A DNA stretch of 64,000 bases from Podochytrium sp. JEL0797 (lineage: Eukaryota > Chytridiomycota > Chytridiomycetes > Chytridiales > Chytriomycetaceae): NCBI GenBank assembly GCA_027596195.1, contig JADGJG010000011.1, forward strand, positions 45,070-109,069, in the 5' to 3' direction. Positions 1 through 64,000 of the stretch are shown piece after piece. A program made the position numbers and the translations under genes. The notes beneath the pieces were generated by a model. The model was not told where the DNA came from. It saw only the letters and a program-made list of their open reading frames with translations, and made no database searches. Within the stretch, counting starts at the first letter, position 1. Each line of letters begins with the position of its first letter.

Positions 1-268
1 CATCCCTCGTGTACAATGAAGTTTGGTACAGAAGATGCCTCAGGGTGTGAGAGGTGCATGTTCAATTGGCAAATTGGAGTATTTTTATGTTATGAATCAG
101 GTGATGGAGAAAGGGTTGAAGGTGTGGTCTCATTTCTTGGAGATGATCGCATTCCTAGAGAAGGACTCGTGCGAAAAAATAACTGGGAGTTTCGAAAGAA
201 ACCTTTCCCCTCTTTTTTCTCTATTTAAATATCAGATTCCTATATTATAAAACGTGTCGTAAAGTATA
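1..268. other. Left edge, no gene supported
   Basis: Two short overlapping open frames of 70-75 codons exist here, but neither has a recognisable motif or a continuation into the neighbouring sequence. The stretch may be the end of a gene or a decayed mobile element lying left of the window. I see nothing that can be named. Confidence 0.4.
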
Positions 269-342
269 GTTTCCGTGGTGTAGTTGGTTATCACACCAGT
301 CTAACACACTGGTGGTCCCCGGTTCGAACCCGGGCGGAAACA
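269..342 (+). tRNA. tRNA-Val (anticodon AAC)
   Basis: The sequence folds as a complete 74-nt tRNA. The acceptor strand GTTTCCG (269-275) pairs with CGGAAAC (335-341), followed by discriminator A at 342. An A-box-like GTGTAGTTGGTTATCAC and a B box GGTTCGAACCC are present. The anticodon stem CCAGT/ACTGG encloses a loop with AAC, which reads valine GTT codons. There is no intron. A T-run (ttttttac) about 10 nt downstream fits an RNA polymerase III terminator. Confidence 0.95.
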
Positions 343-603
343 TTTCTGCACTTTTTTACTTTTTATTCGTCGGTTTTCACATTTTTTTTGATGGATTTCG
401 GTGCTGTGCATAAAGACGCGCATATTGCGCTAACTTCTAATAACATTGATTGAATGCACCCACATCGGGTATTTTTGATGTATGGATTCGAACGCGGCGG
501 TGATCACGATTCCTCATCATAATATGAGACGGTGCCTAGAGGTGAAGCGAAAAGGCGTGTTTGTTTTTGTTTCTTCACTCGGACACTTTCATTTTTTGTC
601 TTG

Positions 604-3600
604 ATGAGTTTCGAAGAGACTGGCGGCAGCAGCAGCAGCGGCACAAGGGTGGGTTTCTTTGCCCCCATTTTCCCTGGTTTCTTTACGCAACGAACGACTT
701 CTTGTGTTGAGACTCTTTCCTGTCAAACAGAAACGCAGCCTTTACGTTGGCGAAGAAGAAGAAGACCAAAACTCACAACAAGACGACGATGAGGCACACG
801 CACAGGGCGCAAAGAAGAAGAAGCAAAAGAAGACAAAGACAAAGGGAAAGATGTCCAAGGCGGAAGTCCTGGTGCCCACGACTCGCTCGCTTGCTGTCTG
901 AAAAGAACAAATTGCTCACTCGTCGCTTAGGCCCTGCCCCCGCTCACAGGGTCCATCGAACAAGTCGAGCTCAACCAGTTCATGTGCCACAACTTCCTCA
1001 GCGTCGATTTCTGCCCTAAAATCAACTTTGTCATTGGTCACAACGGGTCGGGGAAATCTGCCATTCTGACCGGAATCATGGTCTGTCTCGGAGGAAAGGC
1101 AAAGGTCACGGACCGTGCGAATTCGCTAAAGAGTCTCGTGATGGAGGGGAAGAAGTGAGTGTTTAGTAGTATTCCGTATCCGTTTGTTTTGATCGTATTC
1201 CCACAGCGCCGGGTCCGTCTCCGTCTCCATCCACAACAAGGGTCCAGATGCTTTCAAACCTGAAATATACGGACAAACCATTATTGTCGAACGCACAATC
1301 GCAAACAACGGAACGGGATCGTACAAGATCAAAGATGCCGATGGTAAATTATTATCGACGCGCCAATATTCAACCTGCACCCACCCACTCACCAACCCCA
1401 CCCACTCAAGGAAACATCCAAGCCCGCCGCAAAGAAGACCTCACAGCACTCCTCGACCACATGTCCATCGCCATCGACAACCCACTCAGTATCCTCACGC
1501 AAGACACGTCGAGACAGTTTTTGGCCAACTCCACGCCAAAGGACAAGTACACCTTTTTCTCGCGCGGTACCCTGTTGGCCCAGTTGAGCGAAGATCACGA
1601 TTACATCAACAGTTGCTTGTTGCAAGCCACGGATGGGTTCCAGAGACGAACGGCAGTATGAATTCTGTCATCTTTTCTCTTTCATTGAATTGTCTTGATT
1701 TATTTTCTTTGTTGTTTTCTACAGCTCATTCCCGACCTCAAGAAGGATTTCGAAGCCGCCAAAGCACTCTGGAAGGTCCGTTTCTTTCGCGATTTTTCGT
1801 TAAAACGACCGAAACTCATCCTGTCGAATTACAGGAAGTCCAAAAATTTGAAAACCTCGAAAACGACATTGCCAACGTCCGCAAACGACTCACATGGGCC
1901 ATGGTTGAAGAAAAGGAAGCCGAACTTGAAAGCGAGAAAACGCGACTCGCGACGCTTAAGCGCAAAGTGGCCGATCGCGCCAAAACGATTGCGATTGCGG
2001 ATGTAAGCTCTTTTGTTTATGCGCCCTTCCCCACACCAGCTTTTCTCATTTTTGCTTTTGTCGAAATCAGGAAAAAATGGAGCTCTTCCAAGGCCGCGAA
2101 ACCAACGTGCGCTCCCTCCTCGAAACTTTCGCAACCCAAGGCGAACCCATCAACCTCCGCCTCCGAGAATGTCAAGCAGCCTTCAACGAACAACGCGGCG
2201 AACAGGAGCGGTTCGACAAGGAACAGAATTCGGCCGAGTCGATGCTTCGCAGCGCCACTCGTTCACGCGATAAGATGCAGGAACGCGTGGATTTGGAGGC
2301 GAGGAAGTTGGGCGGGGTGGATCGGGAGGAGAGGGAGCGGAAGGTGGCTCAGATTGAGCGGTTGAAGGAGGAGAAGAGGGAAGCTGGGGAGAATGTGACT
2401 GCGGTAAGTCCGGGGTTTGTTTTTTTTGAACAATTCACGTGGGCGTCGCCTGATCTGGTTTGGAACCCCCTTCCCATCGAACGCATCGTTCCAGATCACT
2501 GAAGACCTCGAACGTCTCGAATCCGAAAAATCGACCCTCGATTCCACCGTCCGCCACCTCCTCCAAACCGTCAACCGCGCACGCCAATCCGTCGACGAAG
2601 AAACGCGTATCCGCCAACAACTCGAAAACAGCTCATACGACCGTCTTGGAGCCTATGGCAACAACATGCAGACCGTGATGCGTGCGTTGAACGCGACACG
2701 GTGGACGAGTCATGCCCCGATCGGACCGTTGGGGATGTACGTCGAGTTGAAGCGGCCCGAGTTTCGAAACACGATTGAAGCTGTCTTGGGGCCGTTGTTG
2801 AAGAGTTTTGTGGTCGGGAATGTGCAGGATCGTGCGACTTTGCAGGGGATTTTTCGGCAGCATCGGTGGTGAGTGTGTTTTTTTGATGGGTGCGTTTCGG
2901 GAAAGGGATGGTGGCGATGACAACAGTTTTTTTTCCTTCCCGCCGTGTTATAGCGATCGTCAGCACCAAATCTTGCTGCAGGATCACAAAATGATCGATT
3001 ATTCTCATGGCGAACCAAGTCCCGGCACCTTGACCTTTTTGCGCGTCATGACCGTAAGCACCCCCCCAATTCTTCCCATCAACTCATCACCCCCCCTCGG
3101 AACCAACCCCTAGTTCTCAAACGAGGTCGCCAAACGCCAACTCATCATCAACCGTCAAATCGAAAAACGCGCGCTCGTGCAAACCAAACAAGAAGGAGAC
3201 CAAATCGCCACAAGCGGCACGAACCGCAGCATGCCGCCAAATGTCCTCACCGTATACACGGTCGACAATGTGCAGATTGGTGGACACGGAGGAGGGTTCC
3301 AGACGCGGGCCGGGGATGTGAGGAGAAGTGGGTTGCCGTTGTTGGGGGTGGATAAGGCGCAGGAGATTGAGTGAGTGGGCGGTTTTCCTCCATCGAAAAT
3401 TGATTTTTGTTGCGTGTGTGTGTGTGCGTGTCTGTGAGTCTGACGCGATTCTCGTTCCAAGGGACCGCAACAAGAACGTCAAGAGATTGCAAGAAGAGCT
3501 CAATGCCGCGAACCGCGAACACGCTGTCGCCGAGCGTGAACTCCACGCACTCGATGCACGCATCCGAACACTTCAAGGCAACCGTCGCAAGGCGATGCAA

Positions 3601-5036
3601 ACAACGTCGCGGTTGGACTTGAACATGAAGAAATTGCAGGATGATTTGGTGGAGGAGGAGCCTGTGCAGATTTCCATGTTTGAGGATCTCAAGCGAGTGA
3701 GTTTATTTCTTTTTTGTTTTTCGCTGGTTTGTGACTTTGTATTGATTCGACACGGTACATTTTGTAAGGGGGCAGAAGAAGAGATGGATTTGCATCAAAA
3801 GCAAGTGAACGGGATCATTGAGAGCAAGACCAAGATTCAGGACGAGTTGAACATCAAACGAGTTGAGATGGATGAATTGAAGAGGAGCTTGGATACCATC
3901 AAAAGAGACCATGATCGCGAAATGGTTTGAGTTTTTTTGTTTTTCGCGCGCGCGTACTGAATGTGGGGACTGAAACTGCTTTTTGACACAGCAACGCTTG
4001 TCTGAGATTGAAGAAGAAATCCAGCGTATAGAACGCGATCGACAGGAAGCCGTAGATCGACACCGCGAGCTTACAGACAAGGCGGGGGACATGCAGACTA
4101 AGATTGATGGGCTCGAGGCGGAGGTGGCGGAGCAGACGGCGAAGGCGATGGAGATTACGGATGGCGAGCGCGTCGCGACGCGTGGGGAGGCTGTGGATCG
4201 GATTGCGCATGTTCTGCGGCAGAAGGAGGCGGTGTTGGCGGAGGGGTTGAAGAGGTTTGTTGTTTTTTGTTTTTGGTCGAGTTTTTGATGATGCGGTTTC
4301 GGTTTTCTAACCAATACGTGTCTGTCGTAGCACTGGAACCAAGGAACAAGTCGCCGCGAACCTCCACGAGAAGAAAGACATCTACCAAGAAGCCCTCCAA
4401 GAGAAGGACGCTGTCGAAAGTCTCCTGCAAGAACTCCAACTCTCAGTTACCGGTCGCATGGACGACTGGAAAGTCCTCCAAACCAAAATCACGAAGCGCG
4501 CGCGAAACACGTTCACGATGCTCATGGACAAGCGCGGGTTCCACGCCAAACTGATTGTGGACCACAAAAAGCAAACCCTGGACCTTCAAGTGGACGTGCA
4601 CAATCTCGGCGCATCGCAGGCCAAGAACAAGGATAAAGATCCCAAAACGCTTTCTGGCGGGGAAAAGAGTTTTAGTACAGTTTGTTTGTTGTTGAGTTTG
4701 TGGGAGTCGATGGGGAATCCGTTCCGCGCTTTGGATGAGTTTGATGTGTTTATGGTTTGTTTTTCTTTGGTTTTGTTCCCTCGGGTTTGGTTTGCCAGCG
4801 CTGACTCTCGCGTTTTTTTTTTGCAGGACGCCGTGAACCGCAAAATCAGTATGCAAAACATGATTTCGTACGCGCGCAGCGGGGACCCGCCGTGCCAGTA
4901 CATTTTCATTACGCCGCAAGACATGAGTCACGTACCCAACATGAACGCGAGCGATATGCGCGTGCATCGGATGCGGGACCCGGATCGCGGGCAGCAGAGG
5001 TTGAATTTCCGGCCGGTTGGGGAGGAGGATGCTTGA
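604..5036 (+). CDS. SMC6: Structural maintenance of chromosomes protein 6 (SMC5/6 complex)
   Basis: SMC6 is an ABC-type ATPase of the SMC5/6 complex used in recombinational repair and replication-fork maintenance in the nucleus. The N-terminal head holds Walker A GHNGSGKS (about 1035-1058) and the family stretch NPLSILTQDTSRQFL. Coiled coils flank a hinge (GPLGMYVELKRPEF, about 2720). The C-terminal head has the signature LSGGEKSFSTVCLLLSLW (about 4650) and D-loop ALDEFDVF. About a dozen short introns occur. The first exons are read as 604-648, 731-871 and 931-1154, all in consistent phase, giving a short acidic and lysine-rich N-terminal tail. An alternative start is ATG 851, inside exon 2. 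The stop at 5034-5036 is clear. Each long exon begins C-rich and ends G-rich. Confidence 0.93.
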
Positions 5037-5567
5037 TGCGTTTTTGAAGTTCGGTTTTTGTTATTGCTTTTATGACACGGTTGTTGTTGAGAGAGAAATA
5101 TAGCTAGTACTTGCGTGGAGGCTTGACTTGATTTGTGTATAGAAAGAGTATGTAAACGCGCGGATGAACGCGACGAGATTCATTTTTGTAGAGTGATTCG
5201 TGATTGTGGAAGGACTGGAAGTCGGTAAGCTTTGTCCGCTACTCATGGTACTTATAACAAGATTTGGGGAAGTTACTTGATTTGCGTGTGAGAAAGTGTG
5301 TGTGTCTGTGTTTATGCGTGGTGCGATCATGTCCCCCCAAATGAACTTATCACTTGGCTGAACAGAACATTAAGACTGCGACTTTCGATAATGATACTTT
5401 AAGATGCCCGAAAGAATTTGAAAGAAAGAACCGAATATGTGTTTTCGAGGTTTTCCGAAAATGTCGTGCTCTGAGCGTGCTCCGGAATGCACCAAGTTAA
5501 TCAAGATGAAAGAAATGAGTGAGACTTGTGCAGCGAATTTATACCGAAGCTGACTTCTCAGCAAAGT
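5037..5567. other. Intergenic spacer with a diverged repeat unit
   Basis: The spacer follows the SMC6 stop. Apart from the repeat at 5383-5525 no gene or RNA is visible. The short open frames on both strands lack conserved motifs. Confidence 0.5.
5383..5525 (-). repeat. Repeat unit, copy B
   Basis: This stretch aligns with 6031-6170: both begin actttcgataat.atactttaag and continue with shared blocks gatgcccgaaa, ttccg.aaa and gctctgagcg. Each unit lies 3' (on the minus strand) of a coiled-coil reading frame, so the unit was probably duplicated together with the adjoining coding end. In a minus-strand frame both units and the coiled-coil C-terminus encode a related motif (RSEHDIFG, RSERDVSG, RRDIFG). 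Confidence 0.7.
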
Positions 5568-5815
5568 GTATTTGATTTTTTGCCAATGCGTGCAGCCATG
5601 TTCTTTGCCGCCAACTTGTTCAGCTTGGATCTTTGATCCACGAGTTCGCGTTCACCATTGCGAATGCTCTTGTAAGCTGCGGCCAGGCCAATCTGATGGT
5701 TCATGATTGCCTTATTGAATTTCTCTCCTTCCAAGCACTGGAGCGTTGACTGTCAGTATGTCTCGCCTCCACAGCAACAATCGTCGATTTTTGCGCCAGA
5801 ATCTCCGCTAAAGTA
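5568..5815 (-). pseudogene. Decayed partial copy of the 6255-7223 coiled-coil gene
   Basis: Read on the minus strand this segment matches the 3' half of the neighbouring coiled-coil gene (6466-6712) over about 250 bp. For example, one frame gives LAEILAQKSTIVAVEAR against EIQAQKTAIASLEAR. Another frame gives NHQIGLAAAYKSIRNGERE against QHQIGLAAGQKSIRASEHE. The match switches frame near 5740 and meets stop codons, so it cannot make the same product. With repeat copy B it looks like a tandem duplication that has since decayed. Confidence 0.7.
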
Positions 5816-6030
5816 TCTTGAAGTTTCAGAATAGTGGCTGACAGCAGCAGGGGGTTGGGGGGAAGCCGCAAATTGCTGCTGTGGGGATGGAGATGCCCTG
5901 CATTCAGGAGAGGCATCACGCTTGGAGAAGCTTCACGTTTGGCGGGGTGTGTGGGTGACTTGGTTCGCAAACGAACCGCCACCAATGCCTCCATTACTGT
6001 ATCACTTGACGGAGCAGCAAATAAAGAAGG

Positions 6031-6170
6031 GACTTTCGATAATAATACTTTAAGATGCCCGAAACAAGTTGAAAGAACGATTTTGTTTTGTGCTTTCAGG
6101 GGTTCCGGAAACATCGCGCTCTGAGCGTCCTCCGGGAAACGTAAAGTCAATCCAATAAAAAAACGAGTGG
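6031..6170 (-). repeat. Repeat unit, copy A
   Basis: Partner of the unit at 5383-5525. It shares the start actttcgataataatacttt and the block cgctctgagcgtcctcc. It lies just downstream (minus strand) of the intact coiled-coil gene end, as copy B does for the decayed copy. Confidence 0.7.
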
Positions 6171-6254
6171 GATCTCACTGACTTGTCACCAAGTGAATTA
6201 TACTTCAAAAAATATATGAAAAAGAGAACGAAAAACGAAATTAAATAGGAAAAA

Positions 6255-7223
6255 TTATTTTGGTGTAACCGAAGTGACAGCTTGAGCCAGTGATCTGGCA
6301 CTCTGGTAGAGGAGATCTCTTGGCATAAGAGTCCCAAAAATGTCCCGCCGATGAGAGCCGCGGTAGTGTTCGATTCCGTTTTTCGCCACCCTCTCATGAA
6401 GAATAGCCATTTCGGCTTTGAGTTCGTGAATGGCCTGCATTTGGGACAGAAAGACAAGCGCACTTGATTGTTTGCGAAAGTGGGCCGCCTTGATTTTTGC
6501 ACTAAGTTTGCTCAGCTTGAATCTCAGCTCCATCAGTTCATGTTCGCTGGCACGGATGCTTTTTTGACCAGCTGCAAGGCCAATCTGATGTTGCATGATT
6601 TCCTTGTTGAATTTTTCCGCTTGCAATCTCTGGAAAACTTGAGCATCGGCGAATCTTGCCTCAAGCGAAGCAATTGCCGTCTTTTGTGCCTGAATTTCCT
6701 TGTGAGCCGCCAAGAAGCGCTGGTGAAGCTCCACATGGTCTTTCTTGAATAACATATTGGACTGCTCAAGATCGGTGCACTTTTCTTTGAGAGCGTCGTA
6801 ATCGGTTCTGAGCGCATTGTGATCCTTTTCGAGAGCGATATGAGCCGTTTGGAGACCTTTGTGTTCAATCTCGAGCGAGTTGTGAGCATCTTTAACTGCG
6901 CTGTGTTCCGTTTGAAGAGAGTCGTGTTTCTTTTGAAGAGTTTGATGTTCCGCCTTGAGATTGCTGTGTTCCGCCTTGAGGCACCCGTGCTCCTTCTTGA
7001 GCGAGTCGTGAGCGCTGGTGAGAGCAACCTGAGAATCTTTGAGTGTATTGTGTTCCTTTTGAAGAACCTCGTGGTCCGCTTTGAGAGCACCATAAACCTT
7101 TTTGTGTTCAGTCTTCAGCGCGTTGTGCTCTGATTGGAGAGCCACGTGTTCCGTTTTGAGTGTCTGATGGTCCTCTTTCAGGGAATATTGGGCGACTTTG
7201 ATATCGGTGACTTGCTGGTTCAA
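6255..7223 (-). CDS. Histidine-rich heptad-repeat coiled-coil protein
   Basis: I do not recognise a family. The first ~170 residues are tandem seven-residue units of the type LK-x-EH-x-x (for example LKTEHVALQSEHNALKTEH), repeated about 20 times, which predicts a long coiled coil with histidine at a fixed heptad position. The remaining ~150 residues are also helical. The stop (TAA, 6255-6257) is clear. The 5' end is not: the frame is open up to about 7319 without an ATG, and an upstream exon joined near 7300 is likely. A decayed partial copy lies at 5568-5815. The repeats could attract false matches to myosin or golgin-type coils. Confidence 0.6.
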   Translation of the reverse strand: MNQQVTDIKVAQYSLKEDHQTLKTEHVALQSEHNALKTEHKKVYGALKADHEVLQKEHNTLKDSQVALTSAHDSLKKEHGCLKAEHSNLKAEHQTLQKKHDSLQTEHSAVKDAHNSLEIEHKGLQTAHIALEKDHNALRTDYDALKEKCTDLEQSNMLFKKDHVELHQRFLAAHKEIQAQKTAIASLEARFADAQVFQRLQAEKFNKEIMQHQIGLAAGQKSIRASEHELMELRFKLSKLSAKIKAAHFRKQSSALVFLSQMQAIHELKAEMAILHERVAKNGIEHYRGSHRRDIFGTLMPRDLLYQSARSLAQAVTSVTPK

Positions 7224-7319
7224 ACCCGAAAGCTCCGATGTAAGTCTCTGAACGGAACGCAGGAGCTGGCCAATATCTCGAGAGGAAAAATCACCGCGCC
7301 TATGTGCAACAGAATCAGA

Positions 7320-10300
7320 TCAAGTTCAACAAGAAGCGCGAAACGCAACATTACATTTTCCAGTGAGTTTTGGAAAGGAACGGGAGACGCGATTCAAAAT
7401 TCTTTGTTCTCGAAAAAAAGAAACAGAACAAAGGGCAGGGAGGTCCAATCATCTTGTTTCTCTTATATTCTTTCTTCTCTTCTAAATCTCGGGGGGTTTG
7501 AGAGCCCAAGAATATTTATTTGTAACGTTTCGCGCAGATTCGAATTGCAATGATTGACACGAAAACAGTATTCCGACTTCAGTTGTTTTCTACAGCCGAA
7601 TCCATAATATACATAGAAGGGGGAAAGATTTTGAATCAAAATGAATTGCGCTGCAACCACGGGACGCCAAGGCCCAAAAAAATTCGCATCGACGCGTTGC
7701 TCCGCTCAGGCTTCGTGCGCGAAAGGGGGTTGAGATTCGGTGAGGATCCACACACAATAAAGTTGGGATTCGTGCAGCCTCGATTGATTTGAACAAGAGT
7801 CACTGGGGCATGACATCAGAGTCAATTATGATCCTCTCAAACGCACTTGTTTGAGAGATATCCGCATTGTTGACGGGGGGGAGTGCAAGAAAATGTCTGT
7901 GAAGCACGTGTCGATATCTATTCGCGCAGGAGCAAGCTCGTTGCGAAGATATGGCGTCGGCCGCACACTGGTGGACAGATGGAGACTATGGTGCTTTAAA
8001 CTACAGTTCTCTAGAACTGAAGATTCAGGTTTGTGCGTAAAGTGCAACCGACATTTCGAATCGTTATAGAATGAAAATGGGTGCCATGGCACAGAAGTGC
8101 GAAACTAAGAGTGAAGCAGTGACCGCATTGGAAATCACGCCGCTGGGAATCGATTCATCCATGTCTCAATAGAGCAAGAGAGGCGTGTGGCGCTGATATG
8201 AGCCGGAATACGTTTGCAGGCACGGAACCACGCTGCGATAGGGATGAACTTCGGCCTCGGAAGAACGCAAAATCAATTCTGTCATGCACGGGTCAATTTC
8301 GACGACTTGAGAAAGAAGCAAACAAGTGAGCAGGACGGGTAAAGAGCGCCAGCACCCCCATCACGGAATCAACACGATATAAATTTCGATCTGCTGACAG
8401 ACGAAAAAACAGGGACAAGACGATCGTGTTGCGGGTCGCGAGAGTTGAAGCCGTGCACCGTCCAAATCAATCGCCATCTTGGGTTTGGACACAATGCGCA
8501 CCGAGGGATCAGAATTTTGACGCGTTCGAGCTGCGGAGAGAGCGCAGGAGATCCAGGAACAGATGGTCAAAGGCTTGCAATCGAACGGGTCTCGTGACGA
8601 GAGCGGTCGCCAGAGTTGAAGTCGCTCATCATCCAAATCACTCGCAATCTTACTTTACATCCAGTACGCGCCGAAGGGATCAGAATTTCGAAGCGTTCAA
8701 AGCTGGACAAAAAAACGAGGATTGCAATAGACGCGTCTCGTGCGACAGGTCAGTCTCCCACTCAAACTCCGTGCGTGCATTGACTCTGTCGCATAAATTG
8801 CACGAGAGAAGGAAATGGCGCGGTGATGATGGGGGATATCGGATGAAAGGAGTTTCAGTGGAGCACGCAGAACGGGCTATTGGGAAGGGTTGGCGGAGGA
8901 GGGAGCGGGGGGAGCGTTTGAGGGGAGAAAGAAGGGACATCTGATGCGGAGGAAAGATCAAATATGTATCATACAATCGTGTTGTTGGAGTCGTGGATTT
9001 CTGGGGATCGGTAATTATTCGGCTGGCCGCCAGGGCGGCGGAGGGGGTGCCTCGCGACGCAAAATCGCAAACTTGGGGTTCTGCGGGTGTGCTGCTCAAT
9101 GATTCGATCTCGCTCCTTTCCCACGATCACATGAAACACGTCGACCGTTGGTTCCATTTTTGCACAAATGAATGAACGAACCACAAACGAACGAATACTC
9201 AACTTTCCACCCTCGCAGCGGAACGAGTGTAAAATACTCCGACTCCGGCTGGCGCGTTTCAAACGAGCTACTCCCGCTCGGAAGTCGGGAGTGCTTTGAT
9301 CTTGAAAACGGGCCGTGTCACGCCGCAATTGTTTGAGGAGTTTCTGTTGCAAAAGGTGTGAGAAAGTGAGTGGACTGTGGAGGTAACGTACTTACATCGC
9401 GCAGGAGCTCGCATAATGGATCAGACCATATCCCACATCTCCAACCCCAATCGCGCGATGTGTCTTTCGTTTTTTGCGTCGATTTTGTCATGGGAACTCG
9501 CACTGGCTCTGTCTCCATCGCCTCCTCACTGGCAACAGCAGTTCTGCTCCCGTTTCGAATCATTTTAGACCGGACGCCGAATGTCACCCCCGAACATGTT
9601 TCAATCGCCTGAAAACGCACACTTCCACGTCGGCACCTCAATTGAGGCGATATCAAATCGTTGCGTGTTGTGACGGCTCGTGAATGGGACACGACCCCAG
9701 ATAAATTCAATGTACTCTATCACCCGAACCAGCGCTTCTTTAGCGGTCAAACGGAGAGGCTGAGATAATGAGAGAAAAGCTGTCGATCCAAGAGCGGAGG
9801 TTTCTTAGTCGGAGTTTGTCGAGTGTGAGGTTGACTCTAATAGATCCATGTCGATCCTCCAACTGCACTGGCGAGTGTCCATTGGCGATTTCTGTGCAAT
9901 CTCACTTGGCCGCCATGATTCCAACTGGGCCACGGATATTTTCACAGCATCAGTGCAATGATTCCACACTATTCAACATTCTTGGACCGCCTCCGACACA
10001 GCACTCTCGAATCACGGAAGCTCTTCGATTCATCACATTTGCATCGGACTTCGTTCGATTGGGGTATTTGGTTCTACCGGAGAGTTGATTCGAGAGTTTT
10101 GTCGCGGGGTCGCGGGGTTCGCGGCAATGATTGACGGACCGTTCATCGATCTCTCCAGTGGCTCGTGGCATCTCATGCTTCTCGAATATCCTCTTATGGA
10201 GCACCTGATGCGATTGGCTGGCTTGCTGGCTGCGAGTCTCTGGCGATCTCCCTGGCTTTGTTTGTCTTCTGTTTTTTTATCAGCTCTCGCTTCCTGCGCG

Positions 10301-10601
10301 GGCTTCTCGCAACTCCTCACCATACTGTCGCTGGATGACCTTCTCTGGCTTAACCCATTGGGTGGGTCGCGGCATCCGGATCGTAACTCGTCGCTGCACC
10401 AATTACCTGGGAAGATTTAGTTGTTTTTTTTCCTTTGAGGGCGGATTCGCCATCGCTTTTGACGGTGTTATTTCCAATCGAGTCTCCAATAAAATACATA
10501 TTGGTTCCCTATCTCTCTCACCAAGAACAATACTGTGCATCTCATTAGACCCTTTTACCATCCCATTTTCCTTTGTCGAATCGAAAAAATATCTCTTTCA
10601 A
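7320..10601. other. Gene-poor region
   Basis: Many short open frames occur on both strands, none over about 170 codons and none with a motif I know. No tRNA or other RNA was found. A pair of diverged direct repeats lies at 8420-8707. The region may hold decayed genes or fast-evolving small genes; nothing can be called with confidence. Confidence 0.5.
8420..8707. repeat. Diverged tandem direct repeat (about 180-bp period)
   Basis: The block at about 8428-8540 recurs at about 8606-8707. Shared words include gtcgc.agagttgaag, catc.aaatca.tcgc.atctt, gcgcc.a.ggatcagaattt and gaagcgttc.a/gacgcgttcga. In a plus-strand frame both copies read VARVE..H.PN.S.S and RRDQNF.AF, but open frames exist on both strands, so the coding strand (if any) is uncertain. 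Confidence 0.6.
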
Positions 10602-11093
10602 ATGGCCCTCACATCTGCGACACAAAGAATCTCAGCTATCAAGGGAAACGTGCAACGCGCCTACAAGACCACTTGGGAATACCTTCTCCGCGTGAACCAA
10701 TTGAAGCAGGAGCTCACTGACGAGCTCGACTCGCTTTCCGAAATGGAATGCGAAGTGGTCGAAATTGAAGCAACCCAAGCGCGCGAGCAGAAGGAGCTGG
10801 ACCAGAAGTACGCTCGTATTTCGGACGGGTTTCAGGCCAGATTGGAGGCGCAGCTCCAACTGGTGGGCATGAAATACCAGGAAATCAACGAAATCGAAAA
10901 TTTACGTCGCGGGGAAGCAAAGGAGGGAAATGCGGATATTAAAAGCGAAAATGAAGAACCTACCGTGGAGGCTACTCTCAACACTGATGTGGAACCGAAA
11001 GACGAGGAAGAAGAAAAGTCTCGAACGAAACACTCAACGAGGGAAGCAACGAAATTCTTCATCACGATGATGAAGAGGGGCATGACGAAATGA
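10602..11093 (+). CDS. Small coiled-coil protein with acidic tail, unknown function
   Basis: The frame opens with ATG 10602 (ALTSATQRISAIKGNVQR) and runs 163 codons. Residues ~20-100 are predicted helical coiled coil (EYLLRVNQLKQELTDELDSL). The tail is acidic (PKDEEEEKS). Just after the stop, a further ATG at 11098 opens MSKTDESDAAAIDHVKVE, followed by a candidate donor at 11158 and an acceptor near 11304, so the true gene may have another exon. The transposon starts 27 bp past that acceptor and may have cut into the 3' part of this gene. No family recognised. Confidence 0.5.
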   Translation: MALTSATQRISAIKGNVQRAYKTTWEYLLRVNQLKQELTDELDSLSEMECEVVEIEATQAREQKELDQKYARISDGFQARLEAQLQLVGMKYQEINEIENLRRGEAKEGNADIKSENEEPTVEATLNTDVEPKDEEEEKSRTKHSTREATKFFITMMKRGMTK

Positions 11094-11334
11094 ATCAATG
11101 TCAAAAACGGACGAATCTGACGCAGCCGCGATTGATCACGTAAAAGTCGAGGATGCAGGTTTGCCACTATCATTTATAATTCTTTGGGTTTTTCTGACTC
11201 TCTTTTCTGCAAATAAAAAGTTTCCATCTACCTCTACTGTTCTCGTATCGCTTAATTGGCGGGAAAAGTGGAATTTAGAATGACGGATGGAGCTTTGATT
11301 GCAGGAAGTGAGTTGAAGTCTCTCCAAGCGTTAA

Positions 11335-11373
11335 GGGACCGGGGCCCTCCCCCCCAAAAATTTCGACAAAAAA
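11335..11373 (+). repeat. Left terminal inverted repeat
   Basis: Begins GGGACCGGGGCCCTCC after TTAA and ends in TTTCGACAAAAAA. It pairs with 16840-16878 with one mismatch (last C of the C-run here is T there). Confidence 0.9.
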
Positions 11374-11505
11374 GCGGGAAATGGCCCCACCACCAACCCA
11401 CCGGCAAAAAAAGCAAATCGCCGCACCACCCCCTCCCCTTCTCCAAACAATAAATACATGGCCTCTTATATTTTTTATACAAGATTTCGAGCCATAATAC
11501 CGATT

Positions 11506-14184
11506 TTATTTTTCGAAGTATATATCACATTTCTCCCTCTCCATCAAATGCAAATCTTCATGGCCCCGCAAAGGAACAATAAAATGTTTCTTTTTCGTCC
11601 CACCAGGCAGACCTCGACGAGGATTCGGCCTTGTGATCATCAAATCGTCGGTAATCCAGCCGTTTGCCATCAACCATTCCAACAAAACCTTGATCCTCGC
11701 CTGAGTCTCACTAAATCTCCACCAGGAAGCAAAAGTGTCTCGACGTGGAACCCAATCACCACCCCCCCTCAGCAAAATCTCCGCCAGATCATTCTTCTTC
11801 ACGACCTTTGCAACCACATCAACGCCCGCGCCATTCACCCCCTTCTTAGCCCTTTTCGCCCCAGCACTGCCACTACCACCACTACCACCGCTTGCAGAAG
11901 CCCCCCCTTGCTTCAAAAACGTGAATAAAGCCTCCAGCTCAGACCTCTCCACCAGCCTCTCTTCTACCAAACAAATCACAACCTCCATCATGGCCTTCAG
12001 CTGATCGTAATAATTGATGCCCTTCTCCCAACTCTTTCCTCCAATACAGTTGCTGCACCGCGTCCCACACCTCTCTATAGAAACCCCAAAATGCGCGCTC
12101 ATCCCCTGGATAATGCACTGCGAACTTGCAAGCAGCAGTTTCATGGCTGCCAACTCCCTTCTTTGCGCGACCCAACTGCGCTGCTCCAAATCCACCCCCT
12201 CGTCATAATCCTCCGGCCGGCAGAGAACGTTCTCAATCGAATTTGAGGCTTTGGCCTCGTAGTTCTGCACGACCGCGTTCCCAGGGAGTTTGTCCCTCGC
12301 AATACGGCCACTATGCTGCGCAAAATCCGTGATAGACGTAGGGAAATCGTGGTGGATCGAGAATCGCAAGTCAAACACGTTCACACCCCCTCCAAACGCG
12401 ACGGTTGCGACCATGATTTGGATTTCCCCCGACTTGAACGCTTGCAACCGCGATTCTAGTTCTTTTCGGTCCATTTGGGCGTGGTAGAACGATACGTTCG
12501 AAAACGACTTCGACAACTCGGCATGGAGGGTCTCAACTTGCTTCACGGTGGTACAGTAAATCAAACCACGACGCTCATTCTCGGCCATGCCATTCAGGAG
12601 TTTGAAAGTGCACTGCGTGGGGTTGACACCGGTTTCTTGGTCGACAAAGTAATACGAAATGTTGGATGGTAGAACTGTTGGTGAGCGGAAGGTCGTGAAG
12701 GTGGAGGCAAACATGGTTTCGAGGGTTTCGACAGCAAATGTGCTCAGAGTGGCAGACAGAAAGAGCTTGCGAGACCAAGAGACCGGCAGCAGGCACTTGT
12801 AGCGCTGTGGGTTCAGCACGGCGCAATGGGCTTCGTCCACAACAAGGTTCAGCTTGACGCCCTTGTCAAGAAGCAGTTTGACGAGGTCCTGAATCGCGGG
12901 TGTCGCAAGCATTTCGGGAGCGAGGATCATGGCTTGAAGGCGTTCGGACGAAATAAGCTCAATGATTCGCTTGCGCAATTTGGCAGGAGTTTGCGCGTGA
13001 TAAGCGCCAGTGGAGAGATGGAATCGAGAGCATTCGATTTGCAAATCAAGCTGCAGAGCCACAGATGGAACCACCACGAAAGTGAACTCGTTCGACGGTT
13101 GAAGAGCCAACTCCACTTGGAACACCAACGATTTTCCATCCCCAGTAGGAATACTGAGGACACGAGACTCTAACAAAATAAAAATTTAGAATATAACGAG
13201 AAAATAAACGAAAAACAATTTACCATCCGGACACATCAAAGTGTCCAACTGAATCGGTCTGAACTGGTCAAACTCAAAAACTCGCAGCAAACAGTGCAAA
13301 AAGACGCGCTTCTTTTCCAACTCTCCATCCCCTCGGGCAGGGGCAATGCTCTTTCTCGCGTTACAACCTCTACACAGCAAATCCACATCTCTCACGTGCA
13401 AGTGGCAATCACAACAGTTGGTAACCACATTCCAGCCCTCTTCGAACTGAGCCCAAGGTGGTCTCTCAGCATCCACTCCTTCAATCGGATTTTGCGCATA
13501 CGCTCGTCCATATTCGATAAACGCGGACCTGACATCCACTCCACCGAGATTCCCCTTTGCCTCCGCCACCATGTCCGCCCTCCTCACTTGCTTCCGCTTC
13601 AAAACCTCATTAGTTGCTTCACGATGCTGCTCCTTCTCCTCACACCACTTCTCCAAGTTGGCGCGATCGTTGGAATCAGCTCCAATCGGGCAACCAGCAA
13701 GATCTCTCAAAAACTCCATCAACCGCATCCACCCATCATTCCAACTCACAAGCCACAATTCCATGCGCACTGGATACGTTCCCCAGAAATCTACACTCTT
13801 GTCGATAAAGTGCTTGTCCGATTTGTGGGTAGCTTCATTCAAGCAAGACACCTTGTCCGTGACTCGGTTTTGGCCCTCCACCAGCTTGAACAGCTTCACA
13901 ACCCTTGCGCGGAGCGTTTCAATGAAAGCTGGCGACCGTTCGCGCAGGTCCGGATGCAAATGAAGAGACTGGTTGTTCTTGTGGTTGCAGATTTGCTCCC
14001 AGCACTTGTCATGGTTGCCTTGGTGGTGGGCAACCCACTGGTGAAGTTGGTCCGAGACCAACTCTTCCGTAATCTCCTCTCGGGAGAGAAGCTTGGCTTT
14101 TGGGTTGCGCAAAGGAAAGAAAAAACACGCGCTCTTATAGCGCTCAAACCACTCAAAATGGAAAATCGAAGAAAAATCCCGCAT
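11506..14184 (-). CDS. Transposase C-terminal domain fused to RecQ-type DNA helicase
   Basis: Two exons are joined by a GT-AG intron at about 13177-13223 that restores FRPIQLDTLMCPD to ESRVLSIPTGDGKS in phase. The upstream exon carries motifs I associate with Mutator-like/Kolobok transposase C-termini: HHQGNHDKCW, a candidate catalytic glutamate in CLNEATH, and LVSWNDGW. A four-cysteine motif follows (CCDCH...CRGC). The helicase part has motif I TGDGKS, motif II VVDEAHC, motif III LSATL, motif V VATVAFGGGVN and motif VI QHSGRIARD. A cysteine cluster (CGTRCSNC) resembles the RecQ zinc-binding site. A ~25-residue Gly/Ser/Ala linker (GGSGGSGSAGAK) precedes a C-terminal helical domain. The start at ATG 14184 is the first in frame; the true protein probably continues upstream into the transposase core. 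Confidence 0.8.
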
Positions 14185-14228
14185 GCACCAGCTGCACGCG
14201 CCATCACCGAATCACTGTAGGAATACAA

Positions 14229-15070
14229 CTTACACCAACACCATAGGAAAAGAGCCCGCGTGCACCAACTATATAAATGCCATCAGCGAGATACGATAAA
14301 AACCGATTGGGATCGAAATCCTTGCAATGACTTTGCCAAGCACTCAAAAGCCAAGCGTATAAGCTATTTCATCCAGAAACAACCGCGCACTTCGACTCCG
14401 CAAAGTGTTTCTGGCACCCAAAGTGAGGAGAGAATCCAAATCACCATCAATCACAATCTCCAGTGCAAATGCATCCTCTCCATCACGTCTCAGCTCCTCC
14501 AACACCTGGAAAAACTCAGAATTCATATCAATAGTCTCCTCCAAAACAAAGTGTTCCATCTGCCCAGCGGACTTAGCAAAATTTCCACCTCGCAAAATCC
14601 CAATGACAGTCTCGTTATTCTCCACCCTCCTCAACTGAGGCTTCAAAGCAAATTTCATGGCCAAACAAGGCATTTTTGGGTACCCCGGAACATCCTCTGC
14701 GGCCAAAAATTTGCTTGCGCACTCATTGGCATCTCGCCACGAAGTCCACGCCGCATCAAATCCAACCCCAATAACAGGCTTCTCCTTCTCCCTGCGATCA
14801 TTAATGATTGCTACCAAGGCATCCTTTCGAGATTCAGCACCTCGAGCGGCAATGGTGTCCTTCAGGGGCTTTGTGACGTTCTTGCTGAACATGCATTGGA
14901 TCCAAAGAGATGGCAAAACTTGATAATCAGCGATGGTCCGACACCAGAGGCCAACGGTGAAAGGTGGTACATGTTTGTGAAGGTGGAATTGGATTCTCCG
15001 ATGTCTGCGCATTGAAAGCTGATGACGCCTTTGCTTTTTTCGCAACAGGGGAGCTTGACAGTGACTTGGT
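14229..15070 (-). pseudogene. Transposase core (DDE/RNase H type), reading frame interrupted
   Basis: The minus strand encodes WCRTIADYQVLPSLW and VIGVGFDAAWTSWRDAN, which resemble the region around the first catalytic aspartate of Kolobok/Mutator-like transposases. It also encodes LEIVIDGDLDS, a candidate second aspartate, before a stop at 14344. A different frame just upstream gives YQVTVKLPCC and SFQCADIGES. Another just downstream gives SHCKDFDPNRFLSYLADG, like the transposase element with D-P-N-H. I could not join these frames with convincing introns. Either unrecognised introns or frameshifts separate them. Catalytic residues are assigned by pattern only. Confidence 0.55.
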
Positions 15071-15087
15071 AGCCCTAAGTTAGAAAT

Positions 15088-16254
15088 TTACCGCGTTCCT
15101 TGATCTTGTTGAGGTTCCTCGCATAGGATCTCGACCGCATGGGCAACAGGAAGAGAGAGCAAGCTCGACAAACTTGGCACTGTCGCAAAACATGCTGGAA
15201 CCGAGATCGCAATCGTCTTTTCGCAGCAAATAACTACATCGACATTAGCTTTATTTCTCTTATGAAAACGCAACATAAACCCTTGATGAAAATACACATA
15301 CTTGGCAACATCACGCACACTTCCCCCATCCCCCCCACCAGCCACAGCCTCCGCCATGCTTTGCTTCAGCGTTTCTGTTGCACCCACTCGCTTCTTCAAG
15401 CTCCTCACATCCCCTTTCAAACGCGCCACATCCTCCTTGTTCTTCGAAACCGCAGCGACAACTCGTTTGGCTGACGCTTTGCTGGACAGCCTGGCGACAA
15501 CGACATCCATGAACGCATCCGACTGGTTTGGGGCAGCAATATTCGAAATCGCCTTGAGAAGAGCAATCGCGCATTGTGCTGTCTGCAATTTCGTGTTTTA
15601 GAATTTGCCGCAACATGGGTTGGTGTCAGCTTACCTGGTTGACTCGACGAGTGCTGAGCTTCGACATTTCCGTCAGAATAGATGAAGAAACAACCTTTTC
15701 GCCCGGTGAAAGAAGAAGCTCAACAAGTTGTTTCAAGGACTGAACGAAATCGAGACTTGCGGCAGATTCGGGGATTCGAGCTGCATCGCTGCTGGAGCCA
15801 GGCTGCACGTTTTCGGAAGCGTGAGACTCGTTCTCGGACGAACCGCCGTCATAGAAGGAACCGTCATCGAAAGCGTTTGGATCCTCGTCAAAAATAGTTG
15901 AGATCTCGACAAGCCGGATTCGCTTCGCGCCCCCGCCAGGGCCGTACGTGTTGTAGGCAACGGTGATCGATTGCTGGCTGGCCAGTTTCGCAGGTCTGGG
16001 GCCGGCAAGTTTCGCAGGTCTGGCGTCCGCAGGAGAAGGAGGAGCGGGAGGTGCCGATCATTCTCGTTCGAGGAGGATTGAGGCAGTTGCGGCAGAGGTG
16101 GCAGAGGCGGCCGAGTTGAACTGGCAGCATCTTGAGAAACCCTCACAGTTGAATCGTTTTCGGAGCGCAGAACTGCTGCCGGTTGTAAGGGCGTGCGAGG
16201 CTGCGTTGCAGTGGGCGGGGATGGCATTGGATTCGCCGATGGCATGGCTTCCAT
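15088..16254 (-). CDS. N-terminal region of the transposon protein
   Basis: One frame (from about 15960 down to 15626) reads AYNTYGPGGGAKRIRLVEIS, then an acidic Ser-rich stretch (FDEDPNAFDDGSFYDGG) and a helical part. An intron of about 50 nt (about 15583-15635) joins it to a second block with helices and a coiled coil (15088-15582), containing VYFHQGFMLRFHKRN. A proline-rich start (MEAMPSANPMPSPP, 16254) is in another frame and its connection is unresolved. No domain was recognised; its position suggests a DNA-binding or regulatory N-terminus of the transposase. Confidence 0.45.
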
Positions 16255-16839
16255 GTCGGAATTTTCGTGTCATTTTCGTGGGAAAACAAAGTGGGGAGCA
16301 TTAAACCCACTGCCCTGTCAGACACATTGTATTTGGGGAGGCCAGGACTAGTAGAGTCAGTGCAGAAGTGATCGTACTTGCTTCCAGCTGAATCTGAGAT
16401 ACAAATTCGACCAGGTAAAAGCGCTCAAGCTCTTCGACATCCAAGATTGAAATTCGACCTGGCAAACGTCGAATAGCCGTTCGACTGGGATTTCAGACGA
16501 AATTGGACAGAAATCGACTTTTCTCAGTAAATAGTAATCCGTCTGAGCCAATTTTAAGTGGAATCTGTTCGCATAGTATAAACATACTTTATCATTGAGT
16601 TTAAATGGGATTGCTCGATTTTTGAGACTGGAATAGCTTTTGGCGTGGGCCGAAAACACCTCCAAAAGGAGGGAGCCCCCAAAGAGTGAGATTTATTTTT
16701 TATAAAAAGTCCAGCTAACCTGTACTTCGAAGCTCAATCATCTGTGCGTATACAAAGTTTCAAAGTGATTGGGGCAGTGAGTCTGTCGTGGCGCTTGCTC
16801 GACAAACCAGGCTCAAACTCATTTCCTCCGCCATACATT
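16255..16839. other. Transposon 5' non-coding segment
   Basis: This lies between the first transposon codons and the right terminal repeat. It is AT-rich in part with no open frame of note and probably holds the element promoter and subterminal transposase-binding sites. No exact internal repeats of the terminal sequence were seen. Confidence 0.5.
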
Positions 16840-16878
16840 TTTTTTGTCGAAATTTTTAGGGGGGAGGGCCCCGGTCCC
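16840..16878 (-). repeat. Right terminal inverted repeat
   Basis: Reverse complement of 11335-11373 with a single mismatch, followed by TTAA at 16879-16882. Confidence 0.9.
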
Positions 16879-16942
16879 TTAAAAAAGATGATTGTTTTTT
16901 CTCAAAAAAGTAAGCGATAAAAAATGAAAAAAGGTTAGGACG

Positions 16943-19201
16943 CTATGGGGATTGCGTTTTCAAGATTGCAGATCTGGGGCTCGGAACGATCAAGTGCGCA
17001 GGGGTCAAATGCCCATGGGACAAATGCGGGGCATGCCTTCCTGGAACCTCCACTAAAACATGGGCGCTTAAAGTCGATCGACCCTTCTCATGATGACCTG
17101 GCGGAAATTCCTTGCCGCTGCGATTCTGGCTCATGTTGTTGCTCATATTGCTCCTGTGGATGGAAATCATGCTGGCCGACAAGTCGTGCACGAACTTGTT
17201 TGCGTCAATTTTCCCATCTTCGCCGATACACCCTTCAGGAACTTGACCGCCGTCTGCGAGACGGCCCAACTGCTTCTGGATGAATTCTTCCTCGGGGGTC
17301 GAGATGAGGTGGAAGCGGTGGTAAACCACAAATTCGATTGTCATGACACCGAGCTTTCCGAGACATACAAACAGAGTTTCTCTCATGATTTCTTGGAGAA
17401 AGAGTTCAATCAAGGCGGAAGTGAAGGCGACGAGTGAGATGACGGCCATAAGGATTCCCCAAAAGTTGCCGAGGTCGAAGGGACGTCTTGGTGGGGTGGG
17501 TTTTGGGGGAAGGGATTAGCCAGGCTATGCGCGAAAAGAATGCGTGGAAGCTTACTTCAAGTTTGGAAAAATGAGCTTCATGCGAATATAGGCTGCCGAA
17601 ACAGATAAGTAGGCGAAAATCGCGTACAGGAGACTGCCGTTGAGAAGCGCTTGTCCAACGACTCCGGCAGATTCTAACAAATCACGCATCAGCAGGACGT
17701 ACTGAAATCACGTGAACCAAGCTAAAAGAGAACGAACCAAATTGGAGAATCAAAGCAATCACGACAGTCAACACGCAGGCCAGAACCGAGGCGTTGAATG
17801 GAGATTTTGTAGACTCCGTCGTTTTACTATACAGTTGTGGGTAGTATCCGACCTTGCTGAGTGCGTAAATTTGTCTCGACGTAAAATACGTGTAACACAT
17901 CATACTGTGATAGTAAATGCGCGTTCAGAAAAATGCACGGATAGCAGTGAGATGTTCAAACTCACCAGTTAATTAGCGCCGGAATATAGAATAAGCTATA
18001 GAGAATTTTGGCAACTGTTCCGCCATCGATCAAAAGATCCATGTTCCAGGTTGAGAGGAACGCGTCAATCATGGGGTCGTTCAGTCCCCGAAGTTGGCCA
18101 ACTCCTGGCGAAAGGCCCGGAACCAAAATGATAACATAAGAAATAACGCAGTAAACTAGGATCATTGCGTAAATCATGAGTTTTGGGGCCTGTGAAAAGT
18201 ATTGACTCTCGTCGGCGAGAAGTGGAGCACCCTCGATTCCAAGTACAGTCCAAACTTGACTGAAAGTGGACATCCAGAGTCCGGAAGTGCCAAGTGGGAA
18301 AAGCAAGTCGTATGTGGTTGGTGTTCCAGTGAAATCAGCCGGAAGAAATTCTGCGGCGCTTTGGATCGCGTTTTGGTTCAAATTGTAAGAAGGCTAGAAA
18401 TAATGCATGCAGTATGAGTAATTGATCAAGAAATTAAACCTTGGGTGTTACCATAGCAGCCATAACGATACAGAATCCACCAACGACTTCAAGAAAGAGT
18501 GTGACGGCGCAAATTCTGGCAATGTACTTGACTCCTGCATAATGTGCTCCGAGCATAAGGAACATTGCTGGAATCCAATACAAAGGTGCAAATTTCTCAT
18601 CCGTGTTGAAAATCTGACTGCATGTGGTTCCAAAAAAATAAAAGGCCTCTCCGGCTACGAGAATATACTCCCAGGCTTCGCAAGATCCCACAAAGTATCC
18701 TACGTATGGTCCTGTTATGATTGCAGAATCGTTTTGTTAGATTAGGAAATGAATTCGACGCGTGTGAGAGTTACCAAACGCGGCTCTGGCAAAGACAGCC
18801 ATTCCTCCGTTGAATGGAAGCATAGCCATCAACTCAATTAAATTGAGAACAAAGCACAGATAACATGAAAGACCGAGAAATGTTGCGACGAGAAGATTTC
18901 CCCATCCATATCCGAGAAGGGTGTTCCAGGTGAACGGAGCTCCGAGACACACCGAAGGTGAAGCAAACATGATGAAAAGCATAAAAGCGGAAACACCGGT
19001 ACTATCGAGGGATCTCTTCTCGAGGAACTCGCCGTCGCATTCCTTGTAGCGACATGTTTCTGACCCGAAGACGTTGAACACGTGAACCTGCGGCGGTGCT
19101 GGGACATCGGGTGCGCCAGTTTTCGCCGCGATCGGCGTTCCTGTTTTCATGTGGGACTGGGCCGGTTGGGCATTCGGGGAGGGGGCCTCCGAGTTTGTCA
19201 T
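16943..19201 (-). CDS. APC-superfamily amino acid / ethanolamine-type permease
   Basis: A polytopic plasma-membrane transporter with a hydrophilic N-terminus (start ATG 19199-19201, MTNSEAPSPNAQ) and about 12 hydrophobic segments across some six exons. Examples are AFMLFIMFASPSVCLGAPF, LLVATFLGLSCYLCFVLNLI, ILVAGEAFYFFG and FLEVVGGFCIVMAAMV. The arrangement and the APC-like ELMAMLPFNGGMAVFARAAFGP support this family; substrate cannot be read from sequence. A ~110-residue hydrophilic C-terminus follows the last membrane segment (MTIEFVVYHRF). The stop (TAG, 16943-16945) lies just 60 bp from the transposon edge, so the 3' UTR or polyadenylation of this gene may now use transposon sequence. Confidence 0.8.
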
Positions 19202-20134
19202 AACGGATTCCTGACAATTTTTTCCCAGTTTTAATTTTCGGAGATTATTTATTTTAGAAAGAAGAAGGAGGATCGCCCCCGTTTGGGAAAAATGGTCTGG
19301 TGGATGCTGAACAAAAAAGAATATGAAGAGATGTTAAGATGGTTTAGCAGTGCGTGACAGTGTTTCAAGGGCGGGTCTATGGGATTCAGTAATGACATAG
19401 AAGAGGTGGCATTGAAGTGACGTCAGAGAGAAGGGCAAGGGTGTGTCCGGCAACAGAGGTCAGAAATTTCCAGGTGGTCAAAAGAGAGAAAGTCAAGGTA
19501 TCGGGCAACAGCGTGTTGATGTCGAAAGCGGAATCTCTTTCCGACACCGAATGGAAGATGAGTCACCTTTTTTTTCTCAAAGATTTACATAACTGACAAT
19601 TTGCAACACACTTCCTTCTTCAAACATACAGTATAGTATTTTTTGGGGAGAAAGAAAAATTGGCAAAATTAACTTCTTCATTATCCTCCTTGCTAATTTT
19701 TTTTGAATTTTCCCCGCGCACGCACGCGTTCAAATCTGGATTCGACTGCATTCAAAAAACTTTGAAACAAGCGTTGTGAGGGATGGTGTGATGCTCTTCA
19801 GAGGGTGGTAGGTGGGTTTCACACGCTTGTGTACAAAACGCGTTGAAACGATTGATTCAACTGCAGTGAAAACATTGGAGGAAGCACCCGCGGAGGGAGG
19901 GTGGTGATCTTCAGAAAGGGGAGGGTGTGGTAGGTGAGTTTCTTTTTATCCCCTTCTTCCTCACGCATGTGTAAAACGCGTTGAATTTCAAGTCACCTTA
20001 TTCTAAACTTTGAATGAAGTATTGGATGATGGGTTATCGTTAGGAAAGCTTAGAGATACTTATATAAATGATTAGTTTCTTTGAGAATTTGTTTATTTGC
20101 AAGTATTCCTGTCTCTGTTCACTCCCTCTGATTT
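19202..20134. other. Intergenic region with a short degenerate direct repeat
   Basis: This holds the upstream region of the permease and the 3' flank of the PRKRIP1-like gene. No coding frame is credible. A pair of related segments is present at about 19778-19850 and 19878-19990 (gaggg.tgg.tggt..g..tcttcaga, ggtaggtg.gtttc, cacgc.tgtgta.aaacgcgttga). Confidence 0.6.
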
Positions 20135-21068
20135 TCATTCCGCTTCATCTGCCTTTGAATCTTTCTCTGCAGAGGATTCCGCGCTTCCTTCCTTCTCGTG
20201 CTCAGTCTCCGCAGCGATTGAAGAAGCCGCATCACCCGCTTCCGAATCCTTTGCATTCTCGCCATCCCCTGCAGAAGCCACAGTCTCCTCCACCTTCTCA
20301 TCCTTCTCATCCTTCCCATCCTTCTCGACATGATCCGCAGCAACCGAAGCATCCGAATCATCCCCCCCTTCTTCATCGTCCACATTCGCCCCCTTGGCCT
20401 TCTTCTTCTTGTCTTTGGATCCACCCTTGTTGCGTCGTTTCCGCTTCTCGCGCTTTTTGGCCGTCTTTTCCTCTTCGGCGAGGCGCGCCGAGTCCATGCG
20501 TTCCGTGTATTCTTGGGCCTCTTTTTCCTGTTGCGAGTGTGTGAGTGGGTGGGAGTGACGGAGCATAAATGACTAAGAGTGCATGATTTGAATGGGATTG
20601 GATGCGTGGGCGATCTCGGCAAGGGTAAATGTCGGGAACTGCGCGCTTGTTCTGATGAACGCATTTCGAAATACGCCCCCCCAGCATTTCGAAACACAAG
20701 CACACACACAGACAGACGAGAGAATGAATTACCTTCCTCTCTTTGATATCCATGCCATGCAAGCGCGCATACTCTTTTCGCCTCAGGGAGCGGTAGACGT
20801 GGAACTCGCCGGACCCCGCACCGGCACTTGATCCCTGCACGTTGCGCACAAAGTCGACGGGGCCACGTGTTTTTTGCTCGTGGTTGCGTTTCGAGACGGG
20901 CAGTTCGATGGGTTTGTCGATGCGGTCCATGAGTTTGTTGATTTTCATTGCGGTGATCTGGGGTGTGTTGTGTGCGGTGTAAGAGGAGTATAAAGAGAGG
21001 GCAGATCACACCTCCTTGTGGTTCGTGAGACGCTTTGTCTTTGTTTTGGCATCGTCAGAGTCGCTCAT
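20135..21068 (-). CDS. PRKRIP1-like spliceosomal protein
   Basis: Three exons. Exon 1 (21068-21012) encodes MSDSDDAKTKTKRLTNHKE. Exon 2 holds the family core DFVRNVQGSSAGAGSGEFHV followed by YRSLRRKEYARL. Exon 3 holds a helix with ARLAEEEKTAKKREKRKRR and a long acidic low-complexity tail rich in D, E, A and S. In animals PRKRIP1 is a nuclear RNA-binding protein that bridges the C-complex spliceosome, and the SSAGAGSGEFHVYR block is diagnostic. The acidic tail is longer than I expect for animal members. Its start codon lies 27 bp from that of the divergent ADA3 gene. Confidence 0.88.
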
Positions 21069-21095
21069 CGAAAGATAAAAAAAAAAACAAGTGTC
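21069..21095. promoter_or_regulatory. 27-bp divergent start-codon gap (shared promoter)
   Basis: Only 27 bp, mostly a purine run (aaagataaaaaaaaaaa), separate the ATG of the PRKRIP1-like gene on the minus strand from the ATG of ADA3 on the plus strand. Transcripts must either start within this gap with almost no leader or overlap antiparallel at their 5' ends. Confidence 0.7.
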
Positions 21096-21463
21096 ATGGA
21101 CAAGACTGCACCCCCTGGTGTAATGTCCGAAAAGACACGTGCCATTGCACTCGACTACACTGAGGTAGCGCTGTCCTCTGCGCGCGAGGTTCCTGGGCTT
21201 CTTTTGCGACTGGCGGGCGGCGGCGTCGCAGTGCAGGGCAGCGAGCTTCTGCGGCTGCGCGACGAGCTGGCGGCGCTGAGAGCCGCGGCGGCGCTGCGCG
21301 AGACGAAGGTGCAGGCAAACGAGGCAAAGGTGCGGCGCTGGCTCGACGCGAATGCCGCGATGCCAATCCCGGGTGCGACACAACAGGCATTGAAGAAGCC
21401 AAAACACCTCGACGATCAACAACTACTGCTGCAGCAACAGCAACAGCAACAACAACCAACAAT

Positions 21464-21508
<45 letters not shown>

Positions 21509-23854
21509 CCCCGCATCAAAGACTGTCCCGCCCCAGTTTGCGTTTGCCCAGAGACCCGCTGCAAAAAAGACTCTGCCGCAATTCGTCACAAACCAGTCAA
21601 AGAAAACCGTCCCTCTGCCATTCCAACAACAGCAACAACAACTACAACTACAACAGCAACAACAACAACTACAACAGCAGCAGCTACAACAAGATTCGTC
21701 CGCGGCAAAGCGCAAACTGCCCGACACCCCAAACGATCCATCTGAAGACAACACACTCGTCTACAGAAAGACAGACGATGGCCACGTCAAAATTCACGTC
21801 TCAAACACGGGCAAGATGAAGGTCAAAATCAACCCGGATTCAAACTCAACAGACTCGTTCCCACCTTCCTCAACCGCCTCCCCATCCCCAAGCCTCTTCC
21901 AACGACCCAAACCTCTGACCCCTCTCCCCCTCCCCCCGACCGCCTCAAAAGCACCCTCCTCCACCTCCCCCACACTCCCCCTCCCAGCACCACCCCCCAA
22001 ACCCGCGCCCCCAACCGTCGTGAAATCCAAAAACCCATCCACCGCCTTCGAAAAAACCATCCCAACCTCCACCTCGCGTCAACGCCAACGCCAACGCAAA
22101 CCCAACCCCGCGAATGCACGAGGCGGTGCCGGTGCAGGCGCAGATGACGATGAACCCCACGCGCCGACGGAAGCTGAACTCGCGATCCTTCGAGGAGACT
22201 ACAGTCTCGCCAAACAACCCGCGAACCAAATCCCCGTTTCGCAGTTCCACGCGTTTCTTGATGCACAGTATTTCCGACCCCTCGGAGACGACGATTTGGC
22301 GTTTTTGGAAGAAGGACTCGTGGACGATGAAATACCACCTCCCTCGGATTCGAAAACCACAACCACCACACCTCCCGCGGAAGATCCCATCCTCACCCAA
22401 CAAAACATTCATACCCTCGCCCCCTACCTCGTCCCCCGCCTCGGCCGGCCCTACCTCGACCAATGGGCCGAAGAAGAATCCAACCTCCCACCCCCACACG
22501 TTTCCCACGCCGCCGCAGCAGCACACCATCACGCAATGTACCCTCCGAGTTCCGAACTCGCCGCACTCCTCGGCACACCGCCGCACCCCCCGGCCCCGCC
22601 CGCGCATCAGCATCAAGGACAAGGGCCGCGGGATGGGAGTAGTCGTGAGTACGAGGAACTCGAAGGGACCGTGTATGGTGGAGATGTGTATGTGGGGAGT
22701 CTTGCGGAACGGCTTGTGGCTGCGTTGTTGGAGGAAGGGGTTGCTGTTGATTTGAGGGATGTGGGGCGGTTTGGGGAGGAGGAGGTGGAGGCTGGACGCG
22801 AGGCGGGTGTTGGGGAGGAGGATGTGGTTCCGAATGGGAGTAGTGGGGCTGCGACGCCCATGATGTTGAGGCAGGGGCAGGGGCAAATGCAACAGGGGGG
22901 GATGATGACGGGATCGTTTATGCAGTGTCGGACGACGGCGGATGTGATGGGGTTGGAGGAACGTGTGAGGAGTGAGTTGAAGTGGTTGGGGTTGTTAGAG
23001 GAGGAGGAGGAGGAGGGGGAGGAAAAGAAGGACGTGAGTTTTTTTTCCACTTCCAATCCATTGATTTTGGTTATTGACATCTTGGGTTATTGGAACAGCC
23101 GTCAACCGCTCCAGACGCACCACCAGCAGATCCCTCCACCACCACAACCACCACAACCACCACAACCACCCCACCCCTCCACCCCCTCGCCGCACCTCCC
23201 CTCCTCCCACCCCCCACCAAACCAACCGACTCTGACGAAATCTGCACCGAACTACGCACCCTCCAACGCGAACTGCACTCCCAAGTCCTCGAAAACCGCG
23301 CCCGAAAACGCATCCTCCTCGACCGCGCGCGCTATTTCCGCGGATGGGAACAATACAGTGGCGTTCTGGACGCTATTTCGAAACAAATTGAGAGTGATTT
23401 TTTGAAACGTTATGTATGCGCTATTCCCTTACCCCCCCCCCTTCCCCTTTTTTTATCTTTTTTGACTAACCACCCACTTTCTCAGCGCCAAAACACCAAC
23501 AAAAAAAAGAAATCCGGCGGCGGCTCTTCATCCCGTCCCTCCCTCCCCACTACAAACCCCTCCACCCCCTCCGGCACACACACCCCCTCCATAACACCCG
23601 GCAAGTCGCACAACATCCACGACCAGACGCTGGATAACATCAAGAAACGCAAGATGCTGATGGAGAGTATTGGTGCGTTGTTTCCGTATGAGAGGGTGAC
23701 GATTCCGGAGGCGAGTATTTATGCGGGGGTTGTTGTTGCACGGGGAGGGGAGAAGGAGGGTGGGAAGAAGGATGAGGAGGGGGAGGGGAGGGTGAAGGAG
23801 GAGGGGGGGGATGCAATGGAAGGGGTGGAGAAGGGGAGTGGTGTTGGGTTGTAA
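21096..23854 (+). CDS. ADA3: Transcriptional adaptor 3 (SAGA/ADA histone acetyltransferase subunit)
   Basis: Ada3/Ngg1 links Gcn5 and Ada2 into the SAGA and ADA coactivator complexes. Three exons (21096-23033, 23099-23413, 23486-23854) join in phase for about 873 aa. The C-terminal Ada3 domain is clear: DEICTELRTLQRELHSQV, NRARKRILLDRARY, then VLDAISKQIESDFLKRY and a basic KKKK segment. The N-terminal two thirds are low complexity, with polyglutamine tracts encoded largely by CAA repeats (about 21412-21510 and 21628-21690) and a Pro/Thr/Ser-rich stretch. The stop codon overlaps an AATAAA. Composition flips from C-rich (21840-22600) to G-rich (22620-23033) inside exon 1. Confidence 0.88.
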
Positions 23855-23858
23855 TAAA
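23853..23858 (+). terminator. AATAAA polyadenylation signal overlapping the ADA3 stop codon
   Basis: The stop TAA (23852-23854) runs into TAATAAAA, so the hexamer starts at the second base of the stop codon. This implies a very short 3' UTR. Confidence 0.6.
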
Positions 23859-23940
23859 AAGTTGATTTTGGGAAAGAAAAGTAGAGTTTTATGAAAGCGT
23901 TTTTATTTATGGAAAAGAAAATTAAAGGAAAATGGAAGAT

Positions 23941-24815
23941 TCATTTCCTTTCGACGCGTTCAAAATACTTTGGCGCAATGACGCCTTCGATTCCTTCCGA
24001 CAAGATGACGTTGTTGGGTGATCGATGGAACTTGATTCCGTCTGTTTTTTTGTATGGGAGGGGGGGGCGAGATTTCAGTCCGACAGCCAGATGTGCGAAT
24101 GCAAACGATGAGAAAACACGAACCAGCCATCGCCAACGGGACGTTGATGTAAATCATGATTTGACATGTGGTTCTCATTCCGCTATTTTTGAAGGATGTG
24201 TGGTTTGAGTCGCAACCCCCCTCTCTCCCCGAAAACCCAACGGAAACCTGATGACACCCGAATCTCCCGGCTTTCCCGCCGCGAAATGAATGTGATTTCG
24301 ATTCATGGGTTTGAGTCCTTCCGTTCCTGGTGAAAACAGAGGGTAAGTGTTCGCATGATCAGAGAGTTCCGCAAAAAACGCGATTCAGACGTACCGATGG
24401 ATTCCCAAAACCGCAAATACGTTCCGTGAATCACAATCGGAATCTCGGAGGGGTCTTTGATTTCTTCAAGTTCCACTTGAACCTTGGCACAAACGAATCA
24501 GCGAAAACACCAGGGCAAAGGGCTATTCCGCACCTTCAACGAATGACCCTGATTCGCCTTGATCCACCACTCCCCTTCCTCCTCCTTCATCAAAAACCGC
24601 TGCTTCTCACTCTCCGCCACGGCTTGTTGGAAATCCGCCAGCTTCCTCGTCCGGAACTTTTTGTGTTTTGTCAAGTCCGTGAGGGAGACGTATCCGTCCG
24701 GGCGCATGGGGACGCCTTCTTTGGCGGCACCATGGCGGAGAATGTAGGAGAGGGATTTGGAGAATTGGACTTGGGGGCTATCGGCGGGTCGTTCTCGGCG
24801 TGGTGGGCGGTCCAT
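23941..24815 (-). CDS. TPT1: tRNA 2'-phosphotransferase (Tpt1/KptA family)
   Basis: Tpt1 removes the splice-junction 2'-phosphate left after fungal-type tRNA ligation and transfers it to NAD+. Start ATG 24813-24815. The helical N-domain contains FSKSLSYILRHGA and RPDGYVSLTDL. The substrate and NAD segments IKANQGHSLKVE, VIHGTYLRFWESI and RNHIHFAAG follow on later exons, then GMRTTCQIMIYINVPLAMA and VILSEGIEGVIAPKYF. Four introns are needed to join these, all with GT and AG ends. The stop is at 23941-23943. Conserved R, QGHS, HGT and HIHFA positions are all present, so the enzyme looks active. Confidence 0.9.
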
Positions 24816-24904
24816 TTTTTGTATTTTCGATGATTTTTTTGTTTTTGTTGTGGCCGAGTTTGCTTGCGACAGCCAGAACTTTCCCCATCCTCATTCATTT
24901 CTAT

Positions 24905-26194
24905 TCAATTCTTTTCCAACATGCGAAAGATTGAAATCACCTCCTCATAACACACAAACACGATTCCTCCAGAAAACTTGAACGGAGAAAAAAGGTCGTC
25001 AGAAATTTCACAAACTACAAAAAAAAATAACTCACAATCAACCGCCCCAACCGCGGAGTCGCTCCCTTCCAAAACGCAAACACCCCTTCGTCCTTGAAAG
25101 TTTTGACAAGACAGTCCGCCGAATTGGTGTACTTTTGCCTCGCGTCCGTGGCTTGCATCTTGGTCTGCGCGCGGAGGGATCGAAACAAAAACCCAATCAG
25201 GCCCCCACAAATCCCACAAAACGCGACACACAAACAAAAACGCACCTTCAAAACATCCAACGGCATCGTAGAATAAACCGTAATCACCCCCGCAACAGCA
25301 CCCATCCCAAAAGTCGAATACCACGGAATCGCTTTGCCCTTGTACCGAGGCGTCACTTTTTCCCTCATCATTCCGTACGCTGACAACCGCACTGCCGAGT
25401 TGGCACCCTGTCGCGCCACGACGGTGGTTACTCCTTGGTAGAGCCCTTTGAACCCTTGTTCGGCGAAAATGATTTTGGTGCCGTGGATGAGTCCTTTGAA
25501 GCGCGGGGTGGCAGAGTTTTGGTCTTGGATGAGTTTGGTTCTGTTTTGCGGGTAAAATAGGTGGGGAAAGGGGGGATTGTCAGCGTAGTGTTCCGCGCGC
25601 TTTAAAAACGCGTCTTTGGATGCCCCCCCCTTACTTGATCGTCTCTGTCGGTGTCACCGCAATCAACGCCTCCATCACTCCAGCACCCAACCCCGCAATC
25701 ATCATCCTCCCACCACTCACTTTGCCGTCCGCGTCTGCGAGTTTGGCCTTGATTTGGTCAAACACGAGGAACCGCACGCCGGCTTTCGAGGCGGTCCCGA
25801 GGACGAGGGCTGAGAGGCCGCGGTAGAGGCCGAGGATTCCGTGCGTTTTGACGGTTTGTTTGACAACGTCGATGGGGCCCGTGAAGTGCTGTGTGGGAAT
25901 GAGGATGTTAATTTTAGGGGGCGGCTTGTGCCATCCCTCGCAACGACAAATACATGCCTTCTTGGAGGACCCAGCAGCCAACTGGTCCTTGGACAGTTTT
26001 CCCTGCAGTTGCAGCTGCGTTTTGACAAATTCCGTTGGGTATGTGATGGTTGCTTCGATGGCGCCGGCAATGACTCCGGCCGTGATGGACTGGAACGCCG
26101 TGGGTTTCTGTCGTGTTGTGGGTGTGAGTTGGGCGGAGGCAGTCGATAGGGGATTGTTACGCACCTTCTGGGGCTTCTGCTCGGCGGTGGTCAT
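24905..26194 (-). CDS. CTP1: Mitochondrial tricarboxylate (citrate) carrier, SLC25 family
   Basis: An inner-membrane exchanger with the three-fold mitochondrial carrier repeat. The signature P-x-D/E-x-x-K/R occurs three times: PTEFVKTQLQLQG, PTETIKTKLIQDQ and PLDVLKTKMQATD. The second repeat has DVVKQTVKTHGILGLYRG and the third repeat holds DCLVKTFKDEGVFAFWKG. The wording of these segments matches citrate carriers (CTP1/SLC25A1), which export citrate for acetyl-CoA supply. The start is taken at ATG 26192-26194 (MTTAEQKPQKV), giving a ~40-residue N-terminal extension before the first helix. Four or five short introns. Closely spaced with TPT1 and threonine synthase on the same strand. Confidence 0.88.
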
Positions 26195-26386
26195 TTCCAG
26201 AGATACCAGTGAGATAACGATTTTCGGAAGATCTCCAAGCGCGGTGATTGCCCGTGCGTGTTCGAACACAAAAACACCGTTAAAATCACATTCGTGAAAC
26301 CGAATAACAAGTTTATTCCAACCGCATCGCGAAAAAGAGAACGCCAACACCCAAATCTCCAAAAAACAAATCTCCCACAATCTCAA

Positions 26387-28146
26387 TCAAGCCTTGGCAA
26401 GCGTGCACTCCACCACATATCTCACATCCCTCGCCGCCTTATCCCGATCATTCCCCACCATATTCACCGTCACCATCCGCTTGGGCAACCCCGCCTGCAA
26501 CACCAACGGCGCAGGCGCAAAGTCCTCATACTTCAACCCACTCGGAATCGCCTCCAACACCGCCTCCGGGAACTTGCCCGGCGACGCTGTCGCCAACACA
26601 ACATTCACCACATTCTGCACATCAAACCCACGTCCCGCCAAAGTCACCACCTCCCTCTCCGCCGAAACAACCCCGACCGCCGTGTGCGGATCCAACACGT
26701 ACCCCGTGTCGGCACGCCATCTCCGGATACACTGCAACGTGTCGTCATTGCTGACAGTCTGCGACCGGAACGTTTCCCTCGCGAGCTTCCACACGCCTTC
26801 AGGGACTTGGAACCTCCCCACCGTTTTGAGATCCTGCATCCACCCCAAGATGGCCTCGGACGCGCGCGCGCCGTCGTGCTCGAAATGGGTGTACGCGAAG
26901 TGCCACAACACGCGTTCAAAGTTGGAACTCACGAGAATGTCCATGGCCGGACTGTGGGTCACCTGAACGGCATCCCCCGCGTTCGAGGTAAGGGACGCGG
27001 GTTTCTCGTAAATCCCCGTTTCGAGGAACCGGTGCAAAATGTCGTTGGCGTTGGTCGCAATGATGAGGTCACCCAGCGGGAGACCCATGCGTTTGGCGTA
27101 GTAAGCCGCGAGGATGTCGCCAAAGTTTCCCGTGGGGACCGAGTAGTTCACACGCGGGAGTTTGGACACGTCCGTTTCGGACTCGAGGCCGCGTTCCTTC
27201 ATGATGGCGAGGTACGACACAAAGTAGTACACTGTCTGGGCGAGGATGCGGGCCCAGTTGATGGAGTTGACAGCGGCAAGGGAGTATTCGGCTTTGAAGG
27301 CCGGGTTCGACATGAGGACCTTGACAATCTCTTGGCAATCGTCAAAGGTGGCGCCGTCGACGGCAATGTTGTGAACGTTGGGGTCGAGGATGGAGGTCAT
27401 TTGCTGCTCTTGGACGGGTGAGATGCGGCCCTTGGGGTGCAGCATGAAGACGTCGACGTTGGGTTTCCCGCGCAGGCCGTAGATGGCGGCACCGCCCGTG
27501 TCGCCGGAGGTTGCTCCGAGGACGGCGATGCGGTCGACTTTGGTCGTTTCGGGGTTGCTGTTGGCGCGCTTGAGGAAGTAGTCGAAGAGGTTGCCGAGCG
27601 ACTGCAGCGCAACGTCTTTGAACGCAAAGGTGGGGCCGTGCCAGAGCTCGAGGATGCGGACTGTTAATAAGAATGGGTGAGTAGGTTGGATCAAACTGTC
27701 GGGTGAACACGAAAGTGATAACGACTGATAAGGCGTCGAATGTCACCCGCTCATGATCAGATACGTACTGTTACCAGGCTCGGAAGAACCCGGGTTCACG
27801 ACGGGCGTAACTTGCTCGCAGTCAAAGGAGGCATAGCTCTTGACGAGGATTTCCTTCAAGTCGTGGTCCGCAATCTCGGCCGCAGGCACGAATGCGCGGA
27901 AGACTTTGAAGGCCACGTCCGAGTATTTGAGGTTGGCCCACTCGTTTGCGTTGGCGGCATAGTCAAAGAGGCTGTTGGGGCTTCTGTGAGCAGCTGGCAA
28001 CGAAGCAAGCCACGAACTCACTGGGGCACATCAACTGGCACAAACAATCCTCCGTCCACAGAGAGACCCGTGCGAACTGCGTTCTCAAAGCCAACTGCCT
28101 CGGCCTCCGCGGAAGCCGACGTGTTGCGCGTGCTGCGATATGCCAT
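26387..28146 (-). CDS. THR4: Threonine synthase
   Basis: A PLP enzyme converting O-phosphohomoserine to threonine. Exon 1 starts at ATG 28144-28146 (MAYRSTRNTSASAEAEAVGF) and ends VPVDVP; exon 2 continues with SPNSLFDYAANANEWANL; the large last exon runs 27694-26387. The PLP lysine is in HGPTFAFKDVALQSLG. The phosphate/PLP-binding stretch VLGATSGDTGGAAIYGLRG and SVPTGNFGDILAAYYAKRMG are typical. Length of about 520 residues fits fungal Thr4. A large open frame on the opposite strand (26258-27421) is a shadow of this gene. Divergent from ornithine carbamoyltransferase across about 860 bp. Confidence 0.94.
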
Positions 28147-29008
28147 TTGGAAGAAGATTTTTTGGGGCATGCGTTTTGAGCATGATCGCGATCATCAGAC
28201 AACTGGATTTGTTGTGGTTCCCACTCCTGCAATTGCGCATGAATGTGGTGGCCGTTGCGGCGCCGGTCGGGTACGATTTTGGGGCTTCGATGGATGAGGG
28301 TGAAAACTGAAAATGGCTACGGTGCACCCAACCCGATTCGATGGAGACTAGGATGGGAAGGAAGAAAATGACGGGTGAAAGAGGTGGATAATGTTTATTC
28401 GCTCTATTGGCGAAAAACACCGAAATAAGAAAAAAGGGGGAAGCTGCAAGCCAAGAAGAAGAATCAACGAAGAAGACCAAAGAAAGGAAAGAGAAGAAGC
28501 GCATTCCCTATCACACGACACGCTGACTGACGCATGTGATTCGACGCATTCGCCGATAAGATATTCAGCCACCCAGCAGCGCATAAAAACGTGACATCAT
28601 TTTTCCGAATCGAAAAACATCTCAAAAAACTCTTTGAAGCACTTCGCACCGTCGTCGTTCTTCCTCCCACGCAGCAGCAGCCACAGACACCGATCTTCTG
28701 GCTCCTTAGCTACTTTATGTATACGCACGCACACGAGAAAGTCTCAGCCGATTGTGAGTACACTCTTATCTGGGTCAACCCTTTGTGGCGATAACAGACT
28801 AATCCCCCCCCTCTCTAGACATCTCTGACCAGGTCTTCAAGTCCTCTGCTCTCTAAACGCATAACAAGCGCAACTATTACTATCTTCGCTCTCTTCCAGC
28901 CAGCCGCCCGCCTCTTCGCGTAAGCATCACTCTTTCGTTTTTGCACACGCCCCCAAAAATTCATTCCCAAATGACAAATCAACTGACTTGATTCGACTCA
29001 TCAGCAAA
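28147..29008. other. Divergent intergenic region (THR4 / ornithine carbamoyltransferase)
   Basis: Two amino-acid biosynthesis genes are transcribed away from this 860-bp stretch, so it should hold both promoters. Short purine-rich open frames on the plus strand (28391-28800) have no motif. I did not find an unambiguous Gcn4-type TGACTCA. The sequence TTGATTCGACTCATCAGC just before the OTC start contains GACTCATC, a near match. Confidence 0.5.
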
Positions 29009-30154
29009 ATGCCTCCCTCCGCTACGTCCTACTCTCCCGTTAATGCCCACTTCTCCACCACGCCATTCCTCAAGTCTCAACCCGCCGCCAAACCAACCAC
29101 CACTGCCTCCACCAGCCTCCTCCAAAACCAAAAACACTTCCTCACCCTCCGCCAACTCACCCCCACTGGCATCCTCACGCTCGTGCACCGCTCCCTCGTG
29201 TTTAAGTACACCAAATCGCAACCTCTTCCACCCACCACGGCCTCCCTTCTCAAGGGCAAGACCCTCGCTCTTTTATTCACCAAAAAGTCGACGCGTACGC
29301 GTATCTCTTCGGAAGCTGCGTGGGCTGCGATGGGTGGACACCCAATGTTCCTCGGGTCCAACGACATCCAACTCGGTGACCCAGCCAAGGGTGGCGAGAG
29401 CTGGAGAGACACTGCACAAGTCGTCGGGAGCATGGTGGACGCCGTGTTTGCCCGTCTCGGCGAGCATGAGGAGATCGAGGAACTGGCCAAGTACAGCCGC
29501 GCACCCGTCATCAACGCGCTCACGGCCAAGTACCACCCGATGCAAGGGCTCGCGGACATTATGACCATCTACGAGGCATTTTTGACCAAGGACCAGATTC
29601 TGGAGGTGGTGCAGAACCCGGAGGCAGGGCTCCCACTTTTGCAAGGCGTGAATGTCGCGTGGGTTGGAGACGCCAACAACATTATCAACTCGTTGTTGGT
29701 GTCTCTCCCGCGGTTGGGCATGAACGTGGCGGTGGCGACTCCGGCGGGGTACGACATTGACGAGGACATTCAAGAGTATGTGGAGGCTGAGGCGGCTGTG
29801 GCGGCTGCGGAAGGGCGTGCGTACGGCACTGTTACGTACACGTGCGACCCGCAGGTGGCTGTCAAGAACTGCAACATTATCGTGACGGACACGTGGGTTT
29901 CGATGGGACAGGAGGCGGACAAGCAGGCCAAGCTGCTGGCGTTTGAAGGGTTCCAAGTGACGGAGGCGATGGCGAAGCAAGGTGGGGCGCAGGCCAACTG
30001 GAAGTTTATGCATTGTTTGCCGAGAAAGATGGAGGAGGTGGATGATGAGGTGTTTTACAATGAGGAGCGGTCGTTGGTGTTTGGGGAGGCGGAGAACCGC
30101 AAGTGGACGGCTATGGCGGTGTTTGAGGAGGTTGTTGGCAAGGCGCAGTGTTGA
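29009..30154 (+). CDS. ARG3: Ornithine carbamoyltransferase
   Basis: Makes citrulline from ornithine and carbamoyl phosphate for arginine synthesis. Single exon, 381 codons from ATG 29009. The carbamoyl-phosphate loop KKSTRTRIS, the HPMQGLAD motif, the ornithine-side VSMGQEAD and the catalytic HCLPRK are all present. The first ~35 residues are rich in S, T, A and P with few acids (PPSATSYSPVNAHFSTTPFL), in keeping with a mitochondrial targeting peptide. The coding strand is strongly C-rich at the start (29040-29200) and G-rich at the end (30000-30150). Confidence 0.95.
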   Translation: MPPSATSYSPVNAHFSTTPFLKSQPAAKPTTTASTSLLQNQKHFLTLRQLTPTGILTLVHRSLVFKYTKSQPLPPTTASLLKGKTLALLFTKKSTRTRISSEAAWAAMGGHPMFLGSNDIQLGDPAKGGESWRDTAQVVGSMVDAVFARLGEHEEIEELAKYSRAPVINALTAKYHPMQGLADIMTIYEAFLTKDQILEVVQNPEAGLPLLQGVNVAWVGDANNIINSLLVSLPRLGMNVAVATPAGYDIDEDIQEYVEAEAAVAAAEGRAYGTVTYTCDPQVAVKNCNIIVTDTWVSMGQEADKQAKLLAFEGFQVTEAMAKQGGAQANWKFMHCLPRKMEEVDDEVFYNEERSLVFGEAENRKWTAMAVFEEVVGKAQC

Positions 30155-30867
30155 TTTTTATTTTATTTTTCTTTCCTTTTTTTGTTTGTTGTGTTTTGTT
30201 TTTGTAAGAATATTTTCTTTGATTTCTCGTATTTTTTGAGGAGAGATGGTGGCCTCGTGAAGGGAAGTGAATGGGGGATCCCTCAAACGCCCGCGCATTT
30301 GTACGCTCAGTCTCGCTCCCTCTCCTCGAGGCGACGGACAGGATAACCAATCAGACGCGCCCCTTTGTGAGGTCTGCTCCATGAGCGTGGAAGAAATTCC
30401 CAGAAATTCCCTTACTCGGAGATCTTGCACTGTGGCGATATTTATATGGGTGGAAAAGTGTGCTGGCGAGATTGCCCCCAGCGGTGCTTGTCGCCGTTGC
30501 TCCGTTGATCCGAAACTGTTGCACACCATATTGCTGTCAACCCCAAGTTGGCTTATTGTGGCAACTTGGGCCTGGTTTATTTTTGAAACACTTTTTCCCT
30601 TTTATCGAGTAACGGAAATCGAGAGCCTCTTTTTTTTGCAACCCAACTGATGAAAAAAATAAACTCGAAGTTTGAAAACTTTGTCTGCCCTGTCCCCTTT
30701 CCTCAGAAATCCGTCACGCTCCCGTTCTGCCCTTTCTTTACGCGTCTGTTCAATCTCAACATCCCGCACCCCATCTCCTCCCCATCCTTTCCATCCATAC
30801 TACGCGTTTTGTTGGCAAAAATAAAGAACCGTGAAGGTGTTGCCTGCGGAACGGAACAGAAAAAAAT
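30155..30867. other. Intergenic region, OTC to TEL2
   Basis: No coding frame is convincing. The first part is T-rich (3' flank of OTC). A perfect 9-bp inverted repeat cccaagttg...caacttggg lies at 30542-30550 and 30562-30570 with an 11-nt loop and could form a hairpin in RNA or bind a dimeric factor. Confidence 0.5.
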
Positions 30868-33845
30868 ATGGCTGAAGCGCAGTTTAACGCGGCCATCGCG
30901 GCGCTCACCAAGGCCACTTCTGCCACTGCGTCAATATCTGCGACTGAATCGAATCCTGTTTCTGTTCACGAGGCAATCTCCGTCGCTGCGTCGAGTCTCT
31001 CCGTCGCCGGAGATGTCGGGGCTTGGCAGCCATCGCCGCGCCAACTGGACCGCCTTCTTTTCGCACTCCTCGCCCTGATTAAAGACACTGCCGTCTGGAG
31101 CAATCTCCCCCAATCTGACACGGATGCCGCAAGGGATATTGTGGTCCTGAACCACGTCCAGTCGGGCAAACTGCGGCTTCAATCCTTCCACGCACTGTGT
31201 TCGCAGCTTCGACCAGGCGCGGATCATACCTTTCTCAAAGAGGTTCGCTCTTATCTGACATCTGTTGCCATTGACTCAACCTGCGCATTCGGTTCGGCAG
31301 GTTTTGGAACTCCTCAAAACACTCCTCACGTCCCAACCAATCCTTTCTTTCACGGATGGAGTGATTGAAGATCGCATTCAGTGGAATCAGTTCGTGAGCA
31401 TTGTGTCGGTCCTTCCTGACAAGATTGCGAATGCGTTCAAAACGGTTTCGTTTGACCCGTTCTATGAAGCACCGTGAGTTTTCTCGCGTGATTGAACGTA
31501 AGCCGTGTGTGATTCTTACGATCACGTCATCCTCAGATCGCTTTCGAAGTTCATCATGAGCGATATTGGCAAGCAGTGTGTGGGAGCCTTGCATTTGACC
31601 AACGAGCTTGAAACCTCCGCCGCGCTGCTCTTGACGAAACTTTGCCGATTGAACCACTACAAGCAGTTTTCGAGCGTATTGGTGGATTGCTATTTGAAGA
31701 ATTCAGACGCTCGGTACGGAAACGTTGTCTTGAAAATGGACCTCGATCAACTTCAGAAACTCGCCGTTTGCCTCGTCCAAGATTTGGCGGCGCGCAAGTG
31801 CTCGCGTAAGTGCGACTTACACCCAATTCGTCTGATTTCCAACAGGTTAAACGTCTCAATTTCACAGCATCGAAATCCGCTCAAGTTCTGTCGAGAATAT
31901 TCCCTCAAGACAAAATCTCCAACAACACGTCTCTCGAATCACTCTTTCGCGACTACTCCAAACTCATCAAATCTACTCATGCCGAAATTCGAATCTTGTT
32001 TGATTTCTATGACGCGTTCCCAACGCCGTTTGGCCTTTCTGCTGCATCCGTCGTGACGGAACTCGTATTCCTGTGGGCATCCCCTTCCTTCGTTGAAAAA
32101 TCACTAGAACCAGACAACTACAACCTCACCTGCGCTATCTTAATCGGCCTCAGTTATGTCGATTTGAAACCCGTCACAACAACGGGTTTGGGGTCCCTGG
32201 AGCAAAAACTCGATTTGGCTTTCACGAAGGGGATGCATGGGTACCTTTCTACTACTTCTGCTCTGAAACGATCGCGTGGCATGGTGAGAGTTGGTTCGAT
32301 TTTGTTGATTCGAGGGACTGAATTTCACGTTTTCGCCAGTTGTTGGGTGAATGTGTGATGGGGCGTCTGAGGCCCGGAATCCCGCTCTCTTTTGAACTGC
32401 CTGAATCGGATGAAGTCGCGTTCTTGCGTTCTCTGATGGTGAAACCTCGTGAAGATTCGTTCGAGACGTTTCGGGAAGTCGACGTCGTCGAGGCTGTTCG
32501 GACGCTGGATATTAAAGTCTCCGCGAGTGCGAAACCAGTATCTATGTCGGCATTGAAAGTAAAGGAGCTGGATCCGGACGAGTTGACTGATGGTAACGAA
32601 TTTCGGTTGTTGCATGCGCGTTGTTTTTTCTAACTCCTGCGTTCAGATATGGTCTCCGAAGACTCGGAGGAAAGCGACAGTGATTCGGAAGAAGATTTGG
32701 AGCCATTGCCACAACCTTCGACGCGTGTGAATTCAAAGAAGCCTGTGTATGTGTTGTTTGTTGAGCGTTTGTTTTTTTCGCATCAGTCTCACCTTTTTTG
32801 TATAGTTATTTGCGAGATTGCCTCGCCAACCTGCGAATCGAAGACCCCGAGGTCCAAGAGACGGCACTCCAAACCCTCCCGAATTTGATCACACAAGCCG
32901 ATGCAACTGACCTCATTGATGTCTTCCCAGAACTTTGCCAAAAGCTCCTGACCATCCAAAACTCTTATGACTGGGAAGATTTTGACCTATTCTTGCAAGA
33001 ATCTGTGGTTTGTTTGGGCGTGCGGCTTCCAAAAATGACGGCAAAAGTGCTGAACGAGAGCTTGGTTGGCGACGAGCGGGCTTTGATGGGAAGGATGGCC
33101 GTGCTGCGATACATCTGCTTCATTGTGACGGTGGGAACAAAGAGGGGGGTTCTGGTACGTCTTTATTTCCGTTGGTTGCGATTTTGGCTCGGGAAAGTAA
33201 ACCGCCGGTTGTTTCTTCAAAACAGATTCACGAAAATACATCGGACCTCGTCCGAAAATCCAGCGAGTCCAGTGCATTCATCAACAGTCTTCCAGAGTTT
33301 TTCTTTCCCCTGATTGACAATTTTCGGTTCATGTGAGTTCTTTTTTTTTGGTCGCGTGGTTTCGGCCAGAAGCTGCCAGAAGTTCTGACGATCCCCCCAT
33401 GCGCCCCTTGCAGATACTCTCTGTACTTGGACTCAAACAAAATGTCACACAATGCTCTGTTTGACTCGTATCTGAAGGCTCTTTCGTTGATTCTCAAATG
33501 TTCAGGTTCGCTCCCATGCTTTCTCTCGCGTTGTTCATTCTTCCCTAATCCCTTTCCCAACCAGAAAACTCAATCCACAGTCTCCGCATGTCCCGAGACC
33601 TCTTTGAACTCCTCCCCAACGTTGACTACTCGCGTCAAGATTCCCATTCGCGCGATTCGGTTCTATTGGCGTTCAATATTGTTCTGAATGTGGTCCCTCC
33701 GGGTCTGTTTGCGGATGAGATGGGTGGGAGGGATGTAGTGGATCGCATTTTGAGATTTTTGGGTAGAGCGAGAGAGGTGGAGAACGATCCGGAAAGAGTG
33801 ATGAAGGTGGATTCCATTGAGGGGAGAATTTTGGCGATTTCATGA
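30868..33845 (+). CDS. TEL2: Telomere length regulation protein Tel2 (TTT complex)
   Basis: Tel2/TELO2 is the Hsp90-linked assembly factor for PIKK kinases (TOR, ATM, ATR), acting with Tti1 and Tti2. The protein is alpha-helical throughout. The most diagnostic part is TSALKRSRGMLLGECVMG followed by PESDEVAFLRSLM, the acidic linker SEDSEESDSDSEEDLEPL and the C-terminal domain start PVYLRDCLANLRIEDPEV. Start ATG 30868; the first intron (about 31241-31300) restores FLKE-VLELLKTLL. Seven or more short introns occur. The stop is at 33843-33845. The TTI1-like gene lies 24 kb downstream. Confidence 0.82.
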
Positions 33846-34096
33846 TGAGGGACAACTAATATGAGGAGGGAAGGAAAAGTAAAACATCTGACGCGTAAAA
33901 AGTAAAGAAGAAGCAAGGGACTGTAAGTGGTAGGGCTTTTTGTGACCGATTCGAAAGCGGCCCGAAACTTTTGTCGCAGCATGATTTTTGTGCGGTTCGA
34001 AATAAGTGGAAGACTTTGATAGATAGCCCCACGTATTGTGCTAACAGGGATTGAACGCGAGAAATTAATTAGGTATAGACTATATATTATTTTGAT

Positions 34097-34939
34097 TTAC
34101 AACTCGGCTCCCTTCTCCTCCGCCTTTCGGTTCATAATATCCAACAACTCCACGTCGAAAATGAGGGTAGATCCGCCTGGTTTTCAAAAACGAGTAGTGA
34201 GTTCAGATTCCGCAAGTGCAAAACAAACAAACAAAATCACCCCTCACCTGGAATCACATTGCCGGTTCCATTCGGTCCAGAAGTTCCAGCATCATGCTTG
34301 CCATATGCCAATTCAGAGGGAATCGTCAAGGTTCTCTTTTCGCCAATGCACATGTCCGTGAAACCCTCATGCCATCCTTGGTTTTTCGGAAATTATTAGC
34401 CGACTCCCAAACGTGTCACTTGCAACCAGCGATTTGGCAAGCATTTGTTACCTTGGATGACGATCGATTTGCCAATAATAAAATTAAAGGGTGTTTTGCG
34501 GGAGCGCGACGAGTCGATTTGCTTTCCAGAAGCTTCGACCCATCCCGTGTAGTGCATTGAGATTTTGTCACCGTGTTGGGACTTGATCTGAAAATGGTGG
34601 AGGAGGGGTGGAGGGGAGACGGGTGAGTTTTCGGGGTTCGAATGAGTACGATGAGCAATCCAAGCGGGTGGCTTTTCCTGCGCGGATACGGGGCAAGCCG
34701 TTTCCCGTCAAATCTGGGTCTGGAGGAAAGCACGAGGTTGCCGTTTGATCGTTACCTTGCATTCGGTGGCTGGGATCTCTCGGGTGATGTCTGATTTAAG
34801 TGCGTGTTCAGTGGGGGTGGTCGGGAAAGGCAAAAACCATCCAAAGCTGGTTACCAATAGCGACTTTCGGTTGGGTCTCAGAGTCTGCAGACACGGTGGC
34901 AGCAAGGAAGAAGGATGCGAGGAGCGATGTGAATTTCAT
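34097..34939 (-). CDS. Secretory FKBP-type peptidyl-prolyl isomerase, left-arm copy 2
   Basis: An FKBP2/FKBP13-type protein of the secretory pathway. Exon 1 gives a signal peptide (MKFTSLLASFFLAATVSADS). Later exons give DITREIPATECK, a FKBP domain with [39 protein letters not shown] and [15 protein letters not shown], and the C-terminus KGAEL. Compared with FKBP12 the binding-pocket Y, D, W and final F are kept; the F before D is I. Five exons with GT-AG introns. The whole gene, introns included, is nearly identical to 41426-42263 in opposite orientation. The C-terminal xxEL may act as a weak ER-retention signal (inference). Confidence 0.88.
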
Positions 34940-35145
34940 GATGTTTTTTGAAGTGAAAGTTGCAATCTACAATTTTCCTTTTCTATGCCGGCTTAGCGCA
35001 AAAGCACGCGGTGGCACCCAGCCGTTTGGCAATCACTAACAAATCAGAACTGCCACCCTGCTGCAACAACCAAGAAGAACCTTGAAAAGAGTCGCGTTTA
35101 TTTGCCCAAAGGTCCGAACTCGAGACCAGCGCATGTGCGTGCCTT

Positions 35146-35819
35146 TTACAACTCCTCGCCCTTGCGGTTCAAAATATCCAACAACTCCACATCAAACACG
35201 AGCGTGGCGCCTCCTGGAATCACTCCACCAGCGCCTCTCGCGCCGTACCCCATCTCGGGCGGGATCGTCAACGTTCTCTTCTCGCCCAAACACATGTCCT
35301 TGAGACCCTCATCCCATCCTTTGATGACCTGTCCAGCTCCAAGGGTGAAGTCGAAGGGACGGTTGCGGTCCTTGGAGGAATCGAATTTCTTGCCAGTCGA
35401 GAAGAGAGTTCCGGTGTAGTGCATCGAGAGCTTGTCGCCCTTTTGCGACTTGATCTAGAGGAGTGAATGTTCAATAACCATGTCCGCAGATAAGGTGGAG
35501 GATTTTGGATTATCGATCGTAGGGATCAGCACCGCATTCGCTGCTCCAGTCCCGCATCGAAATCGCCAAGTCAAACCCGTGTATTCGCACATCTGATGAT
35601 CCAATTTACCTTGCATTCATCGGCTGGGACTTCGTGGGTGACGTCTGATTTTGCATGTTATGGTCAGTTTGGGGTGAACGAGGAACCTCTGCTTGGCAGA
35701 TACACCAGCCATGATCAATAGGTGCTTTTACCGATAACCAACGAGGTAGGTGGGGTTCCAGCGTCAGCAGCGACGGCAACGGCAAAGAGCAGCGAGGCGA
35801 GGACAGCTCCGAATTTCAT
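35146..35819 (-). CDS. Secretory FKBP-type peptidyl-prolyl isomerase, left-arm copy 1
   Basis: Signal peptide [20 protein letters not shown] (exon 1, ATG 35817-35819), short exon 2 ([12 protein letters not shown]) and a single-exon FKBP domain (35146-35455). The domain has [60 protein letters not shown] and [17 protein letters not shown], so every pocket residue of FKBP12 is conserved. It ends NRKGEEL. The protein is identical in the domain to the 40539-41219 copy. Expected role: proline isomerisation during folding of secreted proteins in the ER lumen. Confidence 0.92.
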
Positions 35820-35974
35820 GGTTCTTTTTTTCCATAATGTGGCACCAGATGAGTGCCAGATCAGAGGTTTATTGTTCATCCTCTTTACTTCTTTTCCTTG
35901 TAAAAACCTAAAGAAGAAAGGAAGAACAAGAAGAACTTCACAAAGTTCACGCCCACGAAAAAATCACTTCGAAA

Positions 35975-37939
35975 ATGCGCGTTGATATTTTAACTCTCGC
36001 CACTCTCATCGCCTCCGCCCTCGCCTCTCCCCTCCACAACTCGCAGGGCGGCCTTGCCCTTCAGGTTGAGGAGCAAGCTGCCTTCGACATTCCCGCGCCC
36101 AAGCTCACGGTGTCCACGGAAGGGAAATACCAGAAGCTCGAGCACGCGGATCTGCCCGGATACGCCCTGCGTTCCAAGGACCTTTCGCTGTGCGACAAGA
36201 GCGTGAAGCAGGTATTTGCCGCTGTGCTGCTGCGCGCTCCCGCCTTAGAAATCACATCGAGTGACTCACCATGCTTTTTTTAATATTCAACAGAGCGCGG
36301 GATACCTCGATGTTGACGGAAAGCACTTCTTCTTCTGGTAACCTTCGTTTTCCCTTTCTCCGTCATGCCGCTATGTGAATCCCGATGACTGATGAGTAAT
36401 GCTTGGCTTCCCCAGGTTCTTCGAATCGCGCTCCAAGCCATCCACCGACCCCTTGATCCTCTGGTTGAATGGAGGCCCCGGATGCTCCTCCCTCACGGGA
36501 TTGTTTATGGAGCTGGGCCCTTGCACTGTGACTGAGGGAGGACACGACACGCCGTTGAACGCCAACTCCTGGAACTCGAACGCCAACATCAGTAATATTT
36601 GCTTCCATTCCTTCGTTACCCTCTTGAACAAAATCACTAACCATCGTATCACTTCTTAAAATAGTCTTTTTGGACCAACCCACCACCGTCGGCTTTTCCT
36701 ACTCTGACAACCCCAACCAAGACGTTAGCAACACTGACGACGCGGCGCAAGACGTGTACGGCTTCTTGCAACTGTTCCTCAAAGCGCACCCCAAATTCGC
36801 CGCCAGCGAGTTCCACGTTACGGGAGAGAGCTACGCTGGACATTACGTACCTGCGATTGCGAACGCGATTTTGATCGGCAACACCGACGCTGCGGCGCCG
36901 GATAGTAACGAGGATTTGGCTGTCATTAATTTGACGAGTGTGGCGATTGGTAAGAATGCTTGGCCTTTTGTAGTTCGATTGATTGACAAGCTGTCTCCCC
37001 ATCTGTTGTTCAGGAAACGGACTTACGGACCCTGCTGTCCAATACGAGTACTACTCTGAGTACGCTTGTGGAAACCCATGTAAGGAATACACCCGATTTG
37101 AATATTTGCAACATCCACTCACGCACGCTCGGCAAACAGACGGCCCCGTCTTCTCTCAACAGGAATGTGACACGATCGCCTCCAAATACGGTACCTGCCG
37201 CTCCCTCATTGACAGCTGTTACCGCTACCAATCCCAATTCACGTGTGTGCCCTCGGCCATCTACTGCAACTCTCAAATGATTTCTCCGTTCCAAAAGACG
37301 GGATTGAACATCTACGATGTCAGAGAGAAGTGCGACCCTTCGAATCCGTTGTGTTACTCTGTAAGTGCTATTTTCTGGTTCGATCCCGTGCTGTTCTGAA
37401 TGCAATCTCGCAACGCAGATCCTCGGTGACATTGAAAGCTACCTCAACCGAGCGGACGTCCAGGAAGCTCTCGGCACGGATGTGGAGTACAAGGGCTGCA
37501 ACATGGAAGTGAACCAACGCTTCATGATGGCCGGCGACTGGATGCGCCCTTACGTGAACCTTGTGCCTGACATTCTCGACCAGGGTGTGAGTGTGTTGAT
37601 TTATGCCGGAGACGCCGACTTTATCTGCAACTACATGGGTAACCGCGCGTGGACCCTCGAGTTGGAGTGGAGTGGCAGCGAAGGGTTCAATGCGGCGCCA
37701 GAGAGAGAGTGGGTCAGTGGGGTGACGGGGGAGAAGGCGGGGATGTTCAGAACGTTTGAAGGGTTGACGTACTTGCAAGTGTACAACGCCGGTCACATGG
37801 TTTGTTGTTTTTGTTGATTTTTGGCTTTTGACGCGCCTCTTAATTCTTCTATTACTCGCAGGTTCCATATGACCAGCCCGAGCACAGCAAGGAGTTTATC
37901 AACCACTGGATCAGTGCGGGCAAAAACGTTGCGTTGTAA
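35975..37939 (+). CDS. PRC1: Serine carboxypeptidase (carboxypeptidase Y type, S10)
   Basis: A vacuolar/lysosomal-type serine carboxypeptidase with signal peptide [18 protein letters not shown] and a propeptide-like stretch before [17 protein letters not shown]. Substrate-binding [13 protein letters not shown], catalytic serine in [11 protein letters not shown], catalytic aspartate in [14 protein letters not shown] and catalytic histidine in NAGHMVPYDQP are all present. Family cysteines occur in [13 protein letters not shown]. Seven or eight exons; the stop is at 37937-37939. It lies between the arms of the FKBP inverted repeat. Nothing suggests inactivation. Confidence 0.93.
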
Positions 37940-38164
37940 AAAGAGTCTCTTGTATTTTTGGTGTTCTCCGTTTTATTTCAAGGAATAAAAAATAGCTTCA
38001 ACAAATGTAGTTGCATCTTATTGTTCCAGGGTTGCCCCAGCAAAAAAGTCCTCAGCAAAGAGGTAGAAAAGAGGAACCAGAAAAAAACAAAAAAACAAGC
38101 ACACCACGACCCCCCTCCCCATTCCTCCCTCTCGCCGAACCAAAACCCCAATCCGCCCCACTTT

Positions 38165-39839
38165 TCACTTCTTGACATGTCTATTAATATCCAACGCCCC
38201 GAACTTGACTGCAATCCGTTCAAACTCCTCCTTCGGGTACCCCGGCACACTTCCATCGTTCCATGGCCCAATGTCGCTGCACTCGCAACCGCCGGGGCAG
38301 TCGGCACATTTGCCGCCAAGGAATCGGGGGAGGTTTTCGGGTGCAACGGATTCGAGGAGGGAGGACTGGTAGTTGGACCCGAGAACCGTGATTTTTTGGA
38401 CCGTGGCTTCGTCGAGCATGGGTTTTATGAGGGTCCAGACTGGTTGCGATACGTTTTAGTTGGTTGGATGGAGGAAGGGGAGAGGGAAGATTTTTGTGTT
38501 TACCTCCAGTGAAGAGCATTGGGGCGTTGATCAAGTACATTTTGCCGAGCATTTCGGGGTAGTAGTCCTGCGCAATAGCCGAGATGGATTTGACAATTCC
38601 GTACACGGAGCTGAAAGTGCTCAAAGCAATTCCCTGAAAGATCAAAAAAAAGGTGCGCTGTCAGCAACCCACAAATCTCACGCAAACAACCACGAAAAAA
38701 AAACGAACCTTCAAATCAATAATAACGCATGACTGCTCAATGTGCCTCTGCGACTTCTCGGCACACGCAACCATACGGTATTGAATCAAACGTTCGTAGT
38801 CGTACACGTGGTTCCGCTGCATTCGCTCCACGGTCGTGGCCTGCATGAGACGCGTAAAGTCGAGGAGACCAACTTGTTCAATGTAGAGGGGGCGACCGAT
38901 TCTGTCGGTTTTGTGGTAGAATCTTTGTGTGTTTCGTGTGTGGGGGTTTGTTGATGTTTTTAGACTCGCAATGGGAAAGAGATGGACAAAAGGAGGTAAC
39001 TCCCCACTAGGTCGTTTTCTCACTCACCTCGGGTAAAACTTCATGGCCTGCATGTATTCGGGAAACTCGAATGTGTCGAGAATCGTGTCGGCTCCAAACT
39101 CGGCGCGCCATTGCTGGCAGTCGATCCACATCTTTTTGGTGAGCACGAGGTCAAACTTTCTGGCTCTCAGGAATCTAATGCATTGGATAGAGGGTGGATA
39201 AATTCGTTTTTTTAGTTTTTTGCGGAGATTGGAGAGTGCAGAGTTACGATCAAAACATGGGGGCGGAGATGGGGAGAGATCAGGGAGTGAAACAACGCCT
39301 CGTTTCCGAATAGTTGCAAGGAAAAGGGGGGTCGCGGTTTACAAGAAGCCAGAACGGGTAATGACGCAACCGAACGCGCAGTGGTCCATTCGTTTTGCGC
39401 AAGAGGACCTTCGTTCAGGCAGCACAGACCATTATTCCAACCCCATTTCCGAGATCCAACTCGAGACGTATTGGTCATTCAATTCCGAAATGGGACGTTG
39501 TTCTCCCGCCCCAATTTAACGACTCTGACTCATAGGCAGATGCAAGCCCCAACGAGATTTCTGAAGCTCAAGGCGACGTACAGAAGGAGAAGGCGAAGGG
39601 GAAACCGGGTGGTCCGGGTTGGGATGAGTCGCATGAGCGGGGGGGAAGTTGTACCTCAACAGCAAATAGTCGTCGTGTTTCTCCGGGTTGTAGTACTTTC
39701 CGTCTTCCTCGGCGGTCAGCTCCTTCTTGAACTCGGCGAGGGCAGCTTCTTGGTCTGCTGTGAGGTAGCCGAGGCGGCCGTTGAGGTTCTCCATGGAGGA
39801 AACGAGGCTCGCGCTGCTCTTCTTGGTGGCAACAGACAT
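38165..39839 (-). CDS. SEC14: Sec14-type phosphatidylinositol/phosphatidylcholine transfer protein
   Basis: Exon 1 starts at ATG 39837-39839 (MSVATKKSSASLVSSMENL) and holds the CRAL-TRIO N-domain (DQEAALAEFKKEL, HDDYLLLRFLRARKFD). Later exons give FYHKTDRIGRPLYIEQVGLL, the lipid-binding core IEQSCVIIDLKGIALSTF, QDYYPEMLGKMYLINAPMLF and a C-terminal GGKCADCPGGCECSDIGPW. Sec14 coordinates phosphoinositide supply for Golgi export. Five or six exons, about 300 residues as in yeast Sec14. It sits with carboxypeptidase Y inside the inverted repeat. Confidence 0.92.
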
Positions 39840-40538
39840 GTTTTTTTTTGAAGAATCGATGAGAAATCGGCGATACAACAAAAGCTGAGATGTCGAAACT
39901 GGGAAGAACCATGCTTTGATTTGAGATCCACGCTAACGGTAAAAGCCACTCGTCGAAGGGCAAGCACGTGTTTTTCAAATGACAATCGCGTGGAATCGTT
40001 TTCATTGCTCATTTTTCGAGGGCAGGGTAAGGAGAGATGACAAGTTTGTGCATAAAGCGAGATGATGGCTTTGGAAAACTTTAATCGCGTAAGTAAAAAC
40101 TCGTAAAAAGCAACTATTTATTTTTATATATATTATCAATACAATAGCGATCCTACAATTATTCCAGAATTGGGATGAATGCACCAAAAATGCTGCCAAG
40201 TCCACCCCCCTCAAGCGCATAATACGTCCGTTGACCCCACCTCAAATGACATGTTTTGAACCTTTTGATAACACTTCAATATTAATCACGAGAAGAGCCT
40301 CGGATTTGATCATATACATCTTTATATAATTTACTTTGTATAATTGAACCTCGTAAGAAGTTATTAGTTCCCGCAGTGAAACCGGAAAATAATTATTGTC
40401 CCTGCATTTCACTCCAGGAAGAGCTCTTGTTGAAGGGAAGGAAAACGCCTTGCATGCCAGCGGGGCTCTTGATTCGCGCCAAGGGGTGTGTCTTTAATTC
40501 GCGCTTTAGGACCATCGCCTGTTCTGAGAAAAATCGAC
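39840..40538. other. Intergenic region, SEC14 to FKBP array
   Basis: AT-rich (for example tttatatatattatc near 40125 and tctttatataattta near 40320). No credible coding frame or RNA. It should contain the promoters of SEC14 (minus) and the first right-arm FKBP gene (plus). The inverted-repeat homology begins only at the FKBP start codon, so the promoter here differs from that of the left-arm copy. Confidence 0.5.
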
Positions 40539-41219
40539 ATGAAATTCGGAGCCGTCCTCGCCTCGCTGCTCTTTGCCGTTGCCGTCGCTGCTGACGCTGG
40601 AACCCCACCTACCTCGTTGGTTATCGGTAAAAGCACCTATTGATCATGGCTGGTGTATCTGCCAAGCAGAGGTTCCTCGTTCACCCCAAACTGACCATAA
40701 CATGCAAAATCAGACGTCACCCACGAAGTCCCAGCCGATGAATGCAAGGTAAATTGGATCATCAGATGTGCGAATGCACGCTTTGACTTGGCGATTTCGA
40801 TGCGGGACTGGAGCAGCGAATGCTGTGCTGATCCCTACGATCGATAATCCAAAATCCCTTGTTTCTCCACCTCGTCTGCGGACATGGTTATTGAACATTC
40901 ACTCCTCTAGATCAAGTCGCAAAAGGGCGACAAGCTCTCGATGCACTACACCGGAACTCTCTTCTCGACTGGCAAGAAATTCGATTCCTCCAAGGACCGC
41001 AACCGTCCCTTCGACTTCACCCTTGGAGCTGGACAGGTCATCAAAGGATGGGATGAGGGTCTCAAAGACATGTGTTTGGGCGAGAAGAGAACGTTGACGA
41101 TCCCGCCCGAGATGGGGTACGGCGCGAGAGGCGCTGGTGGAGTGATTCCAGGAGGCGCCACGCTCGTGTTTGATGTGGAGTTGTTGGATATTCTGAACCG
41201 CAAGGGCGAGGAGTTGTAA
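40539..41219 (+). CDS. Secretory FKBP-type peptidyl-prolyl isomerase, right-arm copy 1
   Basis: Same gene as 35146-35819 in reverse: signal peptide from ATG 40539, exon 2 [12 protein letters not shown], then the uninterrupted FKBP domain (from about 40911) ending NRKGEEL. Joins are ATCG|ACGTC and AAG|ATCAAG with GT-AG introns. All pocket residues are conserved. Only a few synonymous differences from the left-arm copy were seen, but the upstream flank is unrelated, so the two copies may be expressed differently. Confidence 0.92.
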
Positions 41220-41425
41220 AAGGCACGCACATGCGCTGGTCTCGAGTTCGGACCTTTGGGCAAATAAACGCGACTCTTTTCAAGGTTCTTCTTGGTTGTT
41301 GCAGCAGGGTGGCAGTTCTGATTTGTTAGTGATTGCCAAACGGCTGGGTGCCACCGCGTGCTTTTGCGCTAAGCCGGCATAGAAAAGGAAAATTGTAGAT
41401 TGCAACTTTCACTTCAAAAAACATC

Positions 41426-42263
41426 ATGAAATTCACATCGCTCCTCGCATCCTTCTTCCTTGCTGCCACCGTGTCTGCAGACTCTGAGACCCAACCGAAA
41501 GTCGCTATTGGTAACCAGCTTTGGATGGTTTTTGCCTTTCCCGACCACCCCCACTGAACACGCACTTAAATCAGACATCACCCGAGAGATCCCAGCCACC
41601 GAATGCAAGGTAACGATCAAACGGCAACCTCGTGCTTTCCTCCAGACCCAGATTTGACGGGAAACGGCTTGCCCCGTATCCGCGCAGGAAAAGCCACCCG
41701 CTTAGATTGCTCATCGTAATCATTCGAACCCCGAAAACTCACCGCCTCCTTCCACCCCTCCACCATTTTCAGATCAAGTCCCAACACGGTGACAAAATCT
41801 CAATGCACTACACGGGATGGGTCGAAGCTTCTGGAAAACAAATCGACTCTTCGCGCTCCCGCAAAACACCCTTTAATTTTATTATTGGCAAATCGATCGT
41901 CATCCAAGGTAACAAATGCTTGCCAAATCGCTGGTTGCAAGTGAGGCGTTTGGGAGTCGGCTAATAATTTCCGAAAAACCAAGGATGGCACGAGGGTTTC
42001 ACGGACATGTGCATTGGCGAAAAGAGAACCTTGACGATTCCCTCTGAATTGGCATATGGCAAGCATGATGCTGGAACTTCTGGACCGAATGGAACCGGCA
42101 ATGTGATTCCAGGTGAGGGGTGATTTTGTTTGTTTGTTTTGCACTTGCGGAATCTGAACTCACTACTCGTTTTTGAAAACCAGGCGGATCTACCCTCATT
42201 TTCGACGTGGAGTTGTTGGATATTATGAACCGAAAGGCGGAGGAGAAGGGAGCCGAGCTGTAA
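41426..42263 (+). CDS. Secretory FKBP-type peptidyl-prolyl isomerase, right-arm copy 2
   Basis: Same five-exon gene as 34097-34939 in reverse. Signal peptide from ATG 41426, DITREIPATECK, the FKBP domain split by two introns (IGKSIVIQ|GWHEG and GNVIP|GGSTL), and the C-terminus EKGAEL. Intron 2 differs in length from the left-arm copy; exons match. ER-lumenal isomerase by family. Confidence 0.9.
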
Positions 42264-42408
42264 ATCAGACGTGGGGTGTCGCCAGAACTTTTGCAAATAT
42301 ATAATCTCATTTGAATATTTCGTGTTCAATCCCTGTTATCAATATGAGAGAGATCTTGTAACTTGTTCATGCGCTTCGCTCGCATAATCCCCCTTCCAAA
42401 AAGAATCA

Positions 42409-43195
42409 ATGAAATTCCCAAACCTGATCTCCGATCTCTTCTCCACTGGAAGTAACTCCGGACCGCCACCGACATCTCTCGTCATTGGTAAAAGCCACCA
42501 TACTCGTCTCGTTCATATCATGAATCGACTGAAACGTCGGTTGCAACACAGACGTCACTCGAAGCGTTCCCCCAAACGAAATCAAGGTAGCCCGTCGTGA
42601 TCTAATCAGTTCTATAAGGCGAATGATCCGAGAATGTTCAGTGTATCGCGAAGCAATGGCACCCCCCGTCTCTGCGGCAGTCACAATGACAACCAACCAA
42701 ATCCCTCGAACCGTCGAAAACTGATTCCCTCCCCCCATCATCCGTTCATACCAGATAAAATCACAAGACGGCGACAAACTCAGTATTCTGTATACGGGCA
42801 AACTGTTTTCAACGGGCAAGAAATTCGAATCCCGGCGTGATCGCAAGAATCCGTTCGTTTTTGTTCTTGGGGCTGGGCACGTTCTGAAAGGTGCGTGGCC
42901 TGTTCGAAAGATGACTTTGGTGTAGACGGGGTTGAATCGTTGCTGAATTTCGCGGTGTTCAGGCTGGGACGAGGGTCTCAAAGAAATGGCGATTGGAGAG
43001 AAACGGACCATCACAATTCCACCCGAAAAGGGATACGGGAACAATGGAATGTCGGGCGTGATTCCAGGTTTGTTGCGCGCGTATTCCTGGTTTTTTTTGC
43101 CCTGTCAAACTGATGATGCTTGCAAAGGCGGTGCGACACTGGTGTTTGACGTTGAATTGATTGACATTTTGAATCGGAGAGGAGGACGGCAATAA
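42409..43195 (+). CDS. Diverged FKBP-type peptidyl-prolyl isomerase
   Basis: Four introns join [69 protein letters not shown] and [20 protein letters not shown]. The exon plan is that of the neighbouring arrays. The N-terminus has lost the hydrophobic core of a signal peptide seen in the others, and no ER-type tail remains (ends GGRQ). In the pocket the usual FDSS is FESR and the I before GW is L. It may be a cytosolic or weakened paralogue, or an annotation problem in exon 1. Confidence 0.8.
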
Positions 43196-43308
43196 ATTGG
43201 ACTAGGGCCGGGGTTTTGTTGTTGGCCAAATTTCGCATGCTTGGACGCGTTTTTTCATTTGCAACCTGCACCCCCAAACAAAACAAACTCCAGAAAACTT
43301 GACAGAAA

Positions 43309-43977
43309 ATGCAACTCGTCGCGTTCCTGCTCGCCGCCGCCGCCATCCTCTCCGCACCCGCCTCTGTCTCGGCCGATATCGACACGTCCAAACCCCCGCA
43401 ATGGATGTATTACGATGTCACGAAATACATCCCATTCCGCGACTGCGTCCACAAGGCTGTTGAAACAAGCATGGTCCGCGTCAACTACACAACGTACCTG
43501 TGGGCCGGCAAGCGTGACGGCCGAGGCAAGAAGGTGGAATCGACCAAGAAGGCACCTGCCGAGTTTTTGGTGTTGTCAGTTGAGTCGCACTCCCCCCTGG
43601 TCCTTGGTTTATCCCGTCGCGGTTTATTGATTCCGTATTCCTCTTTTTCAGCGTATTCGCGGGTTGGCTGACGGAATTGTCGGCATGTGCGAGGGTGAAG
43701 AGAGGACGCTCGTGATTCCTCCGGACATGGGTGAGTTACAATTTGGAATGCTTGGCACCCGAATTTGACGTTGAATTAATTTTAATTTTTCTGAAAACGA
43801 ACAGCCTGGGGAACGGAGGGAAACGGCAAGATTCCACCCGGCGCTGCTCTCGTGTACGACATCAAGCTTCTGGAGATCACCAACAAGAAGGTCAAGAAAG
43901 TGGAGGTTCCCCAAAGCAGCGACGATGATGACGATGAAGAGGAGGAGAATGAGGAGAAGAAGGGAGCCGAACTTTGA
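43309..43977 (+). CDS. Divergent FKBP-like secretory protein with acidic tail
   Basis: Signal peptide MQLVAFLLAAAAILSAPASV (ATG 43309). The FKBP fold is recognisable only in part: VRVNYTTYLWAGKRD, GLADGIVGMCEGEERTLVIP, PPGAALVYDIKLLEI. The catalytic-pocket D is absent (KKVESTKKAP), and the tryptophan of GW is L. So isomerase activity is doubtful. A tail of about 35 residues is rich in D, E and K and ends EKKGAEL, similar to the KGAEL of its neighbours. Three exons. Likely a chaperone-like relative retained in the ER (inference). Confidence 0.78.
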
Positions 43978-44097
43978 AAGCATATGCAATAAATACGTCA
44001 ACGAACGCGAGTCACGTGCGACAAGAGTGCCACCCACTGTGTCCCATCCAATCTCCCAAAAATTTCCTTGCATCTCAATTCCTGTCCCCAAAAAAGA

Positions 44098-44701
44098 ATG
44101 CGACTCATCACCCTCATCGCCACCTTCGCCGTCTTCGCAACCGCCACCTCCTCCAGCCCCGCCGTCACCGAGAAATCCCTGCGCGTCCAAGACCTCCACA
44201 TTGAAACCGTTGAGGCGATCGAATGCACCCACAAGACGGCCTTCGGCGATAAGGTCTCGATCCACTACACGGGTCGATTGCTGCCGTCTCTGCAGAGGTT
44301 CGATAGCTCGATTGAACGGAAACATGCGTTTGATTTCGAGATTGGAAAGCTTCAGGTGCGTGGAAATCCTGTTTCTGCTTGTGTGTGTGCGCCGTATTCA
44401 TATCTGTTTAGACGATTCTTGGTCTCGAGCGTGGGATCATGGACATGTGTGTTGGGGAGAAGAGAAGGGTGTCGGTGCCGTCCTCATTGGGTGAGTCGAA
44501 ATCGATTGCAGGTTAACGTTCGAAACTGATAATCGGGTACTTGCAGGTTACGGATCGCGCGGATGGGGAAACGTTGTACCAATTAACAGTGACTTGCAAT
44601 ACGACGTTGAGTTGTTATCTCTCACGAAACCAGAGCGCGTCGAAACAGCGGTGGAGAAGGAATCTGAGGATGAGGAGGAAGCAAAGGGAAGAGAACTTTG
44701 A
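44098..44701 (+). CDS. Diverged secretory FKBP-type isomerase, GREL terminus
   Basis: Signal peptide MRLITLIATFAVFATATSSS (ATG 44098). The FKBP domain reads VSIHYTGRLLPSLQRFDSS, AFDFEIGKLQ, then GIMDMCVGEKRRVSVPSS, LGYGSRGWG and LQYDVELLSL. Y, F, D and YG of the pocket are present but the W is L (ILGLERG) and the IPGG loop is VPIN. An acidic stretch (EKESEDEEEAKG) precedes the end GREL. Introns at about 44355-44411 and 44490-44546. AATAAA begins at the last base of the stop codon. Confidence 0.82.
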
Positions 44702-44809
44702 ATAAACGAGTTTGAGATGTAAACCAGTTGTCAATTGGGGGGGGGGGGGGCGGGTCGGTGGGTGGCAAATTCAAAATCAGCCAATCATCGAAAAACACCT
44801 CAAATCCGC

Positions 44810-45583
44810 ATGCAGATCAAAACACTCGTCATTGCCGCCCTCTGCGCCATCGGAGTCTTTGCCGAAGAGACTGAGACCCCCAAGAAGATTCGCAAGGCAC
44901 CAACCTCTCTGCAGATTGGTGCGTTTTGGTTGCGTTTTGTTCGCCTGCGGACCCATCGCCTGGCACTTTGCCTGGCACTCCCTTGCCCTGATCTCCCTTC
45001 CTTTCGCCCATTTGTCCGATCTATTTCCTCCCTAGTGTCGATGGATAGCTGATCATCCCGAGTGTCGATGGATAACTGATCGTAAATCCAGGTGTCCTCA
45101 AGAGAATCCCCGAAGCCGAATGCCCCCGTCGCACGCGCAGTGGTGACAAGCTCGCCATGCATTACACGGGCACCTTGTTTGCCGATGGCTCGAAATTCGA
45201 TTCGAGCCTCGACCGCGGGCAACCTTTCGAATTCACTCTCGGTCAAGGCCAAGGTGGATATCACTACATATACCTATTCATTATTACTTACTTATTGCTC
45301 CTGCTACCCTCCTACCCCTATTTTCACTTTTTTTCAGTGATCAAGGGTTGGGACAACGGATTAATGGACATGTGTATTGGGGAAAAGAGGAAATTGATCA
45401 TCCCCCCTGCTCTTGGTTATGGCGATTCGGGAGCTGGTGCCAAGATACCCGGTTAGCTCTGATTGTTTTTGATCTTCTGATGTATGCGGGTTCTGATTTC
45501 GATTTGTTTTGGTAGGCGGAGCTTCTTTGATTTTCACGGTCGAGCTTTTGGACATCAAAAACTGGGTGAGGGATGAGTTGTAA
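44810..45583 (+). CDS. Secretory FKBP-type isomerase with RDEL ER-retention tail
   Basis: Signal peptide [20 protein letters not shown] (ATG 44810-44812). Further exons give [66 protein letters not shown] and [11 protein letters not shown]. All pocket residues are present, and the protein ends WVRDEL, a recognised KDEL-like variant. This is the clearest ER resident of the array and matches FKBP2/FKBP13. Intron 1 contains a 27-bp tandem repeat (45034-45082). Confidence 0.9.
45034..45082 (+). repeat. Tandem duplication inside FKBP intron
   Basis: agtgtcgatggata.ctgatc occurs twice in a row (from 45034 and 45061) with one difference and a 27-bp period. It lies just before the acceptor and duplicates a possible branch-point sequence. 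Confidence 0.75.
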
Positions 45584-46080
45584 AGCGCGAGCTGAACACG
45601 CGTTGGAAGCGAACGAAATAAAGAAAATTTTTCCTTTACTTATCTTTAAGTGGTATGGGTCGCCAAAAGGTTCTTTGCGCGCCACCCTCACCGCGTTTAC
45701 ACATGCAAGGCTCGACCCGCGCCGCCTTTCTCGTTCGACACGATCTTCGGTGAGTCTGTGCTCGGACGCGCGACCGAACGTTGTTGAAGAAACTCGTTAA
45801 CAGGAGTTAAATTGAAATAGAGCTTTGCATCGCAATACCCTTTTGCCTGAACGCGTCCGCCTGCATGACTGCGCCGGCAGTGGCTGGCGAAACATTTTAA
45901 AAAACGAAAGTTGATTGACGTTTTTTGAGGGATGAATTGTAGAAAAAAACGTAAGCGCGCGTGGAAACAAGAGAATAAAGGTGTTTCGTGAATTACAAAA
46001 GCCAAAGTTTCGAATTGGCGCTGTCATGACTCATGGTGATGGGGGGGGGACGCCAAAAGGTTCCGTGCGCCACCCCGGCG
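45562..46080 (+). pseudogene. Relic of a duplicated FKBP 3' end
   Basis: The end of the RDEL gene plus its 3' flank (45562-45690) recurs in decayed form at about 45915-46080. Both have tgagggatga.ttgta followed by aagcgcg, a..gcgtgg.a, aataaag and finally cgccaaaaggttc..tgcgc.cacc. The second copy retains the last codons and polyadenylation region but no FKBP domain. It points to another array member lost in front of the USP gene. Confidence 0.65.
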
Positions 46081-46123
46081 ATGCCGCCGATTCCCAAAAA
46101 CTCTCCGAAAACTCAAAATTTGC

Positions 46124-46735
46124 ATGACATTCGACGACGTTTTCCCTTTCACGCAGCCCGCTGTCAAGACGAGAGTGATCTGTGTGGCCCTGGACGAATC
46201 CAAGGTTCTGTTTATTCTCCTTGTGGGCAGTGGGGAATACAACCACAAATACTCACCACTAACGAAACAGAACGCGGAAGCCGCTTTCACGTGGGCCAAA
46301 ACGCACCTTCTCCGCGACTCTCAAGAATCATCCTCCACGGTCGATGAAGTTGTGTTGCTGCACTGTCGCGCACCTCCCGCTTCGCTGGTGTTTCCGCAGG
46401 GCGACGACGTGTTTGGCGAAGCCGTGATTTACAACAACAAGGATTATGCCGAGTGGATGAACGAGCAGAGCCGCATCGAGTCGCACAACTTGATCAAGAA
46501 ATATGCCGAAAAGTTGATGGATGGGCAGAAGGGGGTGGTTGTTCGCGGGATCGCGTTGGTTGGCGATCCAAGAAACGAGCTCTGCGAGGCGGCGCATCTG
46601 TTGCAGGCAGAAATGATGGTTGTGGGAACCAGAGGTATGGGAATTTTGCGCAAGGCACTCATGGGCAGTGTGTCCGATCATTTGCTTCACCACCTCGAAT
46701 GCCCCGTTGTGGTTGTTCGCGAATCGCAAGTTTGA
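46124..46735 (+). CDS. Universal stress protein (UspA) domain protein
   Basis: Starts at ATG 46124 (MTFDDVFPFTQPAVK). The domain begins VICVALDESK and continues AEAAFTWAKTHLL. It ends with the nucleotide-binding signature VVGTRGMGILRKALMGSVSD and HHLECPVVVV. Between ESK and NAEA lie 66 bp (46204-46269) starting gt and ending ag that are also open in frame. They look like an intron of length divisible by three, because other Usp proteins have only a few residues there. Function in fungi is poorly known; the G-x-x-G-x(9)-G-S/T loop suggests ATP binding. Confidence 0.85.
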   Translation: MTFDDVFPFTQPAVKTRVICVALDESKVLFILLVGSGEYNHKYSPLTKQNAEAAFTWAKTHLLRDSQESSSTVDEVVLLHCRAPPASLVFPQGDDVFGEAVIYNNKDYAEWMNEQSRIESHNLIKKYAEKLMDGQKGVVVRGIALVGDPRNELCEAAHLLQAEMMVVGTRGMGILRKALMGSVSDHLLHHLECPVVVVRESQV

Positions 46736-47001
46736 TTTGATACCTCTATGTTCTTTATCTTCTCTGCTTCTCTGCAATCAATATACTGTATTTTTTTGAA
46801 GTTGCGCATCAACAGCATTTTTGAGATGAATCATTTGGAAAAAAGGTTGCCAAGCGAGTTCGGACACTCGAAAAGTTGACGAAGGCATCAAGAAAAGGGC
46901 GATTGGTGATTAATCGTGGATGAGAATAGCTACTTCCATGGTGGAAGACCAGTGAAAAAGCGAGGTTGTTTGATTTTTTTTCTTTTTGTTTTCTTGTGGA
47001 C

Positions 47002-50000
47002 ATGGTTGCGGACAACACGATGGAGACGACAAGCACGATGGACACTAGTGACGACGCGCATCCGTTCCACACTTCTTCGGGCGAAGCCGTCAGCGGGGCA
47101 GCGCTTTCGTGGGCCACGTGTGAAGACGAGGCGTGCGCGGCGTTCGCCTCTGCCGTTGTTGCGTGCGACGAGTGCTGCTCTGTCTACTACGCACAGAAGC
47201 CGCGCCTCGACGCCGATGCACACGCCATCGCGCATCAGCGCGACCAGCGCCGTCTCAAAGACGCCTTGTCTTTGATCGCGAATGCCGCTGCCTTGGACCA
47301 AGACAAGAAAATGCGTAGGATGTTCACCGTGAGTGTGTGTGTCCCTTGCGATACAATCTCAACCCATCACAAAGCAGACCTACGCGTACGAAATCCTCAA
47401 GTACCCTGAGTATCTGCAAGACTGGGAGACCGATGCCCTCTTTATCGCTGCCCTCCTCGCCTGTCAGCGCGTCAAGATGCTCAAGCTCAAAACCCCATTG
47501 CTTCCAGGAATCGTGCTTCTTGCTGCCCATGAGAATGCTTTTGTGCGCAACTGGGCCCTCAACTCCATGGTCCAGATGGACCCGTCGCTCTACACGGACC
47601 GTGCCCATTTCGACTCGATCGATGCCAGCGTGCGAGTCATTGTGAACAGGGTCATGAACACCACCCCGCAGCGCAAATACAACCTCGTGTCTGACCCCTT
47701 GAACCTCTGGCACTGTCTTGCCACCGTCCTGTGCTGCTTCACTCCCGAAGGCATCCTCACACTCCTCGAAATGTTCCCCACCCTCGATGCCTTTGTGTGC
47801 GAATCTCTCTTGAAACACGCCCCACTCGACTCGGACCCACTGTCGCCATTCCCCCACATTCTCACATGTTTCTCCAAATTCCGCGACGCCAACGTCCCCA
47901 TCGCAAACGCCTCCACGCACCTCCTCACCTCCCTCTGGTCCTCCATCCTCTCCTCCACATGGTTCCAAATGACCCTCAAAACAACCCTCTGGCTCGAAAC
48001 CACGACAAACCTCCACGACACATGGACCACCGCATTCGCATGGATCCCCTCCGTCCTCGCGACCCTCCACCCGTTAACCCCACCCTCCTCCCACACGGTC
48101 GAAGGCCTCCTCACGAGTCTCGTGAACGACTTTGAATCCTGCAGCATCCACGCGAAACCAGAACTCGTGCGACTCGCGTTCCTGCCCATCCTTTCGACGA
48201 TCCACACGTACACGTTGCCCAAACAAGCCGTGGACGCCCTCTGCGCCGCGAGTCTGAGCTGTTGCAGCGTCGACAGCGATATCGTGCTCACGCGGCTTGT
48301 GATGGAATGTCTCGATGCGGATGTGGACACGTTGGAGCAGGTGTATCAGGACATGTATCGCGAGTGTAACGGGTTCGATGAGGCTGCGCCTGGTGCGAGT
48401 TTGTTGCATGCCGAGATTTGGAGAACGTTGGGGAGTGCGAGGGGTGGACATGCCAGTTTGGCGCCCGTGTTCCAACACGTGTTTAAAGTGTTTGGACGCT
48501 GCTTTTTGTACGATCATGTGAATCTCGAGTGTGCTCCTAAAAGTGTGGGAGAGTTTTCGGCCGCGCAGAGAGAGTATGTGCAGAGTTTTAATACGGGGTT
48601 GTCGTTGGTGTGGTTTGTGGTGCATCGCGGGTTGGGGCTGAGTGCGTCCATGGGAGGGGAGGAGGTGGCGAATATGGCTGAGATGTTGTATTGTTTGGTG
48701 TGCAGGAGTGATGATATTTCGAAGCTGGCCAAGAAGATTTTGTGCGATCGGGCTGAAGTGGACACGTGAGTTTGTTTGTTTTTTCCTTTATCTCCCCCCG
48801 CACCTTTTTCTGAACTGAACTGAATTCTGATTTCGACGCGCTTCGCACAAAACCAGATACGAAGCCATGCTCTCCTGGCTCCTCCTCCAAGAAAACAACG
48901 AATCTTCCAAAATCGAAACCCTCGTCACGATCCTCGACACGTTCCGCGACCTCTGCACCATGGGCGGCCCCCCTCTCCTCGGCTGCGCCGAACGAATCCA
49001 AAAAGTCCTCACACACGTATACACGGTCGTATTCTCAAGCGACGAAAGCTACCGCTTCAACGACACCAACTCGGACCTCTGGATCAAATCATGGCCCTTT
49101 GTCTCGAGCGTGCTCTCTTCGAGCGTGAAATGGGCCAAACAGGATTTGAGTCTCAAAAAGGACATCAAGCTCATTATCGCACACACGTTCCATATCGTGC
49201 GACACCTGTTGAACCACTGCAACGTGTTGACGTCGAAACACATGATCTCGTCTGCAACGGTGCCGTTCATGAATACCGTGTGGAGTCTGTTTCAGTGGTA
49301 TCGTGTGATGGAGGATACGATTCGAGAGGAAGCGGTGGCGTTGACGGTGGTGTTTTTGAAGGCGGCGGAAGGGTTCCGGTATGTGTTGGATGAAGCGCTT
49401 GTTGGGGCGATAGTGCAGTATATTGATGGGAGTTTGAAGTCGAGGTTGAGTGAGGCGAGTAAGAAGGTGTTGGAGACGTGGATGGTGGGGATGTTGGATC
49501 GGCAGGAGGCCAAGAAGCCGAAGGTGGCGGTTGTGGAGCAGAAGGTTGTTGTGCAGGAGGTGGCGAAGGCGGGGAGGAAGGTGAGTGGGGGGGTGTCGTC
49601 GGTGGTGGCTCCGGCTGCCAAGTTGAGGAAGGTGGAGTCGACGGCGGAGGCGATCAAGCGAGGTATTGTATTATCTCCTCTGCCTTTGTGGGAATTCTAA
49701 TGCATTTGCATTTTCAACAGTTCAAGCTCTCCCGGTGGCCCCCAAACCGGCCGGCAAGCTCCCCGCGGGTCAAATCTCGAAACTCTCTCAACTGCGTCAA
49801 ACGCATATCGCCGAGCAACGTCGCCACGTGCAAGAAGCCACCAAATCACGCACGATCGCCACAATCCTCGCGCGCGGCGACTCCTCAGACGAAGACTCCT
49901 CCACGTTCAAACCAAGTTCCATCAAAATGCTCGACGAAGACGGAATGGCCGTGGACCTCTCCCTCCACAAGAAATCGCTGCAACCGCACAAACTCCAATC

Positions 50001-53000
50001 GGGCCCCGTCCCCAAAAAGAAGGTTATCACGCGGTTCCGCAACATGAACGAACTCTACAAAATCTTTTTGCGATGGCGCGTGGACGATCGCGGAAACGTG
50101 CCGCAAGAGTTTCCGTTCGAGTTGGGCAAGATCCCCGATCGGTTTGAATCGAATGACGATTACGCGAATGTGTTTGAGCCGTTGGTTGTGTTGGAGTTGT
50201 GGGAGCAATTCAAGACTTCGGTGGAGGAGACGGATTTTGGGAAGGCGTTTGCGTGGACTTTGGATAGTTGTATGATGTTGGATGAGTTTCATGGTGCGTT
50301 TTTTTCGCTTTTGTGTTTGAGTGTGTGTTTGTGGGGTTTGATTTTTTTGTGGAACTGACTGGTTGTATTTTTTCTCGGCACCCACTCTCCACTCAGACAT
50401 CACATTCATGCAACCCTTTGAAGACTCCAAGAAGCGCGTGACGGACTCCGACCTCATCTACATCCAATCCTCTGGCGCCAAAACCACCGACCGCAAAGGT
50501 TTCCTCGGCAAAGTCCAAAAAATGTACACCCGCAAAGGCGAATCGACCTACATTGTCCGCGTCTACCTCAAACACCAACACATGATTGTCCCGCTCCTCT
50601 TTGAAAACTCAAAATGGTCCGTCACGAAACTGTTTTCCATGACGACCGTGATGCGCGAGTATGAGTCCTTGTTGCAGTTGCCGAAAGTGGCGTTGTGTTC
50701 GGAGGTGATTCAGCCGTTGTATAGGAAAAAGTTTGTGCCCAAGGAAGGGAGTGTGGAACGCGCCATGAAGATTTTTGGGGCGAATCGGCCGCAGGCGGAG
50801 GCGATTGCGACGGCTACACAAAGGCCGAGTGGGTTTGTTTTGATTCAAGGGTATGTATGTGTGTGTGTGGGGTTTTTGTTTCTCGGTTCTTTGGGATTCG
50901 CTGTGTTCGTTTTGGGGGGGTGTGCGCGTTCTAACGGAACTGAAACGTTTTTTGCAGACCTCCTGGAACGGGAAAAACCAAAACGATTCTGTCTCTCGTT
51001 GGATCCCTCCTGACGAGTGCCGCGACTGCCATCAGTACCCCCGGAACGACCATCAAAACTCCCGGGAGCGCCATTCGTCCACCGGGAGGAGGAAGTGCGA
51101 TTCGACCCCCTGGTGGTGGGAGCGCGATTCGACCTCCTGGTGGTGGGAGTGCGATCCGTGCGCCTGGTGGACGCGGTGGACCGCCGCAGGTTATGGCGTC
51201 GCGGAATGCGCCGCCAAGTACGGCGGCCAAGAAGAACCGGTTGATGATTTGTGCGCCGTCCAATGCTGGTGAGGAATTTCTTTTTCTTTTTTGGTCTCCT
51301 CTCTTGGTGGATGGCGCGCCTTTTTTTTATGTTCTGATTGTTTTTGGTTTTTTTCCACAGCCTGTGACGAAATCGTCCGCCGTCTAAAGTGCGGAATCCT
51401 CAACGCCCAAGGCAACCCGTTCAACCCCAAAATCGTCCGCCTCGGGACCTCCGACAGCATCAGCGCCGACGTCCGCGACCTCACAATCGAATCGCTCGTG
51501 AAGGAACAACTCGCGATTGACCACGAGTTCCGCAAAGTGAACCAAGAAACGAACGACAACTCACAATGGATTGCGCTCGAGAAGCATCAAGCCGAGTTGA
51601 ACAAGGAGCGGACGGCGTTGCGCGAGAAGGAGGAGAAGGAGACCAAGAGTGTGAAGGAGGCGGATTTGGTGCGTAGTGCGATTGCAAAGGTGTCGGAGAA
51701 GTTGAGGTCTGTGGATGAGCAGTTTAAGCAGTTGAAGCAGAAGAGGTTGGAGAGGGAGGGGAGTTCGGATCATATTCGGTCGAGGATTAAGGCGTCGTTG
51801 TTGTTGGAGGCTGACGTTATGTGAGTCTGTTTGCTTTTGGTGTATTTTGGGGTTGTGTGAGATGCTGACTTTGGTCATCTTGTCAGTATGGCCACGCTTT
51901 CCGGAGCCGGTCACGATATCGTCAGCACCCTTCAGAACTTTGAGTTCCCGACCGTCATCATTGACGAAGCCTGTCAATCGGTGGAATTGAGTTCCTTGAT
52001 CCCCCTGCGTTACGGAGCCAAGAAGTGCATTCTCGTGGGAGATCCGATGCAGTTGCCGCCCACGGTCTTGTCGCCTACGGCCAAGCGGTTTGGATACGAA
52101 AATAGTCTGTTCCAGCGCATCATGGGGATGCATGGAGACAGTGTGTGTTTGTTGAGGTATTTGGGCGGCGTTTTTTTGTTTTTGGTTCCCGCGGTTCGTT
52201 CAAGGCTAACGCTGTCTTTTTTTCTCTTGCAACAGTATCCAATACCGTATGCACCCCCACATCAGTTCCTTCCCCTCCCAGCAATTCTACAAATCCCGCC
52301 TCCTCGACGCCGAAGACATGTCCAACAAATGTATCGCACCGTGGCACCAAAACGCCGAGTACCCCACGTACCGGTTCCTCAACGTCGGATGGGGCCGAGA
52401 ACTCCGCGAACGTCACTCCCTCTACAACCCAGACGAAATTATCGCATGCGTGAACCTCGTGGCGAAATTGTGTATCGCGTTCCCGGGGTTGAAGTTTGCG
52501 TCGCGGATTGGCGTGATTACGCCGTATCGGATGCAAATGTTGAAGATGAAGGATAAGTTTAAGGAGAAGTTTGGGTATGATATTTTGGATTATGTTGATA
52601 TCAATACGGTGCGTTGTTTTTTGTTTGAGGGGCGGGGGGGGGGGGTGGGGGGGCGAGTTTTTTAATTTCTCGCATCCAGATTGACGCGTTCCAAGGTCGT
52701 GAAAAGGACATTATCATTCTGTCGACTGTTCGTGCGGGTTTGGGAGAGGCGGTTGGTTTCTTGAGGGATAAGAGAAGAATGAATGTGGCCTTGACGAGAG
52801 TAAGTTTTTTTTTGTTTTGATTCCCGCCGTTTCTGCATTTTCTTATACTCTACTCTCATCAGGCCAAGAACTCGCTCTTCATTGTCGGGAGGGGCGTGTC
52901 GCTCTGCAACAATGAGGACTGGCGTGCGCTCGTGGAGGACTGTCAGAGGCGGTCCATGTTTGTTGAGATGGAGAGGAAAGAGTTTGGGCCTGCGGCAAAG

Positions 53001-53036
53001 TTCAATTATGCCGCGTGTACCAACTTGAGGGATTGA
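47002..53036 (+). CDS. SEN1: Senataxin/Sen1-type RNA-DNA helicase
   Basis: Sen1 is a superfamily 1B helicase that ends non-coding transcription and resolves R-loops. The large helical N-terminal domain spans the exons from 47002 to 49660 ([30 protein letters not shown]). The helicase core holds Q-motif-like RPQAEAI, Walker A PPGTGKT, APSNA, a coiled 'barrel/stalk' insertion (51520-51820), Walker [33 protein letters not shown] and the last motifs [15 protein letters not shown] and [19 protein letters not shown] nine-residue repeat (SAIRPPGGG, about 51070-51180) is inserted between Walker A and APSNA. About ten introns. Start ATG 47002; another at 47020 is possible. AATAAA at 53088-53093 follows the stop. 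Confidence 0.94.
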
Positions 53037-53145
53037 GGGGTTTGAGGGTTTGAGGGGTTGATGGGTTGAAATTATTCGCGGGTCATGAATAAAGGATGAT
53101 TTATTGGGATTTTAATCGTTTAAGTACTTTCTTCTTCCTTTTAAA

Positions 53146-53265
53146 ATTTAAGCGCGCAAACTCATCGCCAAGGAGACATTGATCAATGCGTGGACACGTC
53201 CTTCTGAATTTCTGCACGTATTTTGGATGAATTCTGCTGAAGAGGTTTTGATTTCGGTCTGCTGA
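53146..53265 (-). pseudogene. Relic of the F-box part of the neighbouring F-box/LRR gene
   Basis: About 120 bp match 54985-55100 closely: the run gccaaggagacattgatcaa is shared, followed by cgtccttctgaatttctg and tctgctgaag. On the minus strand it reads RTCPRIDQCLLGDEFARLN against RTCRRIDQCLLGDEFARLN. It has no start codon and no LRR part follows, so it is a non-functional fragment between the SEN1 terminator and the ECL1-like gene. Confidence 0.8.
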
Positions 53266-53400
53266 CTTAAAAAACCGGATGACAATTTTTCATTTTTTCG
53301 GCGATTGCGCAATGACAAACAAGTTGTATATTCAGTTGTATATTCACTTTCACCAAAATAAAATTAGACTCACTAACAGATAGAAAGTAAATAAGGGAAA

Positions 53401-53841
53401 ATGGAGTACATGCTCGGCTGGTGTCTAGTCTGCGAGAAGCAGCTTCCCCACTGCTGCAGCGTGTACTGCTCACGGCACTGTCTGTGCAAGGATTCTGCAG
53501 CCAACGACGACGATGGCAGGATTCTTCTTGCACAACAACATCAAGAATTCTCCACCCGCGCGACTATCCACAACCGACCCTCCACCTCCACCACAGATAG
53601 CAGCGGCGCAAGAATGCGAACCGGCGCCACAAGCCAAGTTCCGAAATGCGACTGCGGCACCGCAGGTGCTGTTCCCCCTTCCCTTCGAAACCGAAGCGCC
53701 CGTGCCACTACCTTCGCAGGAACCTCTCTTGACGCTGCACCATTGGCTTCACAGATTTTGTCGCCCACTTTTTCATTGCAGTTCAAATGTCGACAGTGTC
53801 GTCGTTATGGAGGCGGCGGAATGGAGCTGAATGGGCTGTAG
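53401..53841 (+). CDS. Ecl1-like cysteine-rich small protein
   Basis: 146 codons, single exon from ATG 53401. The N-terminus MEYMLGWCLVCEKQLPHCC followed by SVYCSRHCLCKDS has the C-x2-C...YCS-x2-C pattern of the fungal Ecl1 family (zinc-binding regulators of stationary-phase survival in fission yeast). The remainder is a low-complexity Ser/Thr/Ala region with more cysteines (KCDCG, KCRQCRR) near the end. Assigned from the short N-terminal motif only, so moderate confidence. Confidence 0.65.
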   Translation: MEYMLGWCLVCEKQLPHCCSVYCSRHCLCKDSAANDDDGRILLAQQHQEFSTRATIHNRPSTSTTDSSGARMRTGATSQVPKCDCGTAGAVPPSLRNRSARATTFAGTSLDAAPLASQILSPTFSLQFKCRQCRRYGGGGMELNGL

Positions 53842-53979
53842 AAACCCTGGCAGCTCCCCTTTAACAACGTATATATTTTAATTTTTTGTTTCGTGTTGGT
53901 CCTTTGTTGAATAAAGGAATTTTATCGAGGAATCTCTATTTTGTGGAAAGAGATAAAATATTTAACGCGTAGAAGTATT

Positions 53980-55113
53980 TTATTTCTCAAACAGACTCTC
54001 TGGTGACCATTTTTGCAGATGCGCAAGATTTGTGCGCGACAGAGTTGTCTCTGCAACTCCAGCATTTCTTTCCAATTGAATATCACTCAACCAGCGCAGC
54101 CCCTCAAATGCAACGGGAACTTCTCCGCTGAATTGATTATGGCTGAGATTCAAATACGCCAGATGTGGAGTGTTCCACGACTTTGGGAGTTGGCCCATCA
54201 AACGGTTGTTGTTGACGCGAAATTTGTACAAGCTTGGAACACGCAAAATTGCACCCGGAAGCTCTCCAGTAAAACCATTGTGATCCAAGAGCAGCTCATT
54301 CAACAGTGGTAAAGCAAAGAGGCCCTGTGGGATAGATCCGTCCAGCCGGTTGAAATCAAGGCAAAGCGACCTCAACTTGGACAGTTCCCCAAAACAAGGA
54401 GGAATCGGCCCTGTCAGAGAGTTTTGGCTCAAGTGAATGTGTTCCAACTCTTTCAACCTCCCTAAACAAGACGGGATCTCGCCAGAAAACGCGTTGTCTG
54501 ACAGTGAAAGTTCTTCCAGAAATTCGAGTTGTCCCAGTGCTGCTGGAATCGACCCCACGAGGCGGTTGCCGTGAAAAGACAAGTCCTGCAACTGCGTCAA
54601 GTTTCCAATTTCTTTTGGAATGCAACCCGTGAGACCGCATTGTTCCAAATTCAACACTCGCAGGCAAGTGAGGTTGCCAATATCACTCGAAATTTGTCCC
54701 TGCAACGCGTTTGCACCCATGTACAGATATTCTAATTTTTGCAGGCCCCACAACCCACTTGGAAGAGGACCAAAGAATTCCGAGTTGTACAGATCGAGTT
54801 CTTGCAAGTTTGTCAGCAACCCAATGCTGCTGGGAATCAGGACATCCACTCGCGCACCATGGGTCCTCAGTTGAGTGAGGTTTTTGAGGGAAGTGGTGAT
54901 ATAAACGCGTTGATATGTTGCCGGCCATGAAAACCACTGCAGGTCGCGGCCTGTTGGATCAAACACGAACCGTGCCAAGTTCAAGCGCGCAAACTCGTCG
55001 CCAAGGAGACATTGATCAATGCGACGACACGTCCTTCTGAATTTCTGAACGTGTTTTGGGTGGAGTCTGCTGAAGATATTTTGAATGATTTCGGTCGGTT
55101 GGTCGCAAATCAT
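53980..55113 (-). CDS. F-box protein with plant-type leucine-rich repeats
   Basis: 377 codons without introns from ATG 55111-55113. An F-box-like start (PTEIIQNIFSRLHPKHVQKF, RRTCRRIDQCLL) is followed by a linker and about nine 24-residue LRRs. Their consensus is LxxLxxLxLxxNxLxGxIPxxLGxL, for example LVGSIPAALGQLEFLEELSL. This consensus is the plant-specific class, also common in chytrid genomes. There is no signal peptide or membrane segment. By family it could be a substrate receptor of an SCF ubiquitin ligase. A relic of its 5' part lies at 53146-53265. Confidence 0.85.
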   Translation of the reverse strand: MICDQPTEIIQNIFSRLHPKHVQKFRRTCRRIDQCLLGDEFARLNLARFVFDPTGRDLQWFSWPATYQRVYITTSLKNLTQLRTHGARVDVLIPSSIGLLTNLQELDLYNSEFFGPLPSGLWGLQKLEYLYMGANALQGQISSDIGNLTCLRVLNLEQCGLTGCIPKEIGNLTQLQDLSFHGNRLVGSIPAALGQLEFLEELSLSDNAFSGEIPSCLGRLKELEHIHLSQNSLTGPIPPCFGELSKLRSLCLDFNRLDGSIPQGLFALPLLNELLLDHNGFTGELPGAILRVPSLYKFRVNNNRLMGQLPKSWNTPHLAYLNLSHNQFSGEVPVAFEGLRWLSDIQLERNAGVAETTLSRTNLAHLQKWSPESLFEK

Positions 55114-55693
55114 CTTCGCGTTTTTTGGACGAAATTTTCCCGTTTACTTGATAGAACGAAAAATGAATGTTAAAAAAAAGAATAGTAATCTTCTATTTGT
55201 TTATCTAAAAAAAAATGAAAGTATTCCTTTTGACTCCGCAGTTTTTGTTTAAACGAAATACTACCTTCCATGTCTATGCGAACCTCCCCTCTGAGTAGAA
55301 AGAGGGGGCGGAGGGGTTTGAGATGGAAATTTAGGCCTCACTCCCGTCTCCCGAGAGAAGCCTCACCCATGCATCCAGTGCCAGTATTCCACCACCAATG
55401 CTTCCACCCTCAGAAGACACGTTCTGAGGTTGGAAGCATCGGCAGTAGAAAATTTCTTGGGGAAGTTGGCTTGTCGTGGGGAATCTACTCCAAGACCTTT
55501 AATACTGGACTGACACTGAACTCCACTGCTGCGAGCCTTTTGTCTCGAGTTTATTAAAAATAATCAAAACCATTAAATGAATGCTCCGAATCTTGTTACA
55601 AGTTTCTCCCATTTATAGCACTTTCAATTTTGATTCCAACTTTGACAGCTCCAAATTTGACAGCCTTTGTGTGGCTTTTTTGACAGGCGAAAA
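55114..55693. other. Intergenic region with a stable inverted repeat
   Basis: Promoters of the F-box/LRR gene and the glycosyltransferase should lie here. An open frame of 95 codons (55270-55557) has no known motif and overlaps the hairpin at 55398-55439, so I do not call it a gene. Confidence 0.45.
55398..55439. repeat. 18-bp inverted repeat (hairpin)
   Basis: ATGCTTCCACCCTCAGAA (55398-55415) and TTCTGAGGTTGGAAGCAT (55422-55439) are complementary with one mismatch around a 6-nt loop. It could be an RNA hairpin or the end of a small mobile element. No target-site duplication was seen. Confidence 0.7.
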
Positions 55694-57244
55694 ATGGCGA
55701 AAATCATTGTCCGCCCCAACCGCGTGTTGCTTGCTTCGCTCCTTTTGTTGAGCTTAACTTTTCTGGCAGCAATATTGAGTCAGTATCGCGTGCCCGCAGT
55801 AAGCCACTATTTCCCCGCTGTAAGTTGTGTAACCCCGCATTCCAGCGCCCCATCGAAACAACCCGCTGCCTCACAGCCGACAGCTTGCCCGCACCATCAC
55901 CTCACCATCAATCCCCGCACGCTAAGGAGAAACGGATTCCAATCCCCGACCTCCTCGCGCTCTGTCACACAGGCCAAGATGTCATGTTGACAAGGGAGTT
56001 TGCGCTCACGGGGCCGAACGTGAGGGAGATTTATTTGAGCACTTGTTTTCCGATTGAATTGAGCGCAGTTGAGTGTTTTTGTTTTGTTTGAAAAATGGAC
56101 TGATGCGGGAGGGTCCATTTTGTAGGGTCAGCGCGGGAGATCCATGGGCCATTGCTCCGATTTCGTGCAATATATTTATCACGCGGGGATGCGACTGAAC
56201 CCCGAATTCGACGACGAAACGCGTATCCAGAAAATTGCAAACTGCCCTCGGTCAACATACCTGCACGGCGCGTATCCGTGGGATATTTTCTTCACATACC
56301 CTCACATTCGCAACTTTTGGCTCCCAAACATTGAACAAATGGATCGCAAACAAGCGTGGATCCTCCCGCAAACCCACACCGTCCTCTGCAAAACCCACAT
56401 CTCATGCACTTCCCTCGCGGCGTATATGCGCCACTACAACCTTTCGAGACCCATCCTCAAATTCATGTCGCACAGCACCCCCGACGCGTCCTTACCCGAC
56501 TCCACCACAACCCCCATTAACGACAACACCAGCACCCCAACCATCGAGCAGCAAGACTTCAACGCGTTCCTACACGTTTACGGACACAGCCCCCTCAAAC
56601 ACACTCGCGAAATCATCCAATGCTTCGAATGGCACCCGGAATGGCCCACCCTCACAATCCTCGGAAACCAAGACGCAACCTCCCTCCTTCCCTCAACAGA
56701 CCCCGACGCGCCTCCCCGCACCTCCCCTTTCCCACCACCCAACATCCACATCCTCCCCCGCGTCCCAATCGCAACGCTCCGCCACCTCCAACGCACACAC
56801 GGCATTCATCTGTGTCCCTCCAAAAACGAAGGGTACGGGCACTACCTCAACGAAGCGCGAAGCCTCTCCGCCTTGGTTGTCACCACGAACCACGCGCCCA
56901 TGAACGAGTTCGTGCTGGACAACGAGTCAGGAATCCTCGTGGACCATTTAACCCCCCGCGAAGAATCATATCGCATGATTGAACCGTTCTTTCATCCAAC
57001 GGTGGACGTGATGCCGTTTCATGTTTGTGAAGGGGTCAAGCGAGTGATGGGGATGAGTGTGGAGGCGCGGAGGGAGATGGGGCAGAGGGCGAGGGAGGGG
57101 TATGAGCGGGATACGCGGGAGATGGAGCGGAATATGGAGGTGGTGGAGAGGGAGGCGGCTGTGCTGTTGTATGGTGACGCGTGGGTGGAGGAGAGGAGGA
57201 GGGCCGTGAGGGGTATTTTGGGGCAGTGTGTGGACACGTTATAA
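55694..57244 (+). CDS. Membrane-anchored GT4-type glycosyltransferase
   Basis: Type II membrane topology: after MAKIIVRPNR comes one hydrophobic helix (VLLASLLLLSLTFLAAILS). Two short introns follow (one at about 55799-55845, one near 56070-56126). The catalytic C-terminal half has the GT4 signature: HGIHLCPSKNEGYGHYLNEA then LVVTTNHAPMNEFV with the conserved E and NE. The middle has a Pro/Thr-rich insertion (56480-56560). Donor and acceptor sugars are not predictable; the anchor suggests a Golgi or ER enzyme. Confidence 0.78.
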
Positions 57245-57475
57245 CAGAGTGTATTCGAAGGGAATGTTTTCAGAAACTAGGAATACCGGTTAAAATAACG
57301 CGTTCTCTTTGCGTTCTGATTAAGAAACAAGATATCGGGAAACACGATATAACGAAAGCAAGGCGTTTTTGGTATCCATACATGAATTCTGCTCAAACGC
57401 CCTTGTTTGCAGCGAAGCGCCGGAGTGTCGTTTCGAAAGTTTCTTGGGAATTTTTTCTTTTCAAATATCAGTACC

Positions 57476-60400
57476 ATGTCAGCACCTGTGCGGCTTCTAT
57501 TTGCGGTGCTTTCGGACGACAAGATGACGCAGGTGGATCGCGACGCGGCGGTAGCGATGCTGGGACCTGCGCTTTCTCGAGGGGAAGTGTCGTTTGCAGT
57601 GTGGGTAGTTTTGTTTTTGTTTTTGTTTTGTATACTGCTTGTTCACTCACTCACTCGCTACTCCCACTATTCGCTACTCACTCACTTAATTAGCGCAGAC
57701 GATCTCCTTGTCGCCGTCCCACTTCTCCTCTCGTACGGCCGCATCCCATCGTCGCTCTCCACGCCACGCGCTGCGCCGTCTGCCGAGTTCTGCGCGTCTG
57801 CGCTGCGCGCACTTTCTGCAGGACTCAAGGCGGTGTCCGAACCGGACAGATCTCTGCGCGCATTTGCGCTGCCCAAGTGCGGCGCTGCGCTCGCGGCCTC
57901 CCTCGACGCGCTGCCGAAGCACAAAGACAAGGCGCTGCACGCCGCCTGCCTCGACGCCATAGGAGCAATTCTCGCCCTCCTAGACGAGCCAAACACGGCC
58001 AGGGTGCTGCCTGGCCTCGTCGCCAGCCTCGTCGTTTTTGTCGAAACCGCAAACTCAGACAAACTCAACTCATCGACCCTCGTCTCGACACTGCAAGTCC
58101 TCAAGAGTGTTCTTGTAAAGGTCTTGGCCGAAGGAAAGTGGCTCGACAAAGTCCGCGACGAAATCGCCGCTCCCACTCCACCAACCTCTCCTCTTGCCGC
58201 AACCGACTCAACCGACATTCGAAACTACTCCTGGTACACAAACACCTGTCTCCGCCTCGCTGAAGTTTCCGCAAAACTCCTCACACCGCTCCGCAAAACC
58301 CAACGCCACCAAAACTTCAAAGTCAGACTCGCCTACCTCCATTTCTCGTCGTCCTTGATATCCAACTGCTATGAAACCCTCTCGATCGATTCCGCAGCGA
58401 GTCCGTCGAACGAAACCACGATCAAATGTCTGTTGCAATGCATGGCTGGGTTCATGGAGGACGAAACGCAGCAAGTTCGCGACGCATGCGTGGACGCATT
58501 CCGACAACTGTTGGAGAAACACCCTCGCAACGACGAAATTATTGCATTCGCGACCAAATCCGCTTTCGACTTGATATCTGACGAAACCCCACGCGCTCTC
58601 GAATCGATCGATTGGGATCGAAAAGTCGATTTGCTTCAACTATGCGCCGGATATCTCGGCTGTCTCGGCACAAATCCACATGCATCTCTAGGACTGCGAG
58701 ATTTGACCTTCACAAGTGGAGCAGTGCAAGTGTTTCTGGACGCTGTCTTGACGAGCGTTGTGTTTGAAAACTCGAACGTCAAGTTGATTGAGGACCGGGA
58801 GATTGGCAAGGCCATGATTTCGCTGGACATGGAGGACACTGCTGTGGATGCGGGAGGGGGTGTTTCCAACTCGGTCACAAAATATCTTGATTCGAATCAA
58901 CCGCAGTCTGTCCTCACGCGCATTTCGCGCGTGTTCCAACTGCTGGCGCGATACGGCAACGCAGAGTTGATTTTCAACCGCCTAGTTTCGTTTTTCGAAG
59001 ACGCCACAAACTCTCCAGCCAACCAATCCGTCGCCATCTTCCTCCTCAACGAGTTTTGCTCCGGCTTCTCCACCACCGACACGCACCCTCCCTCCGAATC
59101 CCACAACCCCCTCCTCCACAGCCTCATCATGGTCTACCTCTCCTCCCCCATCCTCCCCGCCGCAACCACCCCAACCCCCAGCAACAGCAGCAGCACCCGC
59201 GCCCTCCTCCACCCCATCAAAACCATCAACACCCACATCATCAACACCTGTCTCCTCCTCGACGGCCTCCGCACCGCTGCCCTCGCCCTCTCCACCTCCT
59301 TCTCCCCATTCCTCCTGCACGCATTGTACCCCGTGATTGAAAAAACGGGCGCCGCGAACCGGTTCGTGAGTCAAACAGCTGCACACACCCTCCACGCGTT
59401 CGCCCACGCATGCAGTGGCGGGTCCGTGCGCAACTTGGTGCTCGAGAACATGGACTATGTGGTGAACGAGTTGAGTCTGCGGGTGAGGTACTTGAACGAG
59501 TACCCGGACGCTCCGGGGGTGTTGGTAGCTGTGGTTGGGGTTGCTGGGGGGGAGGTTGTGCCGTTGTTGATGGGGGGATGTTTGGAGGATTTGTTGGCGG
59601 CTGTGGATATGTATCAGGGGCAAGGGATGGTTGTGGGGAAGGTGTTTGTTGCGTTGGAGAGGATTGTGGTGGTGTTGAAGGGGATGGAGGGGGATGAGGT
59701 GCGGTTTGATGGAGAGGGTCTTCGATTGGGGGGTGGAGTGGAGGAGGGTGGGGGTGGAGTTTCGAAGGAAGTGAGGGAGTTTGAGGCGTTGTTTCGGGAG
59801 AGGAAGGAGCGGTGGCGGGAGGTGGACGAGGAAGTTGCGAAGGAATCGAATCTTTCACCACGCGAGTTTTTCGACTCGTTCCTGGCAAAGGAAAAGACCC
59901 CCGATTCATCCACGGATCCCGAACAGCAGCAAGCCGACGAAACCAAGACCCAAGACAAGGATACAGCACCACCACTCACCCCCGCACAAGAAACAGCCCA
60001 CAAAATCCTCCTCAAAACCCACCACTTCCTCACCCGCTCAGACCCACACCTCCAATCCCTCACTCTCCGCCTTGCCGCCCACTGCGTCGCCCTCCTCTCC
60101 CACAACGTACCACGCACCCTGAACCCAACCCTCCACGCCCTCTGGCCCACAGTCCTACGACTCCTCACGAGCCCACACCATTTCGTCGTGCTCGACGCGT
60201 TGGACCTCGTGTCTGCATTCGCAAGAGCGAGTCGCGACTTCGTAGCGAAACGGTTCGTGACAGATTTGATGCCGCGGTTTGAGACAGTGTTTTCGGGAGT
60301 CGTGGGTCGAGATGCTCTCATGAACCATGACCGTCGCGGTGGCGGTGCCGGACGAGGAACGATGGCGAAACGATCTCCCGCCACCACCAGCACGTTGCAA

Positions 60401-60763
60401 GACCCACACGAGATTATATTCAAAATCGTTTCCTCCGCGCTCGACACGTTGGCTACGATGGTATCGTGCGTCGCGACGATGCAAGTACAAGACCTTTCGC
60501 GCGTGACGGAATGCGTGTGGCCGTTTTTGGGCGGGTGGCAGCATGTGAAGGTGCAAGCGCTTGCGAGGCGGGTGGTTGTGTTGGTGGGAGGGAAGGATGC
60601 GAATGAGGTGTGGATTCGGGTTTGGGTTGTGAAAATGTTGCGGGAGGGTAGTACTAGTGGTGGGGATGTGCCAAGGTTTTGGAAGGAGAAGATGGAAGGG
60701 TGGGGAGGTGTGGATGGATTTTATGAGAGCGTGGAGTTTATTGAACGCGCGTTGATGTTTTAA
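57476..60763 (+). CDS. TTI1: TTI1-like HEAT-repeat protein (TTT complex)
   Basis: Two exons (57476-57600 and 57694-60763) give about 1064 residues of HEAT-type helices. The intron is 93 nt, divisible by three and free of stops, so it can be mistaken for coding. Supporting segments: FKVRLAYLHFSSSLI, MEDETQQVRDACVDAFRQLL, and near the end TLHALWPTVLRLLTSPHHFV followed by SRDFVAKRFVTDLMPRFE. The latter resembles the conserved C-terminal part of Tti1. By family it stabilises PIKK kinases with Tel2, encoded in this window. A generic HEAT protein is the alternative. The stop lies 22 bp from the stop of the convergent gene. Confidence 0.68.
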   Translation: MSAPVRLLFAVLSDDKMTQVDRDAAVAMLGPALSRGEVSFAVWVVLFLFLFCILLVHSLTRYSHYSLLTHLISADDLLVAVPLLLSYGRIPSSLSTPRAAPSAEFCASALRALSAGLKAVSEPDRSLRAFALPKCGAALAASLDALPKHKDKALHAACLDAIGAILALLDEPNTARVLPGLVASLVVFVETANSDKLNSSTLVSTLQVLKSVLVKVLAEGKWLDKVRDEIAAPTPPTSPLAATDSTDIRNYSWYTNTCLRLAEVSAKLLTPLRKTQRHQNFKVRLAYLHFSSSLISNCYETLSIDSAASPSNETTIKCLLQCMAGFMEDETQQVRDACVDAFRQLLEKHPRNDEIIAFATKSAFDLISDETPRALESIDWDRKVDLLQLCAGYLGCLGTNPHASLGLRDLTFTSGAVQVFLDAVLTSVVFENSNVKLIEDREIGKAMISLDMEDTAVDAGGGVSNSVTKYLDSNQPQSVLTRISRVFQLLARYGNAELIFNRLVSFFEDATNSPANQSVAIFLLNEFCSGFSTTDTHPPSESHNPLLHSLIMVYLSSPILPAATTPTPSNSSSTRALLHPIKTINTHIINTCLLLDGLRTAALALSTSFSPFLLHALYPVIEKTGAANRFVSQTAAHTLHAFAHACSGGSVRNLVLENMDYVVNELSLRVRYLNEYPDAPGVLVAVVGVAGGEVVPLLMGGCLEDLLAAVDMYQGQGMVVGKVFVALERIVVVLKGMEGDEVRFDGEGLRLGGGVEEGGGGVSKEVREFEALFRERKERWREVDEEVAKESNLSPREFFDSFLAKEKTPDSSTDPEQQQADETKTQDKDTAPPLTPAQETAHKILLKTHHFLTRSDPHLQSLTLRLAAHCVALLSHNVPRTLNPTLHALWPTVLRLLTSPHHFVVLDALDLVSAFARASRDFVAKRFVTDLMPRFETVFSGVVGRDALMNHDRRGGGAGRGTMAKRSPATTSTLQDPHEIIFKIVSSALDTLATMVSCVATMQVQDLSRVTECVWPFLGGWQHVKVQALARRVVVLVGGKDANEVWIRVWVVKMLREGSTSGGDVPRFWKEKMEGWGGVDGFYESVEFIERALMF

Positions 60764-60785
60764 AAATGCACATATAAAGGGTTTT

Positions 60786-63700
60786 CTATTGTTTGAACAT
60801 GGAGCTGAGTTTCTTGGTGGATATCCGTGGGTGCGTTGAAGTGGAGGAGCGGTTGGCGATTGCGTCTTGTTTTTCGTGCGGTGAGTCGATGCGGATTTCG
60901 GGGACTTTGGATTCATATGAAGAGCGATACGCGCGAGGTGCATCTCGTGCCAGATTGGGGTTTACCGGACCACCGCGACTGGTCGAGCGTGGTGTCGTTC
61001 TAAACTGATACAATCCTGTTGTTTCTGCTTCTCGGTTCGGACGCGTGGTTCTCTGTGCGGGAACGCGAGGGGGTGGGGCCTCTTCGGAATTGGAGTCGTC
61101 TGATTCGTTCAATCGCGTCGTGTTTCGATAAGAGACGCCACCACCACCAGCGCGGTTGGATACTCCCGTATTCCGAGCCTCCGATTTCTGATACTCCCGC
61201 ACCCCACCATTCCCAGACCCCATCCGCTGCTTCTCCTTCCCCCACTCACGGCCACGATCACCACCACCACCGCGGTCCTTCAACACACCCAACGCAGGGT
61301 TCCAAGATCCCGATTCGCGCGATGGCATGACCAACAGTTTTCGCTGCAATTCCGCAAGCTTTTTGGCAAACTCGCGCGCGTTGGTGGCGAGTTCAGATTC
61401 GAGGGCAATGATTCTGGTTTCGTTGCTTTCGGCGCGGAGGAGGGCGTCGAGGTAGGTGTCTTGGGAGACGGAGTCGGGATGGGGGGTGTCGGTGTTGTTG
61501 GTGGTTCCGCGGTCCTTTTTATAGGTCTAGTTGAGGAAAACTTGGGTAGGGAGGATGGGGGGTGTTCTTACTGCGTTTCGCTCTTCGAGGTGTTGGATTT
61601 GCTTTTTGAGGGCCGCGTTTTCATCAACGAGCATCTTGTGTAGGTTGATTTCGACTTCTTGCGGCTCTTTGGAGGAGATCATATCGTCAATCTTTCCTGG
61701 TGGGGGCTTGAGTAAAAAGGAAAAAGGGTGAAGAAAAAAAACTCTGTGTTTACCTTGCATATGCGGAGGCATCCTCTCCTTCAAATACCCCCCCAACCGC
61801 GTAATCACCTGCTCCTGCTTCTTGATCGTCTCCTTCAAATGACCCACCGCATCCTGCTCCCGCTGCAACTTTTGCAACAAATTCTGCTGCCCCATATGCG
61901 CCTCCCTCATCTCCAAATACCTCTTCTCAAAATCATTCCTCTCCATCAAAACCAAATTCGCCGCCTCCAACCTCTGCGACATGTGCTTCACAGCCCCCAC
62001 CTCCGCCTGCAACCGCTCCGCCATAACCCCATACCGTCTCACAAGCTCCGCATGCGGAACATCCTGCAAATCCATCGTGTTTAAAATCTGCGCCGTTTTG
62101 AGGTTCTGTGTGAGGAGTTTCGATTCGAGGTGTTCGATTTTGGATTCGAGGGTGCGCGCGCGTTCTTTTTGGGCGACGAGGTCGAGGCCGAGGGTTTGGA
62201 TCGATTGGGTGCGGTTTTCGAGTTCGAGGAGGAGTCGGTCAATTAGTTTTTGGCGATGTGTGATGTCGGAGGATTTGAGTGTGATTTCTTTGTCGGCACT
62301 GATTTTATTGTCCGGAAATGATTTTTAGAGAGGGGAGCAAGCCTGTGCTAGGTAAAAGACTCACACATTCTCTTCTGCGGCAGCAGCCGCCATTAAATCG
62401 GACTCACGCTCGAGTTTCACGAGTTCGAGGATTTGTTCAAAGCTGCCGCGAAAGGTGGACGCTTGTCGCTTTTCGGGACGGCTCACGGCTGTTGGTTTTG
62501 GTTTCAACGAGTCCGGGTTGATTTGGTTCTAGTTATTTCCATAAACAGTATCAGTATTGGAGGGAGGCCCTGAAAAGGAAAGAATGAAAAATTGAGTGCA
62601 TTTACCCAGTTTTCGGGAACCCGAATATCCAGCGACACGAATGTATCTGAATTTCGCATAGATTGGCTGTACTGTCCCAAGAAATGGATCGCGGTCTTAT
62701 CGAGCTTCACAACGCTGCGTGTCTCGGTCAACGGGATGACGGAAAAGTCTCCCAATGGAACGATGGCGTATCCGAGGAGATCATCAATGGGAAGATTAGA
62801 TGAGCTGTCACCTGGGTGGAGAGGTCTGGTGCCGTTGAGAGGTGGATCTCGATACAGTTCAATCACGAGGGAAGTTTCGGCGTTGAATGAAAGCTGGATG
62901 AAAATGTTGAGTAACACGACAAGTTAAACAGGGTCCCTTTCCCCATTTACCATATCGATAAAGAAGACAAAGCTTTCATTCCATTCCGGTTTCGTGGTAT
63001 GCTCCGAACTCAACGTCATTTGGTAATACGCCGCCTCGTTGTTTTTCCTCTTGGTGGGATTCGCGGGCGCTTTGTCGAAAATCGAATGCGGAGCCATCGC
63101 GTCTTTGATGAGCGGGTAGTCGCTGATGAGTGTGCCGTTTGTGTCGAAATCGAGTTGAGAGAGTGGCGCGAGGCGCGGGAATGTGGTCGGACATCCTTCC
63201 TGAATCAGGAAGCAAAAAAAACCCATCAAAAATGGACGAGAAACGAAAAAATTGGTCACCTCAAGTCTTTTTTGAAGTAAACCCAGTTTGGCCACATATT
63301 CACTCGAATTATGCACGATTTTCAAGGCCGCGATACACCGTGCGGCAAACGGCAACTCCTTGACCACAATCCCACGCAAAAAACATTCCAAAATGAGCAT
63401 TTTGGAGCTATACTCGCGTTGCAACATGGAAGGAGATGTAACGCTTATGTCTTCATTCTTGATGGAAACGCGCACGCAAGGTGTGATTCCTTTATGAACG
63501 ATCGAAACACTCCGCAAAACCAAACTCAACTGCCGATGCGATGGAAACAAAGAAGTTGGGATGGGAAGCACGTATTTGGCGATATATCGTTTCGAAGATT
63601 GATCCAAAATCGAAAGAAAGATTTCGGGTGAATTTTGGCCGGAATACGGATCGCTGAGGTGCATCGTGAATTTCTCTGCGAAAGTGGCTTCCTTTCCTGC

Positions 63701-63900
63701 GGGAGCGATATGTGTGACGAGTTTGGCGCGCACGCCGTTGGCGGCTTCGGCGGCGGTTTTGATGGAGACGAAGGGGATTGGGCTGGAGCTTTGGGAGGTG
63801 TTGAGGAGGGTGAGGTCTGGGAGGTTCCAGACGTTGTGGATAAAGATTGTGATTTTTTGGCCATTTCCAGTCGCGTTTGGAGAAATAAAATTGGTCACGT
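60786..63900 (-). CDS. C2-domain and coiled-coil protein (CCDC33-like), 5' end incomplete
   Basis: Exons from right to left encode a first C2-like region (ITIFIHNVWNLPDLTLLN, VRAKLVTHIAPAGKEATF) and a second C2-like region (PEWNESFVFFIDM, SLVIELYRDPPLNG, LLGYAIVPLG). Then come long coiled coils (62310-61755, MAERLQAEVGAVKHMSQRLE) and a basic Arg/Ser/Gly-rich tail ending at 60786. This order of domains recalls CCDC33 of animals and other flagellates, but I rely on pattern only. The start codon is not in a reliable context because the first exon runs into a G/C homopolymer at 63901. Confidence 0.5.
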
Positions 63901-64000
63901 GGGGGGGGGGGGGGGGGGGGGGGGGGGGATTAGCCCCCCCGTTTTTATTTTGCGGCGCACAGGGCCATACCCCCACGATCAGCGGCGCGTGCCCCCCCCC
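63901..64000. other. Low-complexity G/C homopolymer end
   Basis: A run of about 27 G at 63901-63928 is followed within a few bases by a C run, and the window ends in another C run. Such homopolymers are more likely a sequencing or contig-end artefact than biology, and the coding frame through them (polyproline on the minus strand) should not be trusted. Confidence 0.7.

Follow-up and report, generated by a model that had tools for sequence, protein, structure and literature searches.

KolobokH is a fungal, helicase-bearing lineage of Kolobok transposons named by Kojima and Bao (2022; PMC9587614). According to the available portion of that paper, almost all Koloboks have a zinc finger between the second D and the E of the transposase (between the C/DxxH motif and the last E), and 5'-GG ends distinguish Kolobok from piggyBac. 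The first-pass annotation of the DNA studied here left open whether helicase-bearing Koloboks were already catalogued; since KolobokH is in print, they are. The kind of element reported below is therefore already known, and what is new is one decayed example. It does provide a chytrid KolobokH whose boundaries are known at both termini and both target sites, and in which helicase and transposase share one gene.

Positions refer to the window, the whole 64,000-nucleotide stretch of DNA that was analyzed, from Podochytrium sp. JEL0797 (Chytridiomycota). A 5,544-bp element at 11335-16878 is flanked by two TTAA sites (11331-11334 and 16879-16882), so that the span 11331-16882 comprises the element and both TTAAs. 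Its features match those described for KolobokH, and the element is very likely a decayed cut-and-paste DNA transposon of the KolobokH lineage in a chytrid fungus. The left 39-bp terminal inverted repeat (11335-11373, plus strand) starts with 5'-GGGACC and matches the reverse complement of the right one (16840-16878, minus strand) at 38 of 39 bases. Re-reading the ends and the TTAAs reproduced the two TTAA-bordered 39-bp repeats with one mismatch that had been proposed. The termini, 5'-GGG...CCC-3', agree with the Kolobok 5'-RR / YY-3' rule given in the available part of PMC9587614. The longest exact inverted repeat within 10001-18000 is 24 bp, compared to ≤16 bp in 100 random sequences (first-order Markov, built from the same interval). 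The TTAA was presumably duplicated upon insertion of the element; a search with the joined flanks matched only the two flanks of the element locus itself (one strain) and found no empty target site.

The element carries one minus-strand gene, split by a predicted 54-bp intron, in which transposase D, D and E motifs are followed by a paired-Cys motif and a RecQ helicase. The GenBank model places the start codon at 16252-16254, within an N-terminal coding region of uncertain exon structure (15088-16254), remnants of which also occur in L042 and L047. The transposase core (14407-15087; frame uncertain upstream of ~14900) contains the first D in GFDAAW (codon 14755-14757) and the second D in VIDGDLDS (codon 14446-14448). 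Beyond a dispersed repeat of ~286 bp (14121-~14406), the C-terminal half of the transposase (13224-14120) encodes a zinc finger, HHQGNHDKCWEQIC (13987-14028), LNEATH (13825-13842) with the putative catalytic E (codon 13834-13836), a CxxC...CxxC linker (CCDC...CRGC, 13363-13416) and RecQ motif 0, FRPIQ (13249-13263). A predicted GT...AG intron (13170-13223) joins this part in phase to the RecQ exon (11506-13169, stop codon 11506-11508), which holds core motifs I-VI, a zinc-binding cluster and a C-terminal tail. The RecQ motifs extend from FRPIQ to QHSGRIARDK (12289-12318), and CGTRCSNC is encoded at 12046-12069. All of these coding features lie on the minus strand. All 15 peptide strings checked map to one minus-strand frame, and the GenBank protein (P0001) is joined at the same place as our predicted intron; both the single gene with a transposase-like part and a RecQ helicase and the in-phase splice of the first-pass annotation are thus upheld.

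The helicase frame is open and its motifs are present. The RecQ assignment is indicated by TIGR00614 (E 1e-40, but with 139.9 bits vs. the curated cut-off of 219.8) and backed by sequence matches to PDB entries; an AlphaFold model of this part (mean pLDDT 70.7) matches RecQ catalytic cores in Foldseek (E 3.3e-24). P0001 is annotated in GenBank as ‘ATP-dependent DNA helicase sgs1’, and this name, together with the open frame and its motifs, would suit an ordinary host RecQ (Sgs1) gene lying by chance between inverted repeats. We regard such a coincidence as extremely improbable: P0001 also holds the part common to a second Podochytrium family (E 8e-19, see below), remnants elsewhere couple the element ends to the same coding region, and in a 20-row RecQ tree the element helicase groups with neither of the two host helicases included. 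In that tree it is unplaced, alone on a branch of >8, and two of 17 inner branches are well supported; given so few supported branches and so long a branch, we draw no tree-based claim on the origin of the helicase. The helicase of a transposon has thus been deposited as a host repair gene, an error of a kind that can distort fungal gene counts.

The dispersed repeat is unrelated to the element and sits between the second D and the E of the transposase. Over 208 bp its sequence is the same as that of another copy in the genome, and several other copies continue past one or both junctions. A clean insertion was rejected because these copies run beyond the junctions and no flanking target duplication was seen; replacement of a stretch by the repeat seems likelier than simple insertion. 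No C/DxxH motif was found in the 11335-16878 copy, where 14121-14406 is foreign repeat and ~58 residues are missing relative to the second family; the transposase stretch with the DxxH signature seems to have been lost. The element had been called self-contained, a description that is not supported for this copy: the repeat cuts the transposase frame and brings in four in-frame stops. A functional transposase is very probably not produced from this copy; were the gene expressed, the helicase part alone could be whole. Reading 14344-15087 entirely as transposase was dropped because its last part is repeat. The ‘14.2-15.1 kb product’ named in the first-pass annotation likewise ends partly in foreign repeat DNA.

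A distant second Podochytrium family is present in L040 (G000:C5, deposited as P0121; hereafter C5), where the order of parts is D, DGD, DHSH, H/H/C/C, NEALH, CxxC pairs and RecQ motif I. Like the element, C5 runs from transposase through CxxC pairs to RecQ motif I; unlike the element, it keeps the DHSH motif, and its helicase is unrecognizable past motif I. BLASTP aligns the two at 27% identity over 226 residues (E 8e-19), a match that spans the zinc finger, the E and the downstream part, and tblastn of P0001 455-743 against C5 (E 1e-16) extends into RecQ motif I. The H, H, C, C spacing of the zinc finger is equal in both. The alignment places the first D and the E of both proteins in common columns; taken alone the first-D match is not significant (BLASTP E 2.7), and the second D was paired by eye. 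Five pairs of end repeats were listed around C5, none of them convincing, and its transposase had no NCBIfam match and no PDB sequence match.

No Pfam transposase match was obtained for P0001, P0121 or the C5 frame (E≤10). In protein-database searches with the transposase parts, each covering a full list of 8000 candidates, the query's own record stood alone among the matches listed. PF20700, which we take to be the model covering Kolobok-like transposases, had no match anywhere in the genome and was also silent in 14 of 14 control genomes. A fold model of the transposase reached pLDDT 32 from a two-row alignment, too poor for reading an RNase H fold. Assignment to KolobokH comes instead from the combination of TTAA borders, termini starting with 5'-GG, a zinc finger that precedes the E, and a RecQ part following the transposase. 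With KolobokH in print, these features support the earlier Kolobok reading and the joining of transposase to RecQ.

According to the available parts of two papers, piggyBac uses TTAA too (PMC9587614) and AcademH carries a helicase (PMC10799480), so the element could in principle be a helicase carrier from a different TTAA-specific superfamily, either piggyBac-like or Academ-like. The element lacks piggyBac-type termini, its TTAA being followed by 5'-GG ends, which by the accessible text of PMC9587614 mark Kolobok and not piggyBac. The zinc finger preceding the last E follows the Kolobok rule of the same source, and Pfam gave no match to the transposase of any other superfamily. Judged by termini, zinc finger and Pfam, membership in another superfamily is very improbable.

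Within the genome, family ends, each with a TTAA, were located at C418, C899 and C544 by a query that itself included TTAA. L042 and L047 hold remnants, deleted or rearranged, in which element ends are linked with parts of the coding region, and decayed helicase fragments occur at C272 and C489. Among the genome matches listed there was no second full-length copy and no intact one; the proposed check for further copies gave ends and decayed remnants. Two candidate ends were left uncounted: C335:24630, which fits a 19-base end pattern but fails a 27-base scan, and C469, a diverged end related by eye without a BLAST match.

An open helicase frame beside a broken transposase might also be expected of a domesticated transposase-helicase gene retained by the host, its ends being leftovers. 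C5 lends itself to the same reading: its open frame is long, end repeats around it are unconvincing, and the deposited model has a SAM-like match below the Pfam cut-off (E 0.013). For the element, domestication is highly unlikely: the ends match at 38/39 and both TTAAs are retained, the gene holds a dispersed repeat 208 bp of which are identical to a copy elsewhere, and the fragments at C272 and C489 resemble dead copies of a mobile family. A broader proposal, also unlikely, is that chytrid KolobokH is one very divergent transposase-zinc-RecQ polypeptide, the remains of which became a host gene in C5, with a long open transposase frame and all signature motifs, the ends and most of the helicase lost, and a SAM-like part maybe joined.

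For the decayed KolobokH transposon, an intact relative would encode one polypeptide that binds the 39-bp ends, cuts at TTAA with its D/D/E active site and integrates the element at a different TTAA. Attached through the zinc motif, the fused RecQ helicase may act on the same DNA ends, either opening them or handling strands at the cut, or it may direct how the donor gap is repaired. We infer both this chemistry and the role of the helicase in transposition.

Other systems combine a transposon with a helicase. AcademH (Kojima 2020, via the available part of PMC10799480) is a lineage of DNA transposons, present in fungi and animals, that carries a helicase of its own; it uses an Academ transposase, unlike the Kolobok reading here. 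Subtelomeric RecQ genes of Mycosphaerella were set aside as a comparison, the accessible portion of PMC4522978 describing no Kolobok. Kolobok-1_CCri, from a red alga (PMC9587614, available text), is a Kolobok with a RecQ helicase, as in our element; its helicase lies on the strand opposite the transposase, whereas the Podochytrium element has one fused gene. The telomeric element of Cladobotryum mycophilum, named KolobokH and carrying RecQ-like helicase genes, is ~10.5 kb long, adjoins telomeric repeats and has two helicase genes plus another gene (PMC10989895, in the part available), while the Podochytrium element is 5.5 kb, lies in ordinary flanking sequence and has one fused gene. Compared to published KolobokH, the 11335-16878 copy is interrupted by a repeat, apparently lacks the DxxH stretch and resides in a chytrid host.

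The element occupies 11335-16878 of the window (5,544 bp), with TTAA at 11331-11334 on the left and 16879-16882 on the right. Its two 39-bp ends differ at a single base, and exact inverted repeats within 10001-18000 reach 24 bp, compared with ≤16 bp in 100 first-order Markov sequences modelled on that same region. The end comparison and coordinates confirm the first-pass annotation, which described two 39-bp inverted ends with one mismatch, bordered by TTAA. The joined outer flanks matched only their own two places in the genome. A tRNA gene lies elsewhere in the window (269-342; Rfam RF00005).

All recognisable motifs of the minus-strand coding region, given here under their customary names, lie in one frame: the first D (codon 14755-14757, within GFDAAW), the second D (codon 14446-14448, within VIDGDLDS), a zinc finger of the H/H/C/C type (13987-14028), the E within LNEATH (codon 13834-13836), CxxC...CxxC (13363-13416), RecQ motif 0 (13249-13263), RecQ motif I (13129-13152), DEAH (12823-12843), SAT (12742-12759), RecQ motifs V (12379-12411) and VI (12289-12318), and a RecQ-type Cys cluster (12046-12069). 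A predicted 54-bp GT...AG intron (minus strand, 13170-13223) separates RecQ motifs 0 and I. This single-frame order bears out the earlier claim of one minus-strand gene with transposase motifs followed by RecQ; exon structure is uncertain upstream of ~14900. GenBank lists this gene (P0001, window 11506-16254; 1278 aa) in the chytrid Podochytrium sp. JEL0797 as ‘ATP-dependent DNA helicase sgs1’, a misannotation of the element’s gene as a host helicase.

The post-intron part matches the Helicase_C and DEAD domains, and the TIGR00614 RecQ family at 1e-40, which is under that model’s curated cut-off. A PDB sequence search with the helicase part returned 115 distinct sequences at E≤0.001, the best 60 of which open with RecQ1, RecQ5, bacterial RecQ, BLM and WRN and continue with DEAD-box helicases. 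The AlphaFold model (22-sequence alignment; mean pLDDT 70.7) is mostly above 70 in residues 11-310 and poor past residue 380; in a Foldseek comparison it comes closest to 6crm, a RecQ catalytic core, with E 3.3e-24 and a query-length TM-score of 0.58. In a 20-row tree the helicase sits unplaced on a very long branch. The fused protein matched 177 of 7999 proteins scored; among the 120 matches listed, full coverage of the query is confined to its own record, and the rest cover 12-64%.

The transposase part is interrupted by an unclassified dispersed repeat of at least about 290 bp (14121-14406), with at least 13 genome matches including its own place (contigs C231, C864, C283, C544, C229, C335, C753, C92, C272 and C423; two contigs appear twice). 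Positions 14121-14328 are identical to the C231 copy, and other copies are similar. Pairwise comparison gives a shared extent of ~14121 to 14406; five of nine matched loci (L055, L056, L057, L061, L041) reach 14406 and four end earlier, while in an 11-stretch alignment several copies are alike past one or both junctions. The GenBank gene model treats the repeat as an intron and thereby omits GDLDS after the second D. The repeat holds four in-frame stops. The second D and the E are 204 codons apart, ~95 of them repeat, compared with 167 in a distant second Podochytrium transposase-RecQ family on contig C5, so ~58 residues are missing; the DHSH of the C5 relative falls in this missing stretch. 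This copy is therefore very probably unable to make a working transposase, and its description as a self-contained element is not supported.

The first 170 bp of the element matched at least seven genome places, two being its own ends. Family ends preceded by TTAA occur on C418 (95% over 124 bp), C899 (92% over 65 bp) and C544 (85% over 395 bp of the right end). At locus L047, left-end sequence, the N-terminal coding portion and a piece of the right end are joined, the arrangement expected of an internally deleted copy; L042 has similar pieces in rearranged form. Decayed helicase fragments occur on C272 (with stops; 50-77% identity), C489 (73-85%) and, more weakly, C726 (41%); this search also matched the host’s own helicases. 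Among the matches listed, a 247-aa core query found only itself, and a 341-aa part found C5 (26%) and short pieces of the dispersed repeat. The expectation of other genomic copies thus holds for family ends at other TTAA sites and for remnants, but not for a second full-length copy, which was not found among these matches. A TTAA-bordered end at L046 (5085, minus strand; G000:C469:13066-13084) has diverged but similar-looking subterminal sequence and no BLAST match; it is perhaps from another subfamily.

The 742-aa frame of the C5 relative (L040, G000:C5:35000-44374, about 5100-7900; deposited as P0121) carries D, DGD, DHSH, H/H/C/C, NEALH, CxxC pairs and RecQ motif I, and past motif I no helicase is recognisable. 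No end repeats were found around this relative, its own fragments lie on C297, C626 and C203, and P0121 has a SAM-like match below Pfam’s cut-off; the locus may be either a relic or a gene that was domesticated. The C5 relative shares 27% identity with the window protein over 226 residues (E 8e-19), starting just upstream of the zinc finger; the first-D pairing on its own has E 2.7, and the second-D pairing was judged by eye. Pfam transposase models matched neither P0001, P0121 nor the C5 frame, and the matches listed for the transposase parts included no outside relatives. Because the D pairings are weak, we stop short of certainty: the element is very probably a new, decayed member of the already known helicase-bearing lineage KolobokH, and a slim chance is left for a TTAA-specific element of another superfamily that carries a helicase.

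As a KolobokH member, an intact relative would most likely excise itself and insert at TTAA through DDE chemistry, judging from family knowledge and the end structure; we infer that the fused RecQ would most likely act on the ends or donor gap.

According to Kojima and Bao 2022 (PMC9587614), Kolobok elements have TTAA duplications, 5'-RR/YY-3' termini (in contrast to piggyBac), a common C/DxxH motif and, in almost all transposases, a zinc finger between C/DxxH and the last E. A Cladobotryum telomere paper (PMC10989895) and a fungal co-option paper (PMC10799480) also name KolobokH, spelled ‘Kolobok-H’ in PMC8476143; judged by title, five of nine papers with that spelling concern animals, which fits poorly with ‘only fungi’ for the lineage. 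The accessible portions of the literature found on KolobokH, and on Kolobok with chytrid, do not report this element. Compared with the published lineage description, the element, whose catalytic fold is putative, agrees with KolobokH in its readable features, apart from the DxxH motif, which is missing where the repeat sits.
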